Assembly (NCBI GenBank): GCA_002869565.1
Contig: PKUJ01000012.1
Coordinates: 11,729-75,728, forward strand
Length of the DNA stretch: 64,000 nucleotides
DNA from: Arcobacter sp.
Lineage (GTDB): Bacteria; Campylobacterota; Campylobacteria; Campylobacterales; Arcobacteraceae
Reading direction: 5' to 3'
The notes beneath the pieces were generated by a model that saw only the letters and a program-made list of their open reading frames with translations, was not told the DNA's origin and did no database searches. Both the position numbers and the translations under genes were made by a program. Shown here in pieces: positions 1-64,000 of the stretch; position 1 is the first letter of the stretch, and each line of letters starts with the position of its first letter.

Positions 1-1
1 A

Positions 2-1042
2 GCAGAACAATTAGCAATTAATAGAGCTTGTGAAATCTTTGGTTGTAATTATGCAAATGTTCAACCTCATGCAGGGTCTCAAGCAAATGGTGCAGTATAT
101 GCAGCATTAATTAAAGCTGGTGATAAAATCCTTGGTATGGATCTTTCTCATGGTGGACATTTAACTCATGGTTCTAAACCTTCTTTTTCTGGTAAAAATT
201 ACTCTGCATTCTATTATGGTGTAGAATTAGATGGTAGAATAAACTATGATAGAGTTATGGATATAGCTAAAATAGTTCAACCTAAAATAATTGTTTGTGG
301 AGCTTCTGCTTACGCAAGAGAAATAGATTTCAAAAAATTTAGAGAAATAGCTGATGCAGTTGGTGCAATTCTTTTTGCAGATATTGCTCATATAGCTGGA
401 CTTGTAGCAGCAGGTGAACATATGTCTCCTTTCCCTTATGCTGATGTAGTAACAACAACTACTCATAAAACACTAAGAGGACCAAGAGGTGGTATGATTA
501 TGTGTAATGATGAAGATATAGCTAAGAAAATAAACTCAGCAATCTTCCCAGGAATACAAGGTGGACCATTAGTACATGTAATGGCAGCAAAAGCAGTAGC
601 ATTTAAAGAAGTACTAGATCCTTCTTGGAAAGATTACGCAAAACAAGTAAAAGCAAATGCACAAGTTTTAGCTAAGGTTCTAATGGCAAGAGGATATGAT
701 ATAGTTTCAGGTGGAACAGATAATCATCTAGTATTAGTATCATTTTTAAATAAAGAGTTCTCAGGGAAAGATGCAGATGCAGCTTTAGGAAATGCAGGGA
801 TAACAGTAAATAAAAATACAGTACCAGGTGAAACAAGATCACCATTTGTAACATCAGGTATAAGAGTAGGATCTCCTGCCTTAACTGCACGTGGGATGAA
901 AGAGAAAGAGTTTGAATTAATAGCAAACAAAATGTGTGATGTACTAGATGATATTAATAACACTGAGTTACAAGCAACTATCAAAGAAGAGCTTAAGACT
1001 CTTGCTCGTAACTTTGTTATTTATGAGAAGTCGACGTATTAG
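2..1042 (+). CDS. glyA: Serine hydroxymethyltransferase, 5' end missing
   Basis: PLP enzyme that interconverts serine and glycine with transfer of a one-carbon unit to tetrahydrofolate in the cytoplasm. The reading frame is open from base 2, so the N-terminal part lies outside the window. Visible are the family segments QPHAGSQAN, the substrate loop [11 protein letters not shown], and the PLP-binding stretch [14 protein letters not shown] with its Schiff-base lysine, followed by the usual C-terminal domain ending in VIYEKSTY. About 347 residues are present, against roughly 415 for the family. Two small hairpins follow the stop. The identification is secure; the start cannot be seen. Confidence 0.97.
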
Positions 1043-1053
1043 GTAATATATAA

Positions 1054-1112
1054 GGCTTTATTCTTAAAGCCCTTTAGGATTTTGATTCTTTTAAGTGGAA
1101 TTTATTTCCACT
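1054..1112. terminator. Two small hairpins after glyA
   Basis: GGCTTTA-ttct-TAAAGCC (1054-1071) is followed by AGTGGAA-tttat-TTCCACT (1094-1112). The first is followed by a mixed T-rich run, so it may be a weak terminator. The second has no T tract and may simply be a leader structure. Confidence 0.4.
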
Positions 1113-1141
1113 GATAAAAAGAAGAAATTAATAAAAGGTTC

Positions 1142-1168
1142 CCTTTCAAATGGAATCATTTTAAAGGA
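1142..1168 (+). promoter_or_regulatory. Hairpin that can mask the ribosome site of the SPOR gene
   Basis: CCTTT (1142-1146) can pair with AAAGG (1163-1167), and AAATG (1148-1152) with CATTT (1157-1161), around a GAAT loop. The 3' arm is the AAAGGA Shine-Dalgarno of the gene at 1177. The pairing is seen in the sequence; a regulatory role is inference, and the short AT-rich stem may be marginal. Confidence 0.35.
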
Positions 1169-1176
1169 TATATTTT

Positions 1177-2124
1177 ATGGAAATTAGAGGCGAAGAATTT
1201 ATAAAAAAAGTTCAATTAAAACAAGAAAAAGAAGAGATTGAACAAAGATTAAATGAGATAAATGATGCAGAATCAGTTTATCAGGAACCAGTTAAAAGAA
1301 CTGCTCCTCCACGACTTGATAAAGAGATTGAGATACAAGAAGAGCAAGAGTATAGTGATATTATTCTTGGATCAACAACTAATAATGAATTAAATAAAAA
1401 GAAATATTTAATTCTTGGTTTAGTTCTAGTAATCTTATTTTTACTTACAATTATAATAATTCGTCTTCTAACAAATGATTCAACAGAAAATGATTCCTTT
1501 TCAAAATCAAACAATAGTGATAGTGAAAAAGTTTTAGCAAATGAAAATATTGAAGAACAATATCAAAAAATCATTAATGAAAAATTGAAAAATATTCAAC
1601 AAGAAAAAGAACAAATAGCAGCGACAGAAGAAAAAATTGATGAGAAATTAAATCTTGAAAAAATTGAAGAAAAAGAAAAAGTTGTTAGTACAGAAAAAGA
1701 GACAAAACCTGATGTCTTTGATGTTAAGAATATAGAAAAAACATATACACCACCTAAAAAGGTTGCTCTTGAAGAACCAAAACCCAAAGCAAAAACAAAA
1801 CCTATTGTAAAAAAAGTTGTTAAAAAAGTGGCTAAACCAATTGTTAAAAAAACTACACCTAAAGTCACTTCAAATGCAGTAACAACAAAACCAAAAGGAA
1901 CTTTTGTGCAAGTAGGAGCATTTTCAAAAATGCCTAGCAATAAATATTTGTCAGGTATAACAAAAAATGGGTTTACATACAAAGTATATAAAGTAACAAT
2001 AAATAATAAATTATTTCATAAGGTATTGATTGGACCTTATAACTCAAGAGGTCAAGCAAAATTAGCAACAGATAATATTAAGAAGAAACTAAATATCTCT
2101 GGAGCATTTATTTTAACATTTTAA
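1177..2124 (+). CDS. SPOR-domain membrane protein
   Basis: Bitopic inner-membrane protein predicted to bind denuded peptidoglycan through a C-terminal SPOR domain. The first 75 residues are charged and cytoplasmic, one transmembrane helix lies at about 77-97, and a long low-complexity Lys/Glu/Pro-rich periplasmic linker follows (about 100-235). The SPOR domain is about residues 238-315 (GTFVQVGAF through KVLIGPYNSRGQA to the end). This is the DedD/FtsN-like architecture, so a role at the division septum or in cell-wall remodelling is likely but not shown. It lies 32 bases before trpE in the same direction. The AAAGGA ribosome site supports the ATG at 1177. Confidence 0.85.
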   Translation: MEIRGEEFIKKVQLKQEKEEIEQRLNEINDAESVYQEPVKRTAPPRLDKEIEIQEEQEYSDIILGSTTNNELNKKKYLILGLVLVILFLLTIIIIRLLTNDSTENDSFSKSNNSDSEKVLANENIEEQYQKIINEKLKNIQQEKEQIAATEEKIDEKLNLEKIEEKEKVVSTEKETKPDVFDVKNIEKTYTPPKKVALEEPKPKAKTKPIVKKVVKKVAKPIVKKTTPKVTSNAVTTKPKGTFVQVGAFSKMPSNKYLSGITKNGFTYKVYKVTINNKLFHKVLIGPYNSRGQAKLATDNIKKKLNISGAFILTF

Positions 2125-2156
2125 AATATAAACATACAATTAAGGGCAAAGTATTT

Positions 2157-3566
2157 ATGCAATTTTATTCTAAAGAACTTTTTCTAGATCAATTCACACC
2201 TGTTTCGATCTATGAAAAAGTTAAAAACTTATATAAAGATGATATAACTTTTTTATTTGAAAGTACAATCAATTCAGCTGATGGAAACTACTCGTTTATT
2301 GCTGTTGGAGCAAGAGAGAGAGTATGGTATGAAAATAATACTTGTTACTATAAAAATGAAGAAGGAATTGTAAAGGAAGTCGAATCAAATCCTTTAAAAT
2401 TTTTACAAAAATACTATAAAAATTTTGATAAAGAATTTTATAAAGAAAAAGCTCTAGAGCTTGGAATTGGATTAGTTGATGGTTTTATAGGAAATGTTGG
2501 ATTTGATATTGGAAAAGAGTTTGAACCAAGACTAAAAAAATCAATGAATAATTTGGTTGATCAATTAAATATACCAGATTTAGATTTAATTAGACCAAAT
2601 ATTCTTTTAGGATTTTCACATAAAACTTCAAAATTAGTTATGGTAACTTCCGTTGAATCAAAAAAAGATGATTTAGAAAAAATTGAAAAAGAACTTTTTA
2701 CACCATATGAATTTTCTCCACTAAAAAAAGCCGAAATTATTGATGAAGGTAAGTTTAACTATACAAAAGATGAATTTTTTGAAATGGTTAGAAAATCAAA
2801 AGAAATGATACGTTCTGGAGATGTCTTTCAAATTCTTATGTCAAATAGATTTATACAAAAAGCAAAAGTAGACCATTTGAGTTTTTATAGAGCACTAAGA
2901 AGTAAAAATCCTAGTCCTTATCTATTTCTTTTAGAGTTTGAAAAATTTTCTATTGCCGGAAGTTCTCCCGAGGTTATGATTAAACTTGTGGATGGACACC
3001 TTCTTTTACGACCAATTGCTGGAACTAGAAAAAGAGGTAAAACAATTGAGAAAGATCTTCAGATGGAAGAGGAAATGTTAAATAATCCTAAAGAGAGAGC
3101 TGAACATCTTATGTTAGTTGATTTAGGAAGAAATGATGTTGGAAGGGTATCAAAGCCAGGAACTGTAAAAGTTACTGATTTAATGAGAGTTGAAAGATAT
3201 TCACATGTTATGCATATTGTTTCTGATGTAGAAGCAATTATAGATGATAAGTATGACATGTTTGATCTCTTTGCCGCAACTTTTACAGCAGGGACTATGA
3301 CAGGAGCACCAAAAATAAGAGCAATGGAATTAATAGCAGAATTTGAAGGTATAAAAAGAAATTTCTACTCTGGTAGTATCGCTTATTTTGGATTTGATGG
3401 AAATATGGATTCTGCAATTACAATTAGAACTTCAATGCTTACTGAAGATAGTATTATATTTCAAGCAGGGGCTGGAGTTGTAGCTGATTCTATTCCAGAA
3501 GAAGAGTATTTAGAAGTACAAAATAAACTTGCAGCAAATATTGCTACACTAAAAGATTTATCATAA
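2157..3566 (+). CDS. trpE: Anthranilate synthase component I
   Basis: Chorismate-utilising enzyme that makes anthranilate from chorismate using ammonia supplied by a TrpG glutaminase, the first committed step to tryptophan. The N-terminal region carries LFESTINSADG, matching the feedback-inhibition region of TrpE. The catalytic domain contains GDVFQILMSNRF, PSPYLFLLEF, the PIAGTRKRG segment, the HLMLVDLGRNDVGR block and GTMTGAPKIRAMELI. At 469 residues it has family length. No TrpG gene is adjacent, so component II must lie elsewhere. Co-directional with pdxJ, which begins 10 bases after its stop, so cotranscription is likely. No tryptophan leader peptide is visible in the short upstream gap. 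PabB is the alternative and is less likely given the N-terminus. Confidence 0.9.
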   Translation: MQFYSKELFLDQFTPVSIYEKVKNLYKDDITFLFESTINSADGNYSFIAVGARERVWYENNTCYYKNEEGIVKEVESNPLKFLQKYYKNFDKEFYKEKALELGIGLVDGFIGNVGFDIGKEFEPRLKKSMNNLVDQLNIPDLDLIRPNILLGFSHKTSKLVMVTSVESKKDDLEKIEKELFTPYEFSPLKKAEIIDEGKFNYTKDEFFEMVRKSKEMIRSGDVFQILMSNRFIQKAKVDHLSFYRALRSKNPSPYLFLLEFEKFSIAGSSPEVMIKLVDGHLLLRPIAGTRKRGKTIEKDLQMEEEMLNNPKERAEHLMLVDLGRNDVGRVSKPGTVKVTDLMRVERYSHVMHIVSDVEAIIDDKYDMFDLFAATFTAGTMTGAPKIRAMELIAEFEGIKRNFYSGSIAYFGFDGNMDSAITIRTSMLTEDSIIFQAGAGVVADSIPEEEYLEVQNKLAANIATLKDLS

Positions 3567-3576
3567 AGGATTAGAT

Positions 3577-4353
3577 TTGCTACTTGGAGTAAATATCGAC
3601 CACATTGCAGTTTTAAGAGAAGCCAGAAAAATAAATGACCCGAATCCACTAGATGCACTTGGAATTTGTAAACTTGCAGGTGCAGACCAAATTACAATTC
3701 ACTTAAGAGAAGACAGAAGACATATTCATGATAATGATGCTAAAAATATCTGTAAACAATCATCTCTTCCTGTTAATTTAGAGTGTTCTATAAATGAAGA
3801 TATTATTGATATAGTTTGTAAAATGAAACCCTCAAGAGCAACACTTGTTCCTGAAAATAGAGAAGAAGTTACAACTGAAGGTGGCTTAGATTTAGAAGGT
3901 AGCTTTGACAAAATTAAAAAAGCTGTAAAAAAACTTCATGAAAATGAAATTGAAGTTTCACTCTTTATTGATCCAAATAAAGAAATGATAAACTTAAGTG
4001 CTGAGCTTGAAGTTGAATGGATTGAGCTTCATACAGGAAGTTTTGCAAATATCTATGCAATGCTTTATAGTAATTTAGGAAATACTCATCATACAATTAA
4101 AGAGTTAGAACTACCAAGAGATGAACTAAAAAAGCTACTTTACAAAAGTAGAAAAGAGATAAAAAAAGCAGCTAGTTTAGCGCAACAATTAAAAATAAAA
4201 GTTGCTGCAGGACATGGATTAAACTATCAAAATGTTACAAAAATATCTTCTATTAAAACTATAGAGGAATTAAATATTGGACAAAGTATTATTGCAAGAT
4301 CAGTATTCATAGGATTAGAAAAAGCAATAAAAGATATGAAAGAATTAATATGA
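3577..4353 (+). CDS. pdxJ: Pyridoxine 5'-phosphate synthase
   Basis: Condenses 1-deoxyxylulose 5-phosphate with 3-amino-2-oxopropyl phosphate to give pyridoxine 5'-phosphate, the last ring-forming step of DXP-dependent vitamin B6 synthesis. Family motifs are NIDHIAVLREAR at the N-terminus, ITIHLREDRRHI, NLECSI, TLVPE, ELHTGSFAN and AAGHGLNY. The start is TTG at 3577, chosen because LLGVNIDHIA is the conserved N-terminus and AAAGGA lies just upstream. The 258-residue length fits the family. The stop overlaps the pdxA start in ATGA, so the two B6 genes are translationally coupled. Confidence 0.97.
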   Translation: MLLGVNIDHIAVLREARKINDPNPLDALGICKLAGADQITIHLREDRRHIHDNDAKNICKQSSLPVNLECSINEDIIDIVCKMKPSRATLVPENREEVTTEGGLDLEGSFDKIKKAVKKLHENEIEVSLFIDPNKEMINLSAELEVEWIELHTGSFANIYAMLYSNLGNTHHTIKELELPRDELKKLLYKSRKEIKKAASLAQQLKIKVAAGHGLNYQNVTKISSIKTIEELNIGQSIIARSVFIGLEKAIKDMKELI

Positions 4354-5288
4354 GTGATTCAATATTACCAAAAGTCGCCATATCTGTAGGTGATTTAAAT
4401 GGTATAGGAATTGAGATTGCATTAAAATCACACGAAAAAATTTCTAAACTTTGCAATCCAATTTATTGTATTAATAAAGATATGTTAAAACAAGCTTCTA
4501 AACTTTTGAATTTTAAAATTCCAAAAGATTTTAAAATTCAAAATGTAAAAGGTGAATTTGAAATAAAACCAAGTAAAGTCTCTAGAAAAGCAGGAAAATA
4601 TTCTTATGATTCTTTTAACGAAGCCATTAATTTAGCTAATCAAAAAAAAGTTTCAGCAATTGTAACTCTACCGATCAATAAAGAATCTTGGAGTAAGGCT
4701 GGCATAAAATATAAAGGTCATACTGAAGTTTTAAGAGATTTTTTTGGTAAAAATGCAATCATGATGTTAGGTTGTAAAAAAATGTTTGTATCATTATATA
4801 CAGAACATATTGCTCTAAAAAAAGTTGCAAAAGCCATTGAAGAGAAAAAATTAACTGAATTTCTTGTTGATTTTTATAAAAGTGTTAATAGTGATAAAAT
4901 TGGAGTTTTAGGACTGAATCCTCACGCTAGTGATAATGGGGTATTAGGAGATGAAGAAATTCAGATTTTTAAAGCTATTAAAAATGCAAACAAAATATTA
5001 GAAAAAAATATTTTCAGAGGTCCTATGGTTCCAGATACAGCATTTTCTCCAATGTCAAGAAAAAACTACAAGTACTTTGTTGCAATGTATCATGATCAAG
5101 GATTAGCCCCATTAAAAGCCTTATATTTTGATCAAAGTATAAATGTTAGTTTAAACCTGCCGATAATAAGAACTTCCGTTGATCATGGAACTGCATTTGA
5201 TATAGCATATAAAGAGAATAGAAAACTAAACTGCAAAAGTTATATAAATGCAATTAAAGAAGCAATTGAATTAAACGAAAATAGATAA
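4350..5288 (+). CDS. pdxA: 4-hydroxythreonine-4-phosphate dehydrogenase
   Basis: NAD-dependent oxidation of 4-phosphohydroxy-L-threonine, giving the aminoacetone-phosphate substrate of PdxJ. Visible family features are the opening VAISVGDLNGIGIEIALKS, the metal-site histidines in KGHTE, in NPHASDNGVLGDEE and in MYHDQGLAP, and the closing SVDHGTAFDIA. Length 312 residues is slightly short of the E. coli enzyme but complete. It overlaps pdxJ by 4 bases and the next gene by one base (TAATG), so three genes form one tightly coupled cluster. Confidence 0.97.
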   Translation: MSDSILPKVAISVGDLNGIGIEIALKSHEKISKLCNPIYCINKDMLKQASKLLNFKIPKDFKIQNVKGEFEIKPSKVSRKAGKYSYDSFNEAINLANQKKVSAIVTLPINKESWSKAGIKYKGHTEVLRDFFGKNAIMMLGCKKMFVSLYTEHIALKKVAKAIEEKKLTEFLVDFYKSVNSDKIGVLGLNPHASDNGVLGDEEIQIFKAIKNANKILEKNIFRGPMVPDTAFSPMSRKNYKYFVAMYHDQGLAPLKALYFDQSINVSLNLPIIRTSVDHGTAFDIAYKENRKLNCKSYINAIKEAIELNENR

Positions 5289-6355
5289 TGACAAGCCTCG
5301 AATTTTGCCATGAAATAGAATTCTCAAAAATAAATTTCATTGAACGCAAAATAAGAATCACTCACCCAAAAACTATAATACAAGGAGCTCCAAAATCTGG
5401 GAAAAGCTTCTTGATTTATGATTATTTATCAAACTTTGAAAATAGTGATTATTTGTATATTGACTTAGATGATTGTAGAAATGATTTTGATGAAATCAAA
5501 GAAAATATAGAAGAGTATGTTTTTAGAAATAAAATAAAAGTTATTGTACTAGAGAATTATTTATTTGATTTTAAAATACCCTATTGTGATAGTGTCATAA
5601 TCTCAACAAAAGAAAAAAAAGAATTTAAAGGCTACAAAAATCTTTTTTTAACTCCCTTAGATTTTGAAGAATACCTTTTACATGATAAAAGAAACCAAAA
5701 TATCACACATAGTTTTAATAGCTTTTTAAAATATGGAAATCTCCCTCAGACAGTACAAATGAGTGAATTTAAAATTTTAATGAATCTTCAAAATTTAATA
5801 CAAATTATAAATAAAGATATTACTTCAGAAGAGATATTAAAAATACTAATTTTTAATATTGATGAAAAAAAATCTTTAAATCAACTCTATTTAAATTTAA
5901 AATTAAAAATTAAAATATCAAAAGATAAATTTTATGAGCAATGTAATAAATTTGAAAATGAAAAAATTATTTATTTTTTAGAAAAATATAATCAAAAAAA
6001 ATCTGTCAAAAAAATATATACGTATAATCATGCTTTTTTAAGTGCGATTACACATAAAAAGAAATTTAAAAACGAATTAACAAATATTATTTTTCTTGAA
6101 CTTATAAATAAATATGAAGATGTATATTATTTAGATTATATTGATTTTTATATTCCTTTTGAGAATCTTGCAATAGTATCAATACCATTTTTTAATTCAT
6201 TTATGATGCAATCTCAATTAAAAAGAATAAAAAAACAACTTGAAGAGTATAAAATTAAGGAATTAATTGTAATTACAGTTTCAAATAATGAACACTTTTT
6301 TTACGATGAATTTGAAGTAAATGTTTTGCCCTTTTATGAATGGGCTTTAAGTTAG
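5288..6355 (+). CDS. P-loop ATPase of unknown role
   Basis: I do not recognise this gene confidently. Residues 32-44 contain a Walker A loop (QGAPKSGKSFLIY), followed by an acidic YLYIDLDD segment and a hydrophobic VIVLENYLFDF strand that could be Walker B. The middle is Lys/Asn-rich and helical, and the C-terminus returns to a beta-rich IKELIVITVSNNE segment. This resembles small AAA ATPases with a DUF4143-type C-terminal part, but that is an impression only. It starts within the stop of pdxA (TAATG) and is markedly AT-rich compared with its neighbours. No membrane segment or signal peptide is present. Confidence 0.6.
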   Translation: MTSLEFCHEIEFSKINFIERKIRITHPKTIIQGAPKSGKSFLIYDYLSNFENSDYLYIDLDDCRNDFDEIKENIEEYVFRNKIKVIVLENYLFDFKIPYCDSVIISTKEKKEFKGYKNLFLTPLDFEEYLLHDKRNQNITHSFNSFLKYGNLPQTVQMSEFKILMNLQNLIQIINKDITSEEILKILIFNIDEKKSLNQLYLNLKLKIKISKDKFYEQCNKFENEKIIYFLEKYNQKKSVKKIYTYNHAFLSAITHKKKFKNELTNIIFLELINKYEDVYYLDYIDFYIPFENLAIVSIPFFNSFMMQSQLKRIKKQLEEYKIKELIVITVSNNEHFFYDEFEVNVLPFYEWALS

Positions 6356-6389
6356 ATTTCAATTAACTAATTCTTTAGAATTATTTAGA

Positions 6390-7126
<737 letters not shown>

Positions 7127-7142
7127 AAAATAAGGAATTTTA

Positions 7143-7358
7143 ATGAGATTAGAAGAAAGAATGTCAAGAGCTTTAAAAAAAACAAACAATGATAGATATA
7201 TTCTTGCTATTGCTGTAGGTCAAAGAGCAGACGAATTAAGTAAAGGTGCAAAACCTTTATTAGAACAAAATACACAAAATATGAAATATACAGATATTGC
7301 AATTGATGAAATTGCAAATGGTTTACTTGTAATCGAAGGGTTAGTAGACAAAGAATAG
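7143..7358 (+). CDS. rpoZ: RNA polymerase omega subunit
   Basis: Small subunit that helps beta-prime fold and assemble, and that contributes to a ppGpp site in some bacteria. The 71-residue sequence has the omega features: an N-terminal MRLEERMSRAL, the RYILAIAVGQRADELSKG helix (the conserved R-x4-A-x4-RA-x-L core) and a short acidic tail. Position between pyrH and spoT is the expected neighbourhood. Its stop is the first base of a perfect 11-bp hairpin. Confidence 0.93.
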   Translation: MRLEERMSRALKKTNNDRYILAIAVGQRADELSKGAKPLLEQNTQNMKYTDIAIDEIANGLLVIEGLVDKE

Positions 7359-7383
7359 TTATAAAAGCTTAGGCTTTTATAAC
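7358..7383. terminator. Hairpin between rpoZ and spoT
   Basis: GTTATAAAAGC (7358-7368), loop TTAG, and GCTTTTATAAC (7373-7383) form a perfect 11-bp stem. There is no T run after it, so it may be an mRNA-stability element or a leaky terminator within the operon. Confidence 0.5.
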
Positions 7384-7397
7384 CTCTTAGGAACAAA

Positions 7398-9536
7398 ATG
7401 GATCCATTTATTCAAAAAATTCAAAGTATCAACAACTTAGATGATGCTATCAGCCTCCTACAAAATGAAGCACATATAACTTCCAAACTTCAAGATATAA
7501 TTGTTTTTACAATTAAAGCACATGAAGGACAGTTTAGAAAAAGTGGAGAACCATATGCAGTTCACCCTCTTTTAGTTGCTACTATAGCATCACACTTTTC
7601 AAAAGATGAAGATATTATTGCAACAGCACTTTTACATGATGTTGTTGAAGATACGGATTATACTTTGGATTTTATAAAAGAATCTTGGGGGGATGATATA
7701 GCCCACATGGTTGATGGTCTTACAAAAATTGATGAAATAAGAGAACATGAACTAGCCCCCTCTGATTCAAATAATAGATTAATATCTTCAGCTATGACAT
7801 TTAGAAAAATGTTAATTGCATCTATTGATGATGTAAGAGTTTTAGTAGTAAAACTTTGTGACAGACTTCATAATATGTTAACACTTTCAGCATTACCTTT
7901 AAATAAACAACAAAGAATTGCTGAAGAAACATTAGTTGTTTATGTTCCAATTGCACATAGACTTGGTATCTCTACAATTAAAAATACATTAGAAGACTTG
8001 GCATTTTTGTACCTATATCCAAATGAATATAAAAAAATTGATGATTTTATACAAGAACATCAACATGCTATACAATTAACTTTTAATAAGTTTATTTCAT
8101 CTACTAAAAAACTTCTTGAAAAAAATGAAGTTGATTTAAATAAAGTTCAAATATTCTCTAGAATAAAACATTATTACTCAATTTATTTAAAAATGCAAAG
8201 AAAAGGAGTAAGTATTGATGAAGTACTAGACTTACTTGCAATTAGAATCTTAGTTGATAAAGATATAGATTGTTATAAAGTTTTAGGATATTTACATCTT
8301 GAATATAAACCTTTAATATCAAGATTTAAAGATTATGTTTCTACACCAAAAGAGAACGGGTATAGAACTATTCATACAACAGTTTTTTACAACTCAAAAA
8401 TTTATGAAGTACAAATTAGAACTTTTGAAATGAATAAAATTGCAGAATATGGGATTGCTGCACACTGGTTATACAAAACAGGAGCAAAACAACAACCAAA
8501 TTTAAATTGGCTTAAATCTTTAGAATATTCAAATGATAATATTGAAGAATTCTATGCAGATACAAAAGAAGATTTATATTCTGAAGAAATTGTTGTTTAC
8601 TCTCCACATGGAGACACCTTTAATCTTCCTCGCGGTTCAACAGCTTATGATTTCGCATATGCTGTTCATACTGATGTGGGTAAAAATGCGATTGAATGTT
8701 ATATAAATAAAGTAAAAAAACCTTTATTAACAGAACTTCATAGTTCTGATATTGTGTCAATTAAAACTGTTGATTATGCTATTCCTAGATGTTCATGGCT
8801 TGATATGGTTAAAACAAATCGTGCAAAAAAACAAATAAGACTTTTATGTACACAAAGATTAAAAGAGATTGATGAACTTACAGGAAGAAATATTATAAAT
8901 ACAGTATTCTCTAAAAGTATAGATCATGTAACTTCAATTTATAAAAGTGATTCATTACATAAAATACCATTAATACTTGATTACTTTAAACACGTTAAAC
9001 ATGAAATTGAAAAAAATATTATCAAAAATCAAGGTTTCGTAGCTAGATTTAAAATATATACAAGTAAAATCAGAAAATTTAAATTCGATAATATGATTAT
9101 ATATTCGAATTTTAGCATTAATTCTGTATCATTTGACCACTGTTGTCACCCCAAGTTTGCCGATGAAATCGTTGCATTCAAAGAAGGTAATAAAGCTGTG
9201 ATTCATCATAAAATGTGTGACAAAGCTTATAAAAAAATTATGAGTAATAATGAAATGCTTTTTTGTAAATGGACAAAAGATACTTTATACCAATATAAAA
9301 TGGTAGTAAGTCTTCCGAATACAAAAGGTGAACTTGCAAGATTATTAAGTTATATGAGTCAATACGAAGGTTATATCTTATCTGTAGAATATGGTAGAGA
9401 AAAACATTCTTATAGACAATACTGTGATATAGAGTTTGAATTAAATAACTCAAATATTGAAGATGTTAAAAAAATTATAGAGAAAAAAGCAAAAGTAATT
9501 GAATTTTTTTCAAAAAAAGATGCTTATAATAAATAA
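7398..9536 (+). CDS. spoT: Bifunctional (p)ppGpp synthetase/hydrolase
   Basis: RelA/SpoT homologue that makes and degrades the stringent-response alarmone. The N-terminal HD hydrolase domain is intact (AVHPLLVA, then LLHDVVEDTDYT with the HD pair, and KLCDRLHNMLTL). The synthetase domain follows (FSRIKHYYSIYLKMQ, LAIRILV, GYRTIHTTV, EVQIRTFEM), then a TGS domain around residues 400-460 (VYSPHGDTFNLPRGSTAYDFAYAVH) and C-terminal regulatory regions. Both catalytic sites look complete, so one enzyme probably serves both functions, as is known for Campylobacter and Helicobacter. It is adjacent to rpoZ, and tyrS starts 17 bases after its stop. Confidence 0.96.
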   Translation: MDPFIQKIQSINNLDDAISLLQNEAHITSKLQDIIVFTIKAHEGQFRKSGEPYAVHPLLVATIASHFSKDEDIIATALLHDVVEDTDYTLDFIKESWGDDIAHMVDGLTKIDEIREHELAPSDSNNRLISSAMTFRKMLIASIDDVRVLVVKLCDRLHNMLTLSALPLNKQQRIAEETLVVYVPIAHRLGISTIKNTLEDLAFLYLYPNEYKKIDDFIQEHQHAIQLTFNKFISSTKKLLEKNEVDLNKVQIFSRIKHYYSIYLKMQRKGVSIDEVLDLLAIRILVDKDIDCYKVLGYLHLEYKPLISRFKDYVSTPKENGYRTIHTTVFYNSKIYEVQIRTFEMNKIAEYGIAAHWLYKTGAKQQPNLNWLKSLEYSNDNIEEFYADTKEDLYSEEIVVYSPHGDTFNLPRGSTAYDFAYAVHTDVGKNAIECYINKVKKPLLTELHSSDIVSIKTVDYAIPRCSWLDMVKTNRAKKQIRLLCTQRLKEIDELTGRNIINTVFSKSIDHVTSIYKSDSLHKIPLILDYFKHVKHEIEKNIIKNQGFVARFKIYTSKIRKFKFDNMIIYSNFSINSVSFDHCCHPKFADEIVAFKEGNKAVIHHKMCDKAYKKIMSNNEMLFCKWTKDTLYQYKMVVSLPNTKGELARLLSYMSQYEGYILSVEYGREKHSYRQYCDIEFELNNSNIEDVKKIIEKKAKVIEFFSKKDAYNK

Positions 9537-9553
9537 GTTTTAGAAGAGGATAA

Positions 9554-10762
9554 ATGGAAGAGAAAATTAAAGAAGCCCTAGCAGAGATACAAAGAGGAAC
9601 TGCAGAAATTATTGACATTGAGGGTATTGAAAAACTAATAAAAAATTATTATGAAAATGGTGAAAACTTCTATGTTAAGGCAGGCTTTGATCCTACTGCG
9701 CCAGACTTACATTTAGGACATACGGTATTAATTCAAAAACTTGCAGCATTTCAAAAGTTTGGTGGAATTGTACAATTTTTAATTGGTGATTTTACTGCTA
9801 CAATTGGTGACCCAACAGGGAAAAGTGAAACTAGAAAAGTTTTAAGTGAAAAGCAAGTTATCGAAAATGCGCAAAGTTATAAAGAACAAGTTTTTAAAAT
9901 ATTAGATCCTAATAAAACTGAAGTGATGTTCAATTCAAAATGGCTTAAAGAGTTAGGAACAAGTGGCTTAATCTCATTAGCTTCAAATTTAACAGTTGCA
10001 AGAATGTTAGAAAGAGACGATTTTTCTAAAAGATATGCATCTCAAACACCAATTGCAGTAAACGAATTTATTTATCCTTTACTTCAAGGTTATGACTCAA
10101 TTGCTATGAACACAGATATTGAGCTAGGGGGGACTGACCAAAAGTTTAATTTACTTATGGGAAGAACCTTACAAAAAGCCTATAATACGGGAAAACAACA
10201 AGCAGTTCTTATGATGCCAATTTTAGAAGGATTAGATGGTGTTCAAAAAATGTCAAAATCCTTAAATAATTATATTGGTGTAACGGATGAAGCTTTTGAT
10301 ATGTTTGGAAAGGTATTATCCATATCAGATGAACTTATGTGGAGATATTATGAATTATTATCTACAAAATCATTAAAAGAGATTGAAAAATTACAAAAAA
10401 GTGTAGAAAACAAAACTTTACACCCTAAAGATGTAAAAGATTCTCTTGCGATGGAAATAGTTGATAGATTTCATGGGACAGGTTCAGGAGAAAAAGCAAA
10501 AGCTGAATTTAAAAAAGTATTTGCAAAAAAAGATATCCCTACAGATATGGCAGAATTCCAATTAGAAAATGATATTTGGATTTGTCAAGCATTAGTTGAA
10601 TCAAATCTTGTAAGTTCAACTTCTCAAGCTAGAAGAGATATAAAAGCAAATGCTGTAAGTATAAATCAAGAAAAAGTTACAGATGATAAATTAAATTTAG
10701 CAATAGGTGAATATATTTTACAAAAAGGTAAAAAGAATTTCGCTAAGATAATAATAAAATAA
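9554..10762 (+). CDS. tyrS: Tyrosyl-tRNA synthetase
   Basis: Class I aminoacyl-tRNA synthetase that charges tRNA-Tyr. The HIGH-type motif is HLGH in [12 protein letters not shown], and the KMSKS motif is intact in [11 protein letters not shown]. The tyrosine pocket is visible in [25 protein letters not shown]. The C-terminal residues (about 340-402) form an S4-like RNA-binding domain ([18 protein letters not shown]). At 402 residues it matches the TyrZ-like branch common in Campylobacterota. It follows spoT in the same direction. Confidence 0.97.
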
Positions 10763-10772
10763 AAGGCCAGTT

Positions 10773-11855
10773 TTGAAAATAGGAAAATATGATATAAAAC
10801 ATCCCATTATCCAAGGTGGAATGGGAGTAGGAATAAGCTGGGACCAATTAGCTGGAAATGTAAGTAAAGAAGGTGGTCTTGGAGTTATATCATCAGTAGG
10901 TACAGGTTACTACAGAAATAAAAGTGAAAATGTTAATGTAGTAATGAGAAAAGATAAACCTAAAGATGTAATGAACTTTTACTCAAGAGATGCTTTTTTT
11001 GAAATTGTTGAAAATGCAAGAAAAATATGTGGAGATGCTCCACTAGGATGTAATATATTATATGCATGTAATGATTACGGGAGAATGGTAAAAGATGCTT
11101 GTGAAGCAGGTATAAATATTATTATAACTGGAGCTGGTTTACCAACAAATATGCCAGAATTTACTAAAGATTATCCAGATGTTGCTTTAGTTCCTATTGT
11201 ATCTTCAGCTCGTGCTTTGAAGCTTATTTGTAAAAAATGGAAAAAATATAATAGAGTTCCTGATGCAATTATCGTAGAAGGACCTTTAAGTGGTGGTCAC
11301 CAAGGTTTCAAATATGATGATTGTTTTAAAGAAGAATCACAATTAGAAAATATTGTTCCTCCTGTTATTGAAGAAGCTAAAAACTGGGGAGAAGATATCC
11401 CTATTATTGCAGCAGGTGGAGTTTGGAATAAAGATGATATAGATAAATTTATAGCCATGGGTTGTGCTGGCGTACAAATGGCAACTAGATTTATAGGAAC
11501 ATTTGAGTGTGATGCTAGTGCAGTGTTTAAAAATGTATTACTAAATGCAGAATCAGATGATATCAAATTAATGAAATCTCCAGTTGGATTACCAGCTCGT
11601 GGAGTAAGAACAAACTTACAATTTTCTATTGAAAATAATACTGCACCAAAAGTTCAATGTATTTCAAATTGTGTAGCTCCATGTAATAGAGGAGTTGAAG
11701 CAAAAGCAGTTGGTTATTGTATTGCCGATAGATTAGGAGCAGCTTATCAAGGTGATGAAGAAACAGGACTTTTCTTTACTGGATCAAATGGTTATAAACT
11801 AGATAAAATTATTTCAGTACATGAATTAATGGAAAAACTAACAAAAGGAGAATAA
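10773..11855 (+). CDS. Nitronate monooxygenase / FabK-like flavoprotein
   Basis: FMN-dependent TIM-barrel enzyme of the 2-nitropropane dioxygenase family. Visible are the opening HPIIQGGMGVGISWDQLAG, the phosphate-binding stretch IIAAGGVWNKDDIDKFIAMGCAGVQMATRF, and the central VEGPLSGGHQG whose histidine is in the place of the family catalytic His. A cysteine-rich CISNCVAPC segment lies near residue 295. Starts at TTG 10773 with an AAAAGG ribosome site, because the family N-terminus begins exactly there. Either a detoxifying nitronate monooxygenase or an enoyl-ACP reductase (FabK) is possible; sequence alone does not decide. Confidence 0.85.
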   Translation: MKIGKYDIKHPIIQGGMGVGISWDQLAGNVSKEGGLGVISSVGTGYYRNKSENVNVVMRKDKPKDVMNFYSRDAFFEIVENARKICGDAPLGCNILYACNDYGRMVKDACEAGINIIITGAGLPTNMPEFTKDYPDVALVPIVSSARALKLICKKWKKYNRVPDAIIVEGPLSGGHQGFKYDDCFKEESQLENIVPPVIEEAKNWGEDIPIIAAGGVWNKDDIDKFIAMGCAGVQMATRFIGTFECDASAVFKNVLLNAESDDIKLMKSPVGLPARGVRTNLQFSIENNTAPKVQCISNCVAPCNRGVEAKAVGYCIADRLGAAYQGDEETGLFFTGSNGYKLDKIISVHELMEKLTKGE

Positions 11856-11856
11856 A

Positions 11857-13230
11857 ATTTTTAAAAAATTTATTCTTCTAATTTTTATTTCTTTATCATT
11901 TAATCTTCTTCATGCTTCTGAGGATTTAACGCAAGTTTACAATGCTGCTAGAATGAACTATTTAAAAGCTGTGTTAAATGATGATGAAGATACAGAAATA
12001 AAAAATCTCAAAATACTAATCTCTTCTGGCAAAAAACTCAGAAAAAATGTATCAAAATATGAAAAAGAGTTTAAAAAATATAATAGTACGACAATCCAAA
12101 AAATTAAAAAAATAGAACCTATTAAAATAGAAAAAATTATAAAACCAAAGATCTCAAAAATAGATACAAATAAATCTCAATATACAATTGATTCAGTTTA
12201 TTCAAAAAACAACACGATAGTGATAAACTTTAAAACAAATATAACAAGGGACTATGTAAAGTTTTTTGAAAAAAAAGCTAAAAGTGGTAATCAAGATATA
12301 TATGATATAAAAGGTCGTTTTAAGGATGCACATCCAACTAAACTTGCCATAAAAGGTGTTAAACAGATTGTTATAAAGCAAGAAAAATATAACACCCTAA
12401 GAATTCTTTTTGAAGACAAAATAAATTTAAAAACATCCTATATTATAAATAAAAAACAACTTCTACTAAAAGTATCTAATATCGGCAAGCAAAAAATAAA
12501 AAAAACTAAGGCAGTAATTTCTAAATCACCTAAAATTGTAAAAACAGGACAAAATAGAGTTATCGTTTTAGATGCAGGACATGGAGGTAAGGACTCTGGT
12601 GCAGTAGGTAGTAAAAAAAGATATGAAAAAATAGCAGTATTTAAAGTAACAAAATATTTAGAATCTATACTAAAACATAGAGGGTATAAAGTATATCTTA
12701 CAAGAACAAATGATAGATTTATAAAAGTTAAAAATAGAACGGTCTTAGCTAATAAGAAAAAAGCAGACATTTTTTTATCTATACATGCAAATGCGGCACA
12801 TAAAAGTAGAATTGCAGAAGCTAATGGAATTGAAACTTTTTTCTTAAGTCCTGCTAGAAATGCCAGAGCAAAGAGAGTTGCAGCATTAGAAAATAAATCA
12901 GATGTAAGAAATATGAGTGGTTCAACAAAACAAGCCTTTTTGGAATCACTAAATAGACCAAGAATAACAGCTTCACATAAATTATCAATTGATATACAAA
13001 GAAACATGTTATTTAGTGTTAGAAAGCAGTATAAAGATGTTGTTGATGGTGGAGTTAGAGAAGGTCCATTTTGGGTACTAGTTGGGGCACAAATGCCATC
13101 AGTACTTATAGAAATAGGATATATTACTCATAAAATAGAAGGTCGAAGATTATATCAGAATAAATATCAGAAGAATTTAGCTCATGGAATTGCTAATGGG
13201 ATTGACTCTTACTTTGCAAAAAATCCTTAA
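11857..13230 (+). CDS. N-acetylmuramoyl-L-alanine amidase, probable ATT start
   Basis: Periplasmic zinc amidase (Amidase_3) that cleaves the amide bond between muramic acid and the stem peptide. Catalytic features are VLDAGHGGKDSGAVG (first zinc His), FLSIHANAAH (second His) and VLIEIGYITH near the C-terminus (catalytic Glu). An AMIN-like beta-rich region occupies roughly residues 95-185. The first ATG in frame is at 11953, but the frame stays open back to an ATT at 11857 and those extra 32 codons encode a clear signal peptide (FKKFILLIFISLSFNLLHAS). AAAAGGAG ends 6 bases before the ATT, so ATT is the likely start and the protein about 457 residues. The 3' end overlaps the convergent Nudix gene by 38 bases. 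Confidence 0.9.
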   Translation: MFKKFILLIFISLSFNLLHASEDLTQVYNAARMNYLKAVLNDDEDTEIKNLKILISSGKKLRKNVSKYEKEFKKYNSTTIQKIKKIEPIKIEKIIKPKISKIDTNKSQYTIDSVYSKNNTIVINFKTNITRDYVKFFEKKAKSGNQDIYDIKGRFKDAHPTKLAIKGVKQIVIKQEKYNTLRILFEDKINLKTSYIINKKQLLLKVSNIGKQKIKKTKAVISKSPKIVKTGQNRVIVLDAGHGGKDSGAVGSKKRYEKIAVFKVTKYLESILKHRGYKVYLTRTNDRFIKVKNRTVLANKKKADIFLSIHANAAHKSRIAEANGIETFFLSPARNARAKRVAALENKSDVRNMSGSTKQAFLESLNRPRITASHKLSIDIQRNMLFSVRKQYKDVVDGGVREGPFWVLVGAQMPSVLIEIGYITHKIEGRRLYQNKYQKNLAHGIANGIDSYFAKNP

Positions 13231-13636
13231 TCTCTTTAACAAGAATTTTTTGTTTCTTTTTTATATCAGGTAAATCTTTTATGTCAAAAAATTTGACCTT
13301 TGAATTTTCCCAAGAGAGATAATTATCATAAAGCTTATCATCTATAAAATATTTATCTAAATTATCTATTTTTTTCGCATTGATAATCCAAATCCCTATA
13401 TTTTTTTCTTTATTTTCTTGATAAAAATAATCTTCAAATAGATATGTTTCAACAATAATTCCACACTCTTCTTTAAACTCTCTCTTTGCACACTCTTTGG
13501 CACTTTCTTTACCAGTTTGCATACCTTTTAAGCATCCCCATTTATCTAAACTCTTAACTGATTTACAAAGTAAGATTTTAGTACAATTCTTTTCAATTTT
13601 ATAAAGTAAAATTCCATATGCTTTTATTACTTCCAT
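13193..13636 (-). CDS. Nudix hydrolase
   Basis: Hydrolase of nucleoside diphosphates linked to another moiety. The Nudix box is complete: G-x5-E-x7-REFKEECGI at about residues 38-60, with all metal-binding glutamates. The N-terminal AYGILLYKI strand precedes it as expected. The substrate cannot be told; RppH/NudH-like RNA pyrophosphohydrolases share this size, but the sequence is not close enough to claim it. It starts inside the stop of the upstream LptF/G gene (one-base overlap) and its 3' end overlaps the amidase gene. Confidence 0.88.
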   Translation of the reverse strand: MEVIKAYGILLYKIEKNCTKILLCKSVKSLDKWGCLKGMQTGKESAKECAKREFKEECGIIVETYLFEDYFYQENKEKNIGIWIINAKKIDNLDKYFIDDKLYDNYLSWENSKVKFFDIKDLPDIKKKQKILVKEIKDFLQSKSQSH

Positions 13637-14703
13637 TAAATACCATTCTTCTTTCTATAAATAAAATATGATATTATAAACCAGGTAAACATTGGCAATA
13701 ATAGTGAAAATTCAGGAATTAATACTCCACTATTTGAAAACTTGTGGAGCATAAAGAAAACTCCCCAAATAACAAGGGTTGCAAAAATAGAAAATGAGGT
13801 AAAAGAACCTATATTAAAAAATCTTCTATTATATGAAGTAAATACAAATATCAGCATGATAAGAGGTAATATGAAAAAGGGAATAACTAATTCATAATAA
13901 ATTGCAGATCTTATTTTACTAGTATTTACATCCTGCTTAGAGAACAAGTCAAAGGCAGAGATTGCATCTAAAATAGAAAAAGTTGACCTTTCTTCATATA
14001 CATTATCTAATATTTTTGGCTTGAATCCATCTAAAGTATTTAAAAACTTTTCATGTCTTACTTCAAGTTTTGAATCTTCAAAAGTCAATTTACTTGGTTT
14101 TTTAATAATTTTTGCATCAACTACATACCACTTATCATTTTGAAAATATGCCTTTTTTGCAATTATAGTTTCAATAATGTCTTTGTCTTTAACCCTATAA
14201 ATATGAATATCTTCTGCTTCCTTTTTAAGAGGCAGTAACTTTTTAAAATAAATGAAATTGTCGTCGTATTTTAAAAAAATATCTGATTTTGTATTTGTAA
14301 AATAATTACCATCTAATATTTTTTTCTTTTGTTCATAAGAGTATGCTAAAGGAGTCATTTGAATAAGAATTAATACAATTAACAAGCCTAAAGATGTTAG
14401 TACGACAGGAAAATAAATATTAAATCTTTTAGCACCCAAAGATGAAAAAGCTACTAATTCATTGTTTCGTACAAATATTACAAGTGTTAAAATCCAGCCA
14501 AAGACTAAAGATAATGGTAAAGTAAGAGTTAATGTAAAAAAACTATTATACATAAGATATAAGAGTTGTAAGTTTGCAGAACTAGGTAAGTTTTTTGTAT
14601 TCTGCAAAAAATCCATTCCAACAAAAAAAAGTTGTAAAGACATTAAAACAATAGTAAAATGTAATAGATATTTTTTTAAAATATATTTAGTTAATATGCT
14701 CAT
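13636..14703 (-). CDS. LptF/LptG-type lipopolysaccharide export permease
   Basis: Inner-membrane half of the LptB2FG transporter, which extracts lipopolysaccharide from the inner membrane and passes it to LptC-LptA. The layout is typical: N-terminal helices (ILKKYLLHFTIVLMSLQLFF, then two more by residue 115), a periplasmic beta-jellyroll domain of about 150 residues, and three C-terminal helices. The segment VAFSSLGAKRFNIY matches the YjgP/YjgQ coupling region that contacts LptB. LptF and LptG cannot be separated by eye here. Located directly after pth in a minus-strand cluster. Confidence 0.88.
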   Translation of the reverse strand: MSILTKYILKKYLLHFTIVLMSLQLFFVGMDFLQNTKNLPSSANLQLLYLMYNSFFTLTLTLPLSLVFGWILTLVIFVRNNELVAFSSLGAKRFNIYFPVVLTSLGLLIVLILIQMTPLAYSYEQKKKILDGNYFTNTKSDIFLKYDDNFIYFKKLLPLKKEAEDIHIYRVKDKDIIETIIAKKAYFQNDKWYVVDAKIIKKPSKLTFEDSKLEVRHEKFLNTLDGFKPKILDNVYEERSTFSILDAISAFDLFSKQDVNTSKIRSAIYYELVIPFFILPLIMLIFVFTSYNRRFFNIGSFTSFSIFATLVIWGVFFMLHKFSNSGVLIPEFSLLLPMFTWFIISYFIYRKKNGI

Positions 14704-15255
14704 TTATTTCAATGTAAATTTGGATTTTACTTCAACAATATCTTCACTTTTAAGTGCTTCTATTGCTTTAATAGTATGAGAGATTATACCTTCTAATTTA
14801 TTTAATTCTTCTTTTGAAAAGTTCGATAATACATAATTTGCTACGTCAGCTTTATTTTCAGGTTTACCAATACCAATTCTAACTCTAATATAATCTTTTC
14901 CTATATGAGAATCAATTGATCTTAAACCATTATGACCACCATACCCACCACCTATTTTATATTTAACTGTACCAAAAGGTAAATCTAAATCATCATGTAT
15001 TACTATAATATTTTCTATATCAATTTTATAATAATCTTTTATAGCAACTACAGATTCTCCTGAAAGGTTCATGTAAGTATGGGGTTTAACAAATAAGTTA
15101 TATCCTGATTTTAAAACGTCAGCTTTGAAGTTTGCTTTGTTTATATTTGAAGCTGTAAGACTTTTAGTTATCTCATCAATAACTAAAAATCCTACATTGT
15201 GTCTGGTTAATTGGTATTGTTCACCAATATTTCCAAGACCTACTATTAAATGCAT
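14704..15255 (-). CDS. pth: Peptidyl-tRNA hydrolase
   Basis: Releases tRNA from prematurely dropped peptidyl-tRNA and so recycles tRNA. The start at 15255 is chosen because the family N-terminus is MHLIVGLGNIG; an upstream in-frame codon at 15285 would overlap rplY and add ten unrelated residues. Catalytic residues are visible: Asn in VGLGNIG, His in TRHNVGF, Asp in VIHDDLDLPFG and Asn in GGHNGLRS. About 183 residues, normal length. It follows rplY by 10 bases, the usual rplY-pth pairing. Confidence 0.96.
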   Translation of the reverse strand: MHLIVGLGNIGEQYQLTRHNVGFLVIDEITKSLTASNINKANFKADVLKSGYNLFVKPHTYMNLSGESVVAIKDYYKIDIENIIVIHDDLDLPFGTVKYKIGGGYGGHNGLRSIDSHIGKDYIRVRIGIGKPENKADVANYVLSNFSKEELNKLEGIISHTIKAIEALKSEDIVEVKSKFTLK

Positions 15256-15265
15256 TATAAGCCTA

Positions 15266-15802
15266 TTACTTAGCTTTAATAACACCTAAAATAGGAACTC
15301 TTGGATCCAAATAACATTGAACACCTTCAGGCATAACTAAATCTCTAACTAAGATTGAGTGACCTGTATCTAAATCTGCTACTTGAAGAGTAAAAGACTC
15401 TGGTAAATCTTCAATAGTACATTTAACTGGAACTCTTTTTTTGTGGTAAACAAATAGACCTTTATTTTTAAGACCTTTTGGAGTACCTTCACCAATTACT
15501 GGAACTTTATAAGAAGTTCTAACACCTGGTTGAGCTACCATTAAATCAACATGTAATAAATCTGAAGTAATAGGTTCTTTTTGATATTCTTGAACAACTA
15601 CTTTACAAACATTTTCACCAACTTTTACATCAAATGCAATTGTTTCTTTGTTTCTTAAGTATTTAATGAATTCATTCTTTTTGAATGCTGCACTAACATT
15701 TTCTAAACCTTTTCCATAGATGTTTGCAATAATGTAACCATCTCTTCTTAAAGTTTTTGTTGCTTGTTTTGTCATACTATCTCTAACGATACCCTCTAAC
15801 AT
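15266..15802 (-). CDS. rplY: Ribosomal protein L25 (Ctc type)
   Basis: 5S rRNA-binding ribosomal protein with the two-domain general-stress (Ctc/TL5) form of about 178 residues. The N-terminal L25 domain shows [14 protein letters not shown] and [12 protein letters not shown]; the C-terminal beta domain ([17 protein letters not shown] onward) ends at [10 protein letters not shown]. It is the first gene of the minus-strand rplY-pth-lptF/G-nudix run, with its own -10 element about 34 bases upstream. Confidence 0.96.
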
Positions 15803-15835
15803 AACTATCCTTTTTATATTTTAATTTGAGGCGTG

Positions 15836-15841
15836 ATTATA
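15836..15841 (-). promoter_or_regulatory. -10 box of the rplY operon
   Basis: TATAAT on the minus strand, about 34 bases upstream of the rplY start, in a gap with no gene. Confidence 0.5.
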
Positions 15842-15881
15842 TATAAAGTTTTATAAAAGTTAGTTTAATGAAACTATAAGT

Positions 15882-16265
15882 TTACTTTTTATTTATGTTT
15901 TTTATGTAGTGATATAACGATTTAAGCTCATCATCAGTCAAAAAATATGTAGGCATTATTTTTGATTCTGTTTTATCTGCATTCATTTTTTCTAAAAAAA
16001 CCTCAAAAGAAACTTTGTTTATAGCAGGGGCAATTATTACTTTTTCTTCTAATTTCTTGGTTTTTTTATTAATTTCTTTATATTTTGCAATTATAACACT
16101 TTTATTGCCTTTTTTATGACAAGAAACACATCCAATTCCTCTTGGATTGGCATAAAGCATTGCTCCATATTCAAGTTTTGTAATGAATGAATTATCAATA
16201 TCTTCAGAAAACAAATTTGATAAGAAAAAAGAATTGATAAAAGCAATGAAAAAAAGGTGTTTCAA
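15882..16265 (-). CDS. Small periplasmic cytochrome c
   Basis: Predicted monohaem c-type cytochrome. An N-terminal signal peptide (residues 1 to about 20, MKHLFFIAFINSFFLSNLFS) is followed by CVSCH at about residue 46, the covalent haem site, and a probable distal Met in KIMPTYFLTDDELKSLYHYI near the C-terminus, the typical class I ending. At 127 residues it is compact. It stands alone on the minus strand, divergent from folD. Electron partner unknown. Confidence 0.85.
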   Translation of the reverse strand: MKHLFFIAFINSFFLSNLFSEDIDNSFITKLEYGAMLYANPRGIGCVSCHKKGNKSVIIAKYKEINKKTKKLEEKVIIAPAINKVSFEVFLEKMNADKTESKIMPTYFLTDDELKSLYHYIKNINKK

Positions 16266-16338
16266 TCTTAACCTTTATGTAAAATTTTTTTGGATATTAT
16301 ATCAAGCTAAAATTAAATATATATGAGGCTACAAAGCA

Positions 16339-17199
16339 ATGACAATACTTGACGGTAAAGCATTATCAAATAAAATTAAAGAAGAAGTAAAAGTTGAAGT
16401 TGAAGAACTTCAAAATAGAACACATATTACTCCAGGATTAGCTGTTATTTTAGTAGGAAATGACGCTGCAAGTGCGACTTATGTGGGAATGAAAGCAAAG
16501 TCTTGTAAAAATGCTGGTATTTATTCAGTAGTACACGAAATGCCAGATACAATTTCACAAGATGAAATATTAGATATTATTAAAAGAATGAATGAAAATC
16601 CAAATCTTGATGGAATATTAGTACAACTACCACTTCCTCCACAAGTTGATACAACTACTATATTAGAAGCAATTGATCCGCAAAAAGATGTAGATGGTTT
16701 CCACCCATACAATGTGGGAAGAATGGTATCAAACCTTGATGCATTTTTACCTGCAACTCCTTTTGGTGTTATGAGATTACTTGAAGAGTATGATATTGAT
16801 GTAGTTGGAAAAAATGTGTGTATTATTGGTGCATCAGACATTGTAGGTAAACCAATGGCGGCACTTATGATAAATGCTAAGGCTACAGTAGAAGTTTGTA
16901 ACTCAAAAACAAAAGATTTAAAAGCTCATACTTTAAATGCTGATATATTAATTGTCGCAGCGGGGAGAGTTAATTTAATATCTGAAGATATGGTAAAAAA
17001 AGGTGCTATTGTTGTTGATGTTGGAATTAATAGATTAGAAACTGGTAAACTCGTTGGAGATGTAGATTACGAAGCGTGTAAAAACAAATGTTCATATATC
17101 ACGCCAGTTCCAGGTGGAGTTGGGCCAATGACTATTGCAATGCTTCTTAAAAATACAGTTAAAGCTGCTAAACTAAGAGAAAAAAGAGAAAGTAACTAA
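16339..17199 (+). CDS. folD: Methylenetetrahydrofolate dehydrogenase / cyclohydrolase
   Basis: Bifunctional enzyme that oxidises 5,10-methylene-THF to methenyl-THF and hydrolyses it to 10-formyl-THF. The active-site region SATYVGMKAKSCKNAGI carries the catalytic lysine; DGILVQLPLP, PQKDVDGFHPYNVG, the NADP-binding GASDIVGKPMAAL and the C-terminal PGGVGPMTIAMLL are all present. Its 286 residues match the family. The stop overlaps the lepB start (TAATG). Confidence 0.98.
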   Translation: MTILDGKALSNKIKEEVKVEVEELQNRTHITPGLAVILVGNDAASATYVGMKAKSCKNAGIYSVVHEMPDTISQDEILDIIKRMNENPNLDGILVQLPLPPQVDTTTILEAIDPQKDVDGFHPYNVGRMVSNLDAFLPATPFGVMRLLEEYDIDVVGKNVCIIGASDIVGKPMAALMINAKATVEVCNSKTKDLKAHTLNADILIVAAGRVNLISEDMVKKGAIVVDVGINRLETGKLVGDVDYEACKNKCSYITPVPGGVGPMTIAMLLKNTVKAAKLREKRESN

Positions 17200-17996
17200 T
17201 GTTAAAAAAACTAGCAAACTGGTCTAGTTCATGGACGGGAACTATTGTAATTGTACTTACAATTATATTCTTTGTTGCACAGGCCTTCGTAATTCCAAGT
17301 GGAAGTATGAAAAATACTCTTTTAATAGGAGATATGCTTTTTGTTAAAAAGTTTGCATATGGAGTTCCTACACCTGTGATTCCATGGCTAAATGTAAGGG
17401 TTCTGCCTGATTTTAATGACAATGGACATCTAATAGCAGGAGATGGTCCAAAACGTGCTGATATTGTTGTATTCTTTGCCCCACATGAAAAAAGAAGAGG
17501 CAATGATATTCATTACGTAAAAAGATGTGTTGCTGTTGGTGGAGATATTATAGCACTTCAAGATAAACACCTATTACTTCACCCTAAAGAAGGAAATGAG
17601 TACGTAAAAGAAAAGTACAAAGGTTATAAGATAGTTGAAGCAGCAGGAAAACTTTTTGTAGTAGATCCATATAGAAAAGATCATCCTGGAATACATAATG
17701 ATCCATCTGTTACAAAAGATGGCTTACAACCATATCAACTGTTTACTATGAACCCTATACAAATTCCAGAAGGTGAATATTTCATGATGGGTGATAATAG
17801 AGATCACTCTAATGACTCTAGATTTTGGGGAACAGTTCCATACAAATATATAGTTGGAACACCTTGGTTTATATATTTCTCTTGGGATAAAAACAAAACT
17901 ATTAGATGGGATAGAGTTTTTAGAACTGTTGGAAGTATAGAAGAAGATATGTCTGGAAAAGAATTAAAAATTAACCATGAAAAAGGAATTTATTAA
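17199..17996 (+). CDS. lepB: Signal peptidase I
   Basis: Membrane serine protease that removes signal peptides from exported proteins. One N-terminal membrane helix at about 14-33 leads to the catalytic Ser36 in IPSGSMKNTLLIGD; the general-base lysine is about K108 in HYVKRCVAVGGD; box E is MGDNRDHSNDSRFWG. Length 265 is normal. It is coupled to folD and rpiB by one-base overlaps, a folD-lepB-rpiB order I associate with Campylobacterota. Confidence 0.97.
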   Translation: MLKKLANWSSSWTGTIVIVLTIIFFVAQAFVIPSGSMKNTLLIGDMLFVKKFAYGVPTPVIPWLNVRVLPDFNDNGHLIAGDGPKRADIVVFFAPHEKRRGNDIHYVKRCVAVGGDIIALQDKHLLLHPKEGNEYVKEKYKGYKIVEAAGKLFVVDPYRKDHPGIHNDPSVTKDGLQPYQLFTMNPIQIPEGEYFMMGDNRDHSNDSRFWGTVPYKYIVGTPWFIYFSWDKNKTIRWDRVFRTVGSIEEDMSGKELKINHEKGIY

Positions 17997-18445
17997 TGAA
18001 ATATTTTATAGCAGCTGACCATGCAGGAATTGATATCAAAGCTTATGTAAAAGAGTTATTTGAAGCAAGAGGTCACGAAGTTATAGACTTAGGACCAAAT
18101 TCAAAGGATAGAGTTGATTACCCTGATTTTGCTGCAAAAGTATGTAAAGAAGTATTAGCTAATGAAGGTTCAAAAGGAATTTTAATTTGTGGTTCAGGAA
18201 TTGGTATGTCTATGGCTGCAAATAAATTTGATGGTATCAGAGCTGCACTTTGTCACAATCAATACTCAGCTACTATGGCTAGAGAACACAATGATGCAAA
18301 TGTAATCTGTCTTGGTGAAAGAGTTTCAGGATTTGGAATGGTTGAAGCAATAGTTGACGCATGGGATAAAGCCTCTTTTGAAGGTGGAAGACATGAAGGA
18401 CGAGTAGAAAAAATCAATAATCTATTTGGAAGCTGTAGAGTTTAA
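17996..18445 (+). CDS. rpiB: Ribose-5-phosphate isomerase B
   Basis: Interconverts ribose 5-phosphate and ribulose 5-phosphate in the non-oxidative pentose phosphate pathway. RpiB/LacAB fold features are AADHAGIDIKAYVKE, the phosphate-binding GSGIGMSMAANK with its preceding catalytic Cys in LICGSGIG, and HNDANVICLGER. At 149 residues it is full length. Its start overlaps the lepB stop by one base, and a perfect hairpin begins immediately after its stop. Confidence 0.96.
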   Translation: MKYFIAADHAGIDIKAYVKELFEARGHEVIDLGPNSKDRVDYPDFAAKVCKEVLANEGSKGILICGSGIGMSMAANKFDGIRAALCHNQYSATMAREHNDANVICLGERVSGFGMVEAIVDAWDKASFEGGRHEGRVEKINNLFGSCRV

Positions 18446-18471
18446 AGACTAAAGAGTTATCTCTTTAGTCT
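18446..18471. terminator. Bidirectional terminator between rpiB and the GNAT gene
   Basis: AGACTAAAGAG (18446-18456), loop TTAT, CTCTTTAGTCT (18461-18471): a perfect 11-bp stem serving two convergent genes. It includes the last codons and stop of the minus-strand gene. Confidence 0.7.
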
Positions 18472-18879
18472 CATCTTAAGACCATCTTCTTCATCATAAT
18501 ATTTTTCTAAGATTTTTACTTTTTTAAATCCAAATTTCTCATATAATTTTATTGCAACAATATTACTAACCCTAACTTCAAGTTCAAAACAATCTTTTTC
18601 TAAGTTACTTAAACTAAATTCTAACAAAGATTTAGCTAAGCCTCTACCTTGAAACTTTTTTAAAATAGCCAAAGAATAAAGTCTATAATAGTTTTTTCTT
18701 TTTAACCATAAAAGATATGCAACTATTTTATTATCAATTTCTAACTTATAAAGAGTATTATTTTTTATATGATAACCAAAAGAAGCCCGTGATAAAGCAA
18801 AACTATCATTTGAAAACAACTCTTTTTCTATAAAAAGAAGTTCCTTGACATCATTTATATTTGCTTTTTCAATTTTCAT
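18457..18879 (-). CDS. GNAT-family N-acetyltransferase
   Basis: Acetyl-CoA-dependent acetyltransferase of about 140 residues. The acetyl-CoA binding motif A is FQGRGLAKSLLEFSL at about residues 75-90, preceded by the beta strand YRLYSLAILKK and followed by ELEVRVSNIVAIKLYEKFGFKKV, the classic GNAT ending. It resembles RimI, but no ribosomal protein substrate can be read from the sequence. It overlaps the upstream gene by 4 bases (ATGA), so the two are coupled and may act on related substrates. Confidence 0.88.
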   Translation of the reverse strand: MKIEKANINDVKELLFIEKELFSNDSFALSRASFGYHIKNNTLYKLEIDNKIVAYLLWLKRKNYYRLYSLAILKKFQGRGLAKSLLEFSLSNLEKDCFELEVRVSNIVAIKLYEKFGFKKVKILEKYYDEEDGLKMRLKR

Positions 18880-19856
18880 TTTTGATAAATTGTATATTTT
18901 GGTACAAGTTTATTTGGTCTATATGACATTTTTACTTTTTTTAAATTCTCAAAGCCCATATCATAACCTACATTGATATATTCAATATCAAATTTATCTT
19001 TTAAAATCTTAGTAAATTCTCTAAAAATAAACTGAGCACATCCAAGTATTTCAAAGTCTGTTTTTTCAATAATTACACTAGCAGTGTGTTCATTTATTCG
19101 CTCACCAACTGTAAAACCTTTTACTTCATCATCTATATAGATAACTAAGCCAATAATATCAAGATTTTCATAATCATTAATCAATCTTTTTATTGCAAAT
19201 CTTTCAAAATAAATACCATCTAAAAATATTTCCACTTCTTCTTTTGGCATATATGTTGTTCTATCTTTTACCCATTTATTAAACAAATTTAAAACAGCTT
19301 CTGCATGTTTTGATTTATCTAATATTTCTATTCTATGTTCTGGATAAATTTTCTTAAATTTATTTATTTCATTTCTTTTTGATTTATATGAATCGCCTTT
19401 TAAATCAATTAAATCTTCAACTTTATAAATATAATCAACAAGTTTCTTCTCAATAATAAAATCTTTTAGCATTTCATATACTAAAGTACCCTCTTCTAAA
19501 TAATCTACAAAGCCCTCTAATAATTCTTCATGTACAAATTCTATTTTAGAATAATTTCTATTGCTATTATGACTATTCATAATTTCAAAACATTGTAACA
19601 TTGCATCATAGGTATTGTCTTTTTTACCAATAGGAGGTAAGAGCATGGTTAATTCGCCAGAATTTAGAATAAATAAACAGAATGTGTCATTTACTATTCC
19701 ATAAAATCCCGTTGCTGTTGATAGCCAAATATAGTTACCTGCAAAAGTATAATCACTCACATCTACATTTATAAGTTTCAAATACTCATTCATAGTATCT
19801 CTTTCTCTTAAATCAAAATGTTTTAAAGTATAGTTACTTATTGTCAAAATTGACAT
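18876..19856 (-). CDS. DUF2156 acyltransferase-fold protein
   Basis: Protein of about 326 residues with the DUF2156 / phosphatidylglycerol lysyltransferase C-terminal-like fold, a double GNAT arrangement. Recognisable segments are FAGNYIWLSTATGFYGIV, an inner KSKRNEINKFKKIYP basic segment, LFNKWVKDR, and YINVGYDMGFENLKKVKMSYRPN near the end. It has no membrane helices, unlike MprF, so it is a cytoplasmic relative of unknown acceptor. It is translationally coupled to a GNAT acetyltransferase, which hints at a shared modification pathway. Confidence 0.8.
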   Translation of the reverse strand: MSILTISNYTLKHFDLRERDTMNEYLKLINVDVSDYTFAGNYIWLSTATGFYGIVNDTFCLFILNSGELTMLLPPIGKKDNTYDAMLQCFEIMNSHNSNRNYSKIEFVHEELLEGFVDYLEEGTLVYEMLKDFIIEKKLVDYIYKVEDLIDLKGDSYKSKRNEINKFKKIYPEHRIEILDKSKHAEAVLNLFNKWVKDRTTYMPKEEVEIFLDGIYFERFAIKRLINDYENLDIIGLVIYIDDEVKGFTVGERINEHTASVIIEKTDFEILGCAQFIFREFTKILKDKFDIEYINVGYDMGFENLKKVKMSYRPNKLVPKYTIYQK

Positions 19857-19986
19857 GCTTTTTCCTTAAATTTATTTTGGAAGTATACATCTAATTTTTG
19901 ATTTTTCATCAAATTTAAAAAAACTTTTTTCTAAGTGCCTATTTATCAATATTATGGGATAATCAAATCAAAAATTAAGAGTCAAT

Positions 19987-20109
19987 ATGAGAGAACCTTG
20001 GGCAGCATATTTAATTGTTTTTACAGTAGTTGCATTAATGATGCTAGGGAAGAAAATGATATTTTTCTCTGATGACAAACCTAAAAATGATAAGAAAGAT
20101 ACTAAATGA
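19987..20109 (+). CDS. 40-residue membrane peptide coupled to the HD gene
   Basis: Short open frame starting at ATG 19987 after an AAGAG ribosome site and ending in TGA at 20107-20109. The product has one hydrophobic helix (WAAYLIVFTVVALMMLGKK) and a charged Lys/Asp-rich tail (DDKPKNDKKDTK). Its stop codon overlaps the ATG of the following HD-domain gene (ATGA at 20106), which argues that it is really translated. Function unknown; a membrane anchor or regulator for the HD protein is only a guess. Confidence 0.65.
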   Translation: MREPWAAYLIVFTVVALMMLGKKMIFFSDDKPKNDKKDTK

Positions 20110-21332
20110 TAAATCCGAAAATAATAGACTATATTTTTAGCTCTGCATCAATTCAAAGATGGAATGATTATCCTCGAATGGTCGAGTTAGTAGAACTTGA
20201 TAAACAAGCTCACAAATTTATTATTGCATTTTTTATTGCAAAGTTTGAAAAAGATGTAAATTATAATCATCTAATAGAAGCTGGTATTTATGAATTTCTT
20301 AGAAGGGTTGTTGTAACAGATATTAGACCCGATGTTTTCAGAAATGCTTTACAAAAAAAAGCAAAAGAGATAAATGCCTGGGTAATTGCAAATTTAAGTA
20401 CATCTTTAAAAGATATTGATAATGGATGTTTCTTACAAAAATTTGAAGAATATTTAAATAATCCAAATATCTATAAAAAAGAGAGATTTATATTAAAAGC
20501 AGCTTCTTATCTTTCTACAAAATGGGAATTTTCTATTGTATATCAAACTTCAGCTTTTTTAACAGATATAGAAGATGTTAAAAAAAGTGTTGAAGAAGAG
20601 ATTGAAGATTATTATGAATTAATTGGAGTAAGAAAAATTGCACTTAATAAAAAACTTGCAAAAATAGTTGACCTAAGTGGAAGATTAAGATTCCAAAAAA
20701 GATGGGCACAAACACCTAGAGTACCAGAAACATCGGTTTTAGGGCACATGTTGACTGTTGCTATTTTTTCATATTTTTATTCACTGAAAGTAAATGCTTG
20801 CCCTAAAAGATTAGAGAATAATTTCTTTGTGTCTTTGTTCCATGATTTACCCGAAGCACTTACAAGAGATATTATAACTCCGGTTAAATACTCAGTAGAT
20901 GATTTATCTGATATTATTGCAGAGTATGAAATCGTAAAAATAAATGACGAAATACTGCCAAATATTCCAAGTACAATGCACGATGAATTTTGTTATTTAC
21001 TAGGTCTAAATGGTGATAAGAAAGATGAATTTGAAAATAGAATCTATGAAGATAAAATTGAAATAGTAGATGATGTATCTAAATACAATATGGATAAATA
21101 CAATGCAGTAGATGGAACAGCACTAAAACAATGTGACAAGCTATCTGCCTTTGTAGAAGCATCCTTATCAATCTCACATGGAATCAAATCAAAAGAGTTA
21201 ATAAATGGTAAAAAGCAAATTATGAAGTCACTTAAAGAAGTACAAGGAATAGACTTTTTAGAAATTGCAAAACAAATTGATGAAGAGTTTTGTACAACTG
21301 GGCAAACTCAGGTTAGAATGGATTTTAGCTAA
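20106..21332 (+). CDS. HD-domain phosphohydrolase
   Basis: Cytoplasmic protein of 408 residues with a central HD metal-dependent phosphohydrolase domain. The first His is in TSVLGHMLTVAIF, the HD pair in SLFHDLPEALTRDIITPVKYS, and the closing Asp probably in CDKLSAFVEASLSI, a YfbR-like arrangement, so a nucleotide or nucleotide-sugar substrate is plausible. The N-terminal 180 residues are helical with no family I recognise. Coupled to the 40-residue membrane peptide before it by a 4-base overlap. Confidence 0.82.
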   Translation: MINPKIIDYIFSSASIQRWNDYPRMVELVELDKQAHKFIIAFFIAKFEKDVNYNHLIEAGIYEFLRRVVVTDIRPDVFRNALQKKAKEINAWVIANLSTSLKDIDNGCFLQKFEEYLNNPNIYKKERFILKAASYLSTKWEFSIVYQTSAFLTDIEDVKKSVEEEIEDYYELIGVRKIALNKKLAKIVDLSGRLRFQKRWAQTPRVPETSVLGHMLTVAIFSYFYSLKVNACPKRLENNFFVSLFHDLPEALTRDIITPVKYSVDDLSDIIAEYEIVKINDEILPNIPSTMHDEFCYLLGLNGDKKDEFENRIYEDKIEIVDDVSKYNMDKYNAVDGTALKQCDKLSAFVEASLSISHGIKSKELINGKKQIMKSLKEVQGIDFLEIAKQIDEEFCTTGQTQVRMDFS

Positions 21333-21382
21333 TTTTAAATTGATTATAACATCAAGTTAGATGAAAAAATTAACTCCTATTT

Positions 21383-21388
21383 TATAAT
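21383..21388 (+). promoter_or_regulatory. -10 box of a possible miniature transcription unit
   Basis: Perfect TATAAT 25 bases before a ten-codon frame, with the expected start of transcription near 21395. See the frame at 21408 and the hairpin at 21460. Confidence 0.45.
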
Positions 21389-21407
21389 TGTTCAGGAGGA
21401 GAAGGAA

Positions 21408-21440
21408 ATGGATAAATTAAAAACTATTCCTACTATTTAA
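21408..21440 (+). CDS. Ten-residue frame with a very strong ribosome site
   Basis: The frame encodes MDKLKTIPTI and is preceded by AGGAGGAGAAGG (21394-21405), one of the strongest Shine-Dalgarno sequences in the window. A TATAAT lies upstream and a hairpin downstream, so promoter, ribosome site, frame and terminator fit into about 105 bases. It may be a real microprotein, the reading part of a small RNA, or chance. Nothing in the peptide suggests a membrane toxin. Confidence 0.35.
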   Translation: MDKLKTIPTI

Positions 21441-21459
21441 TAAAATTAAGAGTTAATAA

Positions 21460-21485
21460 TCAAAAAGCCTAATCAGACTTTTTGA
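21460..21485. terminator. Hairpin between the miniature unit and the ligase gene
   Basis: TCAAAAAG (21460-21467) pairs with CTTTTTGA (21478-21485) over a ten-base loop and is followed by a T-rich stretch on the plus strand. It also lies just downstream of the convergent ligase gene and could serve both. Confidence 0.5.
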
Positions 21486-21509
21486 CTATTTTTATTTAGT
21501 ATTATCTAT

Positions 21510-22532
21510 TTACCCTTCCATTACAGTATAAGGTAGAATATCACTGTTGTTTAAAGGAATGGTTTTATTAAGTGGAATACGACTTAAGCCTTTTGATAAC
21601 ATCAATTCTACAACATTGTCATAGCTAAGTTCATTTTCTATTTCACAAGCTTTAGGGAAGTAGCTAGACCCTAATGTCATACCCGGAACCAAATTTGCTT
21701 CCATAAAGAAACATTCTCCTGCTTTATTTGTTTTTATATCTATTCTTCCATAATCTCTTACACCCAAGCCAGTAAACGCTTCAGAAGCTAATTTAGTTAA
21801 TTTTATTCTTGTATCATTGTTATTTATTTTTTTTAGTTCTTCACTATCATCTTTTTTAGCTTTTTGGCCTAATATTCTAAGTCCATTTGTAGAACTTAAC
21901 GGTACTATTTCAATTGGAGATATAATCAGTTTTCCACTGATAGTTTCTATTACTGCAACGGTAAATTCTCTTCCATCTAAATACTCTTCCACTAGAATTG
22001 GCATTTTAAATTGAGTGTATAAGGACTCTACTTTATTTTTAAATTCTGTGAAATTTGTTACAAAAGATAAATCATCAATCCCATTTCCATTTGCTGCATC
22101 AATTGGTTTTAGAAATAAGGGAAAAGAAATAGGTAAATCTTCAATCTTTTTAAACTGCTGTGGTATTGCTGTAAAATAATCAGCTGTTTTAATACCTTTT
22201 GATTTTAGGTGCTGTTTAGCTAAAACTTTATTTGAATCAAATCTTAATACATCTCTTGAAGAAGCTGTATAATTTATTGAATGCTCATCAAAATACTCAC
22301 TTAGCCAAATATTCTTTTTGTTTTCAAAAGACAAATACTTTACTGCTAATATAACTAAATCAGGTTTTCTTTTTACAATATTTTCTAAATCTAGTTTAGT
22401 TTTACATACAGTTAGTATTATATTATGTCCTTTACTTATTATTGATTCAAGTACATTATTACAAGATTTAAGGCTTCCAAATCCACTCTCTTTTAATTCT
22501 TCATTAGGAGTGGTTACAAGTTCGATATTCAT
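21510..22532 (-). CDS. ATP-grasp ligase resembling D-Ala-D-Ala ligase
   Basis: Carboxylate-amine ligase of 340 residues. The ATP-grasp core is visible: SNKVLAKQHLKSKGIKTADYF, FPLFLKPIDAANGNGIDDLSFV, PILVEEYLDGREFTVAV, and the metal-binding GECFFMEANLVPGMTLGSSYFPKA near the C-terminus. The opening differs from canonical DdlA/B (TTPNEELKESGFGSLKSCNNVL), and it stands outside a cell-wall cluster, so it may be an accessory ligase for another dipeptide or amino acid. Single gene on the minus strand, with hairpins on its 3' side. Confidence 0.82.
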   Translation of the reverse strand: MNIELVTTPNEELKESGFGSLKSCNNVLESIISKGHNIILTVCKTKLDLENIVKRKPDLVILAVKYLSFENKKNIWLSEYFDEHSINYTASSRDVLRFDSNKVLAKQHLKSKGIKTADYFTAIPQQFKKIEDLPISFPLFLKPIDAANGNGIDDLSFVTNFTEFKNKVESLYTQFKMPILVEEYLDGREFTVAVIETISGKLIISPIEIVPLSSTNGLRILGQKAKKDDSEELKKINNNDTRIKLTKLASEAFTGLGVRDYGRIDIKTNKAGECFFMEANLVPGMTLGSSYFPKACEIENELSYDNVVELMLSKGLSRIPLNKTIPLNNSDILPYTVMEG

Positions 22533-22771
22533 TAATAGTTTTCCTTAGAATAGGTGAGCATCAATTTTTTTACAATATTAAGTATTCTTTTTCATATAAT
22601 AAATTAAAAGTGCATCGGAATAAGTGCCTAACAAAAATTAGTTAATGTTAATCAAAGTAGATCTAGGCTTTATAATAGGTTATTTTTATGTTTTTGAAAG
22701 ATTGCAAAAACGACATTATAATACAGATCAAGTATCATCATATTGTTTTCAGTATAGCTGAAATTTTAGTT

Positions 22772-22810
22772 AAATAGTTTAAAGCTTATATCTTTAGCTT
22801 TAAACTATTT
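22772..22810. terminator. Strong hairpin downstream of the copper receptor gene
   Basis: AAATAGTTTAAAGCT (22772-22786), nine-base loop, AGCTTTAAACTATTT (22796-22810): a perfect 15-bp stem just after the stop of the minus-strand receptor. The 240 bases between it and the ligase gene hold no gene I can support. Confidence 0.65.
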
Positions 22811-22824
22811 TCTTATCTACGATT

Positions 22825-24792
22825 TTAGAAACTGTATTTAAGATTTACATAAAAATATCTTCCAGGTTCATTTATAAGTTCACTATCACCAATACCTATA
22901 TATTTAATATCATTGTAAGTATTTGTTGTTGCATACGTTTTATCTAAAAGATTATCTACGCCTAGAGTTACATCAAAACCTTTGCCAAGTTCATGATTAT
23001 ATTTCATGTTTACAATACCATATCCCGGTAAAGGTTTTTCACCATTATCTAAATCATATCTACTCCATGACTTAACTGCAACAACTTGTGCTGTTAATGA
23101 ACTAGGACCAAAATCATAAGTTAAAGATAAATTTGTTTTTAATGGTGGAATTTCAGCTAAATCTCTATCTGTTTGTCCTAATAGTGCATTATCTTTTTTA
23201 CCTTTTACATATGATACTCCATAATCTAAAATTAGATTCTCAGAAAAAAGATAATAACCTGAAATATCTAATCCATAAATTTTTGCATCAATATTTTCAA
23301 AAGATGCTCCATTTTTATTATAGATATAATCTTTTAGTTTTGAATAAAAAACTTTTGACTTGATAGAAAAGTCACCAATAGTTTTTTCAAAACCTAAATC
23401 TAATTCATAGTTCTTTGTAGCTTTTAAATTATCATTTCCTGAACCTGAATAATATAATTCTCTTGCATCAGGAACTCTTTCAGCTTTTCCAAGACCTGCA
23501 AAAAGTTTTGTATCTTTATCTAATTTGTAAGTAGTAAATATATGCCCATTTAATGAATCGTAGTCTTTATCTTTTTTAGTTAAATCTTCTGTATCAATAG
23601 AAGTATCATCATATCTTGCACCTACTTCAATATCAAAATCTCCTATTGTTTTTTCATATTTAGTAAAGAAGGCATTATTCTTTGTATCAGTTGGTGATAA
23701 ACTAATTGATGGCATCATTCTCATACTAGTCATTGAATTAGTCATGTATTTTTCACCTTTCCAATTTCTCTTACTAGTATCTAGACCAAAAGTTAATAAA
23801 TCATCATTTAATTCCATGCTATTTTTTAATTTTAATCCCCATATTGATGAATTCATATAATTTGTCATATATGAAGTCGATCCTATATTTCTAAGTCTAG
23901 TACTCATAGGATGTTCAACTTTTGAATTATAATATTCTAAATTTAACTCTTTAGAATATTTAAACAAACCTCTTTTTGTAAAATTAAAAGCAAAAATATC
24001 AGAATTATCAAAATCTGCATCCATTGGAGTATTTGGATATAAAATATTATCACTTCTATTTCTAGTGTATGATAAACTAAACTCACTGCTTTCATCAATA
24101 TTTATAATTGCTTTTGAAAGAAAAGTATTTTTTTCATAAGCATCATGATTTATATTAGGACTAGAATACCTAGAACCTAAAGGAACCACATGTTTAACTT
24201 GTTGTTCATAAAAAGTATCCCCATTTCCATCTTTGTATTGCTCAGATTCTTCTTTTGATGCAGATAAAAGAAGTTTAATATTTTCATTTCCACCACTTAC
24301 AGTAAAAGAAGCTTTTTTATATCCGAAATTTCCTATATTTAAATTAATATCACCAGCTAATCTCTCAGTTGGTTCTTTTGTTTTAACTTTTACTAAACCA
24401 CTTAAAGTCCCAAAATTTTCCACATCATATGGCCCTTCAATTACCTCTACAGAATCAATGTTATTAGTCAATACATGAGAAGTTGTTGGATCCATTCTAT
24501 TTGGACATGCCCCATAAATTTTGTTATCATCAATTAGTACATTGATATTATCTTTTTTTGCACCTCTTAAAATAATGTCATTTGCAATTCCGCTTCTTCT
24601 AACAAGTGAAATGGAAGGGACGTGTTTAGTTAAAGTTTCTGCTAAGTCTGCAGATTTTATCTCTTCAGAACTAATATCTTTTATTGCTTTTACATTTATC
24701 TTTTCTGTAACTTCAATCTTATCTAAAGTCGCAGTATCATTTGCATTTAGAAATACAAAACATGCAAGAGAAAGTGTGATTATCTTTTTCAT
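22825..24792 (-). CDS. TonB-dependent copper receptor, OprC/NosA family
   Basis: Outer-membrane beta-barrel receptor of 655 residues. It has a signal peptide (MKKIITLSLACFVFLNA), a short TonB-box region (TLDKIEVTEK), a plug domain (EEIKSADLAETLTKHVPSISLVRRSGIANDIILRG) and a C-terminal barrel ending in aromatic YFYVNLKYSF. The plug contains GACPNRMDPTTSH, which I recognise as the signature of OprC/NosA copper receptors, where the Cys and the Met four residues later bind copper. A methionine-rich barrel segment (MTNSMTSMRMMPS) supports copper binding. Alone on the minus strand; no copper regulator is adjacent. Confidence 0.88.
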   Translation of the reverse strand: MKKIITLSLACFVFLNANDTATLDKIEVTEKINVKAIKDISSEEIKSADLAETLTKHVPSISLVRRSGIANDIILRGAKKDNINVLIDDNKIYGACPNRMDPTTSHVLTNNIDSVEVIEGPYDVENFGTLSGLVKVKTKEPTERLAGDINLNIGNFGYKKASFTVSGGNENIKLLLSASKEESEQYKDGNGDTFYEQQVKHVVPLGSRYSSPNINHDAYEKNTFLSKAIINIDESSEFSLSYTRNRSDNILYPNTPMDADFDNSDIFAFNFTKRGLFKYSKELNLEYYNSKVEHPMSTRLRNIGSTSYMTNYMNSSIWGLKLKNSMELNDDLLTFGLDTSKRNWKGEKYMTNSMTSMRMMPSISLSPTDTKNNAFFTKYEKTIGDFDIEVGARYDDTSIDTEDLTKKDKDYDSLNGHIFTTYKLDKDTKLFAGLGKAERVPDARELYYSGSGNDNLKATKNYELDLGFEKTIGDFSIKSKVFYSKLKDYIYNKNGASFENIDAKIYGLDISGYYLFSENLILDYGVSYVKGKKDNALLGQTDRDLAEIPPLKTNLSLTYDFGPSSLTAQVVAVKSWSRYDLDNGEKPLPGYGIVNMKYNHELGKGFDVTLGVDNLLDKTYATTNTYNDIKYIGIGDSELINEPGRYFYVNLKYSF

Positions 24793-24926
24793 AAATTACC
24801 TTTATAAATTTTTTTTAACATTTTATTCTCTCTCTGTTAATTAATTGTTAATATTAAGAATATATTAAGTTTTATTCTAAAAATATCTTTTTGTTTTATA
24901 TGATATACTTTGATTAAAGGAAATCA

Positions 24927-25232
24927 ATGGCAAAAATTGTTCTAGAGTGTGACGATAAAAATTTACCTACAGTATTGAATATATTAGAAAATTTGAAGAC
25001 TGGACTTATTAAGGAAATATCAGTTGAAAAACTTGATAATGTTAATAAAAGGATAAAACCAGTATCTTCTTCAATAGATGGACAAATTAATAAAAGATAT
25101 TTATCAAGAGATAAATATAAAGAAAAATTAAATCAAAGACCTCAAGAAGATGAATTTCTTCCAAAGGCAACTTCTACTGGGAAATATCTTTCTCCTAGTG
25201 ATTTTAAAAATAGAAATAAAAAAGGTAAATAA
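24927..25232 (+). CDS. Hypothetical protein, 101 residues
   Basis: Not recognised. A small, basic, apparently soluble protein beginning MAKIVLECDDKNLPTVLNILENLK, which reads as a beta-alpha unit, followed by a disordered Lys/Arg/Ser/Pro-rich tail. AAAGGA precedes the ATG. It ends two bases before the next gene, so the two form an operon. A family of small Campylobacterota proteins is likely; no function can be given. Confidence 0.7.
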   Translation: MAKIVLECDDKNLPTVLNILENLKTGLIKEISVEKLDNVNKRIKPVSSSIDGQINKRYLSRDKYKEKLNQRPQEDEFLPKATSTGKYLSPSDFKNRNKKGK

Positions 25233-25234
25233 TT

Positions 25235-25645
25235 ATGCAAATAATGGTATTCGCACTAGTTTTAATTGCACTGGCTGCTTTTATAATTTATAAAGTTAAC
25301 AATAAGTTTGAAACAAAAGAAATTTTAATATTATTATCTTTAATAGTAATAGGCATTGGAACTACTATTTTCTTACTTCAAGAAAAAGAGAATAAAGTCC
25401 CAAAAATTTTTAAAGAGAAATATCAAACAAGTAAAAATACAGAGATTTTAAAGCTTTCATATACAAGATTAAATAACAAAAATGTGTCTTCAAATACAAA
25501 TTTTATATACAATTTTGATTATATAATTAATAAAGATAATAAAGAGTTTTTTTGTACTTCAAAAGCAGTTAAAATAAAAAAAATAGAAGATGAATATATC
25601 TTTGAAAACTTTAATAGACTAGATGAAAAATGTATTGCTAAATAA
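25235..25645 (+). CDS. Hypothetical membrane protein, 136 residues
   Basis: Two membrane helices lie at about residues 2-18 and 27-48 (IMVFALVLIALAAFIIYKV; ILILLSLIVIGIGTTIFLL), followed by a soluble domain of about 85 residues with two cysteines (FFCTSKAVKIKK; DEKCIAK) that could form a disulphide if periplasmic. Cotranscribed with the 101-residue gene upstream and closed by a palindromic terminator. Family not recognised. Confidence 0.7.
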   Translation: MQIMVFALVLIALAAFIIYKVNNKFETKEILILLSLIVIGIGTTIFLLQEKENKVPKIFKEKYQTSKNTEILKLSYTRLNNKNVSSNTNFIYNFDYIINKDNKEFFCTSKAVKIKKIEDEYIFENFNRLDEKCIAK

Positions 25646-25669
25646 AATATTTCAATAATTTAAACAAAA

Positions 25670-25692
25670 ACATATGCCTAAAAGGCATATGT
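25670..25692. terminator. Bidirectional terminator
   Basis: ACATATGCC (25670-25678), loop TAAAA, GGCATATGT (25684-25692): a perfect 9-bp stem between convergent genes, with an A run on its left that gives the minus-strand gene a U tract. Confidence 0.65.
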
Positions 25693-25697
25693 CTATT

Positions 25698-25979
25698 CTA
25701 AGCTCCTCCACCAACTTCAGATTTTAGGTCACCATGAACATCATTATGAGGAATACTAGCATATACATCTTCAGCTTTATGTAATGCAGAAATTACTTCT
25801 TCTAAGTTTTCGTAAGGAATTTCGATTAAGCCAGTTTTTTCGCCATTTTCAATTCTGTCAATTCTAACAACAGGGTCACTATATTCACCATATGGTTTTT
25901 CAATATGTGTTATATGTATTGAATCTTTTCTAAAATATTGTGCTAAAACAATAGTTTTTACTTTTGTACTTTCAAGCAT
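25698..25979 (-). CDS. Hypothetical protein, 93 residues
   Basis: Small soluble protein with alternating strand-like segments (VKTIVLAQYFRKDSIHITHI; DPVVRIDRIENGEKTGLIEIP) and one helix (YENLEEVISALHKAEDVYAS), then an Asp/His/Gly tail ending GGGA. The strand-strand-helix order faintly recalls PC4/PUR-type nucleic-acid-binding folds, but this is only a shape resemblance. The ribosome site AAAGGA and closeness to a terminator support a real gene. Confidence 0.65.
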   Translation of the reverse strand: MLESTKVKTIVLAQYFRKDSIHITHIEKPYGEYSDPVVRIDRIENGEKTGLIEIPYENLEEVISALHKAEDVYASIPHNDVHGDLKSEVGGGA

Positions 25980-26061
25980 AATTTATCCTTTTAAATAATT
26001 TAATAATATTCTATCATAAAATTTATTACAAGTTTAAGTTTATTTTAATTTAGTAACTTTT

Positions 26062-26703
26062 TTATGGTTTAAAAGACTGTTTTGTTTTGCACACATGAGG
26101 AAACAGACAATTATCACAATCAGGATTTAAAGCTTTACAAGTATATCTTCCAAATAGAACCATCGCTTGGTGAAAAATATGCAAATCATCTTTAAGTTTT
26201 TTTACTAAATGAGCTTCCGTTTGTTCAACTGTTTTTCCATCGCTGAGTCCTAGTCTATGGGAAACTCTAAATACATGAGTATCTACAGCCATAAGATTTG
26301 CACCTTCAAATTCAATCATAAAAACATTTGCCGTTTTATTTCCAACACCAGCTAGTTTCATAAGCTCTTTTTGAACATGAGGAATATTCCCATCATAATT
26401 TGCAATAACACTTTGAGCCATCTTTATAATATTTTTTGATTTGTTATTAAAAAAAGAACAAGACTTCAATAAATCTTTTACATCATCTAAGTTTGCATCT
26501 GCAAGTTCAAAAACACTGGGATATTTTTCAAAAAGAGCAGGAGTAATAATATTCACTCTTTTATCTGTACATTGGGCACTTAAAATAATAGCTATTAGAA
26601 GTTCATAATCATTTTTATAACTCAACTCTGTTACGGCATCAGCATACTTTTCTTGAAATGCTTCTTTTATAGTTTGGATATCTGCTTTAGTTGCTTTTTT
26701 CAT
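26062..26703 (-). CDS. nth: Endonuclease III
   Basis: DNA glycosylase / AP lyase for oxidised pyrimidines in base-excision repair. It has the helix-hairpin-helix LAGVGNKTANVFM with the catalytic lysine, the catalytic aspartate in AVDTHVFRVSHRLG, and the iron-sulphur ligand pattern C-x6-C-x2-C-x5-C near the C-terminus (CKALNPDCDNCLFPHVC). Length 213 residues, as in E. coli. Monocistronic on the minus strand. Confidence 0.97.
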   Translation of the reverse strand: MKKATKADIQTIKEAFQEKYADAVTELSYKNDYELLIAIILSAQCTDKRVNIITPALFEKYPSVFELADANLDDVKDLLKSCSFFNNKSKNIIKMAQSVIANYDGNIPHVQKELMKLAGVGNKTANVFMIEFEGANLMAVDTHVFRVSHRLGLSDGKTVEQTEAHLVKKLKDDLHIFHQAMVLFGRYTCKALNPDCDNCLFPHVCKTKQSFKP

Positions 26704-26763
26704 AACGAAATTTTAGTGATTTTATATTAAAATAAAGTTATAAATCGATTTTAATGAAAAAGG

Positions 26764-26973
26764 ATGCATATCGAACTATTAAAAGAATATAAAGGTTGTA
26801 TTGAAACTGCTATCCTAATATTATTAGTAATAATATTCATTTATTTTCACTTTAGAGATAAAAAAAACAACAATAATTCTAATAATTCGTCTAGTACAGG
26901 AGATGGAAGTGGAGCAACTCCACATAATTATGACTCATGCGATTTTAGCGGAAGCGGAGATGGTGGCTCATAG
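26764..26973 (+). CDS. Small membrane protein with Asn/Ser/Gly tail
   Basis: A 69-residue frame with AAAGGA upstream. One membrane helix (about 16-30, AILILLVIIFIYFHF) is followed by a lysine-rich boundary and a low-complexity tail of Asn, Ser and Gly (NNNNSNNSSSTGDGSG) ending in CDFSGSGDGGS with a single cysteine. I cannot name a family. Small Gly/Ser-tailed single-pass proteins are common as uncharacterised envelope proteins. It lies divergent from nth and just before the palindromic element at 27011. Confidence 0.6.
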   Translation: MHIELLKEYKGCIETAILILLVIIFIYFHFRDKKNNNNSNNSSSTGDGSGATPHNYDSCDFSGSGDGGS

Positions 26974-27010
26974 ATAATTTAAATATTTCTTAATAGTTAT
27001 GTTAAAACTT

Positions 27011-27153
27011 AAAATTGTAAATAGAGGTTTAGATTTTTTTCAAAATCAAGGCGGAGAGAAATTTTTAAGCGGAGCGTACTAAAGTACGTGAGCATTAAAA
27101 ATTACTATCCAACGTAGAGTTTGGACAAAAGATGAACCTCTATTTACAATTTT
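27011..27153. repeat. Nested palindromic element at the 3' end of uvrB
   Basis: Perfect outer arms of 19 bases (27011-27029 and 27135-27153) enclose a second stem AATTTTTAA/TTAAAAATT (27060-27068 and 27095-27103), which encloses CGTACT/AGTACG around two bases (27075-27088). The rightmost arm covers the uvrB stop codon. The regular nesting makes a single 143-base cruciform or a large RNA hairpin. It may be a terminator, an mRNA-stabilising structure or a small palindromic repeat of the genome; copy number elsewhere cannot be seen. Confidence 0.75.
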
Positions 27154-29117
27154 TTGAGTTTTTCGATTTCATCTCGTATTCTTATTGCCTCTTCAAAATG
27201 CAAATCCTTCGCAGCTTTTTTCATCTGTTGATTCAATTCAATCATCATCTTTTTTCTCTCTGCTGCTGGCATTTTTTCCATCTTATCTAGTTTCCAAGCT
27301 ACGTCATCGTACTCTTCTAGTTTTAGATTTTCATCAAGTGTTCTTTTTGTACTTGTAGGTGTAATTCCATTTTCTTTATTGTGAGTATCTTGGATTTCTC
27401 TTCTTTTATTTGTCAAATCAATTGCATATTTCATAGAGTCAGTTACTCTTTTTGCAAATAATATTACTCTTCCATTTTCATTTCTTGCTGCTCTACCCAT
27501 AGTTTGAACAAGAGAGGTCTTACTTCTTAAGAAACCTTCTTTATCTGCATCCAAAATAGCTACAAGGGAAGTTTCGGGGATATCTAATCCTTCTCTTAGT
27601 AAGTTAATTCCAACAAGCACATCAAACTCTCCGAGCCTTAGTTCACGTATAATTTGATTTCTTTCAATTGCATCAATATCTGAGTGCATATATTTTACTT
27701 TTATTCCTAAATCAGAATAATAAGTTGTAAGTTCTTCTGCCATTTTTTTAGTTAATACTGTAACAAGAACTCTTTCGTTTTTTACAGTTACTTTTTTTAT
27801 CTCATCGTGAAGTTTTTCCACTTGAAACTCTGAATCTATTATCTCAATTGTTGGGTCAAGCAGTCCAGTTGGTCTTATAACTTGACGCGCAACAACATCA
27901 CTTAGCTCAATTTCAAGAGGAGCGGGTGTTGCACTTACAAAAAGATAGTGAGGAGATTTTTTTATAAACTCGTCAAACATCAAAGGTCTATTATCCATAG
28001 CACTTGGAAGTCTAAATCCATAATCAACCAAAACCTCTTTTCTACTTCTATCTGCGGCGTGCATTCCTCTAAATTGTGGTAATGACACGTGGGATTCATC
28101 AACAATGAGTAAAAAATCTTTTCCAATTTGTTCAAAATAATTCATCATAGAATAAGGAGTTTCTCCTGGTTCAAGACCAGTTAAATGACGTGCATAGTTT
28201 TCTATTCCTTTACACATACCTGTACCTTCTACCATCTCTAAATCAAATTCTACTCTTTGTTTTAGTCTTTGATACTCTACTCTTCTATCTTCTTTTTCAT
28301 AATACTTTAATCTATCATCAAGTTCTTCTTCAATTTGCTTTACAGCTCGTCCTAGATTTTCACTTGTTACAACAAAAGGGTTTACTGAATAAATAATTAC
28401 TTCATCTAAATTTTTATGTTTCTCATTTGTAAGATACTCATGTTTAGAGATTGATTCCACCTCATAACCAAAAAATTCTACTCTAATAAATTCATCTTCA
28501 TAATAAGCAGGGAAAATATCTATCACATCCCCATTTACTCTAAAATCTGCTCTATCAAAAAAGTTATCATTTCTTTTATAACCCATTTCCACAAGTTTAA
28601 GAAGTAATTCTCTTTGAGAATACTCAAACCCTACTTCTATTCTTTGAACCATTGCTTTATATTCAGCTGGATTACCAAGACCATAATTAGCAGATACAGA
28701 TGCAATAACAATAACATCATCAAATGACAATAAAGAAGCTGTTGCACTCAATCTCATTCTTTCAAGTTCACTATTAATAGCAGAATCTTTTTCAATAAAA
28801 AGATCAGTTCTAGGTATATATGCTTCAGGTTGATAATAATCATAATAAGATATAAAATACTCTACATGATTGTTTGGAAAAAATTGTCTGAACTCAGAAT
28901 ATAATTGGGCAGCAAGGGTTTTGTTATGGGTCATAATAAGTGTTGGCATTTGAGTTTTTTCAATAACTTTTGCCATTGTATAAGTCTTACCAGAACCTGT
29001 AACACCCTCTAAAGTCGTATATTTATTTCCATTTAAAATAGAATCACTTATCTGTTTTATGGCAACAGGTTGATCACCTGCTGGCTCATAATTACTGTTT
29101 ACTTTAAATTTAGCCAT
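27144..29117 (-). CDS. uvrB: Excinuclease ABC subunit B
   Basis: Damage-verifying helicase-like subunit of nucleotide-excision repair. It shows the Walker A loop ([16 protein letters not shown]), the beta-hairpin that pinches DNA ([23 protein letters not shown]), Walker B ([13 protein letters not shown]), motif V/VI ([35 protein letters not shown]) and a C-terminal UVR domain that contacts UvrC ([27 protein letters not shown]). Length 657 is normal. Its stop codon lies in one arm of the large palindrome at 27011-27153. Confidence 0.99.
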
Positions 29118-29158
29118 GACAAGGATTATATCGAAGAATAGCTTTCTTGATGATTTTT

Positions 29159-30055
29159 TTACCTGTTTTCACTTTTTAATTTTGCGTTTTTATCCATTAT
29201 TTCAAGTTCTTTTTCGGCAGTGATAACAATATTAGAATCAACTTCATAATCAATTCTTTCATCTCGTCCTTCATAATCAACTTTATTTAATATTGTTTTT
29301 ATAGCATTGTATCGTGCAATAAATTTATCATCACTACGAATTATAGTCCAAGGAGATTTTTTTGTATTTGTTTCTTTTAACATTCTATATTTTTTAGCAG
29401 TAAATTCATCCCATCTTTCTTGCATTTGTAAATCAATTTCACTTAATTTCCAATGTTTTAAAGGATTTTCTTCTCTCTCTTCAAATCTTCTTGATTGTTC
29501 ATTTTTTGATACTGAAAAATAAATTTTTAAAAAATGTATACCATGCTCTATTAAATCTTCTTCAAATCTAGGAACAGTTTTCATAAATGTCTCATACTCA
29601 TCATCTGAACAAAAACCAAATACTGGCTCAACCATAGAACGGTTATACCAAGATCTATCAAAAATCACAATCTCACCAGCTTTTGGAAATTGTTGTACAT
29701 ACCTTTGAAAATACCATTGGCTTTTTTCTACATCAGAAGGTCTACCTAAAGCTACAACCCTATAATGTTTTTCATTCATATATCTAGTCATTCTTCTTAT
29801 AGCACCACCCTTACCAGAAGCATCTCTCCCTTCGATAAGTATTATCATTTTTTCATTCTTTTTTTCTAAATGTTCTTGTAATTTAATCAATTCAACTTGT
29901 AATATTCTTAATGATTCTTCTTGTGATCTATATTCATACTTTCTATGTAAATCTTTTAAAAAATCATTATTTGGTTCATTATTAAGAGTATCAACAAAAG
30001 CTTCGAAATCTAATATTTCATCTAAATTCTTATTATAAATATTTTCTATTTTCAA
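29159..30055 (-). CDS. ppk2: Polyphosphate kinase 2
   Basis: PPK2-family kinase that transfers phosphate between polyphosphate and nucleotides (usually polyP plus GDP or ADP to the triphosphate). The Walker A is [17 protein letters not shown] and the Walker B / lid region is [23 protein letters not shown], with PFARYLEDFE-like [11 protein letters not shown] following. At 298 residues it is a single-domain class I enzyme. It is a single gene between uvrB and two minus-strand genes, with 80 bases of AT-rich sequence before it. Confidence 0.94.
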
Positions 30056-30137
30056 AATTTACTCCGATTTTTAATTAAATATACTATTATAAGAAAGTAT
30101 ATATTATTTTAGTTACAGTTAAACAACTATGAGATTT

Positions 30138-30695
30138 TTATTTGCTATATTTTTTATAATTTGCTAAGAAATAAAAGATAATTGAAGTATCTCTATTTGT
30201 CCAAATATAATCTTTCGATAAGTCATCTTTTGATTTATTTATATCAACATAATTATTGTATTTTTTTATAATACCTCTCATCAAGTTTTTTATATCATTT
30301 TCACTTGAATTTAACAAAAATGAATGAAAAGTACTTTTTTGATTTGAAATATAAAATTCTTCATTTATTTTAAATAATTTTAAAATTAAAGATATTTGCC
30401 AAGAATGCCACTCTTTTTTCTCTAATTCATGCATATTCATCTTTTGATAATCAAAATATTTATAAGATTCGAATATCTTTTTTACAATATCTTGTAATTG
30501 GTTTTTACCAATTTTATCTATACCTATAGGTAAATGAAGACTATAAGTTTCAGGAAGGTATACATGTTCTTCTACATTTGAAACAATAATTTTTTCTTCT
30601 GGTTTTTCTTTTTTTAAAAGAGATATTACAAAAATAAGTAATATCACAATTATAATTAATATTACTAAGACAATAGCAATAGAAAGATTACTCAT
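30138..30695 (-). CDS. Hypothetical single-pass membrane protein
   Basis: 185 residues, not recognised. A strong N-terminal membrane helix (about 5-27, Ile/Leu/Val only) is followed by KKEKPEEK and a cytoplasmic-looking helical domain rich in Lys, Asn and aromatic residues. It overlaps the upstream phosphoesterase gene by 4 bases (ATGA), so it may work with that enzyme at the membrane. No catalytic motif is seen. Confidence 0.7.
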   Translation of the reverse strand: MSNLSIAIVLVILIIIVILLIFVISLLKKEKPEEKIIVSNVEEHVYLPETYSLHLPIGIDKIGKNQLQDIVKKIFESYKYFDYQKMNMHELEKKEWHSWQISLILKLFKINEEFYISNQKSTFHSFLLNSSENDIKNLMRGIIKKYNNYVDINKSKDDLSKDYIWTNRDTSIIFYFLANYKKYSK

Positions 30696-31387
30696 AAGTT
30701 TTCTCCTCGAAACTCTTCTTCTAAAATAAAATATTTTTTATCACAACATAACGATGGAATGTTTACATACAATTGATTATTATTAATAAAACTTTTACCT
30801 TGATGAAAATGTCCTTCGATAACTATTTCACTTTTATAGTTATTCAATCTTTTCAATGCAAATTCATCAAAATTGTCCATTTTTGAACAAATATTTTTTT
30901 CTATTAAAGAGTAATAAATCTTTTTTGAAATTAAATTATTAAAATCAATAAAATTAAGAAAAGTCAACAAAAAATGATTTCTAATAATACTACAATATAA
31001 ATTGTAATGCCAAGGAGTGAAAATATCTCCATGAGCTATTTCTACACTTCTATCTTGAAATTTACCACATAAAGGTTGTTCTTCTCTTGGTATTACTAAT
31101 ATATTTTTAAATAATGATTTCATATTATAATCATGATTTCCTTCAAAATATACAATTTGCATACTCGTTGATAATTTATTTATAATATCAATTAATTCTT
31201 GATTTCTTTTTATAAAGTATTTACTCTCACCAGAAATAAAATCAAACATATCTCCCATCAAAAAAAGCTGAGTTGTAGAAATCTCTTTATTTACTAATTT
31301 CTTTAAAAAGATTAAAAACTCTGGCTTTTTTTCATTATAGTGTGAGTCAGCTACAAAAATAGCTCCTTTTTGTATATTAAGGTACAT
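30692..31387 (-). CDS. Calcineurin-like metallophosphoesterase, LpxH-like
   Basis: Binuclear metal phosphoesterase of 231 residues. Metal-site motifs are FVADSHYN (DxH), LFLMGDMFDFISG (GDxxD), VYFEGNHDYNM (GNHD), VEIAHGDIFTP (second-shell His) and IEGHFHQGKSF (GHxH), exactly the order of UDP-2,3-diacylglucosamine hydrolase LpxH. Lipid A synthesis is therefore the best guess, but related phosphoesterases share the pattern. It overlaps argC by 11 bases and the membrane-protein gene downstream by 4. Confidence 0.82.
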   Translation of the reverse strand: MYLNIQKGAIFVADSHYNEKKPEFLIFLKKLVNKEISTTQLFLMGDMFDFISGESKYFIKRNQELIDIINKLSTSMQIVYFEGNHDYNMKSLFKNILVIPREEQPLCGKFQDRSVEIAHGDIFTPWHYNLYCSIIRNHFLLTFLNFIDFNNLISKKIYYSLIEKNICSKMDNFDEFALKRLNNYKSEIVIEGHFHQGKSFINNNQLYVNIPSLCCDKKYFILEEEFRGENL

Positions 31388-32381
31388 ATGCTATTTTTGG
31401 TATTCCTTCATTTTCTTCAAACCCACACATTAAGTTTGCATTTACAACAGCTTGAGAAGATGCTCCTCTTAAAAGATTATCAATTGATGAATTTACAAAT
31501 AGTGCTTTTTTATTTCTTGCAACATATATATCACAGAAATTTGTTCCAGCTACTGATTTTAAATCAACTGGAGATTTTCTAATTCTTACGAATTCATTAT
31601 CCACATATGATTTTTCTAAAATTTCATCAACATTTATTTCATCTTTTAATGTTGCAAATACAGAGATTAACATTCCTCTTGTAACAGGAAGTAAATGAGG
31701 TACAAAATTTATTTGAAACTCTTTATTTTTTACTATTTTTACTTTTTCTTCAATCTCAGGCATATGTCTATGTTTAAATGGATTATAAGCATGTGTATTC
31801 TCATTTAAATTAACAAAATGTGCTACTTCACTAAGTTTTTTTCCAGCTCCACTAACTCCAGATTTTGCATCAATAAAGATTTGACTTCCCTCTTCAATAT
31901 AATCAACAAATGGTAAAAGAGCTAAAAGTGTTGCAGTTGGATAACATCCTGGATTTGCTACAAGATTACTTTTTTTAATCTCTTCAGCAAAATATTCAGG
32001 CAAACCATAAACTGAATCTTTGATATGCTCTTTATCTTCATGTGGGCAATAGTGTTTTTCATATGCTTCTAATTCAAGTCTATAATCTGCGCTTAAATCT
32101 ACTACTTTTACTCCAAAGTCTAATAACTCTTTTACAAAAAACATAGATGTTTTATGAGGTAAAGCTAAAAATACTAAATCAGCTACTTTTTTCACTTCTT
32201 TTGCATCTGCTTTTGAAACTTCAATATCAATTACACCTTCTAAAGAAGGATGCAATTCTTGAACATTTTCTTCACCTGTTGAATTTGCTATATATGTAAT
32301 ATCAAATTTTGGATGATTTATAAGTATTTTTATTAATTCTAAACCAGTATAACCACTAGCTCCAATAATTGCTACATTCAT
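31377..32381 (-). CDS. argC: N-acetyl-gamma-glutamyl-phosphate reductase
   Basis: NADPH-dependent third step of arginine synthesis. The nucleotide-binding start VAIIGASGYTGLELIKIL, the catalytic cysteine in NPGCYPTATLLAL, and HRHMPEIE with its active-site histidine are present. Length 334 is normal. The start overlaps the greA stop (TAATG), and argH lies about 2 kb away on the same strand but not in the same operon. Confidence 0.97.
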   Translation of the reverse strand: MNVAIIGASGYTGLELIKILINHPKFDITYIANSTGEENVQELHPSLEGVIDIEVSKADAKEVKKVADLVFLALPHKTSMFFVKELLDFGVKVVDLSADYRLELEAYEKHYCPHEDKEHIKDSVYGLPEYFAEEIKKSNLVANPGCYPTATLLALLPFVDYIEEGSQIFIDAKSGVSGAGKKLSEVAHFVNLNENTHAYNPFKHRHMPEIEEKVKIVKNKEFQINFVPHLLPVTRGMLISVFATLKDEINVDEILEKSYVDNEFVRIRKSPVDLKSVAGTNFCDIYVARNKKALFVNSSIDNLLRGASSQAVVNANLMCGFEENEGIPKIAYVP

Positions 32382-32866
32382 TATAATTCTAACTCCTTAT
32401 ATCCTACATTTAAAAGTTCATAAGTTTTTTGTCCACCAGGCAAAGTAGCAACAATTTCATCGCCCTCCTCTTTTCCAAGAAGTTGTTTAGCTAAAGGTGA
32501 ATTAAATGAAATAAGACCTCTTTCAGCATTAGACTCTACTCCACCAACAATAGCGTATGTAAACTCTTCATCTGTATCACAGTCAACAAGATGTACTGTT
32601 GAACCAAAACTAACTTTATTGTGTGGAAGCGTCTCAGGATCTATAATAACAGCTTTACTAATAACAGCACCTAATTCAGCAATATGAACATCAATTAAAG
32701 CTAATTTTTCTTTTGCAGCATGATATTCTGCATTCTCTTTTAAATCGCCTAATTGTCTTGCTTCATCTAATGCGATTACAGTTTCAGGTCTTTCTTTACT
32801 TTTTAAAAAATCTAATTCACCTGTAATTTTTTCGTACCCTACTCGTGTCATTGGCTCTTTATCCAT
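32381..32866 (-). CDS. greA: Transcription elongation factor GreA
   Basis: Rescues backtracked RNA polymerase by stimulating transcript cleavage. The N-terminal coiled coil begins MTRVGYEKITGELDFLKSKERPETVIALDEARQLGDLKENAEYHAAKE, containing the acidic tip (DLKENAEY), and the C-terminal FKBP-like domain ends in SPLAKQLLGKEEGDEIVATLPGG. 161 residues. Coupled to argC by a one-base overlap. Confidence 0.97.
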   Translation of the reverse strand: MDKEPMTRVGYEKITGELDFLKSKERPETVIALDEARQLGDLKENAEYHAAKEKLALIDVHIAELGAVISKAVIIDPETLPHNKVSFGSTVHLVDCDTDEEFTYAIVGGVESNAERGLISFNSPLAKQLLGKEEGDEIVATLPGGQKTYELLNVGYKELEL

Positions 32867-32914
32867 AAGAAAGCCTCCTAATTTATAAATTTTATTTTTA
32901 TTGATTTAATTTGA

Positions 32915-32920
32915 TATAAT
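32915..32920 (+). promoter_or_regulatory. -10 box of the ThiF-family gene
   Basis: TATAAT 27 bases before the ATG at 32947, in the gap divergent from greA. Confidence 0.5.
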
Positions 32921-32946
32921 ACCGAAATTTTAATAAAAGAGTATAA

Positions 32947-33597
32947 ATGCAAAGATATGATAGAACAATAAAATTATTTGGTGAAAAAAACTTTGAAAAA
33001 TTTCAAAATACAAAACTTATACTTCTAGGAGTTGGAGGAGTTGGAAGTTTCGCACTCGATTCACTTTATAACACAGGAATAACAGATATAACAATTGTTG
33101 ACTTTGATACCTATGAAGAATCTAATATGAATAGACAATTAGGAAGTCATGGAAATATTGATAAAATTAAAGTTGATTCTTTAAAAGAAAAATATCCAAA
33201 TGTTACACCAATAAATGTAAAAATAACACCTGAATGGATTGATAATTTTGATTTTTCATCTTTTGATTACATTCTTGATGCAATTGATGATATAAAACCC
33301 AAAGTACATCTAATTAACAAGTTTTATACTAAAGTAATCACTACTAGTGGTAGTGCAAAAAGAATAGATCCTTCAAAAATTGAATATAAATCCATTTGGG
33401 AAACTTTTAATGACCCCTTCATTAGAAAAATAAGATATGAATTAAAAAAGCTAGGTTTTAAGAAAAAGTTCAAAGTTGTATTCTCAAGTGAAGAACCTAA
33501 ATGCCTAGAGAAAGGTAGCTTTGAAGCAGTAACTGGTTCATTTGGTTTTATGATTGCATCAATCACAATACAAAAGATACTTGACAAGAATAAATAA
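32947..33597 (+). CDS. tcdA: ThiF-family E1-like enzyme, probably TcdA
   Basis: Adenylating enzyme of the ThiF/MoeB/E1 family; the best fit is TcdA (CsdL), which cyclises t6A37 of tRNA to ct6A. The Rossmann motif LLGVGGVGSFALDSL and the following Asp in IVDFDTYEESNMNRQLGSHG, then DYILDAIDDIKPKVHLI, follow the family. At 216 residues it is shorter than E. coli TcdA and lacks the C-terminal extension, as is common in Campylobacterota. The RYDRTIKLFGEKNFEKFQNTK opening is the TcdA-type N-terminus. Confidence 0.83.
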   Translation: MQRYDRTIKLFGEKNFEKFQNTKLILLGVGGVGSFALDSLYNTGITDITIVDFDTYEESNMNRQLGSHGNIDKIKVDSLKEKYPNVTPINVKITPEWIDNFDFSSFDYILDAIDDIKPKVHLINKFYTKVITTSGSAKRIDPSKIEYKSIWETFNDPFIRKIRYELKKLGFKKKFKVVFSSEEPKCLEKGSFEAVTGSFGFMIASITIQKILDKNK

Positions 33598-33634
33598 AAT
33601 AATTTTTTAAAGTTAAGTATAAGAAAAAAAGCAA

Positions 33635-33640
33635 TATAAT
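33635..33640 (+). promoter_or_regulatory. -10 box of cheV
   Basis: TATAAT 26 bases before the CheV ATG, without a visible -35 element. Confidence 0.5.
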
Positions 33641-33666
33641 TTAAGCACAAAGTAAAAAGGGTATTC

Positions 33667-34569
33667 ATGAGTGGTATCAATAGCGTTGAACAGATGACAC
33701 AAGGGCATTTAAGAAATGTACAGCAATTAGCTGTATTTTATACTGGCCATAATAATATTTATGCAATAAATATTGCTAAAGTTAAGGCGTTTATTATTAC
33801 TGAAGAAGTAACAATTAACGATACACCAACAGATACTAAAGTTATTGCTGGTATAGCAACTATTAGAGGGGAACCTGTAACTTTAATAAATCTTGATGCA
33901 TGGTTAGGTCTTCCAACAATGGAAACTTTAGACTACAAGTTAATAATTTATTGTGAATTTAATCATAAAAGGGTTGGTTTTCTAATTAAAAACATGCTTG
34001 ATATTGTTGAAAAAACAACGGATGAACTAAGACATACGGAAGAGACAAACTCTAAAGTTACATATACAACTTATGTTAAAGTTCAAGAAAAAGATGAATT
34101 ATGTACAGTATTTAATGCAGAACAACTTCTAAAAGATTTAGGTTGGGTTGATGATGGAGAGGATACTTTAAATAAATATGTTGAAGGTCCATTAAAAACT
34201 GACAAGGTAGTGCTTGCTGCTGAAGATTCAGGAGTTGCACGAGAAGTATTAACTAGATTTTTTCAAAAAGCACAAATAGATTTTGAGATTTATAATAATG
34301 GTGCGCATCTATTACAAAGAGTAGAAGAACTTGGTGGAGATAAGATTGCGATGATTATTACAGATATTGAGATGCCAGAAACTGACGGTTTCCAAGTTGC
34401 ATCTTATCTTAAAACTAGTAGTAGTTTATCTCATATTCCTGTTATTGTGAATTCATCTATGACGACAGATGCAGTTAGAAATAAAATGAATCAAATTGGT
34501 GTAGATGGATTTATTGGAAAAACTGATATTCAAGCACTATATGCTACAGTAAAAGAATTCTTAAAGTAG
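33667..34569 (+). CDS. cheV: Chemotaxis adaptor CheV
   Basis: CheW-receiver hybrid that couples chemoreceptors to CheA. The N-terminal CheW-like domain spans about 10-160 (LAVFYTGHNNIYAINIAKVKAF; IATIRGEPVTLINL), and the receiver domain about 175-300 carries the phospho-acceptor Asp in MIITDIEMPETDGFQVAS, the acidic pair in LAAEDSGVA and the lysine in GFIGKTD. Length 300. Stands alone between divergent/convergent neighbours and is followed by a good terminator. Confidence 0.95.
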   Translation: MSGINSVEQMTQGHLRNVQQLAVFYTGHNNIYAINIAKVKAFIITEEVTINDTPTDTKVIAGIATIRGEPVTLINLDAWLGLPTMETLDYKLIIYCEFNHKRVGFLIKNMLDIVEKTTDELRHTEETNSKVTYTTYVKVQEKDELCTVFNAEQLLKDLGWVDDGEDTLNKYVEGPLKTDKVVLAAEDSGVAREVLTRFFQKAQIDFEIYNNGAHLLQRVEELGGDKIAMIITDIEMPETDGFQVASYLKTSSSLSHIPVIVNSSMTTDAVRNKMNQIGVDGFIGKTDIQALYATVKEFLK

Positions 34570-34580
34570 AACTTTTAAAA

Positions 34581-34607
34581 AATAGATGAGATTTTTTCTC
34601 ATCTATT
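34581..34607. terminator. Terminator between cheV and argH
   Basis: AATAGATGAGA (34581-34591), T-rich loop, TCTCATCTATT (34597-34607): a perfect 11-bp stem between convergent genes, with flanking A-rich sequence giving a U tract for argH. Confidence 0.7.
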
Positions 34608-34618
34608 CCTAAATCTTA

Positions 34619-36004
34619 TTAATTAACTTTTAACCACTCTTCAAATACTTTTATTTGTTCAACTGTTTGTATTGTTGAAGTTCCACCTAATGACATTCGA
34701 GCATTCATTGAGTTTCTTAAATCAAGATACATAATAATCTCTTCGTCTATATTTTTAATTTCATCATTTGAGCTTCTTATTTCATCAATTGTAAGTTCAC
34801 TCAAATCTTTGTTTAAAGAGTTTGCTTTTCCTACTACATCTTTTGTAATATAATAAGCTGTTCTAAATGGCATATTTTGTTTCTGTACTAAAAAGTCTGC
34901 TAAATCAGTAGCACTTAAGTGCCCTATTTTACAAGCTGATTCCATTTTATCTACATTTACAATCATAGTTTTTATAACTTCATTTAAAATTTTCAATGAA
35001 ATTTCAATAGTTTTCACAGAATCGAAAACGCCCTCTTTATCTTCTTGTGTATCTTTATTATATGCTAAAGGAAGTCCTTTCATAACTGTAAAAAGTGAAA
35101 TAAGATTTCCATAAACTCTTCCTGTTTTTCCTCTTAGAAGTTCTGGAACATCAGGGTTTTTCTTTTGTGGCATAATCGATGATGTAGTAGCATATTCATC
35201 ACTCATTCTTACAAATTGAAACTCATAAGAAGACCAAGTAACTAACTCTTCAGATATTCTAGAGATATGCATCATAGAAGTTGAAATATTAAACAAAATT
35301 TCTAAAGCAAAATCTCTATCAGATACAGTATCCATAGCATGAGATGTAGGTGCTTTAAAGCCTAATTTATCACTAGTACTATTTCTATTTATATTATGAG
35401 GAGTTCCAGCTAAAGCAGCACTTCCTAGTGGCGAATAATTATTTCTTTCATAAGAACTTTCAAATCTTTCAAAATCTCTTTTAAACATATTTGCATAAGC
35501 TAATAAATGATAACCAAAATTAAGTGGTTGTGCATGTTGTAAATGAGTCATTCCTGGAATTAAAGTTGTAGTATGTTTATTTGCAACTTCAACAAATGTT
35601 TTTACAACTTCTTTTAATAACTCTTTTATACTTAATGATTTTTCTTGAACATAAAGTCTAAAATCAGTTGCAACTTGATCATTTCTACTTCTAGCGGTAT
35701 GAAGTCTTTTTCCAGGTTCACCAATAATCTCAGTAAGTCTGTTTTCTACAGCCATATGAATATCTTCATAAGCTAATGAAAATTCAAATTTTCCTGACTC
35801 TATCTCCTCTTTTACTTGTAATAATCCTGACTCAATAGATTCCTGTTCTTGGGAAGTTAGAATTCCTTGTTCACATAACATTTGTGAGTGTGCAATAGAA
35901 CCTTTTATATCTTGAGAATAAAGTTCTTTATCAAACATAATTGAAGCATTAAATTCATCTAAAATTTGTGCATTTGTGTTTTTTAGTATTTGCCCGTTTG
36001 CCAT
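34619..36004 (-). CDS. argH: Argininosuccinate lyase
   Basis: Last step of arginine synthesis: argininosuccinate to arginine and fumarate. The fumarase/aspartase signature [11 protein letters not shown] appears here as [36 protein letters not shown] and [17 protein letters not shown] supply the active-site histidines. Length 461 is normal. Monocistronic, with a TATAAT-like sequence on the minus strand near 36050. Confidence 0.98.
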
Positions 36005-36070
36005 ATCAAATATCCTTTGTAATACGCCGTTTAATTTATTTAATTTTGGCGTATTATATCAAAAGAATAA

Positions 36071-37351
36071 TTATGAAGGCATTTGGAAACTTGACATATC
36101 CATAGGGTCAGTTTTTTCTATATCTTTATATTTTTTAACAGATAAAGAGATATTCATTAAGAATAGAAGATTTGAAACAATAAAAAGTCCAGCTGCTAAA
36201 TATAAGAAAATAGAACTTAAGAAAAAAGCTAAAACAAAAAAGAACAAAGAACTAACATAAATATAAAATTGTAATCTTATACTATTTTCAACTATCAATT
36301 CTCTCATAGTTGGAACTGTAAAGTATCCTTTTGAAGTTAAATGAAACCAACATAAAAATGGAATAATTTTGTAAACCATACCTTGAAGTAATGAATACAA
36401 AAATCCAAGACCAAATAAAATTGCTAATAAATATGAAACATCACTTTTTGAAAAGGTCCAAATCAAAAGAGAAATAAGTAACATATATAAAGAGAGTTTC
36501 CAATATAAAAGTGTTACATCAAAAATAGGTCTTCTTCTATTATTCAAACTATCAATTCCAAAATAAGCAAACAATCCTATAGTTATAAGAAGTGATATTT
36601 TTATTAAAGTCATATCGATTGATAGAAATTCAAAAGCAATATATGATAAAAGTAAAAAAACTAAAATAAATGGTATCTTATTTTGAACAAACTTTGGAAA
36701 ATCCCGAGCCACATAAAACATAGGTATAACCTGAAAAGAAACTCCCATTATAAGAACTGTAGCAAAACCAAACATTCCAAATAAAATATGAATTGCTACA
36801 AAAGAATAATGATAATCTCCTATATTTTGCCCAATATGAGCTCCCGCTAAATGAAGTCCTAATAAAATAGTAACTAAACCTAAGAGAACAAATATTCGCA
36901 TTGCAATAACTGTTGAAGTTAAAAACTCTACTTTAAAAAGAAGTTTGATTGATACAAAGAAAAAAGTCAAAAATGAGGTAGATAAAAATACGCTTGCAAT
37001 TATTAACAAAATTTTTAAATTATAAATAAAATAGAGTGTAAAAAATATTGTTCCTAAAGTCAAACCAGCATGAACAACATTTGCAAAAAGTATTGGTCTT
37101 TTTATTATTGCACCTGCGAGTACTGGCATCATTTGTTGCATTGCACCTACAATTATCATTGATAATACTCCAAGAGTAAATAAATGAACTATTGCAATAC
37201 TTATTTCAGAATATCTATTCATAATAAGACTAGCATCACTTGATAGAATTAAGGCACCAATTATAATTGCAAAAATTGGTGCTGTTAAAAAAAATCTAAA
37301 CGGTACTGATATTGGAGGAGCTTGATCTAAAGATAGACCTTGATTAAACAT
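36071..37351 (-). CDS. Polytopic membrane protein, NnrS / haem-copper-oxidase-like
   Basis: About 426 residues with roughly twelve membrane helices. I do not recognise it with certainty. Two helices repeat one pattern: VHLFTLGVLSMIIVGAMQQ (His56) and IHILFGMFGFATVLIMGVS (His188), each followed by a P-containing turn (MMPVLAG; QVIPMF), and further histidines lie at about 94, 167, 172 and 181. Membrane histidines in such a pattern recall NnrS and the haem-copper oxidase subunit I fold, so haem or metal binding is plausible. It begins one base after the hemerythrin gene ends, which strengthens a link to oxygen or nitric oxide. Confidence 0.65.
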   Translation of the reverse strand: MFNQGLSLDQAPPISVPFRFFLTAPIFAIIIGALILSSDASLIMNRYSEISIAIVHLFTLGVLSMIIVGAMQQMMPVLAGAIIKRPILFANVVHAGLTLGTIFFTLYFIYNLKILLIIASVFLSTSFLTFFFVSIKLLFKVEFLTSTVIAMRIFVLLGLVTILLGLHLAGAHIGQNIGDYHYSFVAIHILFGMFGFATVLIMGVSFQVIPMFYVARDFPKFVQNKIPFILVFLLLSYIAFEFLSIDMTLIKISLLITIGLFAYFGIDSLNNRRRPIFDVTLLYWKLSLYMLLISLLIWTFSKSDVSYLLAILFGLGFLYSLLQGMVYKIIPFLCWFHLTSKGYFTVPTMRELIVENSIRLQFYIYVSSLFFFVLAFFLSSIFLYLAAGLFIVSNLLFLMNISLSVKKYKDIEKTDPMDMSSFQMPS

Positions 37352-37352
37352 A

Positions 37353-37799
37353 TTATGCTCTTTCTAATTCTTTCATTTGAGAAATTACTAGTGAAGTATC
37401 TGCTCCTAAATGCTGATCAGCCATTCTATAAAGCATTTGTTCTTCTTTCATATTGTGTTGTTGCATAAGCATCATAAGAGTTTCACTTAGTCCAAAAAAA
37501 TGCTCTTTATCTTTTTTTTCAATATCACATTTCATTTGACCTAATATTTGAAGCATTTGTTGATGTTCCATTCTCATCATTTGCGTTGGTCCACCAGTCA
37601 TTCCTGTTTTTGATTCAAAAGCTGGAAACATAACTTTCTCTTCCATATCAAAATGATGTTGCATATCTGAAAAAAAAGAAGCAAATACTTTTTCTACTTC
37701 TATCCAATTTTCACTTGCAACAGAATTTTCTAACGCTGCAAACCTATCATCACAATCTCTATGATCTTGTGTTAAAAATGAACTAACTGTATTACTCAT
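37353..37799 (-). CDS. Hemerythrin-domain protein
   Basis: Four-helix di-iron protein of 148 residues. All expected ligands are visible: His in TQDHRDCDDRF, HHFDMEE in the second helix (His and Glu), His in MRMEHQQM, and the HNMKEEQ pair (His and acidic residue) in the fourth helix. Such single-domain proteins bind oxygen or protect against nitric oxide and hydrogen peroxide. Transcribed with the polytopic membrane protein that follows after one base; AAGGAA precedes the ATG. Confidence 0.9.
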   Translation of the reverse strand: MSNTVSSFLTQDHRDCDDRFAALENSVASENWIEVEKVFASFFSDMQHHFDMEEKVMFPAFESKTGMTGGPTQMMRMEHQQMLQILGQMKCDIEKKDKEHFFGLSETLMMLMQQHNMKEEQMLYRMADQHLGADTSLVISQMKELERA

Positions 37800-37892
37800 G
37801 ATTTTTCCTTAATAATATTAAATGTTAGAGTAATTATACAAAAATGAATTTTTTTTTATATTGATTACTATCAATAAAATATATTTAGCTTA

Positions 37893-38618
37893 TTAAATAT
37901 TTGAGATTTTATCATTTGATAAAATAATTTTATGTTTATACATATTTGCTTTAATCAAAATATCTGAATATTCTACAGGATTATTCTCTTTATCAAAAGA
38001 CAATCTATGCAAAGATAAAAGTGAAGAGCCTTCTCTTATTCCTAATTTTTTAGCTTCTTCAAAATTAGAGTCTTTTGCTTCTACTGTCTCTTCAGCATTA
38101 TAAAATTCAATATTATATTCATCTTTTAAAAACTTATATAAGGATTCAATATTAAACTTTTTCTTTAAATTTGGAACTTTGTCAAAATCAAGATAATTTG
38201 CCATCAAAGCAAAAGGCGTTCCATTCATTTCTCTAAATCTTTTTATACATAATAAAGTATCGCATTGCAATAACTCTTTTACATAGTGATCTTTTTTGAT
38301 TATCTCAAATTCAATTGATTTTGTAGTTAGTTTATGATTTTGTTTTTCTAATCTTTGAGTTAATGAGCCAATAGAATTTGCGTCATAAAGAATTTTTTGT
38401 TCTTTTACAAAAGTACCAGAACCTTGTTTTCGTTCTAAGATATTATCTCTTTCTAATAACTCAATAGCTTTTCGTACTGTAATTCTACTAACTTCATACT
38501 CTTTTTCTAATTTAAGTTCAGAAGGGATAAGCTCTCCCGCTTTATAATTATTTTGAATATCTTTTAAAAGTTTACTTTTTAATTGTACATATAAAGGAAT
38601 ACCATTTTTATTAAACAA
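37893..38618 (-). CDS. GntR/HutC-family regulator, copy 1
   Basis: Transcription factor of 241 residues with an N-terminal winged helix-turn-helix (PLYVQLKSKLLKDI; LIPSELKLEKEYEVSRITVRKAIELLERDNILERKQGSGTFV) and a C-terminal UTRA ligand domain (LLCIKRFREMNGTPFALMANYLDFDKVP onward; SLHRLSFDKENNPVEYSDILIKANMYK). It lies 11 bases after a closely similar paralogue and next to glpD, so it probably controls the glycerol genes. The ligand is likely glycerol or glycerol 3-phosphate, by context only. Confidence 0.92.
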   Translation of the reverse strand: MFNKNGIPLYVQLKSKLLKDIQNNYKAGELIPSELKLEKEYEVSRITVRKAIELLERDNILERKQGSGTFVKEQKILYDANSIGSLTQRLEKQNHKLTTKSIEFEIIKKDHYVKELLQCDTLLCIKRFREMNGTPFALMANYLDFDKVPNLKKKFNIESLYKFLKDEYNIEFYNAEETVEAKDSNFEEAKKLGIREGSSLLSLHRLSFDKENNPVEYSDILIKANMYKHKIILSNDKISNI

Positions 38619-38629
38619 TATTAAAATCC

Positions 38630-39367
38630 TTATTTTTGAATATTCGATATTTTATCATTAGATAAAATGATTTTATGTTTATACATATCTGATTTTATAA
38701 CCAAATTTGAATACTCTATTGGTTTATTTGCTTTATCAAAAGATAATCTTTTTAACGATAATAAAGGAAAACCTTCTTCTATGTTTAATTTTTTAGCTTC
38801 ATCTTTATTTGCAGCTTTTGCTTCTACTATCTCTTCTGCATTATAAAGTTCAATATTATACTCTTCTTTTAAGAAAGCATATAAAGATTCAAGATTTAAT
38901 TTTTTATCAATATCAGGAACAGTATTTATATCAAAATAGTTTATCATAAGAGCAAAAGGAACCTCATCTAATAATCTAGTTCTTCTAATACAAAGTAACT
39001 TTTCACAATTTAACATATCTTTTACAAAATGATCTTCACTTTCTTCAATTATTTCAAATGATATTGATTTTGTAGTTAATAGATGTTTTTGTTTTGATAG
39101 TCTTTGAGTTAATGAACCAATAGAGTTTGCATCATAAAGAATCTTTTTTTCTTGAACATATGTTCCTTTACCTTGCTTTTTAATTACAATATTCTCTTTT
39201 TCTAACTCTTCAATAGCTTTTCTTACTGTTATTCTGCTTACTTGATATCTTTCTTCCAATTTACCTTCAGGAGGAATAATATCATTAGCTTTATAGTTAG
39301 TTTTAATATCTTCTAAAAGTTTTTCTTTTAACTGGAGATATAAAGGTATACCATTTTTAGCAAACAA
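38630..39367 (-). CDS. GntR/HutC-family regulator, copy 2
   Basis: 245 residues, same architecture as the downstream copy and clearly a tandem duplicate: both open with MF-x-KNGIPLY-x-QLK, share KILYDANSIGSLTQRL in the linker and end in MYKHKIILSNDKISNI. The duplicated recognition helix VSRITVRKAIEELE is almost unchanged, so both may bind the same operator, while the UTRA pockets have drifted (LLDEVPFALMINYFDINTVP against REMNGTPFALMANYLDFDKVP). First gene of the pair; an operator-like TTATAACAATATA lies about 20 bases upstream. Confidence 0.92.
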   Translation of the reverse strand: MFAKNGIPLYLQLKEKLLEDIKTNYKANDIIPPEGKLEERYQVSRITVRKAIEELEKENIVIKKQGKGTYVQEKKILYDANSIGSLTQRLSKQKHLLTTKSISFEIIEESEDHFVKDMLNCEKLLCIRRTRLLDEVPFALMINYFDINTVPDIDKKLNLESLYAFLKEEYNIELYNAEEIVEAKAANKDEAKKLNIEEGFPLLSLKRLSFDKANKPIEYSNLVIKSDMYKHKIILSNDKISNIQK

Positions 39368-39387
39368 AAGTTAGATCCTTTAATAGA

Positions 39388-39400
39388 TTATAACAATATA
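39388..39400. promoter_or_regulatory. Candidate operator upstream of the GntR pair
   Basis: TTATAACAATATA resembles the TTATAACATTATAA motif found at glpD/glpS and upstream of the aldehyde dehydrogenase. Autoregulation is common in this family; here it is inference from one imperfect match in AT-rich DNA. Confidence 0.3.
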
Positions 39401-39545
39401 TTCTATTTTTATTATATATTACATAATTCACTTTTAAAGTGCACTTAATATAAGTATTTTTAGACCTCTAATCTTTACATATATAAGTATATTTTATAAA
39501 TGGAAACTTTTTTTAACCTTTTTGTATAAAATCTACCTATTATTT

Positions 39546-41108
39546 TTATAATGAATTATTTAATAAATACAGAGCATCTTCTTTCTCTTTTAATGTTCTA
39601 TTTTCATCCCAAGCTAACTCTTCTTCCATAATAAATAAAACTTTATCTAAAATATCAAAAGCTACTTTTTTATCAATTAAAGCAACATTACATCTTCTTA
39701 CAATGTAATCCATAGGTTTTTTAACGAACTCTTCTTTTATACAATAAATTACTTCCGCATTAGTGTATGGTTCACCTTCGATTAAATATTCGATATTTTC
39801 AACAGATGATAAAAGCTTTTCAACTCTATCTCCATATTGAGAAAGTAAATAATCATTAGTCTCTTGATTTAGATTTTTTGCAATAAAATTTGTATCTAAA
39901 TTTTTACTTCCTACTAATTTTAATTTTTTAGTAATACATTTTTCTTTTTCTTTATTTTCTACTTTATAAATATGGTCAACTAATTGTTCTGCCATTTTTC
40001 TATAAGTCGTCCATTTACCACCGATTATACTTATAAGTCCAGATTTGTTTGTTCTTATTTCATGTTCTCTTACAATATTTGAAGTATCAGCATCTTCATC
40101 AGGTGCAACTAAAGGTCTAAGACCACACCATGAAGATAAAATTTCCTCTTTTTCTATTTTCATATCAAAGTAAATTTTTAGATGTCTTAAAAGATATTCA
40201 ATATCTTTATCTGTAACTTCTGGATGTGTTCTTAATTTAGCTGGATCATCTGTAGTTCCAACCAAACATTTTCCAAGCCATGGTAAAATAAATAAAACTC
40301 GTCCATCTTCTGTTTTAGGAATCATTAATCCCTCTTTAGATGGTAAATATTTTTTATCTAACACAATATGAATACCTGTACTTAAATCAAGCATTTTTTT
40401 GGCATCTTGTTCATCTAATCTATTTACTCTATCAGCAAAAACACCTGCAGCATTTACAATATGTCTTCCTTTTAGGATAATAGTTTGATTATTTAATTTA
40501 TCTAATACTTCTACTCCATTTACTTTCCCACTCTCATCATAAGTGAAAGCTTTAACTTCATGATAGTTTTTACATTCAGCTCCATACTCTTTTGCAGTTT
40601 GTAATAAGGAGATTGTTAATCGTGAATCATTAAATGAACCATCATAATATTTTACACCACCTGCTAATCCTTCTTTTTTGATTACTGGAAACTTTTCAAT
40701 CATTTTTGATTTAGAAACAATGGAACTTCTTCCTAATCCTTTTGTTCCTGAAACAAAGTCATATAAACTTAAACCTGCAAACATATAAGGAACTTCCCAC
40801 CATCTATACAAAGGAGTAATTAAAGTTAACCTAGAACATAAATGTGGAGCATTTTTCAATAATCTTGATCTCTCTTTTAATCCCTCTTTAACTAAATTAA
40901 ATTGGTTTATATCAAGATGTTTTACCGCTTTTTCCAAATATCTAACTCCACCATGAACTAATTTAGTACTTCTTGAACTAGTCCCTTCAGAAAAATCATT
41001 TTTTTCTAATAATATAGTTTTAAGACCTCGTGAAGCAGCATCAACAGCAATACCACTTCCTGTTGCTCCTCCACCTATAATAATAATGTCATATTTTTCA
41101 TTTTTCAT
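39546..41108 (-). CDS. glpD: Glycerol-3-phosphate dehydrogenase, FAD type
   Basis: Oxidises sn-glycerol 3-phosphate to dihydroxyacetone phosphate and passes electrons to quinone at the inner membrane. Visible are the FAD dinucleotide fold (YDIIIIGGGATGSGIAVDAASRG), the family signature SEGTSSRSTKLVHGGVRYLE, VNAAGVFADR, FILPWLGKCLVGTTD and the C-terminal DAO_C region. The start is taken as ATG 41108 because AAGGAC lies at the right distance; an in-frame TTG at 41129 would add seven residues that include that ribosome site. About 520 residues. Divergent from the glycerol transport operon. Confidence 0.95.
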   Translation of the reverse strand: MKNEKYDIIIIGGGATGSGIAVDAASRGLKTILLEKNDFSEGTSSRSTKLVHGGVRYLEKAVKHLDINQFNLVKEGLKERSRLLKNAPHLCSRLTLITPLYRWWEVPYMFAGLSLYDFVSGTKGLGRSSIVSKSKMIEKFPVIKKEGLAGGVKYYDGSFNDSRLTISLLQTAKEYGAECKNYHEVKAFTYDESGKVNGVEVLDKLNNQTIILKGRHIVNAAGVFADRVNRLDEQDAKKMLDLSTGIHIVLDKKYLPSKEGLMIPKTEDGRVLFILPWLGKCLVGTTDDPAKLRTHPEVTDKDIEYLLRHLKIYFDMKIEKEEILSSWCGLRPLVAPDEDADTSNIVREHEIRTNKSGLISIIGGKWTTYRKMAEQLVDHIYKVENKEKEKCITKKLKLVGSKNLDTNFIAKNLNQETNDYLLSQYGDRVEKLLSSVENIEYLIEGEPYTNAEVIYCIKEEFVKKPMDYIVRRCNVALIDKKVAFDILDKVLFIMEEELAWDENRTLKEKEDALYLLNNSL

Positions 41109-41143
41109 AGTGTTATTGTCCTTGAACAAGATTACATCATAAG

Positions 41144-41179
41144 GTTATAATGTTATAGTGAACATTATAATGATATAAC
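41144..41179. promoter_or_regulatory. Operator cluster in the glpD promoter
   Basis: GTTATAATGTTATAG (41144-41158) is followed directly by AACATTATAATGATATAAC (41161-41179), two overlapping copies of one AT-rich palindromic motif, 36-71 bases upstream of the glpD ATG. The shared core is ACATTATAATG. This is where a GntR regulator would be expected to block or steer RNA polymerase. Confidence 0.55.
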
Positions 41180-41539
41180 TATAAAAAGAATATTAAATTA
41201 AATATATAATTTGCAATTGTTTTCTTTTTGGTATTTTAGAGCATTTATATTCCAACTTAATTTCACTACTAATTATTTTATATTTGTTATAACATTTAAG
41301 TCTTTTATAAGTACAGACAAACCTAGATACCATAGGATGGGGATGCTATTTTATTGCTACTATTTATTGTAAGAAAAAAATATTTTAAAAGAGTAAAATT
41401 AAGGACACATTTAAGCTTAGTTTAAAATTCTATACGTCACTATTAAAAGCAACATTATAATGTTATGATGTAAAAACAATTTAGGTCTAAATCGTTTTAT
41501 ATTTACATCCTACATATAATTTAAGGACAAGGAGATTTG
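41180..41539. other. Divergent regulatory region, glpD to glpS
   Basis: About 430 bases without a gene. It holds the operators described separately, a partial copy TGTTATAACATTT at 41286-41298, and a short purine-rich patch around 41335-41345. No open frame with a ribosome site is seen. Confidence 0.6.
41451..41470. promoter_or_regulatory. Operator in the glpS promoter
   Basis: AACATTATAATGTTATGATG, whose first 14 bases are a perfect palindrome, lies about 70 bases before glpS. It shares AACATTATAATG with the site next to glpD. Confidence 0.55.
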
Positions 41540-42628
41540 ATGTCGTTAGAACTTGAAAATATATCTATGAAAGTTAATGGACAAACACATATTTATAATA
41601 CAAATTTAACATTAGAAAAAGGTACTATGAATGTACTTCTTGGTCGAACTTTATCTGGAAAAACTACTCTTATGCGTATTATGGCTGGATTAGATGTACC
41701 TACAAGTGGACGAATTTTATGGGATGGCAAAGATGTAACTAGAATGAAAGTACAAGATAGAAAAGTTGCTATGGTATATCAACAATTTATTAACTATCCT
41801 TCTATGAGTGTATATGATAATATTGCTACACCCTTACGAATAATGAAAAAAGATGAAGCTGAGATTGATAAAGCAGTAAGAGAAACAGCTGCGCTAATGC
41901 GTCTTACTGAAATGTTAGATAGAAAACCTCTTGAATTATCAGGGGGACAACAACAAAGATGTGCTCTAGCACGTTCTTTAGTAAAAGGTTCAGGACTTGT
42001 ATTACTTGATGAACCACTTGCAAACTTAGATTATAAACTAAGAGAAGAATTAAGAGAAGAGATTCCTAAAATGTTTGAAAAATCTGGTGCAATTTTTGTA
42101 TATGCTACAACTGAACCAGAAGAAGCTTTACTCTTAGGAGGAAATGTTGCAACATTATGGGAAGGAAAAATTACACAATTTGGTAAAACTTCAGAAGTCT
42201 ACCATCATCCTAATAATGCTACTACTGCAAAAGTTTTTTCTAACCCATCAATGAACTTTTTAAAATTTACTAAAAAAGGTGAGTCAATATTTTATGGTGA
42301 TAATGAAGAGAGACGAGTTCATGATGCACTAAAAGGTATTGATGATGGAGAATATATTGCAGGATTTAGACCAAATCATCTTAGATTAAAACAAGATGAT
42401 GGCCACTTAATTAGATTTGAAGCCCACCTAAATGTTACTGAAATCACAGGTTCTGAAACATTTTTACATATGACACACTGTGATGATAACTGGATTGGAC
42501 TAATCCATGGAGTACATAATTTAAAATATAACTCCAAATTAGATGTATATTTAAATACACGTCATATTTTTGTTTTTAAAACAAATGGTGATTTAATACA
42601 AACTGCATCATATGCGAATGAAAGGTAG
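41540..42628 (+). CDS. glpS: Glycerol ABC transporter ATPase, GlpS type
   Basis: Cytoplasmic ATPase of a carbohydrate-type importer. Walker A is LLGRTLSGKTTLMRI, the signature LSGGQQQRCALARSL is intact and Walker B is LVLLDEPLANLDY. The switch region reads VYATTEPEEA: the usual His of the H-loop is missing. A C-terminal TOBE domain follows (from about 235). The start is ATG 41540 with CAAGGAG upstream, rather than the TTG one codon earlier. The gene order S-T-P-Q-U-V followed by glpK, opposite glpD, matches the glycerol transporter of Rhizobium leguminosarum. Confidence 0.9.
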   Translation: MSLELENISMKVNGQTHIYNTNLTLEKGTMNVLLGRTLSGKTTLMRIMAGLDVPTSGRILWDGKDVTRMKVQDRKVAMVYQQFINYPSMSVYDNIATPLRIMKKDEAEIDKAVRETAALMRLTEMLDRKPLELSGGQQQRCALARSLVKGSGLVLLDEPLANLDYKLREELREEIPKMFEKSGAIFVYATTEPEEALLLGGNVATLWEGKITQFGKTSEVYHHPNNATTAKVFSNPSMNFLKFTKKGESIFYGDNEERRVHDALKGIDDGEYIAGFRPNHLRLKQDDGHLIRFEAHLNVTEITGSETFLHMTHCDDNWIGLIHGVHNLKYNSKLDVYLNTRHIFVFKTNGDLIQTASYANER

Positions 42629-42633
42629 AAAGA

Positions 42634-43713
42634 ATGGCAAAAATAACTCTTTCAGACTTAGCACACTCTTATATGGAAAATCCTCAAAAACCAGAAGATT
42701 ATGCCTTAAGAAAAATAAACCATGAGTGGGAAGATGGAGCAGCATATGCCCTACTTGGACCATCAGGTTGTGGAAAGTCTACACTTCTAAATATAATCTC
42801 AGGAATTTTAACACCATCTGAGGGAAAAATTCTTTTTGGAGATAATGATGTCACTTACGAAACAACTGCGGATAGAAATATTGCACAAGTATTCCAGTTT
42901 CCTGTTGTATATGACACAATGACTGTAAGACAAAACTTAGAATTCCCGCTAAAAAATAGAGGTGCAACAAAAGAATATATCAATAATAGAGTTGCAGATA
43001 TAGCAAAATCAATTCAAGTTGAAGATATTTTAGATAAAAAAGCTAGAGGTTTAACAGCCGATGCAAAACAAAAAATATCACTTGGTCGAGGAATGGTTAG
43101 AGAAGATGTAAATGCAATTTTATTTGATGAACCTCTAACAGTAATTGACCCACATATGAAATGGGAATTAAGAACACAATTAAAAGCTTTACATCAAGAA
43201 CTAGAACACACAATGATTTTCGTAACACATGATCAAACAGAAGCTTTAACTTTTGCAGATAAAGTTGTTGTAATGAATTATGGTTGTGTACTACAAATAG
43301 GAACACCTGAAGAACTTTTTCAAAAACCAGCACATACTTTTGTAGGCTATTTTATTGGTTCACCAGGAATGAACTTCTTTGATGTTGAAATAAATGAAAA
43401 CATAGCAAAACTTGATGATGTAGAAATTGAATTAAACCATAAATATAAAAACACTTCAAATAAAATTGAATTGGGTATTAGACCAGAATTTATAAATTTA
43501 ACAAACAATGTAAATGATATAAAAATTAATATTGTAAGAGTTGAAGATGTTGCTCACCATAAAATTGTGAGAGCTACATATAATGACAAAAAAATAAATA
43601 TTATCATTCCTGAAGATGAAAAAATTACTGATGAAATGACATATATAAATTTTGATAGAAACAACATCAATATATATGTTGATAGTTGGTTAGTTCAAGG
43701 AGAAGCATTATGA
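42634..43713 (+). CDS. glpT: Glycerol ABC transporter ATPase, GlpT type
   Basis: Second ATPase of the importer, 359 residues. Walker A LLGPSGCGKSTLLNI, Walker B AILFDEPLTVIDP and the switch His in FVTHDQTEA are canonical, but the signature LSGGQ is replaced by LTADAKQKISLGRG. GlpT thus supplies a complete Walker site while its partner GlpS supplies the intact signature, so the heterodimer should have one consensus and one degenerate ATP site. A TOBE domain closes the protein. Its stop overlaps the start of the first permease (ATGA). Confidence 0.9.
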   Translation: MAKITLSDLAHSYMENPQKPEDYALRKINHEWEDGAAYALLGPSGCGKSTLLNIISGILTPSEGKILFGDNDVTYETTADRNIAQVFQFPVVYDTMTVRQNLEFPLKNRGATKEYINNRVADIAKSIQVEDILDKKARGLTADAKQKISLGRGMVREDVNAILFDEPLTVIDPHMKWELRTQLKALHQELEHTMIFVTHDQTEALTFADKVVVMNYGCVLQIGTPEELFQKPAHTFVGYFIGSPGMNFFDVEINENIAKLDDVEIELNHKYKNTSNKIELGIRPEFINLTNNVNDIKINIVRVEDVAHHKIVRATYNDKKINIIIPEDEKITDEMTYINFDRNNINIYVDSWLVQGEAL

Positions 43714-44579
43714 AAAAAACAGTAAACCAAAAAGCTTGGTTCCTTGTACTTCCTGTACTAATATTAGTTGGGTTCTCTGCTGTAATTCCTTTGATGACAG
43801 TTGTTAACTACTCAGTACAAGATACCTTTGGAAATAATATATTCTCTTTTGTTGGGTTAGAATGGTTTGAAGAAGTTCTTCATTCAGAAAGAATTCATGC
43901 GGCATTAGGACGTCAAGTACTTTTTACTGGAATTATTTTAGCAATTGAAATTCCTCTTGGTATTTTTATTGCTCTGCATATGCCCAAAAAAGGTATTTGG
44001 GCTTCCATATGTTTAGTTTTAGTAGCTTTACCGCTACTAGTACCTTGGAATGTGGTAGGAACAATTTGGCAGATTTTTGGAAGAACTGATATAGGACTAT
44101 TAGGTTACACCTTAGCTTCTTTTGGTATTGAATATAATTATACGCAAAATGTTTTAGATGCATGGATTACTATTATTGTAATGGACGTATGGCACTGGAC
44201 ATCACTTGTTGTATTACTTTGTTATGCAGGATTACAATCAATTCCTTCTGCTTATTATCAAGCTGCAAAAATTGATCAAGCTTCAAGCTGGAATATCTTC
44301 AGATATATTCAACTTCCTAAAATGATGGGTGTTTTATTAATCGCATCTTTACTTAGATTTATGGATAGTTTTATGATTTATACTGAACCAATGGTTGTAA
44401 CAGGAGGAGGTCCAGGGAATGCTACTACATTTTTATCAATTGACTTAGTAAAAATGGCAATTGGGCAGTTTGATTTAGGTCCAGCAGCTGCCTTTTCACT
44501 AATATATTTCTTAGTGATTCTATTAGCTTCTTGGGCATTTTTTACAATTATGACAAATATTGATAAGGAGGAGAATTAA
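43710..44579 (+). CDS. glpP: Glycerol ABC transporter permease, GlpP type
   Basis: Inner-membrane permease with six helices and the MalF/UgpA-type cytoplasmic EAA loop (YYQAAKIDQASSWNIFRYIQLPKM, residues about 190-215) that contacts an ATPase. The start is ATG 43710, preceded by CAAGGAG and overlapping the glpT stop; an earlier in-frame TTG would overlap glpT by 28 bases. 289 residues. The first helix lies at about 10-35. Confidence 0.92.
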   Translation: MKKTVNQKAWFLVLPVLILVGFSAVIPLMTVVNYSVQDTFGNNIFSFVGLEWFEEVLHSERIHAALGRQVLFTGIILAIEIPLGIFIALHMPKKGIWASICLVLVALPLLVPWNVVGTIWQIFGRTDIGLLGYTLASFGIEYNYTQNVLDAWITIIVMDVWHWTSLVVLLCYAGLQSIPSAYYQAAKIDQASSWNIFRYIQLPKMMGVLLIASLLRFMDSFMIYTEPMVVTGGGPGNATTFLSIDLVKMAIGQFDLGPAAAFSLIYFLVILLASWAFFTIMTNIDKEEN

Positions 44580-44581
44580 TT

Positions 44582-45409
44582 ATGAATTCAATAAATAAAA
44601 AAGGTTTTTTTAGTAGTAAGTCTCCTGCAATTATGCTTGTATATATTATATTTTTAATGTTGCCTGTTTATTGGCTAATTAATATGAGTTTAAAAACAAA
44701 TGAAGAGATATTAGGAACATTTTCACTTTTTCCAAATAACTTAACATTTGATAATTATATTATTATATTCACTGATCCAACTTGGTACTGGGGATATATT
44801 AATTCTATTACATATGTAACGATGAATACAATAATATCAGTTGCCGTTGCACTTCCAGCAGCATATGCATTTTCACGATATACATTTTTAGGAGATAAAC
44901 ATCTATTTTTCTGGTTACTAACCAACAGAATGGCACCACCTGCTGTATTTGCGCTGCCATTCTTTCAACTTTATTCAAGTGTTGGTTTATTTGATACACA
45001 TATTGCGGTGGCTTTAGCTCATACCTTATTTAATGTTCCATTATCAGTTTGGATTTTAGAGGGCTTTATGCGTGGTGTACCAAAAGAAATAGATGAAACA
45101 GCATATATTGATGGCTTTAGTTTTTTTGCTTTTTTTACAAAAATTTTTACACCATTAATTGCTTCGGGTATTGGAGTTGCAGCATTTTTTTGTTTTATGT
45201 TTTCTTGGGTTGAATTACTTTTAAGTAGAACATTGACATCTGTGAATGCTAAATCTATAGCAGTTACTATGACAAAAACTGTTTCAGCTTCAGGAGTTGA
45301 TTGGGGCGTTTTAGCAGCAGCAGGAGTTTTAACACTAATTCCTGGTGCAATCGTTATATATTTTGTTCGTAATCATATTGCCAAGGGTCTATCTCTTGGA
45401 CGAGTTTAA
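44582..45409 (+). CDS. glpQ: Glycerol ABC transporter permease, GlpQ type
   Basis: Second permease, 275 residues with six helices; first helix at about 14-34 (PAIMLVYIIFLMLPVYWLINMS). The EAA loop is GVPKEIDETAYIDGFSFFAFFTKIFTPL. Forms the translocation pore with the upstream permease. AAGGAGGAG upstream gives strong initiation; the gene starts two bases after the previous stop. Confidence 0.92.
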   Translation: MNSINKKGFFSSKSPAIMLVYIIFLMLPVYWLINMSLKTNEEILGTFSLFPNNLTFDNYIIIFTDPTWYWGYINSITYVTMNTIISVAVALPAAYAFSRYTFLGDKHLFFWLLTNRMAPPAVFALPFFQLYSSVGLFDTHIAVALAHTLFNVPLSVWILEGFMRGVPKEIDETAYIDGFSFFAFFTKIFTPLIASGIGVAAFFCFMFSWVELLLSRTLTSVNAKSIAVTMTKTVSASGVDWGVLAAAGVLTLIPGAIVIYFVRNHIAKGLSLGRV

Positions 45410-45420
45410 GGAGGTTTAGT

Positions 45421-45699
45421 ATGAATTTATCATGGATGGCATGGACAAATGGAACTGCTATATTTTTCATTTGTATTTTTGCGGCATTAATAATAATGAC
45501 TATCTGGGCCATTAAGTGGCCACAGGCACCAAGAGTAGGAATTTTACGTATTGAAACCACTCCCGGTGACCGACTTTTTCTTAGTCTGTTAGGTTCGGCA
45601 TTTATCTGCCTTGCTTGGTTGGCAATATTTGGTGCTCCGATTTTCGGAGGAATGGTTGTTTGTTTTTTTTATGCACTAGCGGTTTTTCGTTGGGTATAA
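45421..45699 (+). CDS. glpU: DUF2160 membrane protein, GlpU type
   Basis: 92-residue protein with two or three membrane helices. The sequence WMAWTNGTAIFFICIFAALI, GILRIETTPGDRLFLSLLGSAFICLAWL and the FFYALAVFRWV ending match what I recall of DUF2160, found almost only inside glycerol ABC operons and called GlpU in Rhizobium. Its role is unknown; an accessory subunit of the permease is plausible. Preceded by AAGGAGG and placed between the permease and binding-protein genes. Confidence 0.85.
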   Translation: MNLSWMAWTNGTAIFFICIFAALIIMTIWAIKWPQAPRVGILRIETTPGDRLFLSLLGSAFICLAWLAIFGAPIFGGMVVCFFYALAVFRWV

Positions 45700-45736
45700 A
45701 AATTTAGTGTAACATATTAACTTTAAGGGGAAAAGA

Positions 45737-47437
45737 ATGAAAATAAAAAATGGAATTACCACTTCGGTTGTAGCAGCTTTATTAGGATTGAGTACTTCTG
45801 CATTTTGTGCGGCTGATATGAGTAAATGGATGGAAGAATTTCAACCATCAGTACTTACAAAAGCTGAAATGAAAACTGAAATGGATTGGTTTGAAAAAGC
45901 TGCAGTACCTTATAAAGGAATGACTATTAAAGTTGTATCTGAAGGTATTACAACGCATGTTTACGAAAGTAAAACATTATCAAAAGCATTTTATGACTTA
46001 ACAGGGATTAAAGTAATTCATGACATTATAGGTGAAGGTGATGTTGTTGAAAAGTTACAAACTCAAATGCAAACAGGACAAAATATATATGATGCATATA
46101 TCAATGACTCAGATTTAATAGGAACTCACTGGAGATATAAACAAGCAAGAGATTTAACAGCTTGGATGAAAGGTGAAGGAAAAGCAGTAACAAATCCAGG
46201 ATTAGATTTAGAAGATTTTATGGGTCTATCTTTTACAACTGCACCTGATGGAAAATTATACCAATTGCCAGATCAACAATTTGCTAACCTTTATTGGTTT
46301 AGATACGATTGGTTCACAGACCCAAAAAATATGGCTGATTTTAAAGCTAAATATGGTTATGACTTAGGTGTTCCTGTTAACTGGTCTGCTTATGAAGATA
46401 TTGCAGAATTTTTTACTGGTCGTGAAATTGATGGTAAAAAAGTATATGGACATATGGATTATGGTAAGAAAGATCCTTCTTTAGGTTGGAGATTTACTGA
46501 TGCATGGATGTCTATGGCAGGTATGGGTGACAAAGGTGAGCCTAATGGTCTTCCAGTAGACGAATGGGGGATTAGAGTAAATGACAAATCTCAACCTGTT
46601 GGTTCTTGTGTAGATAGAGGTGGAGCTACTAACTCTCCTGCAGCAGTTTATGCAATCGAAAAATACAATAAATGGTTGAAAAAATATGCACCACCAGCAG
46701 CTGCTGGAATGGTATTCTCTGAAGCTGGGCCTGTTCCTGCACAAGGTGAAGTTGCACAACAAATGTTCTGGTATACAGCATTTACAGCAGATATGGTAAA
46801 ACCAAATATTCCTGTAGTAAATGAAGATGGTTCTCCAAAATGGAGAATGGCACCATCTCCACATGGAGCTTATTGGTCAGAAGGTACAAAAATCGGTTAT
46901 CAAGATGCTGGTTCTTGGACTCTAATGAAATCTACACCTGTTAAAAGAGCACAAGCAGCGTGGTTATATGCACAGTTTGTTACATCAAAAACAGTTGACT
47001 TAAAAAAATCACATGTAGGTTTAACATTTATTAGAAAATCTTCAGTTAATGATAAATCATTTACAGAACGAGCTCCTAAACTTGGTGGTTTAGTAGAATT
47101 CTATAGATCTCCAGCTAGAACACAATGGTCTCCTACTGGAACTAATGTACCTGATTATCCAAAATTAGCTCAATTATGGTGGCAAAATATTGGTGATGCT
47201 TCATCTGGTGCAAAAACAGCACAAGAGGCTTTAGATTCGCTTTGTCTTGCACAAGAAAAAGTTCTTAAAAGAATTGAAAGAGCTGGTGTTCAAGGTGATA
47301 TTGGACCAAAACTTAACAAAAAAAGAGATGCTTCATATTGGTTAAAAAAAGAGGGTTCTCCAAAAGCTAAATTAGCGAATGAAAAACCAGCACCTATGAC
47401 AATTTCTTATGACGAATTAATTAAGTCTTGGAAATAA
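45737..47437 (+). CDS. glpV: Glycerol ABC transporter binding protein, GlpV type
   Basis: Periplasmic solute-binding protein of 566 residues, long for the family but typical of GlpV. The signal peptide is about residues 1-26 (KNGITTSVVAALLGLSTSAFCA). The mature part has the family-1 binding-protein folds (IKVVSEGITTHVYESKTLSKAFYDLTGIKVIHD; LYQLPDQQFANLYWFRYDWF). Bases are GC-richer than its neighbours, and codon use looks more ordered, as expected for a highly expressed protein. Followed by a stem-loop that separates it from glpK. Confidence 0.93.
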   Translation: MKIKNGITTSVVAALLGLSTSAFCAADMSKWMEEFQPSVLTKAEMKTEMDWFEKAAVPYKGMTIKVVSEGITTHVYESKTLSKAFYDLTGIKVIHDIIGEGDVVEKLQTQMQTGQNIYDAYINDSDLIGTHWRYKQARDLTAWMKGEGKAVTNPGLDLEDFMGLSFTTAPDGKLYQLPDQQFANLYWFRYDWFTDPKNMADFKAKYGYDLGVPVNWSAYEDIAEFFTGREIDGKKVYGHMDYGKKDPSLGWRFTDAWMSMAGMGDKGEPNGLPVDEWGIRVNDKSQPVGSCVDRGGATNSPAAVYAIEKYNKWLKKYAPPAAAGMVFSEAGPVPAQGEVAQQMFWYTAFTADMVKPNIPVVNEDGSPKWRMAPSPHGAYWSEGTKIGYQDAGSWTLMKSTPVKRAQAAWLYAQFVTSKTVDLKKSHVGLTFIRKSSVNDKSFTERAPKLGGLVEFYRSPARTQWSPTGTNVPDYPKLAQLWWQNIGDASSGAKTAQEALDSLCLAQEKVLKRIERAGVQGDIGPKLNKKRDASYWLKKEGSPKAKLANEKPAPMTISYDELIKSWK

Positions 47438-47449
47438 TATTATAAACCC

Positions 47450-47484
47450 TAACAAAAGTTGAGTTCATATCTCAACTTTTGTTA
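47450..47484 (+). terminator. Stem-loop between glpV and glpK
   Basis: TAACAAAAGTTGAG (47450-47463), loop TTCATAT, CTCAACTTTTGTTA (47471-47484): a perfect 14-bp stem without a following T run. It probably protects the 3' end of the transporter mRNA or attenuates readthrough into glpK, 45 bases further on. Confidence 0.65.
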
Positions 47485-47529
47485 TACTACAACTATAAAT
47501 ACTAAACAAATTATCTTAAGTAGGAAGAT

Positions 47530-49038
47530 ATGAAATATATATTATCAATCGATCAAGGTACAACTTCAAGCCGAGCAATTTTATTTAACAAAGAGATGAA
47601 AATAGAGGCAATCTCACAAGAAGAATTTCCTCAATACTTTCCAAATTCTGGTTGGGTAGAACACAATGCCGATGACCTTTTTAGAACTGTATTAAACAGC
47701 TGTAAAAATGTTATAAAAAAAGCAAATGCAAAAGTAGAAGATATTGTATCTATTGGAATAACTAATCAAAGAGAAACAACTGTTGTCTGGGATAAACATA
47801 CAGGAGAAGCAATTTATAATGCAATAGTCTGGCAAGATAGAAGAACTTCTCAAGAGTGTAATGAATTTAAAAAAGCAGGACACGAAGAGATGATTAGGCA
47901 AAAAACTGGACTTTTATTTGATCCATATTTTTCAGGAATGAAACTAAGATGGATTCTTGAAAATGTTAAAGGAGCTAAAGAAAAAGCTCTAAATGGTGAC
48001 CTGTTATTTGGAACTGTTGACTCTTTTTTAATTTGGAAATTAAGCAATAAAGAAAAACATGTAACAGATGCTACAAATGCTGCTAGAACAATGATTTATA
48101 ATATAAAAACAAATGAATGGGACAAAGAGATTTGCGACCTTTTAGATATTCCAATGAATATGTTACCAGAAGTTAAAAATTCTGCCGATGATTTTGCATA
48201 TGTAAATAAAGAATACTTAGGAAAAGAGATTCCTATAAATGGAGTTGCAGGTGACCAACAATCTGCTCTAGTAGGACAAGCTTGTTTTGAACCAGGTATG
48301 GGAAAATCTACCTATGGTACAGGATGTTTTGCAATACTTAATACGGGCTCAAGTATGGTTTTATCAAATAATAGATTATTGACTACTATTGCATATAAAT
48401 TAGATGGAAAAACTACATATGCCTTAGAAGGTTCAATATTTATTGCAGGTGCAGTTGTGCAATGGCTAAGAGATGGTTTAAAAATCATTAAAGAAGCTAA
48501 AGATGCACAAGAACTAGCTTTAAATGCTGATCCAGCACAACAACTATATTTAGTGCCAGCATTTACAGGACTTGCTGCTCCATATTGGGATACTGAGTGT
48601 AGAGGCGCTATTTATGGACTTACAAGAAATTCAGGACCAGAAGATTTTGCAAAAGCAGCACTTGAAAGTGTAGCTTACCAAACAAAAGATTTATTAGAAG
48701 CTATGTATGATGATTGGAATAATTCAGAAATTTCAGTTGATTCATCTAAAAATTCTGTTTTAAGAATAGACGGAGGAATGAGCTCATCAGATTATACAGT
48801 TCAATTTTTATCAGATATGTTAGGAACAGCAGTAGATAGACCCGAAATACTTGAAACCACAGCCCTAGGAGTTGCATGGTTAGCAGGAATGAAAGCAGAT
48901 TTCTATCCTACAAAAGAAGGGTTTGCAAAAAACTGGAAACTAGAAAGAAAATTTGAACCAAAATTAGATGAAGAGAAAAGAAAAGAACTTTACGCAGGTT
49001 GGAAAGATGCTGTTAGACGAACGCTTAGTACAAACTAA
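47530..49038 (+). CDS. glpK: Glycerol kinase
   Basis: Phosphorylates glycerol to sn-glycerol 3-phosphate. FGGY-family features are [15 protein letters not shown], the substrate WVEHNADDL and [11 protein letters not shown], the ATP segment [30 protein letters not shown], and the second signature [21 protein letters not shown]. 502 residues, full length. Together with the divergent glpD it completes the route from imported glycerol to dihydroxyacetone phosphate. Confidence 0.98.
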
Positions 49039-49133
49039 TCTTATAAAAATATATACTTAATAATTTGAGTAAAACTAGTATTGAAGTTAGTATATTCAAG
49101 AATTCCATTCCAAAAAAGTAAAGAAGAGGCAAA

Positions 49134-50078
49134 ATGAAAAAGATAATTCCATTTGTAAGTGATTGTGATGAAGAGTCAACACTTTTATGGTTAAGATATT
49201 TACAAGATGAGATGAGTGAATATGATATAGTGTTATTTAAAAATTTATCTAAAAGTCAAAAAGAAAATGCAGATACTGCAATAGTTGCAAATCCCAAGCC
49301 ATCTGATATTTTTCAGCTAAAAAATCTAAAGTGGGTTCAAAGTCTTTGGGCTGGAGTAGAGAAACTTCTTTTAGATATTCCATATGCAAGTTTTAAAATA
49401 GTTCGTATGATAGATCCTATTTTAGCCCATACTATGGCTGATTCTGTTTTAGCATGGACTTTATATCTACATAAAAATATGCCCTTATATAAAAAACAAC
49501 AAAATCAAAAAATATGGAAACAACACCAAGAACTGCTTCCAGAAGAAAAAAATATATTAGTTTTAGGATTAGGAAAACTTGGCTTAGAAAGTGTAAATAA
49601 ACTCAGAGAAAATGGTTTTTGCGTATTAGGATGGTCAAGAAGTAAAAAAGAGATTAACGGAGTAATTACTTATCATGGAGAGGAAGGATTACACCAAGCT
49701 CTTAAAAATGCAGATATTGTAGTTTGTTTGTTACCACTAACAAATCAAACAATAAATTTATTAGATAAAGAAAAACTAAATTTATTACAGCCAAATACCT
49801 CTATTATAAACTTTGCACGAGGGGCAATCATTGACTATGATTATTTACTTGAAAAACTAGAAAAATCAGAACTCTCACATGCAGTCTTAGATGTATTTGA
49901 AAAAGAACCTCTTGATGAAAATAGCCCTTTATGGAATAATGAAAATATTACTATACTACCACATATCTCAGCTCCTACAAACATGAAAAGTGCTTCAAAA
50001 ATAGCTTCAAAAAATATTTCTGACTATTATGATAAAGGAACTCTTCCAGATTTTGTAGATATTAAAAAAGGGTACTAA
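49134..50078 (+). CDS. D-isomer 2-hydroxyacid dehydrogenase, GhrA-like
   Basis: NAD(P)-dependent reductase of 314 residues. The dinucleotide motif is NILVLGLGKLGLESVNKL, followed by GWSRSKKE, whose SR pair suggests NADP. Catalytic Arg (INFARGAIID), Glu (DVFEKEPLDE) and His (ILPHISAPT) are all present. Length and motifs fit glyoxylate/hydroxypyruvate reductase A. It follows glpK by 95 bases in the same direction and could dispose of hydroxypyruvate or glycerate, but membership of the glycerol unit is not proven. Confidence 0.85.
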   Translation: MKKIIPFVSDCDEESTLLWLRYLQDEMSEYDIVLFKNLSKSQKENADTAIVANPKPSDIFQLKNLKWVQSLWAGVEKLLLDIPYASFKIVRMIDPILAHTMADSVLAWTLYLHKNMPLYKKQQNQKIWKQHQELLPEEKNILVLGLGKLGLESVNKLRENGFCVLGWSRSKKEINGVITYHGEEGLHQALKNADIVVCLLPLTNQTINLLDKEKLNLLQPNTSIINFARGAIIDYDYLLEKLEKSELSHAVLDVFEKEPLDENSPLWNNENITILPHISAPTNMKSASKIASKNISDYYDKGTLPDFVDIKKGY

Positions 50079-50105
50079 AAATAAATAAATTGTACCGGAT
50101 TTTTC

Positions 50106-50137
50106 TGATTATTAATTAATATTAATACCAATTATCA
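50106..50137. promoter_or_regulatory. Possible Fur site upstream of the siderophore receptor
   Basis: TGATTATTAATTAATATTAA at 50106-50125 and TTATCA at 50132-50137 form an AT-rich inverted pattern with TGATAAT-like ends. The match to a Fur box is partial and the DNA is AT-rich, so this is weak evidence; it fits the expected iron control of the receptor. The rest of the 200-base gap holds no gene. Confidence 0.25.
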
Positions 50138-50279
50138 ATTTTATTTATAATTAAGTTTCTTTATATTAGCATTCCATTAAAAATTTGTTAGATAAAATAA
50201 AAGAGTAAATAAAATAAATTTAAAAAAATTAAGCCAGCAAAGTTTTTAACAAGTAGCCAGCCATAATTAAAGGAAAATT

Positions 50280-52379
50280 ATGAAAATAAAGATTGCAAAA
50301 TCTCTTGCAATTCTTTTGCTGGTAAATACACTTAATGCAGAAGAATTAGATACAGTAGTAGTAGAAGGAACTCAAGAATCATATTTTGAAAATACTTCAA
50401 CATCAAGTATGAAAAATGAATCAAGTGATAAAACAATACCATACACAGTTTCAGTTACAAAAGGGACTTTGATTGATGACTTACATGCACAAAGAATTGA
50501 AGATACCTATGATTATTCAACAGGACTTACAAAAGTTGGTAAAAATGCAGATGCCATAATGATTCGTGGCTTTCAGACAAATTTACAAAATATACAAGTA
50601 AATGGAATGTCTGGATTAATAAGCAGAATGGGCTCTCCCTCAACTTCAAATGTTGATAGAATTGAAGTTGTAAAAGGTCCCTCCTCTGTATTATATGGTG
50701 CTTCTCAACCAGGTGGAATGGTAAATATTATTACAAAAAGACCACAACCAGTACAAAAAACAACTTTAGAAACATCTCTACAAACATATATGTCAAATGG
50801 GGTTTCAAAATTTGGAAGTGATAATGGTATTACAACTACATTAGATACAACGGGCCCTGTAAATGAGAATTTATTTTACAGATTTATAGCAGTTGGTGAA
50901 AAATTAAATTCATATAGAGATAATGTTGATTTTGAAAACCTTTATATATATCCTAGTCTATTATGGAATATAAGTGATAATACTTCATTATTACTATCTA
51001 TGGAATATGGACATGAAGATGGAAGTGCAGATGATGGATTAATTGTAGCTAATCATAATATATCAACAGCTGCAAATTTAAATACAGTTTATCAAGAATC
51101 AGATAACTATGATAATGACGAAGGAACTGCTTTTGATGTCAATTTAGATCATTTTATTAGTGATAATCTTTTTTTAAATTTTGATTGGAGAAGTGTATTT
51201 CATACTGATGATAGAAAACTATATGAAAATAGAGCAGTTAATCAAGGAACAACAGTTTCAGATACAACACTTACAAGAAGAAATAGACATCAGTACAATG
51301 AAAGAGATTGGCATAGTTTTGATACAAATTTAAATCTTGATACTATTATTGCAGACATGAAACATAATTTGACCCTTGGTTTAGCTGGAAATTACAGAAA
51401 AACTGATTTTGATAGGGTTATTTATGGAAGTACTGTGACACCTAATTTAAGTATATACAATCCTACCCTTGGTGGAACAGCAACAGATAATCAAAGTCAC
51501 AGAAGAAAGACAATAATTAAAAGTGCAGGAATATATTTACAAGATAAAATAAGTCTTACTGATGATTTAACATTAGTTGGTTCTACAAGATTTGATAAAA
51601 CAAGAATTGATTATAAGTGTACAAGAAGACTTGGGAATTGTGCAGATGATACAATAAAAACTTCAAAAGATTTTGTTGGTTCAATTGGAACAATATATAA
51701 TATAAATGATATCTTTTCTCTATATGGAAGTTATGGTCAAAGTTATGATCCAAGTAGTGCAGAAAGAATTGATGATTTAGGAAACCCTTTAGATACGGAA
51801 AAATCTAAACAATATGAAATAGGTACTAAAATTAATGTAAGTAAAGAGTTTAATACTGGATTGTCTTTTTATAAAATAAATAAAGAGAATGTAGCTGAAA
51901 GAACTGATTTAGGGAATTATGCACTTTCCGGGGAAGTTGAGAGTAAAGGTTTTGAAGCTGAACTACAATGGTTACATAGTGCTAATTGGCAGTTCAAATC
52001 AGGATATGCGTATAACAAAGCAAAATATATATCTGGTAAATCGCTTGGTAATACTCAAGCTCTTACTCCTGAAGTTACTGCATATATTTTTACACGATAT
52101 AATATACCTCAAAAAATATATGGTGGAAGGCTTGGATTATCAACTGGAATAACATATAGGGATAAAATTTATACAAGTTCATCTAAATCAACTAGAGTAG
52201 AACTGCCTTCTTATGCAAGAGTTGATGTAGGAGCATATTATTCGGTAAATGACTGGGATTTTTCTTTAAATATTGAAAATATTACAAATAAACAATATTA
52301 TGAATCAGGAACACAGGACTATAGAATTTACTCTGGTGAGCCTAGAAAACTTACAATTAACATTAAAAGAACATTCTAA
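50280..52379 (+). CDS. TonB-dependent siderophore receptor
   Basis: Outer-membrane receptor of 699 residues. Signal peptide about 1-20 (MKIKIAKSLAILLLVNTLNA), a TonB-box-like LDTVVVEGTQE, a plug domain with AIMIRGFQTNLQNIQVNGM and VDRIEVVKGPSSVLYGASQPGGMVNIITKRPQ, then the barrel and a terminal GEPRKLTINIKRTF ending in Phe. It resembles FhuA/FpvA-type receptors; no N-terminal signalling domain is present. A PepSY gene follows after five bases, the usual partner for reductive iron release. Confidence 0.93.
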   Translation: MKIKIAKSLAILLLVNTLNAEELDTVVVEGTQESYFENTSTSSMKNESSDKTIPYTVSVTKGTLIDDLHAQRIEDTYDYSTGLTKVGKNADAIMIRGFQTNLQNIQVNGMSGLISRMGSPSTSNVDRIEVVKGPSSVLYGASQPGGMVNIITKRPQPVQKTTLETSLQTYMSNGVSKFGSDNGITTTLDTTGPVNENLFYRFIAVGEKLNSYRDNVDFENLYIYPSLLWNISDNTSLLLSMEYGHEDGSADDGLIVANHNISTAANLNTVYQESDNYDNDEGTAFDVNLDHFISDNLFLNFDWRSVFHTDDRKLYENRAVNQGTTVSDTTLTRRNRHQYNERDWHSFDTNLNLDTIIADMKHNLTLGLAGNYRKTDFDRVIYGSTVTPNLSIYNPTLGGTATDNQSHRRKTIIKSAGIYLQDKISLTDDLTLVGSTRFDKTRIDYKCTRRLGNCADDTIKTSKDFVGSIGTIYNINDIFSLYGSYGQSYDPSSAERIDDLGNPLDTEKSKQYEIGTKINVSKEFNTGLSFYKINKENVAERTDLGNYALSGEVESKGFEAELQWLHSANWQFKSGYAYNKAKYISGKSLGNTQALTPEVTAYIFTRYNIPQKIYGGRLGLSTGITYRDKIYTSSSKSTRVELPSYARVDVGAYYSVNDWDFSLNIENITNKQYYESGTQDYRIYSGEPRKLTINIKRTF

Positions 52380-52384
52380 ATTAT

Positions 52385-52990
52385 ATGAAAAAGAAACAAT
52401 CATTAAGTAATAAGGCAAGATCTCTTCATAGGGATCTTGGCTATTTTTTTATAGGTATAACTCTTATATATGCAATTAGTGGATTTGTATTATCTGCCCG
52501 TGGGTTAGGTTGGTTTAAATATGATTATAATTTTCAAACAAATATTTCAAAAAATATTTCAAGTGATGATTTTAAAGAAAAATTAATTGAAGAAGCAAAA
52601 GATGGAAAACTAGATTATATTTATAAATTTGGTACAAAAGATGTGGTTAAAAGAAATATAAAAAGATTAGTTTTTAAAAAAGAAGAAAATAAGATTTTAT
52701 ACTTTGATTATAAATATATGCATATTAATTACCATATAAACTCAGGACTTACAAATATAAAATATAACTCTTATCCGGCATTTTTGCAGTTATTTATTAG
52801 TTCACACTTATCAACTAATAACAAAGTATGGTTTTATTTGGCTATGGTTTATAGCATTGTTTTAGCTTTTTTTGCTTTATCTGCCATTGTAATGGTTAAA
52901 GGTAAATATGGATTTAAAAAAAGAGGTTTATTTTTAATGTTAGCAGGAATTATTACGGTTATGGTTTTTTTATTTTTTTCATTTTCTTAA
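52385..52990 (+). CDS. PepSY-domain membrane protein
   Basis: 201-residue inner-membrane protein: helix at about 17-37 (HRDLGYFFIGITLIYAISGFVLSARG), a periplasmic PepSY-like region, then two helices near the C-terminus (VWFYLAMVYSIVLAFFALSAIVMV; LFLMLAGIITVMVFLFF). The HRDLGY and H-rich spacing recall PepSY_TM proteins that accompany siderophore receptors and are thought to reduce or release iron. Cotranscribed with the receptor. Confidence 0.85.
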   Translation: MKKKQSLSNKARSLHRDLGYFFIGITLIYAISGFVLSARGLGWFKYDYNFQTNISKNISSDDFKEKLIEEAKDGKLDYIYKFGTKDVVKRNIKRLVFKKEENKILYFDYKYMHINYHINSGLTNIKYNSYPAFLQLFISSHLSTNNKVWFYLAMVYSIVLAFFALSAIVMVKGKYGFKKRGLFLMLAGIITVMVFLFFSFS

Positions 52991-53029
52991 TCATTTGAAT
53001 AAGAATTAAATATCATATCTGTACTTTCT

Positions 53030-53952
53030 AAATAGGTAAGATCGAGGGATAACGACAACCTAAACACCACTTCTTTTTATAATCTTATTCACTGCTGGTT
53101 GCGATATTCCTATAATATTAGCAATTATATACTGTGAATATCCTTGTTTATATGATTCAATTATTTTTTTATTTCTTTGTTTATTATTTGAAATATTATC
53201 AAATAGTTTTTTTAGTTTTTCTTTATCAATCTTTTTCTCTATATCTGGAGCTTCTACTAAACTTGATGCTTTTTTAAGTTCATTTAAATCTACACTATCT
53301 ATCTCTAAAGTAAAAAATGATTCTATTTCTTTTATATCTTTTTCATATGTTTTTATTATCCATGAATTTTTTAGATATTTTGGTATTTGATTAGTTTTAA
53401 AAAAGTGATAACTTGAACTATAAGGATAATATTCTATCTTATCTACCATTTTTGCTTTTAAAGGATTTTGTTCTATATATCTCATTAGTATATAAAGGTA
53501 TGCTTCATTGGCTACATACCATGATTTAAATCTCCCTTGCCACAAGTGTCCTGTTCTTTTATACTTTTTATTAAAGTATATAGCATATGTAGAGTTTAGG
53601 TATCTCATAAAAAGTGAAAGATTCTCATCTTTAAGTTCTATTAGCAAATGATAATGATTGTTCATTAGGCAATAGTTATGTAAAACTATATTAAACTTTT
53701 CACATCCATTAGACAAAAGATTTATAAAGTATTCAAAATCATCCTTATCATAAAAAACAACTCTTCTTTCTACTCCTCTATTTACTATATGATAATATCC
53801 TGCTATCTCTATTCTTGGTTTTCTTGCCATACTTTTATCCTTTTTTAAAGATAAAGGTATTTTAGCTCAAATATATTTTAATAATTAAAATAATTATATT
53901 TTGCAATATAAATTATTACTACCTTGGTTATCGTTATCTCTTGACCCTATTT
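53030..53952. mobile_element. RAYT element 1 with terminal inverted repeats
   Basis: A Y1 transposase gene bounded by inverted sequences: AAATAGG and GATAACGACAACC on the left (53030-53060), GGTTATCGTTATC and CCTATTT on the right (53926-53952). A degenerate third copy of the left end occurs at 57429, with homologous sequence behind it. This is the organisation of a REP-associated tyrosine transposase with its palindromic repeats. No target duplication is expected or seen. Confidence 0.75.
53060..53830 (-). CDS. REP-associated tyrosine transposase, element 1
   Basis: Y1 HUH transposase-like protein of 256 residues. The HUH pair is in NNHYHLLIEL, the domain opens with the usual GYYHIVNRGVERRVVF, and the catalytic Tyr is probably in YILMRYIEQNPLKAKMV. 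Beyond residue 200 there is an extra C-terminal helix-turn-helix (YSQYIIANIIGISQPAVNKIIKRSGV), uncommon in minimal RAYTs. Such enzymes act on REP hairpins and are thought to spread them. A decayed copy of the C-terminal coding region is at 57429. The stop lies in the left-end repeat. Confidence 0.88.
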   Translation of the reverse strand: MARKPRIEIAGYYHIVNRGVERRVVFYDKDDFEYFINLLSNGCEKFNIVLHNYCLMNNHYHLLIELKDENLSLFMRYLNSTYAIYFNKKYKRTGHLWQGRFKSWYVANEAYLYILMRYIEQNPLKAKMVDKIEYYPYSSSYHFFKTNQIPKYLKNSWIIKTYEKDIKEIESFFTLEIDSVDLNELKKASSLVEAPDIEKKIDKEKLKKLFDNISNNKQRNKKIIESYKQGYSQYIIANIIGISQPAVNKIIKRSGV

Positions 53953-54019
53953 ACTGGATATTTTGCTGATAAATTGCACTTGATAATGTTTTGTCATTTT
54001 ATATTTCTTCTTTCATATC

Positions 54020-54472
54020 TTAGATAACAAACCATTTGATTTTATTTCCTACTTTTTTAGCTTTACACTCAATTCTTCTAACATTTCTTATTTTCTTTTG
54101 AAATGCATAATGGCTATAGTAAAAAACTATTTCTCCATTTTGCTCATAGTTCCTATCCTTCTTTTTTAGATACCACATGTTTACAGTCATAGTGTATCTA
54201 TCCGAATAGTCATCTCTAGCATAAGCAACATAAGTCCAATGTGCACCTAGTACTCTTCTTGCAGCACCTTTATAATCTTTATTCGCAGCATACATATGTG
54301 GAGCCATGGCATTGATATGCTCTTTGCTAAAGTGGCCATTTTTATCTTTGTATGCGGCAGCTTTCACTGCTAATTTGTAGTAAAAATTAAATGCCTCTGT
54401 TGGAGTATCAAAGCCACCTGCGAAAAGAGAAGTACTACAAAGTAGTAGTAAAGTTAAGATTAGTTTTTTCAT
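54020..54472 (-). CDS. Secreted hypothetical protein
   Basis: 150 residues with a signal peptide (MKKLILTLLLLCSTSLFAGG). The mature part starts GFDTPTEAFNFYYKLAVKAAAYKDKNGHF, contains a basic segment YKGAARRVLGAHWTYVAY, and ends in several strands with many Lys/Arg (KKIRNVRRIECKAKKVGNKIKWFVI). Family not recognised. It lies between two transposase elements but shows a complete gene with a ribosome site (AAGGAC) and is transcribed on its own. Confidence 0.7.
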   Translation of the reverse strand: MKKLILTLLLLCSTSLFAGGFDTPTEAFNFYYKLAVKAAAYKDKNGHFSKEHINAMAPHMYAANKDYKGAARRVLGAHWTYVAYARDDYSDRYTMTVNMWYLKKKDRNYEQNGEIVFYYSHYAFQKKIRNVRRIECKAKKVGNKIKWFVI

Positions 54473-54772
54473 TTTAGTCCTTTTGGATTTAGTTTTGTCA
54501 AATTGGAGTTTTTATTGATTTTTTAAATAAAAATATGAAATAATACAACTGATTATATAAATATATGATTAATCATTATAGTAAAGCCAATATTAATGAA
54601 TAATTACCTAGATTGTTGAATATAAGAGTTATTATTTTGTTCAGAATTAACAACAGATGAAAAAGATTGATACTTAGTGTCATTTGAATTGTTAATTTAG
54701 TTAGTTCCCAAGCTCCTGAGACTGGAAACGAGTAAGATTGAATTATTTGAACTTGTTATATTAGTTAAGTAT
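54473..54772. other. Gene-free stretch before the split lipoprotein gene
   Basis: About 300 bases with no supportable frame. Near its end it holds an imperfect palindrome beginning GTTCCCAAGCTCC and ending CTGGAAACGAG (54704-54732), described separately. Confidence 0.6.
54704..54732. repeat. Degenerate GTTCCCA...GGAAAC palindrome
   Basis: The two ends pair imperfectly around CTCCTGAGA. It recalls the GTTCCCA-TGGGAAC repeat palindromes found in many bacterial genomes, but the match is from memory and the second arm is damaged. Confidence 0.3.
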
Positions 54773-54986
54773 TTATTTGGGGCAATTATTTAATCTAGTA
54801 TCACAAACTATAATATTTTTTAAATATTGCATAGTTTTGATAACATCTTTTTTACCTGGATCATATCTAAAAGCTTTTTGTACAGTATAAAAACTATCCT
54901 TACCTTTTATTGCTTTTAGGAAAGTCAACTCTGGCTTATTCGTAAGTTCATTCTTTGAACAAGATAGCATTATTAATGCAGAAAAT
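54773..54986 (-). pseudogene. Small lipoprotein gene split by RAYT element 2
   Basis: The 3' part of a minus-strand frame reads FSALIMLSCSKNELTNKPEL and continues 54 more residues to a stop at 54773. FSALIMLSC looks like the end of a lipoprotein signal with Cys as lipid site, but its start is missing: upstream it runs into the repeats of the transposase element. Beyond the element, at 55889 down to 55882, the bases ATGAAAAA stand directly against the last repeat. Joining ATGAAAAA to ATTTTCTGCA restores a continuous 73-residue lipoprotein frame beginning MKKFSALIMLSC. No good ribosome site is visible before that ATG, which is the weak point. Confidence 0.6.
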
Positions 54987-55042
54987 CTGGGGACAGAATA
55001 CCAATTAATTCAGAAAATCTGGGGACAGAATACCAATTAATT
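54979..55042. repeat. Two tandem REP-like units, left side of element 2
   Basis: A 32-base unit occurs twice without a gap (54979-55010 and 55011-55042). Its core is AATCTGGGGACAGAATACC. The second copy contains the stop codon of the transposase gene. The same core, inverted, lies three times on the other side of the gene. Confidence 0.9.
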
Positions 55043-55881
55043 CAAATCTTTTTTAGGTCGCCCTGCTTTTTTATTTTTATAATTTATTCCTGTTAATAAT
55101 TCTATTTTATCATAAAATTCTTCGTCTCCACAAGGTTTTCCTGTTCTTGTTTTTTCTTTTATTAATTTTATTTTTGTATCTTCTTCTAAAAACTCTTTAT
55201 AATTTTCTATATTGTCTATTGCTTCATAGCTTGACAATAATTTATCTTCTGATATTTGATTTAATCTATATCTAACACTTGAATATTTATATTCCCATGG
55301 ATATTTAACCATATATGCTTTTACTGGATTCTGTTCGACATATCTTAGAGCATATAAAAAATGTTTCTCATCTAATGGTGTTGAGTAAAATCTTTCTTGA
55401 AACAAATGTCCTTTTACTTTTTGTTCAAAGTTTATTTTCCTTGTATAGAGTCTATGGGTTTCTCCAATAGCTTTTGAAAGAGATTCTTTATTCTTTGGGA
55501 CAACGATTAAATGCACATGGTTTGTCATTAGGCAATAAGATAGTACTTTTAGCTTATGCATTTTACATTGTTCTAAAAGCAGTTTTTTATAATATATATA
55601 ATCTTCTTCTTTAAAAAATATATTCATAGAGCGAACTCCTCTTTGTGTTACATGATGAGGAGTATTTGGTATTAATATTCTTTTTATTCTTGCCATTGTT
55701 TATCCTTAATTTAAATAAGGATAATTATATATATTTTAATTATATTTTATTGTTTATATTACATTTTGCAATTTTTTATATTTACCTTTCATTTTACTTA
55801 ATTTGGTATTCTGTCCCCGGATTTTGTTCATTTTACTTAATTTGGTATTCTGTCCCCGGATTTTGGTATTCTGTCCCCGGA
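54987..55881. mobile_element. RAYT element 2 with inverted REP arrays
   Basis: A Y1 transposase gene flanked by two GGGGACAG repeats on the left and three inverted ones on the right. The outer borders coincide with the break in a lipoprotein frame (see the pseudogene at 54773), suggesting a recent insertion without target duplication. Confidence 0.7.
55037..55696 (-). CDS. REP-associated tyrosine transposase, element 2
   Basis: Y1 transposase-like protein of 219 residues, different from the one at 53060. Features: IPNTPHHVTQRGVRSMNIFF opening, HUH pair in MTNHVHLIVVPK, the catalytic Tyr probably in YALRYVEQNPVKAYMVKYPW, and a short basic C-terminus ending KKAGRPKKDLN (an AT-hook-like GRP). 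It is intact from start to stop. The gene sits between inverted REP arrays, which are its presumed substrates. Confidence 0.9.
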   Translation of the reverse strand: MARIKRILIPNTPHHVTQRGVRSMNIFFKEEDYIYYKKLLLEQCKMHKLKVLSYCLMTNHVHLIVVPKNKESLSKAIGETHRLYTRKINFEQKVKGHLFQERFYSTPLDEKHFLYALRYVEQNPVKAYMVKYPWEYKYSSVRYRLNQISEDKLLSSYEAIDNIENYKEFLEEDTKIKLIKEKTRTGKPCGDEEFYDKIELLTGINYKNKKAGRPKKDLN

Positions 55882-55885
55882 TTTT
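55790..55885. repeat. Three REP-like units, right side of element 2
   Basis: GGTATTCTGTCCCCGGATTT begins at 55805, 55844 and 55865, each followed by one more T. The first two copies lie in an identical 36-base block with a 39-base period (55790-55825 and 55829-55864); the third follows without a gap. They are inverted with respect to the units at 54979, and differ from them by CCGGGG for CTGGGG. Confidence 0.9.
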
Positions 55886-55953
55886 TCATAGTTTATATAA
55901 AAATGATAGACAATATGATGCAGGATTTTATAAAAAAGCTTGTGGTGGTTTGT

Positions 55954-55980
55954 AAAAAGAGTAATTAAATTACTCTTTTT
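55954..55980. terminator. Bidirectional rho-independent terminator
   Basis: AAAAAGAGTAA (55954-55964), loop TTAAA, TTACTCTTTTT (55970-55980): an 11-bp stem with A and T runs on both sides. It terminates nothing intact now; it may be left over from a gene lost around the insertion. Confidence 0.7.
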
Positions 55981-56005
55981 TATGGAGATTTATTATGTTA
56001 TGATA

Positions 56006-56170
56006 TTAGTTGGGAATTTTAAAATTTAAAGGTTTTTTAAGGTGGCGACTGTCCCCGGAATTTTCTAAATTTGTAGTAGCTACAACAGAATTATATATTT
56101 TAGATTCATTAGATATATAATTATCAAGTTCTTCAAAAGTTAAATTATTTAAATCAATTCTATTAACCAT
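56006..56170 (-). pseudogene. Gene truncated at a REP-like copy
   Basis: A frame starting at ATG 56170, 15 bases after the stop of the 291-residue gene and preceded by AAAAGGG, reads MVNRIDLNNLTFEELDNYIS and continues through NESKIYNSVVATTNLEN. It then enters CCGGGGACAG (56048-56057), a copy of the repeat of RAYT element 2, and stops 15 codons later in unrelated sequence. The original gene seems cut at the repeat. 54 residues remain; the family is not recognised. Confidence 0.5.
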
Positions 56171-56185
56171 TATTACCCTTTTATT

Positions 56186-57061
56186 TTATAAGCTATTTTC
56201 CCAGATTTTTTTTACAATATATGTTTTAATTTTTTTCTTTTTTGTTTGAACAATCTGGACATCCATTGTAATATTAGTTGGTGTTCCTTTTTTAAGTACT
56301 TTATTTTTTAAACTTTCAATTAGTTTTTCAAAATTTTTATCAGTTTTAACTTCTCTATCTAATCTGAAAGGAATTGGCCTATCAATTTCTGGAAGTTCAA
56401 TTCTTCCAGAATAGTTTGTTGCACTAAAACTTGTAATTATTCCTGTAATAGAAACTACATTTTCTAAAACAACTTCTTCATTTAAATAGGTAAAAGAATC
56501 AATAGATAACTCTGAACTAAACTTCATTTCTTTGTCATTTAAAAAACCTTTTATAATTGTTTTGTCAGCTGATTCACTTTTATAGATCGGTCTATGCATA
56601 TCAATAATTGAATTATTACATTTATCAATTACCATATCTAATTGATGCTGATGTATTATAGGTATATTTTTTATTTTATTTTCTTCATATAGTTTACCAA
56701 GAGATTTATTATAATCAACATGAACACCTAAACTTTCAGAAATCACATAATCATATGCTGAAAAAACCATATGACCCAAAGCAGAATTCTGTGGTGCTAG
56801 TAACCCAGCACCTATTGTACTACCTAAGGCAATAACAATCTTCATCTTCCAACTACCCTCCTCGTGAGGCAATGCATAAATATGTGCATTTTTTAAAGAT
56901 GTAGATTTAGTAATAATTTTTTCATTTAATAATAAGTGTGTTGTTATTGCTAAAGAACGGTGGAAGCCCATGATTGACCTAGATACATCGTATAAATCAA
57001 TTCTATGGTTTTCTGTCAAAGAGCCATTATAAGAAACTTCAAAAGTTAATAAATCAGACAT
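56186..57061 (-). CDS. Hypothetical protein, 291 residues
   Basis: I do not recognise this gene with confidence. The N-terminal half contains YNGSLTENHRIDLYDVSRSIMGFHRSLAITTHLLLN and LPHEEGSWKMKIVIALG followed by a hydrophobic stretch (about 72-100, GSTIGAGLLAPQNSALGHMVFSAY). The C-terminal half is beta-rich (VVLENVVSITGIITSFSATNYSGRIELP) and ends with basic strands. It is followed by a truncated partner gene. Its isolated position in a repeat-rich stretch suggests acquired DNA. Confidence 0.65.
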   Translation of the reverse strand: MSDLLTFEVSYNGSLTENHRIDLYDVSRSIMGFHRSLAITTHLLLNEKIITKSTSLKNAHIYALPHEEGSWKMKIVIALGSTIGAGLLAPQNSALGHMVFSAYDYVISESLGVHVDYNKSLGKLYEENKIKNIPIIHQHQLDMVIDKCNNSIIDMHRPIYKSESADKTIIKGFLNDKEMKFSSELSIDSFTYLNEEVVLENVVSITGIITSFSATNYSGRIELPEIDRPIPFRLDREVKTDKNFEKLIESLKNKVLKKGTPTNITMDVQIVQTKKKKIKTYIVKKIWENSL

Positions 57062-57159
57062 TAAGAACCTTTTTTATCTATATTTATTATTATTTTATCT
57101 AAATATATATAATATAATTATTCATTAGCAAAGAATTGTCTAAAAATGAGTGGGTTTAA

Positions 57160-57426
57160 ATGAAAATAGTTCTAGAAGAAAACCAATTAAATTATGATAT
57201 GACAGAAGAAATAGAATACCTTATAGATAATAATCTATTCTTTGAAAATATTCAAGTTCATACTTGCCCTATATTAAAAGAACATATCATTGAATATAAA
57301 ATAAAAAATAAATATATCCTAATTGAATTAGTTGAAAACACATTTAATAGATATTTCAATGATTTAAAAGAAGGAAAAAGACTTTATGAAATTACACCCC
57401 AGGGGTTGAATCTCCACTTTTTATAA
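57160..57426 (+). CDS. Hypothetical protein, 88 residues
   Basis: Small acidic protein with no membrane segment: MKIVLEENQLNYDMTEEIEYL opens with a strand and helix, YILIELVENTFNRYFNDLKEGK follows, and it ends ITPQGLNLHFL three bases before the RAYT 1 remnant. Not recognised; it is divergent from the 291-residue gene and could belong to the same acquired module. No strong ribosome site is seen. Confidence 0.5.
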   Translation: MKIVLEENQLNYDMTEEIEYLIDNNLFFENIQVHTCPILKEHIIEYKIKNKYILIELVENTFNRYFNDLKEGKRLYEITPQGLNLHFL

Positions 57427-57428
57427 AT

Positions 57429-57552
57429 TTTAGGGTCAGGTGATAACGATAACCTAAACACCACTTCTTTTTATAATTTTATTTACTGCTGGTTGGGATA
57501 TTTCTATAATATTATCAATTATATACTTGCAATATCCTTGTGCATAAGTATC
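57429..57552 (-). pseudogene. Decayed 3' fragment of RAYT element 1
   Basis: About 120 bases match the left end and the last codons of the transposase at 53060: the repeat GATAACGATAACC, then TAAACACCACTTCTTTTTAT, then the region encoding the helix-turn-helix with scattered changes (for example CTGCTGGTTGGGATATTTC here, CTGCTGGTTGCGATATTCC there). No further transposase sequence follows, so it is a stripped remnant. It proves that the element moved or was duplicated in this neighbourhood. Confidence 0.8.
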
Positions 57553-57621
57553 TACTAGATTCTTATATATTTTAAATAACAACATAACAATTTTAATTTT
57601 CTAAAATTGTAAAAATTAATC

Positions 57622-57683
57622 TTATTATAACATTATAACAATTAAGTTTAGAATAAGTTTCATATCATTATAATGTCATAACA
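57622..57683. promoter_or_regulatory. Glycerol-type operators upstream of the aldehyde dehydrogenase
   Basis: TTATTATAACATTATAACA (57622-57640) and ATCATTATAATGTCATAACA (57664-57683) share the cores TTATAACATTATAA and CATTATAATG with the sites between glpD and glpS. Two well-spaced copies 20 bases before the ATG suggest control by the same GntR regulators. Confidence 0.5.
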
Positions 57684-57702
57684 AATATCTCAAAGGAATA
57701 TT

Positions 57703-59196
57703 ATGAAGAATTTAAAACAAGAACAGCTATTAAAATCAAATTTTTTAGAAATAGTTGCACATGAGCCTATGAAAAGTTTGGTATGTGGAGAATGGAAAGG
57801 TAGTGATGAAATTTCAGAAAATATAAATCCATCAGATACTTCAGATGTAATATCTACTTTCTACAAAGGAACATCAGAACATATATTAGAAACTATTGAT
57901 TTTACTTCAAAAGTACAAAAAGATTGGGCTAAATCTTCAATATCTTTAAGAGAAGAAATATTAAAAGAGATAGCAGATAAATTACTCGAAGAAAAAGAGT
58001 ACTATGGTGAAATTATTGCAAGGGAAGCTGGAAAACCTATAAAAGAAGCTACTGATGAAGTTATAAAATCTGCTGAATTTTTTAATTATTTTGCAGCAGA
58101 AGCAATTAGATTGAAAGGTGCATTTATGGATTCACCAAGGGAAAATGTTGATATTGAAGTAATCAATGAACCTATTGGTGTAGTAGGAGTTATCACTCCT
58201 TGGAATTATCCTTTGGCAATTCCTGCTTGGAAAATTGCCCCTGCTTTGGCATATGGAAATAGTGTTATCTTTAAACCATCTAGTCAGACACCTGCTATTG
58301 CATATATTTTAGCAAAGATTATTGACTCTACAAAATTACCAAAAGGTGTATTTTCATTAATTTTTGGACAAGGGGGAATAATAGGAGATGCTCTTGCAGA
58401 ATCTAAAAAAGTTCAAGGTATCACTTTTACAGGTTCAGTTAGTGTTGGAAAAGAGCTTGCAAAAAAATCTATAGATTCTATGACCAAGTTACAATTAGAG
58501 ATGGGAAGTAAAAACTCTCTTGTTATATTAGATGATGCAGATGTAAATATTGCAGTTGAAGCAGCTATCAAAGGAGCATATAATGCAAATGGACAAAAGT
58601 GTACTTCATGTTCTAAATTAGTAGTTACAGAAGGTATTTATGAAGAGTTTTTAGATGCTTTTAAAACTAAAATGAAATCATTAGTTGTAGGAAATGCTAT
58701 GAATCCAGCAAGTCAGATTGGACCTTGTATTGATAAAAAGCAACTTGATGCAAACCTTGCATATGTAAAACTTGGTATGGAAGAAGGAGCAACTTTAGTT
58801 TGTGGAGGAGAAGCAATAAAAGCTGAGACAGAGGGTTACTACTTTTCACCAGCTCTATTTGTAGATGGAAAATCAAGTATGAGAATAAACAAAGAAGAGA
58901 TGTTTGCAGCTATTGCTTGTGTAATCAAAGTAAAAGATTATGATGAAGCAATTGAAGTTTTAAATGATACTGATTTTGGATTATCAGGTGGAATTATAAC
59001 TAATAATCTAAAAAAAGCAATGCAATTTAAACACGATGCAGAAATAGGAAATGTAATGATAAATCTACCAACAGCAGGTATGGATAATCACGTGCCATTC
59101 GGTGGAAGAAAAAGTTCTTCATATGGTTCAAGAGAAAAATCATATACAGCAAGTGATTTTTATACTACAACTAAAACTGTATATATCAAATACTAA
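57703..59196 (+). CDS. NAD(P)-dependent aldehyde dehydrogenase
   Basis: Oxidises an aldehyde to the acid. ALDH features are intact: VITPWNYPLAIPAWKIAPALAYG, FKPSSQTP, FTGSVSVGKELA, the general-base Glu in LQLEMGSKNSLVIL and the nucleophile Cys in GQKCTSCSKLVV, then HVPFGGRKSSSYG. Length 497. It is closest in style to succinate-semialdehyde / glyceraldehyde / lactaldehyde dehydrogenases; the substrate cannot be fixed. The shared operators make a role in glycerol-derived aldehyde metabolism attractive. AAAGGA precedes the ATG. Confidence 0.9.
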   Translation: MKNLKQEQLLKSNFLEIVAHEPMKSLVCGEWKGSDEISENINPSDTSDVISTFYKGTSEHILETIDFTSKVQKDWAKSSISLREEILKEIADKLLEEKEYYGEIIAREAGKPIKEATDEVIKSAEFFNYFAAEAIRLKGAFMDSPRENVDIEVINEPIGVVGVITPWNYPLAIPAWKIAPALAYGNSVIFKPSSQTPAIAYILAKIIDSTKLPKGVFSLIFGQGGIIGDALAESKKVQGITFTGSVSVGKELAKKSIDSMTKLQLEMGSKNSLVILDDADVNIAVEAAIKGAYNANGQKCTSCSKLVVTEGIYEEFLDAFKTKMKSLVVGNAMNPASQIGPCIDKKQLDANLAYVKLGMEEGATLVCGGEAIKAETEGYYFSPALFVDGKSSMRINKEEMFAAIACVIKVKDYDEAIEVLNDTDFGLSGGIITNNLKKAMQFKHDAEIGNVMINLPTAGMDNHVPFGGRKSSSYGSREKSYTASDFYTTTKTVYIKY

Positions 59197-59243
59197 CAGC
59201 ACTCTGTAGCTAAAATACTCCTACAATGTTCATGTACGGAGGA

Positions 59244-59269
59244 GAGACTGTGAGTTATTTTACAGTCTC
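59244..59269. terminator. Hairpin after the aldehyde dehydrogenase
   Basis: GAGACTGT (59244-59251), ten-base loop, ACAGTCTC (59262-59269), with no strong T run. A possible terminator. Confidence 0.4.
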
Positions 59270-59399
59270 ATGGGGAAATTATTAAAAATACTTGCATTAA
59301 TATTTATATAACTTATCATTAACTTTTTCTAAGTCATCAAGAGCTTTAATTATATTTAATCTGAATTCTTCTAAAAGTGTAAATTCTTTCGAAGGGGTC

Positions 59400-59465
59400 G
59401 CCTTCAATGGTAGAACAAATCCAGGTAAGGACGAGGTTATAGTTCAATTCCCATTGTAGGCACCA
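59400..59465 (+). pseudogene. Decayed tRNA-Thr(GGU)-like sequence
   Basis: The 3' part reads as a tRNA: variable/T-arm region AGGTTATAGTTCAATTCCCAT, acceptor TGTAGGC and encoded ACCA. GCCTTCA at 59400-59406 pairs with TGTAGGC except at one position. Between them AATGGTAGA is a D loop and ATCC-AGGTAA-GGAC a damaged anticodon arm with GGT, fitting threonine. About ten bases are missing, including the 5' D stem, and the T stem is mispaired, so it cannot be functional. Probably a degraded tRNA copy, of the kind left at integration sites. Confidence 0.55.
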
Positions 59466-59471
59466 CTTATT

Positions 59472-60170
59472 TTATTCTAAATCTTGAGAATAAGAAAGAA
59501 TATCTGCTACAGTTTTATCTCCAAAAGGGAAAAATGCTGGCATAAAAGTTCCTGGATGACCAAATCTTATCTTATGAAATGCTTCCCAAGGATTATCTCT
59601 AATTGCATCACCTACAAAAACTTCTTTTGGTGCTTCTTTGAAATTAATCATTTTTCCATCTTCTCCATGACATTTCGCACAGGTTGCTTGAAATATTATA
59701 CCACCATTTGTAGCATCACCAGAGACTCTTTTTGTTTTGCTATCTATAAAAGGTGTATCTGTTTGCATCATTGACACAAATATTGCGATGGCTTTAAGTT
59801 CTTCATCTTTCATTACTGAACCATATTGATGATTTTCACTTTTTAAAATAGTTACAATATCTTCTATTTTACCATTTTTATAATCTTGCAAACCTTTGAT
59901 TCCTGTATAATGACTACCTTTACTATATTGACCTAAAACACCTTTTGCATCCCATCCATGACACTCTTTACATCTCCACGAATCTTTTGCTTTTTTACCA
60001 GTAGCAGGATAAGATGGATGTACTTCTTTAGGACTTTTTACACCTTTTACACTCATCCATTTATCATAAAGTTGTGCACCTTTTGCTATTTGTTTACTCT
60101 CTTCAACAGAAATAGCATTTGCATAAATTGTACTTAAAAGAAAAAATACCATTACAAATAAATTTTTCAT
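59472..60170 (-). CDS. Periplasmic dihaem cytochrome c
   Basis: 232 residues with a signal peptide (MKNLFVMVFFLLSTIYANA). Two haem sites are seen: CKECH at about residues 67-71 (SWRCKECHGWDAKG) and CAKCH at about 165-169 (QATCAKCHGEDGK). The last quarter (MPAFFPFGDKTVADILSYSQDL) carries the likely axial Met. It resembles small dihaem c4/c5-like electron carriers. Divergent from a two-component system that may regulate it. Confidence 0.88.
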   Translation of the reverse strand: MKNLFVMVFFLLSTIYANAISVEESKQIAKGAQLYDKWMSVKGVKSPKEVHPSYPATGKKAKDSWRCKECHGWDAKGVLGQYSKGSHYTGIKGLQDYKNGKIEDIVTILKSENHQYGSVMKDEELKAIAIFVSMMQTDTPFIDSKTKRVSGDATNGGIIFQATCAKCHGEDGKMINFKEAPKEVFVGDAIRDNPWEAFHKIRFGHPGTFMPAFFPFGDKTVADILSYSQDLE

Positions 60171-60288
60171 TGAATTACTCCTTTTATTTTAGTTTGTAAA
60201 GAAATTATAATATTAATAATAAGTATATATTATAAAAATAATATTAACTTCTATTAATTCTAATCTTAGGATTTACTGATAAAAATGA

Positions 60289-60294
60289 TATAAT
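60289..60294 (+). promoter_or_regulatory. -10 box of the two-component operon
   Basis: TATAAT 63 bases before the response-regulator ATG; the leader in between is AT-rich with no structure seen. Confidence 0.45.
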
Positions 60295-60356
60295 ATACTA
60301 ATTTAACAGAGTAATTATTAATTTTTTTTAATAAATAACTAAAAAGGTTAGGAAGA

Positions 60357-61025
60357 ATGAATATTTTAATTGTCGATGATGATCAACAAATAACTTCATA
60401 TTTACAAAAAGGACTTCAAGAAGAAGGTTATATTGTTGATACAGCTTTTAATGGGCAAGATGGATTATTATGTGTACGAACAAAAAGTTATGAAGTGATT
60501 ATTCTTGATTGGATGCTGCCAAAATTGAGTGGCATTGATATTTGTACAATTATAAGAAAAAATAACATAGGCACACCAATTTTAATGTTAAGTGCAAAAG
60601 GTGATATAGAAGATAAGATAGAAGGTTTAAATTGTGGTGCAGATGATTACTTATCCAAACCTTTTTCTTATGATGAACTTGTCGCAAGAGTTAATGCTCT
60701 TGTCAGAAGAAAGAAGTTGCAAAAAGATACTATTTTAGAAGTTGCTGATTTGTCATTTAATATAACAAATAGAGAGATTAAAAGAGGAGATGTAGTAATA
60801 ACCCTTACAGTAAAAGAGTATGACTTATTGGAACTTTTGATGAAAAATAAAGGTCATCTTGTAAGTTCTAAAAAAATAAGTAAATTTTTATGGGGTGAAG
60901 AAGATATTGAAAGTAATATTATAACTGTACTTATTCATCATTTAAGAAGTAAAATAGATGGAAAGTTTGATATAAAACTTATAAAAACCGTAAGAAGATT
61001 GGGTTATAAAATAGATGATTTCTAA
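60357..61025 (+). CDS. OmpR-family response regulator
   Basis: 222 residues. The receiver domain has the acidic pocket (LIVDDDQ), phospho-acceptor Asp51 (VIILDWMLPKLSG), and Lys101 (DDYLSKPFSYDEL). The C-terminal winged helix shows LTVKEYDLLELLMKNKGHLVSSKKI and RSKIDG...IKTVRRLGYKI, typical of OmpR/PhoB regulators that bind direct repeats. Overlaps its sensor kinase by 11 bases. Confidence 0.96.
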   Translation: MNILIVDDDQQITSYLQKGLQEEGYIVDTAFNGQDGLLCVRTKSYEVIILDWMLPKLSGIDICTIIRKNNIGTPILMLSAKGDIEDKIEGLNCGADDYLSKPFSYDELVARVNALVRRKKLQKDTILEVADLSFNITNREIKRGDVVITLTVKEYDLLELLMKNKGHLVSSKKISKFLWGEEDIESNIITVLIHHLRSKIDGKFDIKLIKTVRRLGYKIDDF

Positions 61026-62382
61026 AGTAAAAAGTGTAAAATCAAAGTTACTGTTTGTATATGGTGGAATATTGATTTTAGTTCTATTGTTTTTTAATGC
61101 AATTCTTTATTATTATGCAAAGTCTTATTTTTATGAACATACTATTAATTCATTAAAAAGTGTTTCAAGAGATGTGGTTTTTGACGACATTGAAGGTAAA
61201 AAATTAAAAGAAGGCATTACTTTATTAAGCCATAAATATGATTTTAGTATTTCAAATGTCTATATTCAAGTTTTTTACAATAATAAAATTGTACTTAAGT
61301 CTATCAATATGCAAAATTTTGAACTGCCTTTTATTAATTTGAAAAACAAAAATGAAAGTATTGATTTATTTAAATTAAAAAATATCTCTCAATATGATAT
61401 TTTGATGTTTTCATCGAAAGTTTTAGATGGTAACTATATCGTGCAAGTCGCAACAACAGAAGAAGAAACACAAAAGAGTTTAAATACATTAAGAAGAAAT
61501 TTTTTAATTGGTGATCCCATTTTTTTTCTTATAGTATTAATCCTTTTATATAAAATGTTAGTGGATATATTAAAACCTATGAATACTATCACTGATACAG
61601 CTCGAAGTATATCTATCACAGATTTAGATAAACGAATCCAATATGAAGAAAAAGGGGATGAATTTACAAAATTAGCTAAAACATTTAACAATATGCTCTC
61701 ACGGCTTCAAACTTCTTTTAAACAGATAAGAAGATTCAGTTCTGATGCTTCTCATCAGTTAAAAACGCCACTAACTGCTATTAGACTACAAACCGATGTT
61801 ACCTTAAAAAAGGACAGAACAAAAGAGGAGTATAAAAATGTTTTACAATCTATTAATGTAGAAATAATCCATCTACAAAATATGATTGATAATCTTTTTT
61901 TATTAACTAAAATGGATGATGAAATTATTCAAAAGAATTTCAAAGATATTGACTTGGATATTATATTAATCAATGTTGTTGAAGAGTTTATTTTAGTTGC
62001 CAGTCAAAAAAGGATAACTTTAGATATAGAAGAAGTTGAGCATATAGCTATAAAAGGAGAAGATACCTTACTTTTTATTCTTTGTGCAAATTTAATTGAT
62101 AATGCCATTAAATATACGCCAAAAGGCAAAAAAATCATCATATCTTTAAAAGATTTTACTTTAACAATAAAAGATGAAGGTATAGGAATATCAGAAGAAA
62201 ATTTGCATTTAATATTTGAAAGATTCTTTAGAGTAGAAGCCAGTAGATTTGATGAAATAAAAGGTTATGGTTTGGGTATGTCTATTGTAAAAACAATACT
62301 CAATCTACACCATGCAACAATTGATATAAAAAGCAAGTTGGATTTTGGAACGACTATAAAAATTAAATTTAATAATAGTTGA
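61015..62382 (+). CDS. Membrane sensor histidine kinase
   Basis: 455 residues. Helix 1 is about 13-32 (LLFVYGGILILVLLFFNAIL), a periplasmic sensing domain follows, helix 2 is about 160-183, then a HAMP linker. The H box with the phospho-acceptor is SSDASHQLKTPLTAIRLQ; the ATPase has N (NLIDNAIKYTP), G1 (KDEGIGIS), F (FERFFRVE) and G2 (GYGLGMSIVK) boxes. The signal is unknown; the divergent cytochrome suggests a redox or envelope cue. Confidence 0.96.
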   Translation: MISKVKSVKSKLLFVYGGILILVLLFFNAILYYYAKSYFYEHTINSLKSVSRDVVFDDIEGKKLKEGITLLSHKYDFSISNVYIQVFYNNKIVLKSINMQNFELPFINLKNKNESIDLFKLKNISQYDILMFSSKVLDGNYIVQVATTEEETQKSLNTLRRNFLIGDPIFFLIVLILLYKMLVDILKPMNTITDTARSISITDLDKRIQYEEKGDEFTKLAKTFNNMLSRLQTSFKQIRRFSSDASHQLKTPLTAIRLQTDVTLKKDRTKEEYKNVLQSINVEIIHLQNMIDNLFLLTKMDDEIIQKNFKDIDLDIILINVVEEFILVASQKRITLDIEEVEHIAIKGEDTLLFILCANLIDNAIKYTPKGKKIIISLKDFTLTIKDEGIGISEENLHLIFERFFRVEASRFDEIKGYGLGMSIVKTILNLHHATIDIKSKLDFGTTIKIKFNNS

Positions 62383-62435
62383 TTTAAAAGCATAAAAGAA
62401 GCAATACTATTAAAACAAGATTAGAAAGGGGAAAT

Positions 62436-62483
62436 ATGATGATAACTCTACCAAACTCTACAGTAAATATTAAAATCCCTTAG
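62436..62483 (+). CDS. Possible leader peptide before the methyltransferase
   Basis: A 15-codon frame (MMITLPNSTVNIKIP) with a good ribosome site AAAGGGG at 62425-62431. Its stop codon lies inside the 5' arm of the hairpin at 62478. The arrangement resembles leader peptides of translational attenuators, but coding has not been shown and the peptide is not recognised. Confidence 0.4.
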   Translation: MMITLPNSTVNIKIP

Positions 62484-62512
62484 GTATAATTAAAAAATTA
62501 ATATACCTAAGG
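62478..62512 (+). promoter_or_regulatory. Hairpin overlapping the methyltransferase ribosome site
   Basis: CCTTAGGTATA (62478-62488) pairs perfectly with TATACCTAAGG (62502-62512) over an A-rich loop. The 3' arm provides the AAGG of the AAGGAC that must start translation at 62525, so the stem would hide it. A weak terminator for the kinase operon is the alternative; the T run after it is poor. Confidence 0.5.
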
Positions 62513-62524
62513 ACAATTTTAAAT

Positions 62525-63724
62525 ATGTACAAAGAAGTAGATGTAATTATCAAGCCAAGATTTATAGATGAATATAAAGATGGCTATCCTCTAATATCAA
62601 AAGAATCAATTTTAAACTGGGATAAAATATCTGAAGAAGGAACTATTATTAACCTTTTAGATAATAAAAAAAAATTTATCGCAAAAGGGTATCACGGTAT
62701 ACAAAACAAAGGTTTTGGCTGGGTATTAACAAATACAAAAAATCAAAAAATCGATACAGAATATTTTAAAGCTAGAATAAAAGATGCCATTGAGTATAGA
62801 AAAGATTTTTATGAAGATGATTCAACTACTGCTTTTAGAGTGTTTAATGGCGAAGGTGATAGAGTTGGTGGTTTGACTATAGATTATTTTGATGGTTTTT
62901 ATCTACTTACTTGGTATAGTTTAGGCATTTACCAATTTAAAGATGAGATTCTTGAAGCCTTAAAATCGCAAGTGGAATACAAAGGTATTTATCAAAAAAG
63001 AAGATTTGACACGAAAGGGAAATATCTTGAAGGTGAAAACGATTTTATTAGTGGAGATGAAGCCCCTACTCCACTTATAGTAAAAGAAAACAATGAAAAT
63101 TTTGCAATATATTTAGATGATGGTCCTATGGTTGGAGTATTTTTAGACCAAAGAGAAGTTAGAAAAATGATTAGAGATAAATACGCCAAAGATAAAACTG
63201 TGTTAAATACATTTTCATACACTGGTGCTTTTTCAGTTTTTGCAGCTTGTGGAGGTGCAGTTAAAACTACAAGTGTAGATTTAGCAAATAGAAGTCGTGC
63301 AAAAACAAAAGAGCAATTTGAAATAAATAATATAAAGGCAGAAGAACAAGAGATTATAGTTCAAGATGTATTTGATTATTTTAACATTGCAGTGAAAAAA
63401 GGCTTCAAATTTGATATGGTAGTAGTAGACCCACCAAGTTTTGCAAGATCAAAAAAACGAACTTTTTCTGTGGCAAAAGATTATGTAAAACTTCTAAAAG
63501 AGATAATCCAAATCACAAATAAAGATGGAATAATAGTTGCCTCAACAAATTGTGCAAACTTTGGAATGGTAACATTTAGAGATTTTATCGCCAAAGCATT
63601 TAAAGAATCCAATAAAAAATATAAAATAGAAGAATCATTTTCACTACCAAAAGATTTTAAAGTTATAGATGAATTTAGAGAGAGTTCTTATTTAAAGGTA
63701 GTTTTTATTAAGAAGCTATCTTAA
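62525..63724 (+). CDS. RlmI-like rRNA large-subunit methyltransferase
   Basis: SAM-dependent methyltransferase of 399 residues resembling RlmI, which makes 5-methylcytosine in 23S rRNA. It has an N-terminal PUA-like region, VFNGEGDRVGGLTIDYFDG, the SAM motif I VLNTFSYTGAFSVFAACGG, the motif IV VVVDPPSFARSKK and a probable catalytic Cys in ASTNCANFG. Family and reaction are likely; the exact target base is not decided by sequence. Its ribosome site lies in a hairpin after a short leader frame. Confidence 0.88.
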   Translation: MYKEVDVIIKPRFIDEYKDGYPLISKESILNWDKISEEGTIINLLDNKKKFIAKGYHGIQNKGFGWVLTNTKNQKIDTEYFKARIKDAIEYRKDFYEDDSTTAFRVFNGEGDRVGGLTIDYFDGFYLLTWYSLGIYQFKDEILEALKSQVEYKGIYQKRRFDTKGKYLEGENDFISGDEAPTPLIVKENNENFAIYLDDGPMVGVFLDQREVRKMIRDKYAKDKTVLNTFSYTGAFSVFAACGGAVKTTSVDLANRSRAKTKEQFEINNIKAEEQEIIVQDVFDYFNIAVKKGFKFDMVVVDPPSFARSKKRTFSVAKDYVKLLKEIIQITNKDGIIVASTNCANFGMVTFRDFIAKAFKESNKKYKIEESFSLPKDFKVIDEFRESSYLKVVFIKKLS

Positions 63725-63742
63725 TCCTTTTTTCAAGACAAA

Positions 63743-63773
63743 AAAAAAGAGAAGATAAAATCTTCTCTTTTTT
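63743..63773. terminator. Bidirectional terminator
   Basis: AAAAAAGAGAAGAT (63743-63756), loop AAA, ATCTTCTCTTTTTT (63760-63773): a perfect 14-bp stem with T runs for both convergent genes. Confidence 0.85.
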
Positions 63774-63793
63774 ATATTAATCAAAATTACTAA

Positions 63794-64000
63794 TTAGATT
63801 GGTAAAACTCTAATATTTTCATCAACTTTTTGTTTAAGTACTGATTCAATAGCGTATAATGTTCCAGTATCACCAGAAGCACAACCGTTACAAGCACCTA
63901 AATATCTGATATATAAATCATAGTGAGGGATATTTTCTTTAATATCAATAATTTCCATGTTTCCACCATCCATCATTAACATTGGTCTAATATCTGTATC
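63794..64000 (-). CDS. NifU-domain iron-sulphur scaffold, 5' end missing
   Basis: Minus-strand frame open to the window edge, reading IRPMLMMDGGNMEIIDIKENI and then YIRYLGACNGCASGDTGTLYAIESVLKQKV. The C-x2-C motif of the Nfu/NifU C-terminal domain (GACNGCASG), which holds a transient Fe-S cluster, is intact. Only about 69 residues are visible; the N-terminus lies beyond base 64000. Confidence 0.93.
   Translation of the reverse strand, partial: DTDIRPMLMMDGGNMEIIDIKENIPHYDLYIRYLGACNGCASGDTGTLYAIESVLKQKVDENIRVLPI

Follow-up and report, generated by a model that had tools for sequence, protein, structure and literature searches.

A conserved predicted near-cognate start codon in the Amidase_3 gene of Arcobacteraceae

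We consider it likely that the cell-wall amidase encoded in the window (the whole 64,000-nucleotide stretch of Arcobacter sp. contig PKUJ01000012.1 that was analyzed) is translated from the AUU codon at position 11857, and that weak AUU initiation, a predicted hairpin, and coupling to the upstream gene give it a low output. The gene start at the ATT itself is strongly supported by the orthologous sequences. The features of the junction are listed in Table 1.

Table 1. Features at the junction of the nitronate monooxygenase and amidase genes, in window coordinates.
Feature	Position	Strand	Remarks
Upstream gene, nitronate monooxygenase (PF03060)	10773..11855	+	TTG start; TAA stop at 11853-11855
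Shine-Dalgarno (SD) sequence AAAAGGAG	11843..11850	+	6 nt between its end and the ATT
Predicted RNA hairpin	11846..11879	+	SD, upstream stop codon, and part of the ATT paired with amidase codons 4-8; z -2.41
ATT start codon of the amidase	11857..11859	+	
Signal peptide (f)MFKKFILLIFISLSFNLLHA	11857..11916	+	Translation from ATT; cleavage after LLHA judged by eye
N-acetylmuramoyl-L-alanine amidase, AmiA/AmiC type	11857..13230	+	457 aa counted from the ATT
First canonical codon (ATG) of the amidase frame	11953..11955	+	Rejected as start: within the mature protein, not conserved

The SD sequence of the amidase is supplied by the last codons of the nitronate monooxygenase gene, AAA GGA GAA. The open amidase frame runs from CAA 11842 to TAA 13228-13230; the preceding in-frame stop is the TAA at 11839-11841, and between this stop and ATG 11953 the frame contains no ATG, GTG, or TTG. 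An earlier note, made from this DNA alone, had placed the start at ATT 11857 and had held that no better start exists, given the upstream stop and the lack of canonical codons before 11953. Both claims stand; the SD, the stop, and the frame are as it described them. In the alignment of orthologues that it had proposed (74 of 97 with AUH, that is, AUU, AUC, or AUA), the ATT was overturned neither by a different upstream frame nor by a real ATG. Beyond the earlier note, we found that the start is kept outside the genus, that the SD and the start lie in a predicted hairpin, and that further genes in the genus are alike.

The protein matched Amidase_3 (PF01520) with an E-value of 1.8e-46 and 158.8 bits, against a cut-off of 27. 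The domain spans about 12562-13206, and the gene is the sole Amidase_3 match of its genome. Judged by this domain, which scores above the Pfam cut-off, and by the export signal obtained when it is read from the ATT, the gene is an Amidase_3 (AmiA/AmiC) peptidoglycan amidase. Read from the ATT, the N-terminus (f)M-FKKFILLIFISLSFNLLHA-SEDL is a classical Sec signal peptide. As the earlier note had claimed, a start at ATG 11953 leaves the protein without one: no hydrophobic stretch is present, and the best 12-residue mean hydropathy is 0.36. When the orthologues are read from their AUH codons, this value is at least 1.82 in 74/74, and all 74 encode a hydrophobic N-terminal core.

Translation from ATG 11953, which would yield an enzyme without a signal peptide, is very unlikely. 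This ATG is the first canonical codon and the expected choice of automatic annotation; however, the codon is not conserved (GTA in genome G006; ATA in G002, G014, and others), in the AUH orthologues one has to read 13 to over 119 codons into the frame before a canonical one is reached, and the hydrophobic N-terminus preceding it is kept throughout.

Junction DNA was taken from about 100 genomes of the genus and family, and the start site was readable in 97 of them. The start codon was ATT in 67, ATA in 4, and ATC in 3 genomes; one further genome was ambiguous (ATT or TTG), and 22 had TTG, ATG, or GTG. An AUH start was present in 14 of the 19 genera with a readable site. Genera g6, g8, g9, g12, and g20 use TTG, GTG, or ATG, mostly behind a weaker SD such as AATGGTGA. 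In every readable genome of the family, the nitronate monooxygenase gene places a GGNGA tail ahead of the amidase start; the first G of this motif is 9-11 nt away from the start in each of the 74 AUH genomes. A near-cognate codon at SD spacing was found in 74/97 genomes, and in none of the 74 does the frame offer a canonical codon after its upstream stop and before the AUH. On these sequences, the amidase would be a further case of the genes with a conserved AUH-type start, the kind known from infC, pcnB, and sigR. The idea that the ATT is a sequencing or assembly error for ATG, from which it is one base apart, has practically no chance of being correct, and is ruled out because ATT, ATA, or ATC stands at the same place in 74 of the 97 genomes.

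The end of the upstream stop is separated from the AUH start by 2 nt in 52 genomes, by 1 nt in 20, and by 0 nt in 2. All three relative frames of the two genes occur among the 74 AUH genomes, and the SD spacing stays within 9-11 nt. In genomes G086 and G087 the upstream TAA abuts the ATT in the same frame, so no codon further upstream is usable. Genes abutting with an offset of 0-2 nt might also be expected if the amidase were fused to the upstream protein through a frameshift or stop-codon read-through. Such a fusion is highly improbable; it is excluded by the occurrence of all three frames across relatives while the SD-to-ATT spacing stays, and the signal peptide would end up buried inside the fused protein.

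In an RNA folding of positions 11800-11900, GGAGAAUAAA was paired with UUUAUUCUUC, which covers amidase codons 5-8. We compared the folds of the orthologous junctions to a null in which synonymous codons were redrawn. The AUH genomes had a mean of -8.1 kcal/mol versus -5.2 kcal/mol for the null (p<0.05 in 24 of 74), whereas the fold was stronger than the null at p<0.05 in only 1 of the 22 genomes with canonical starts. For the test at the genus level, the null used the codon usage of the remaining part of these N-termini, and the values were averaged by genus. The genus means of the fold excess were below zero in 12 of 14 AUH genera (Wilcoxon p=0.009), and the AUH genera folded more strongly than the canonical genera (p=0.038). 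Leucine in amidase codons 5-8 after the ATT is encoded by CTN in 36 of 38 cases, whereas elsewhere TTA makes up about half of the leucine codons. RNAalifold, applied to a 39-sequence amidase alignment, gave no consensus fold and no column-wise covariation, the register being shifted by 1-3 nt between groups. In some genera (g7, g13, and g15) the hairpin is weak or missing.

To follow the start codon through the family, we used a tree built on the upstream protein, nitronate monooxygenase (97 rows). On this tree the AUH or canonical label required 4 changes. Within the AUH group, the third base required at least 5 changes among T, A, and C, and none to G; genome G028, located within this group, has TTG instead. 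As a neutral null we took 55 fourfold-degenerate columns of the neighboring gene from the same 74 genomes. G accounted for 3.3% of the fourfold third bases, and 6 of the 55 columns (about 11%) never showed G. T is the third base of the start in 67 of 74 genomes, which was equaled by 1 of the 55 columns. The lack of ATG at the amidase start is only mildly unusual and no proof of selection; it is suggestive, 6 of 55 fourfold columns likewise lacking G.

This rarity of G at neutral positions would also fit a real but just tolerated ATT, the strong SD and the coupling making the codon nearly irrelevant, so that it drifts with ATA and ATC and has no regulatory role. The presence of AUH starts in transporters and kinases (see below) points in the same direction. 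However, T is kept to a degree seen in only 1 of the 55 fourfold columns, the hairpin would be a second brake, and ATG is generally the favored start-codon state (PMC5622118). We regard a tolerated codon with no regulatory role as unlikely.

In the reading that we prefer, a weak AUU start coupled to the upstream gene, initiator fMet-tRNA would begin the amidase at AUU 11857, placed there by the AAAGGAG that forms the end of the nitronate monooxygenase gene. Initiation at this AUU would be weak and near-cognate. By analogy, IF3 discrimination probably bears on this codon, and IF3 repression of the amidase is plausible. The hairpin would bury the SD and the start, and initiation would then depend on ribosomes finishing the upstream gene: by terminating at UAA 11853-11855, within the 5' arm, they would melt the stem. 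A stop codon so placed is classical for translational coupling, which we infer for this junction. The layout is that of a coupled pair, the nitronate monooxygenase stop adjoining the amidase start and the SD lying inside the first gene. The outcome would be little lytic enzyme, whose output would be coupled to nitronate monooxygenase translation.

An altered initiator tRNA was considered and rejected, as the initiator tRNA is present in three copies with the standard GGGCTCATAACCC anticodon stem. IF3 autoregulation through an infC AUU was likewise rejected: the 30 infC loci examined from Arcobacteraceae have a TTG start, and any IF3 effect on the amidase would therefore lie outside an infC AUU loop. 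In these loci (L101-L130) the conserved TTG stands right behind a GGGAG-type SD, unlike the AUU or AUC of infC in other bacteria.

IF3 discriminates against near-cognate starts, for which infC and sigR are worked examples (PMC5472188). The start of infC is ATT in E. coli and ATC in Streptomyces, and it limits expression through IF3 (PMC5472188, PMC9410913). A conserved near-cognate AUH start is common to infC and the amidase; however, infC is autoregulatory, whereas the amidase is a cell-wall enzyme. In E. coli, AUU starts are found only in infC and pcnB (PMC9410913), and by the title of a 2002 report cited in PMC9410913, an inefficient start codon limits pcnB expression at translation. E. coli pcnB and the amidase both have an AUU start outside infC; they differ in gene and phylum. 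We know of no coupling or hairpin for pcnB. Streptomyces sigR has a GTC start in 32 of 34 cases and GTT in 2; its repression by IF3 was shown experimentally, and changing the start to a canonical codon led to overproduction (PMC5472188). It resembles the amidase in its conserved non-canonical start and its strong SD (AGGAGGTG), and it is translationally coupled in its operon, as the amidase would be (PMC5472188). In contrast to the amidase, its start is GTC or GTT rather than AUH, and sigR is a regulator and the upstream gene of the coupled pair, whereas the odd start of the amidase is on the second gene, an enzyme. From infC, pcnB, and sigR it is reasonable to infer, in line with the earlier note, that the start codon may hold amidase expression down (PMC9410913, PMC5472188). 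In a survey of start-codon evolution, 1 of 61,358 ancestral AUG starts switched to AUU, and weak starts were compensated by stronger SD sequences (PMC5622118); the AAAGGAG before the amidase ATT agrees with this compensation.

Outside the Arcobacteraceae, the amidase junction has ATT, ATA, or ATC in most genomes examined of family f18 and ATA in all four genomes examined of family f4; in family f7 the start is mixed or ambiguous. The f18 and f4 loci with a seeming ATT, ATA, or ATC start are L143, L146, L147, L150, L182, L185, L277-L279, and L284-L289, and some of these starts overlap the upstream stop as ATTAA. An ATG is on offer in Sulfurimonas (f16), in Helicobacter (f13), and in most loci of the Campylobacter family (f10). 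AmiA of Campylobacter jejuni and Helicobacter pylori is, like the amidase of the window, a single annotated Amidase_3 enzyme; unlike it, the loci examined in f10 and f13 offer N-terminal ATG codons. In C. jejuni, cell separation and the coccoid transition fail in an amiA mutant, and amiA overexpression leads to more muropeptide dipeptides (PMC6767375). These phenotypes make a low, coupled supply of the amidase plausible. A literature search for unusual start codons in Arcobacter or Campylobacterota found nothing relevant.

We scanned stop-to-stop ORFs for further AUH starts, comparing 132 kb of the window's contig to two relatives, along with 400 kb of two other Halarcobacter genomes. The scan yielded additional genes with ATA, ATC, or ATT at the beginning of the conserved N-terminus, at least 3 of them Halarcobacter genes with conserved starts of this kind, and three candidates were traced through the 16 genomes of the genus. 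The first, a Mem_trans (PF03547, AEC-type) transporter (G001:C1:152547-153461; L349-L364, start at 1501 of the oriented locus), has ATA or ATC in 16/16 Halarcobacter genomes and never ATG. Its SD is AAAGGA, and in each of the 16 a predicted hairpin includes both SD and start; testing of this hairpin gave no covariation support, the registers being 1-3 nt apart. The second, a histidine kinase (G001:C1:181555-182709; L365-L380), has ATA or ATC in 16/16 after an AAAGGAG or AAAGGGG SD; in some genomes a TTG is located 6 nt upstream, directly against the SD. A paralogous kinase beside it (G001:C1:179677-180837) has a similar appearance. The third, an ABC transporter permease (PF00528; G000:C39:81973-82761, L157:1973-2761), lies about 6 kb past the window's end on the same contig; in most of the Halarcobacter genomes its start is ATC, ATT, or ATA, and two have TTG. 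Neither the kinase nor the permease start showed a hairpin fold like that of the transporter.

Two candidates were rejected. An EAL-domain gene (L420-L434) is near-cognate only in genomes G001, G004, G014, and G015, and the other 11 of the 15 Halarcobacter genomes carry an ATG in frame close to its N-terminus; this is apparently a lineage-specific loss of ATG. A second sensor-kinase-like gene (G001:C1:333541-335346) varied too much within the genus to allow its start to be fixed. Roughly 7 candidates in about 320 orthologue pairs suggest that AUH starts make up about 2% of genes; this is a rough figure, and the Campylobacter control for it comprised only 13 syntenic pairs. We put forward only tentatively, as somewhat less than an even prospect, that Arcobacteraceae use AUU, AUA, and AUC as a regular extra tier of starts in this share of genes, some of them in SD-burying hairpins at coupled junctions, forming a set of genes whose low expression could be adjusted through IF3 or translation upstream.

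Starts other than AUG, GUG, and UUG are held to be very rare in bacteria (PMC9410913, PMC5622118). The near-cognate start of the amidase has persisted in evolution, and it probably limits the amount of the enzyme and links it to the neighboring gene upstream. An AUH start kept family-wide, in a gene that is its genome's sole Amidase_3 match, lends itself to studying control by start codon and coupling. Our results also suggest that gene callers will clip the export signals of such proteins in Arcobacteraceae, and that dozens of genes in each genome may be annotated too short.
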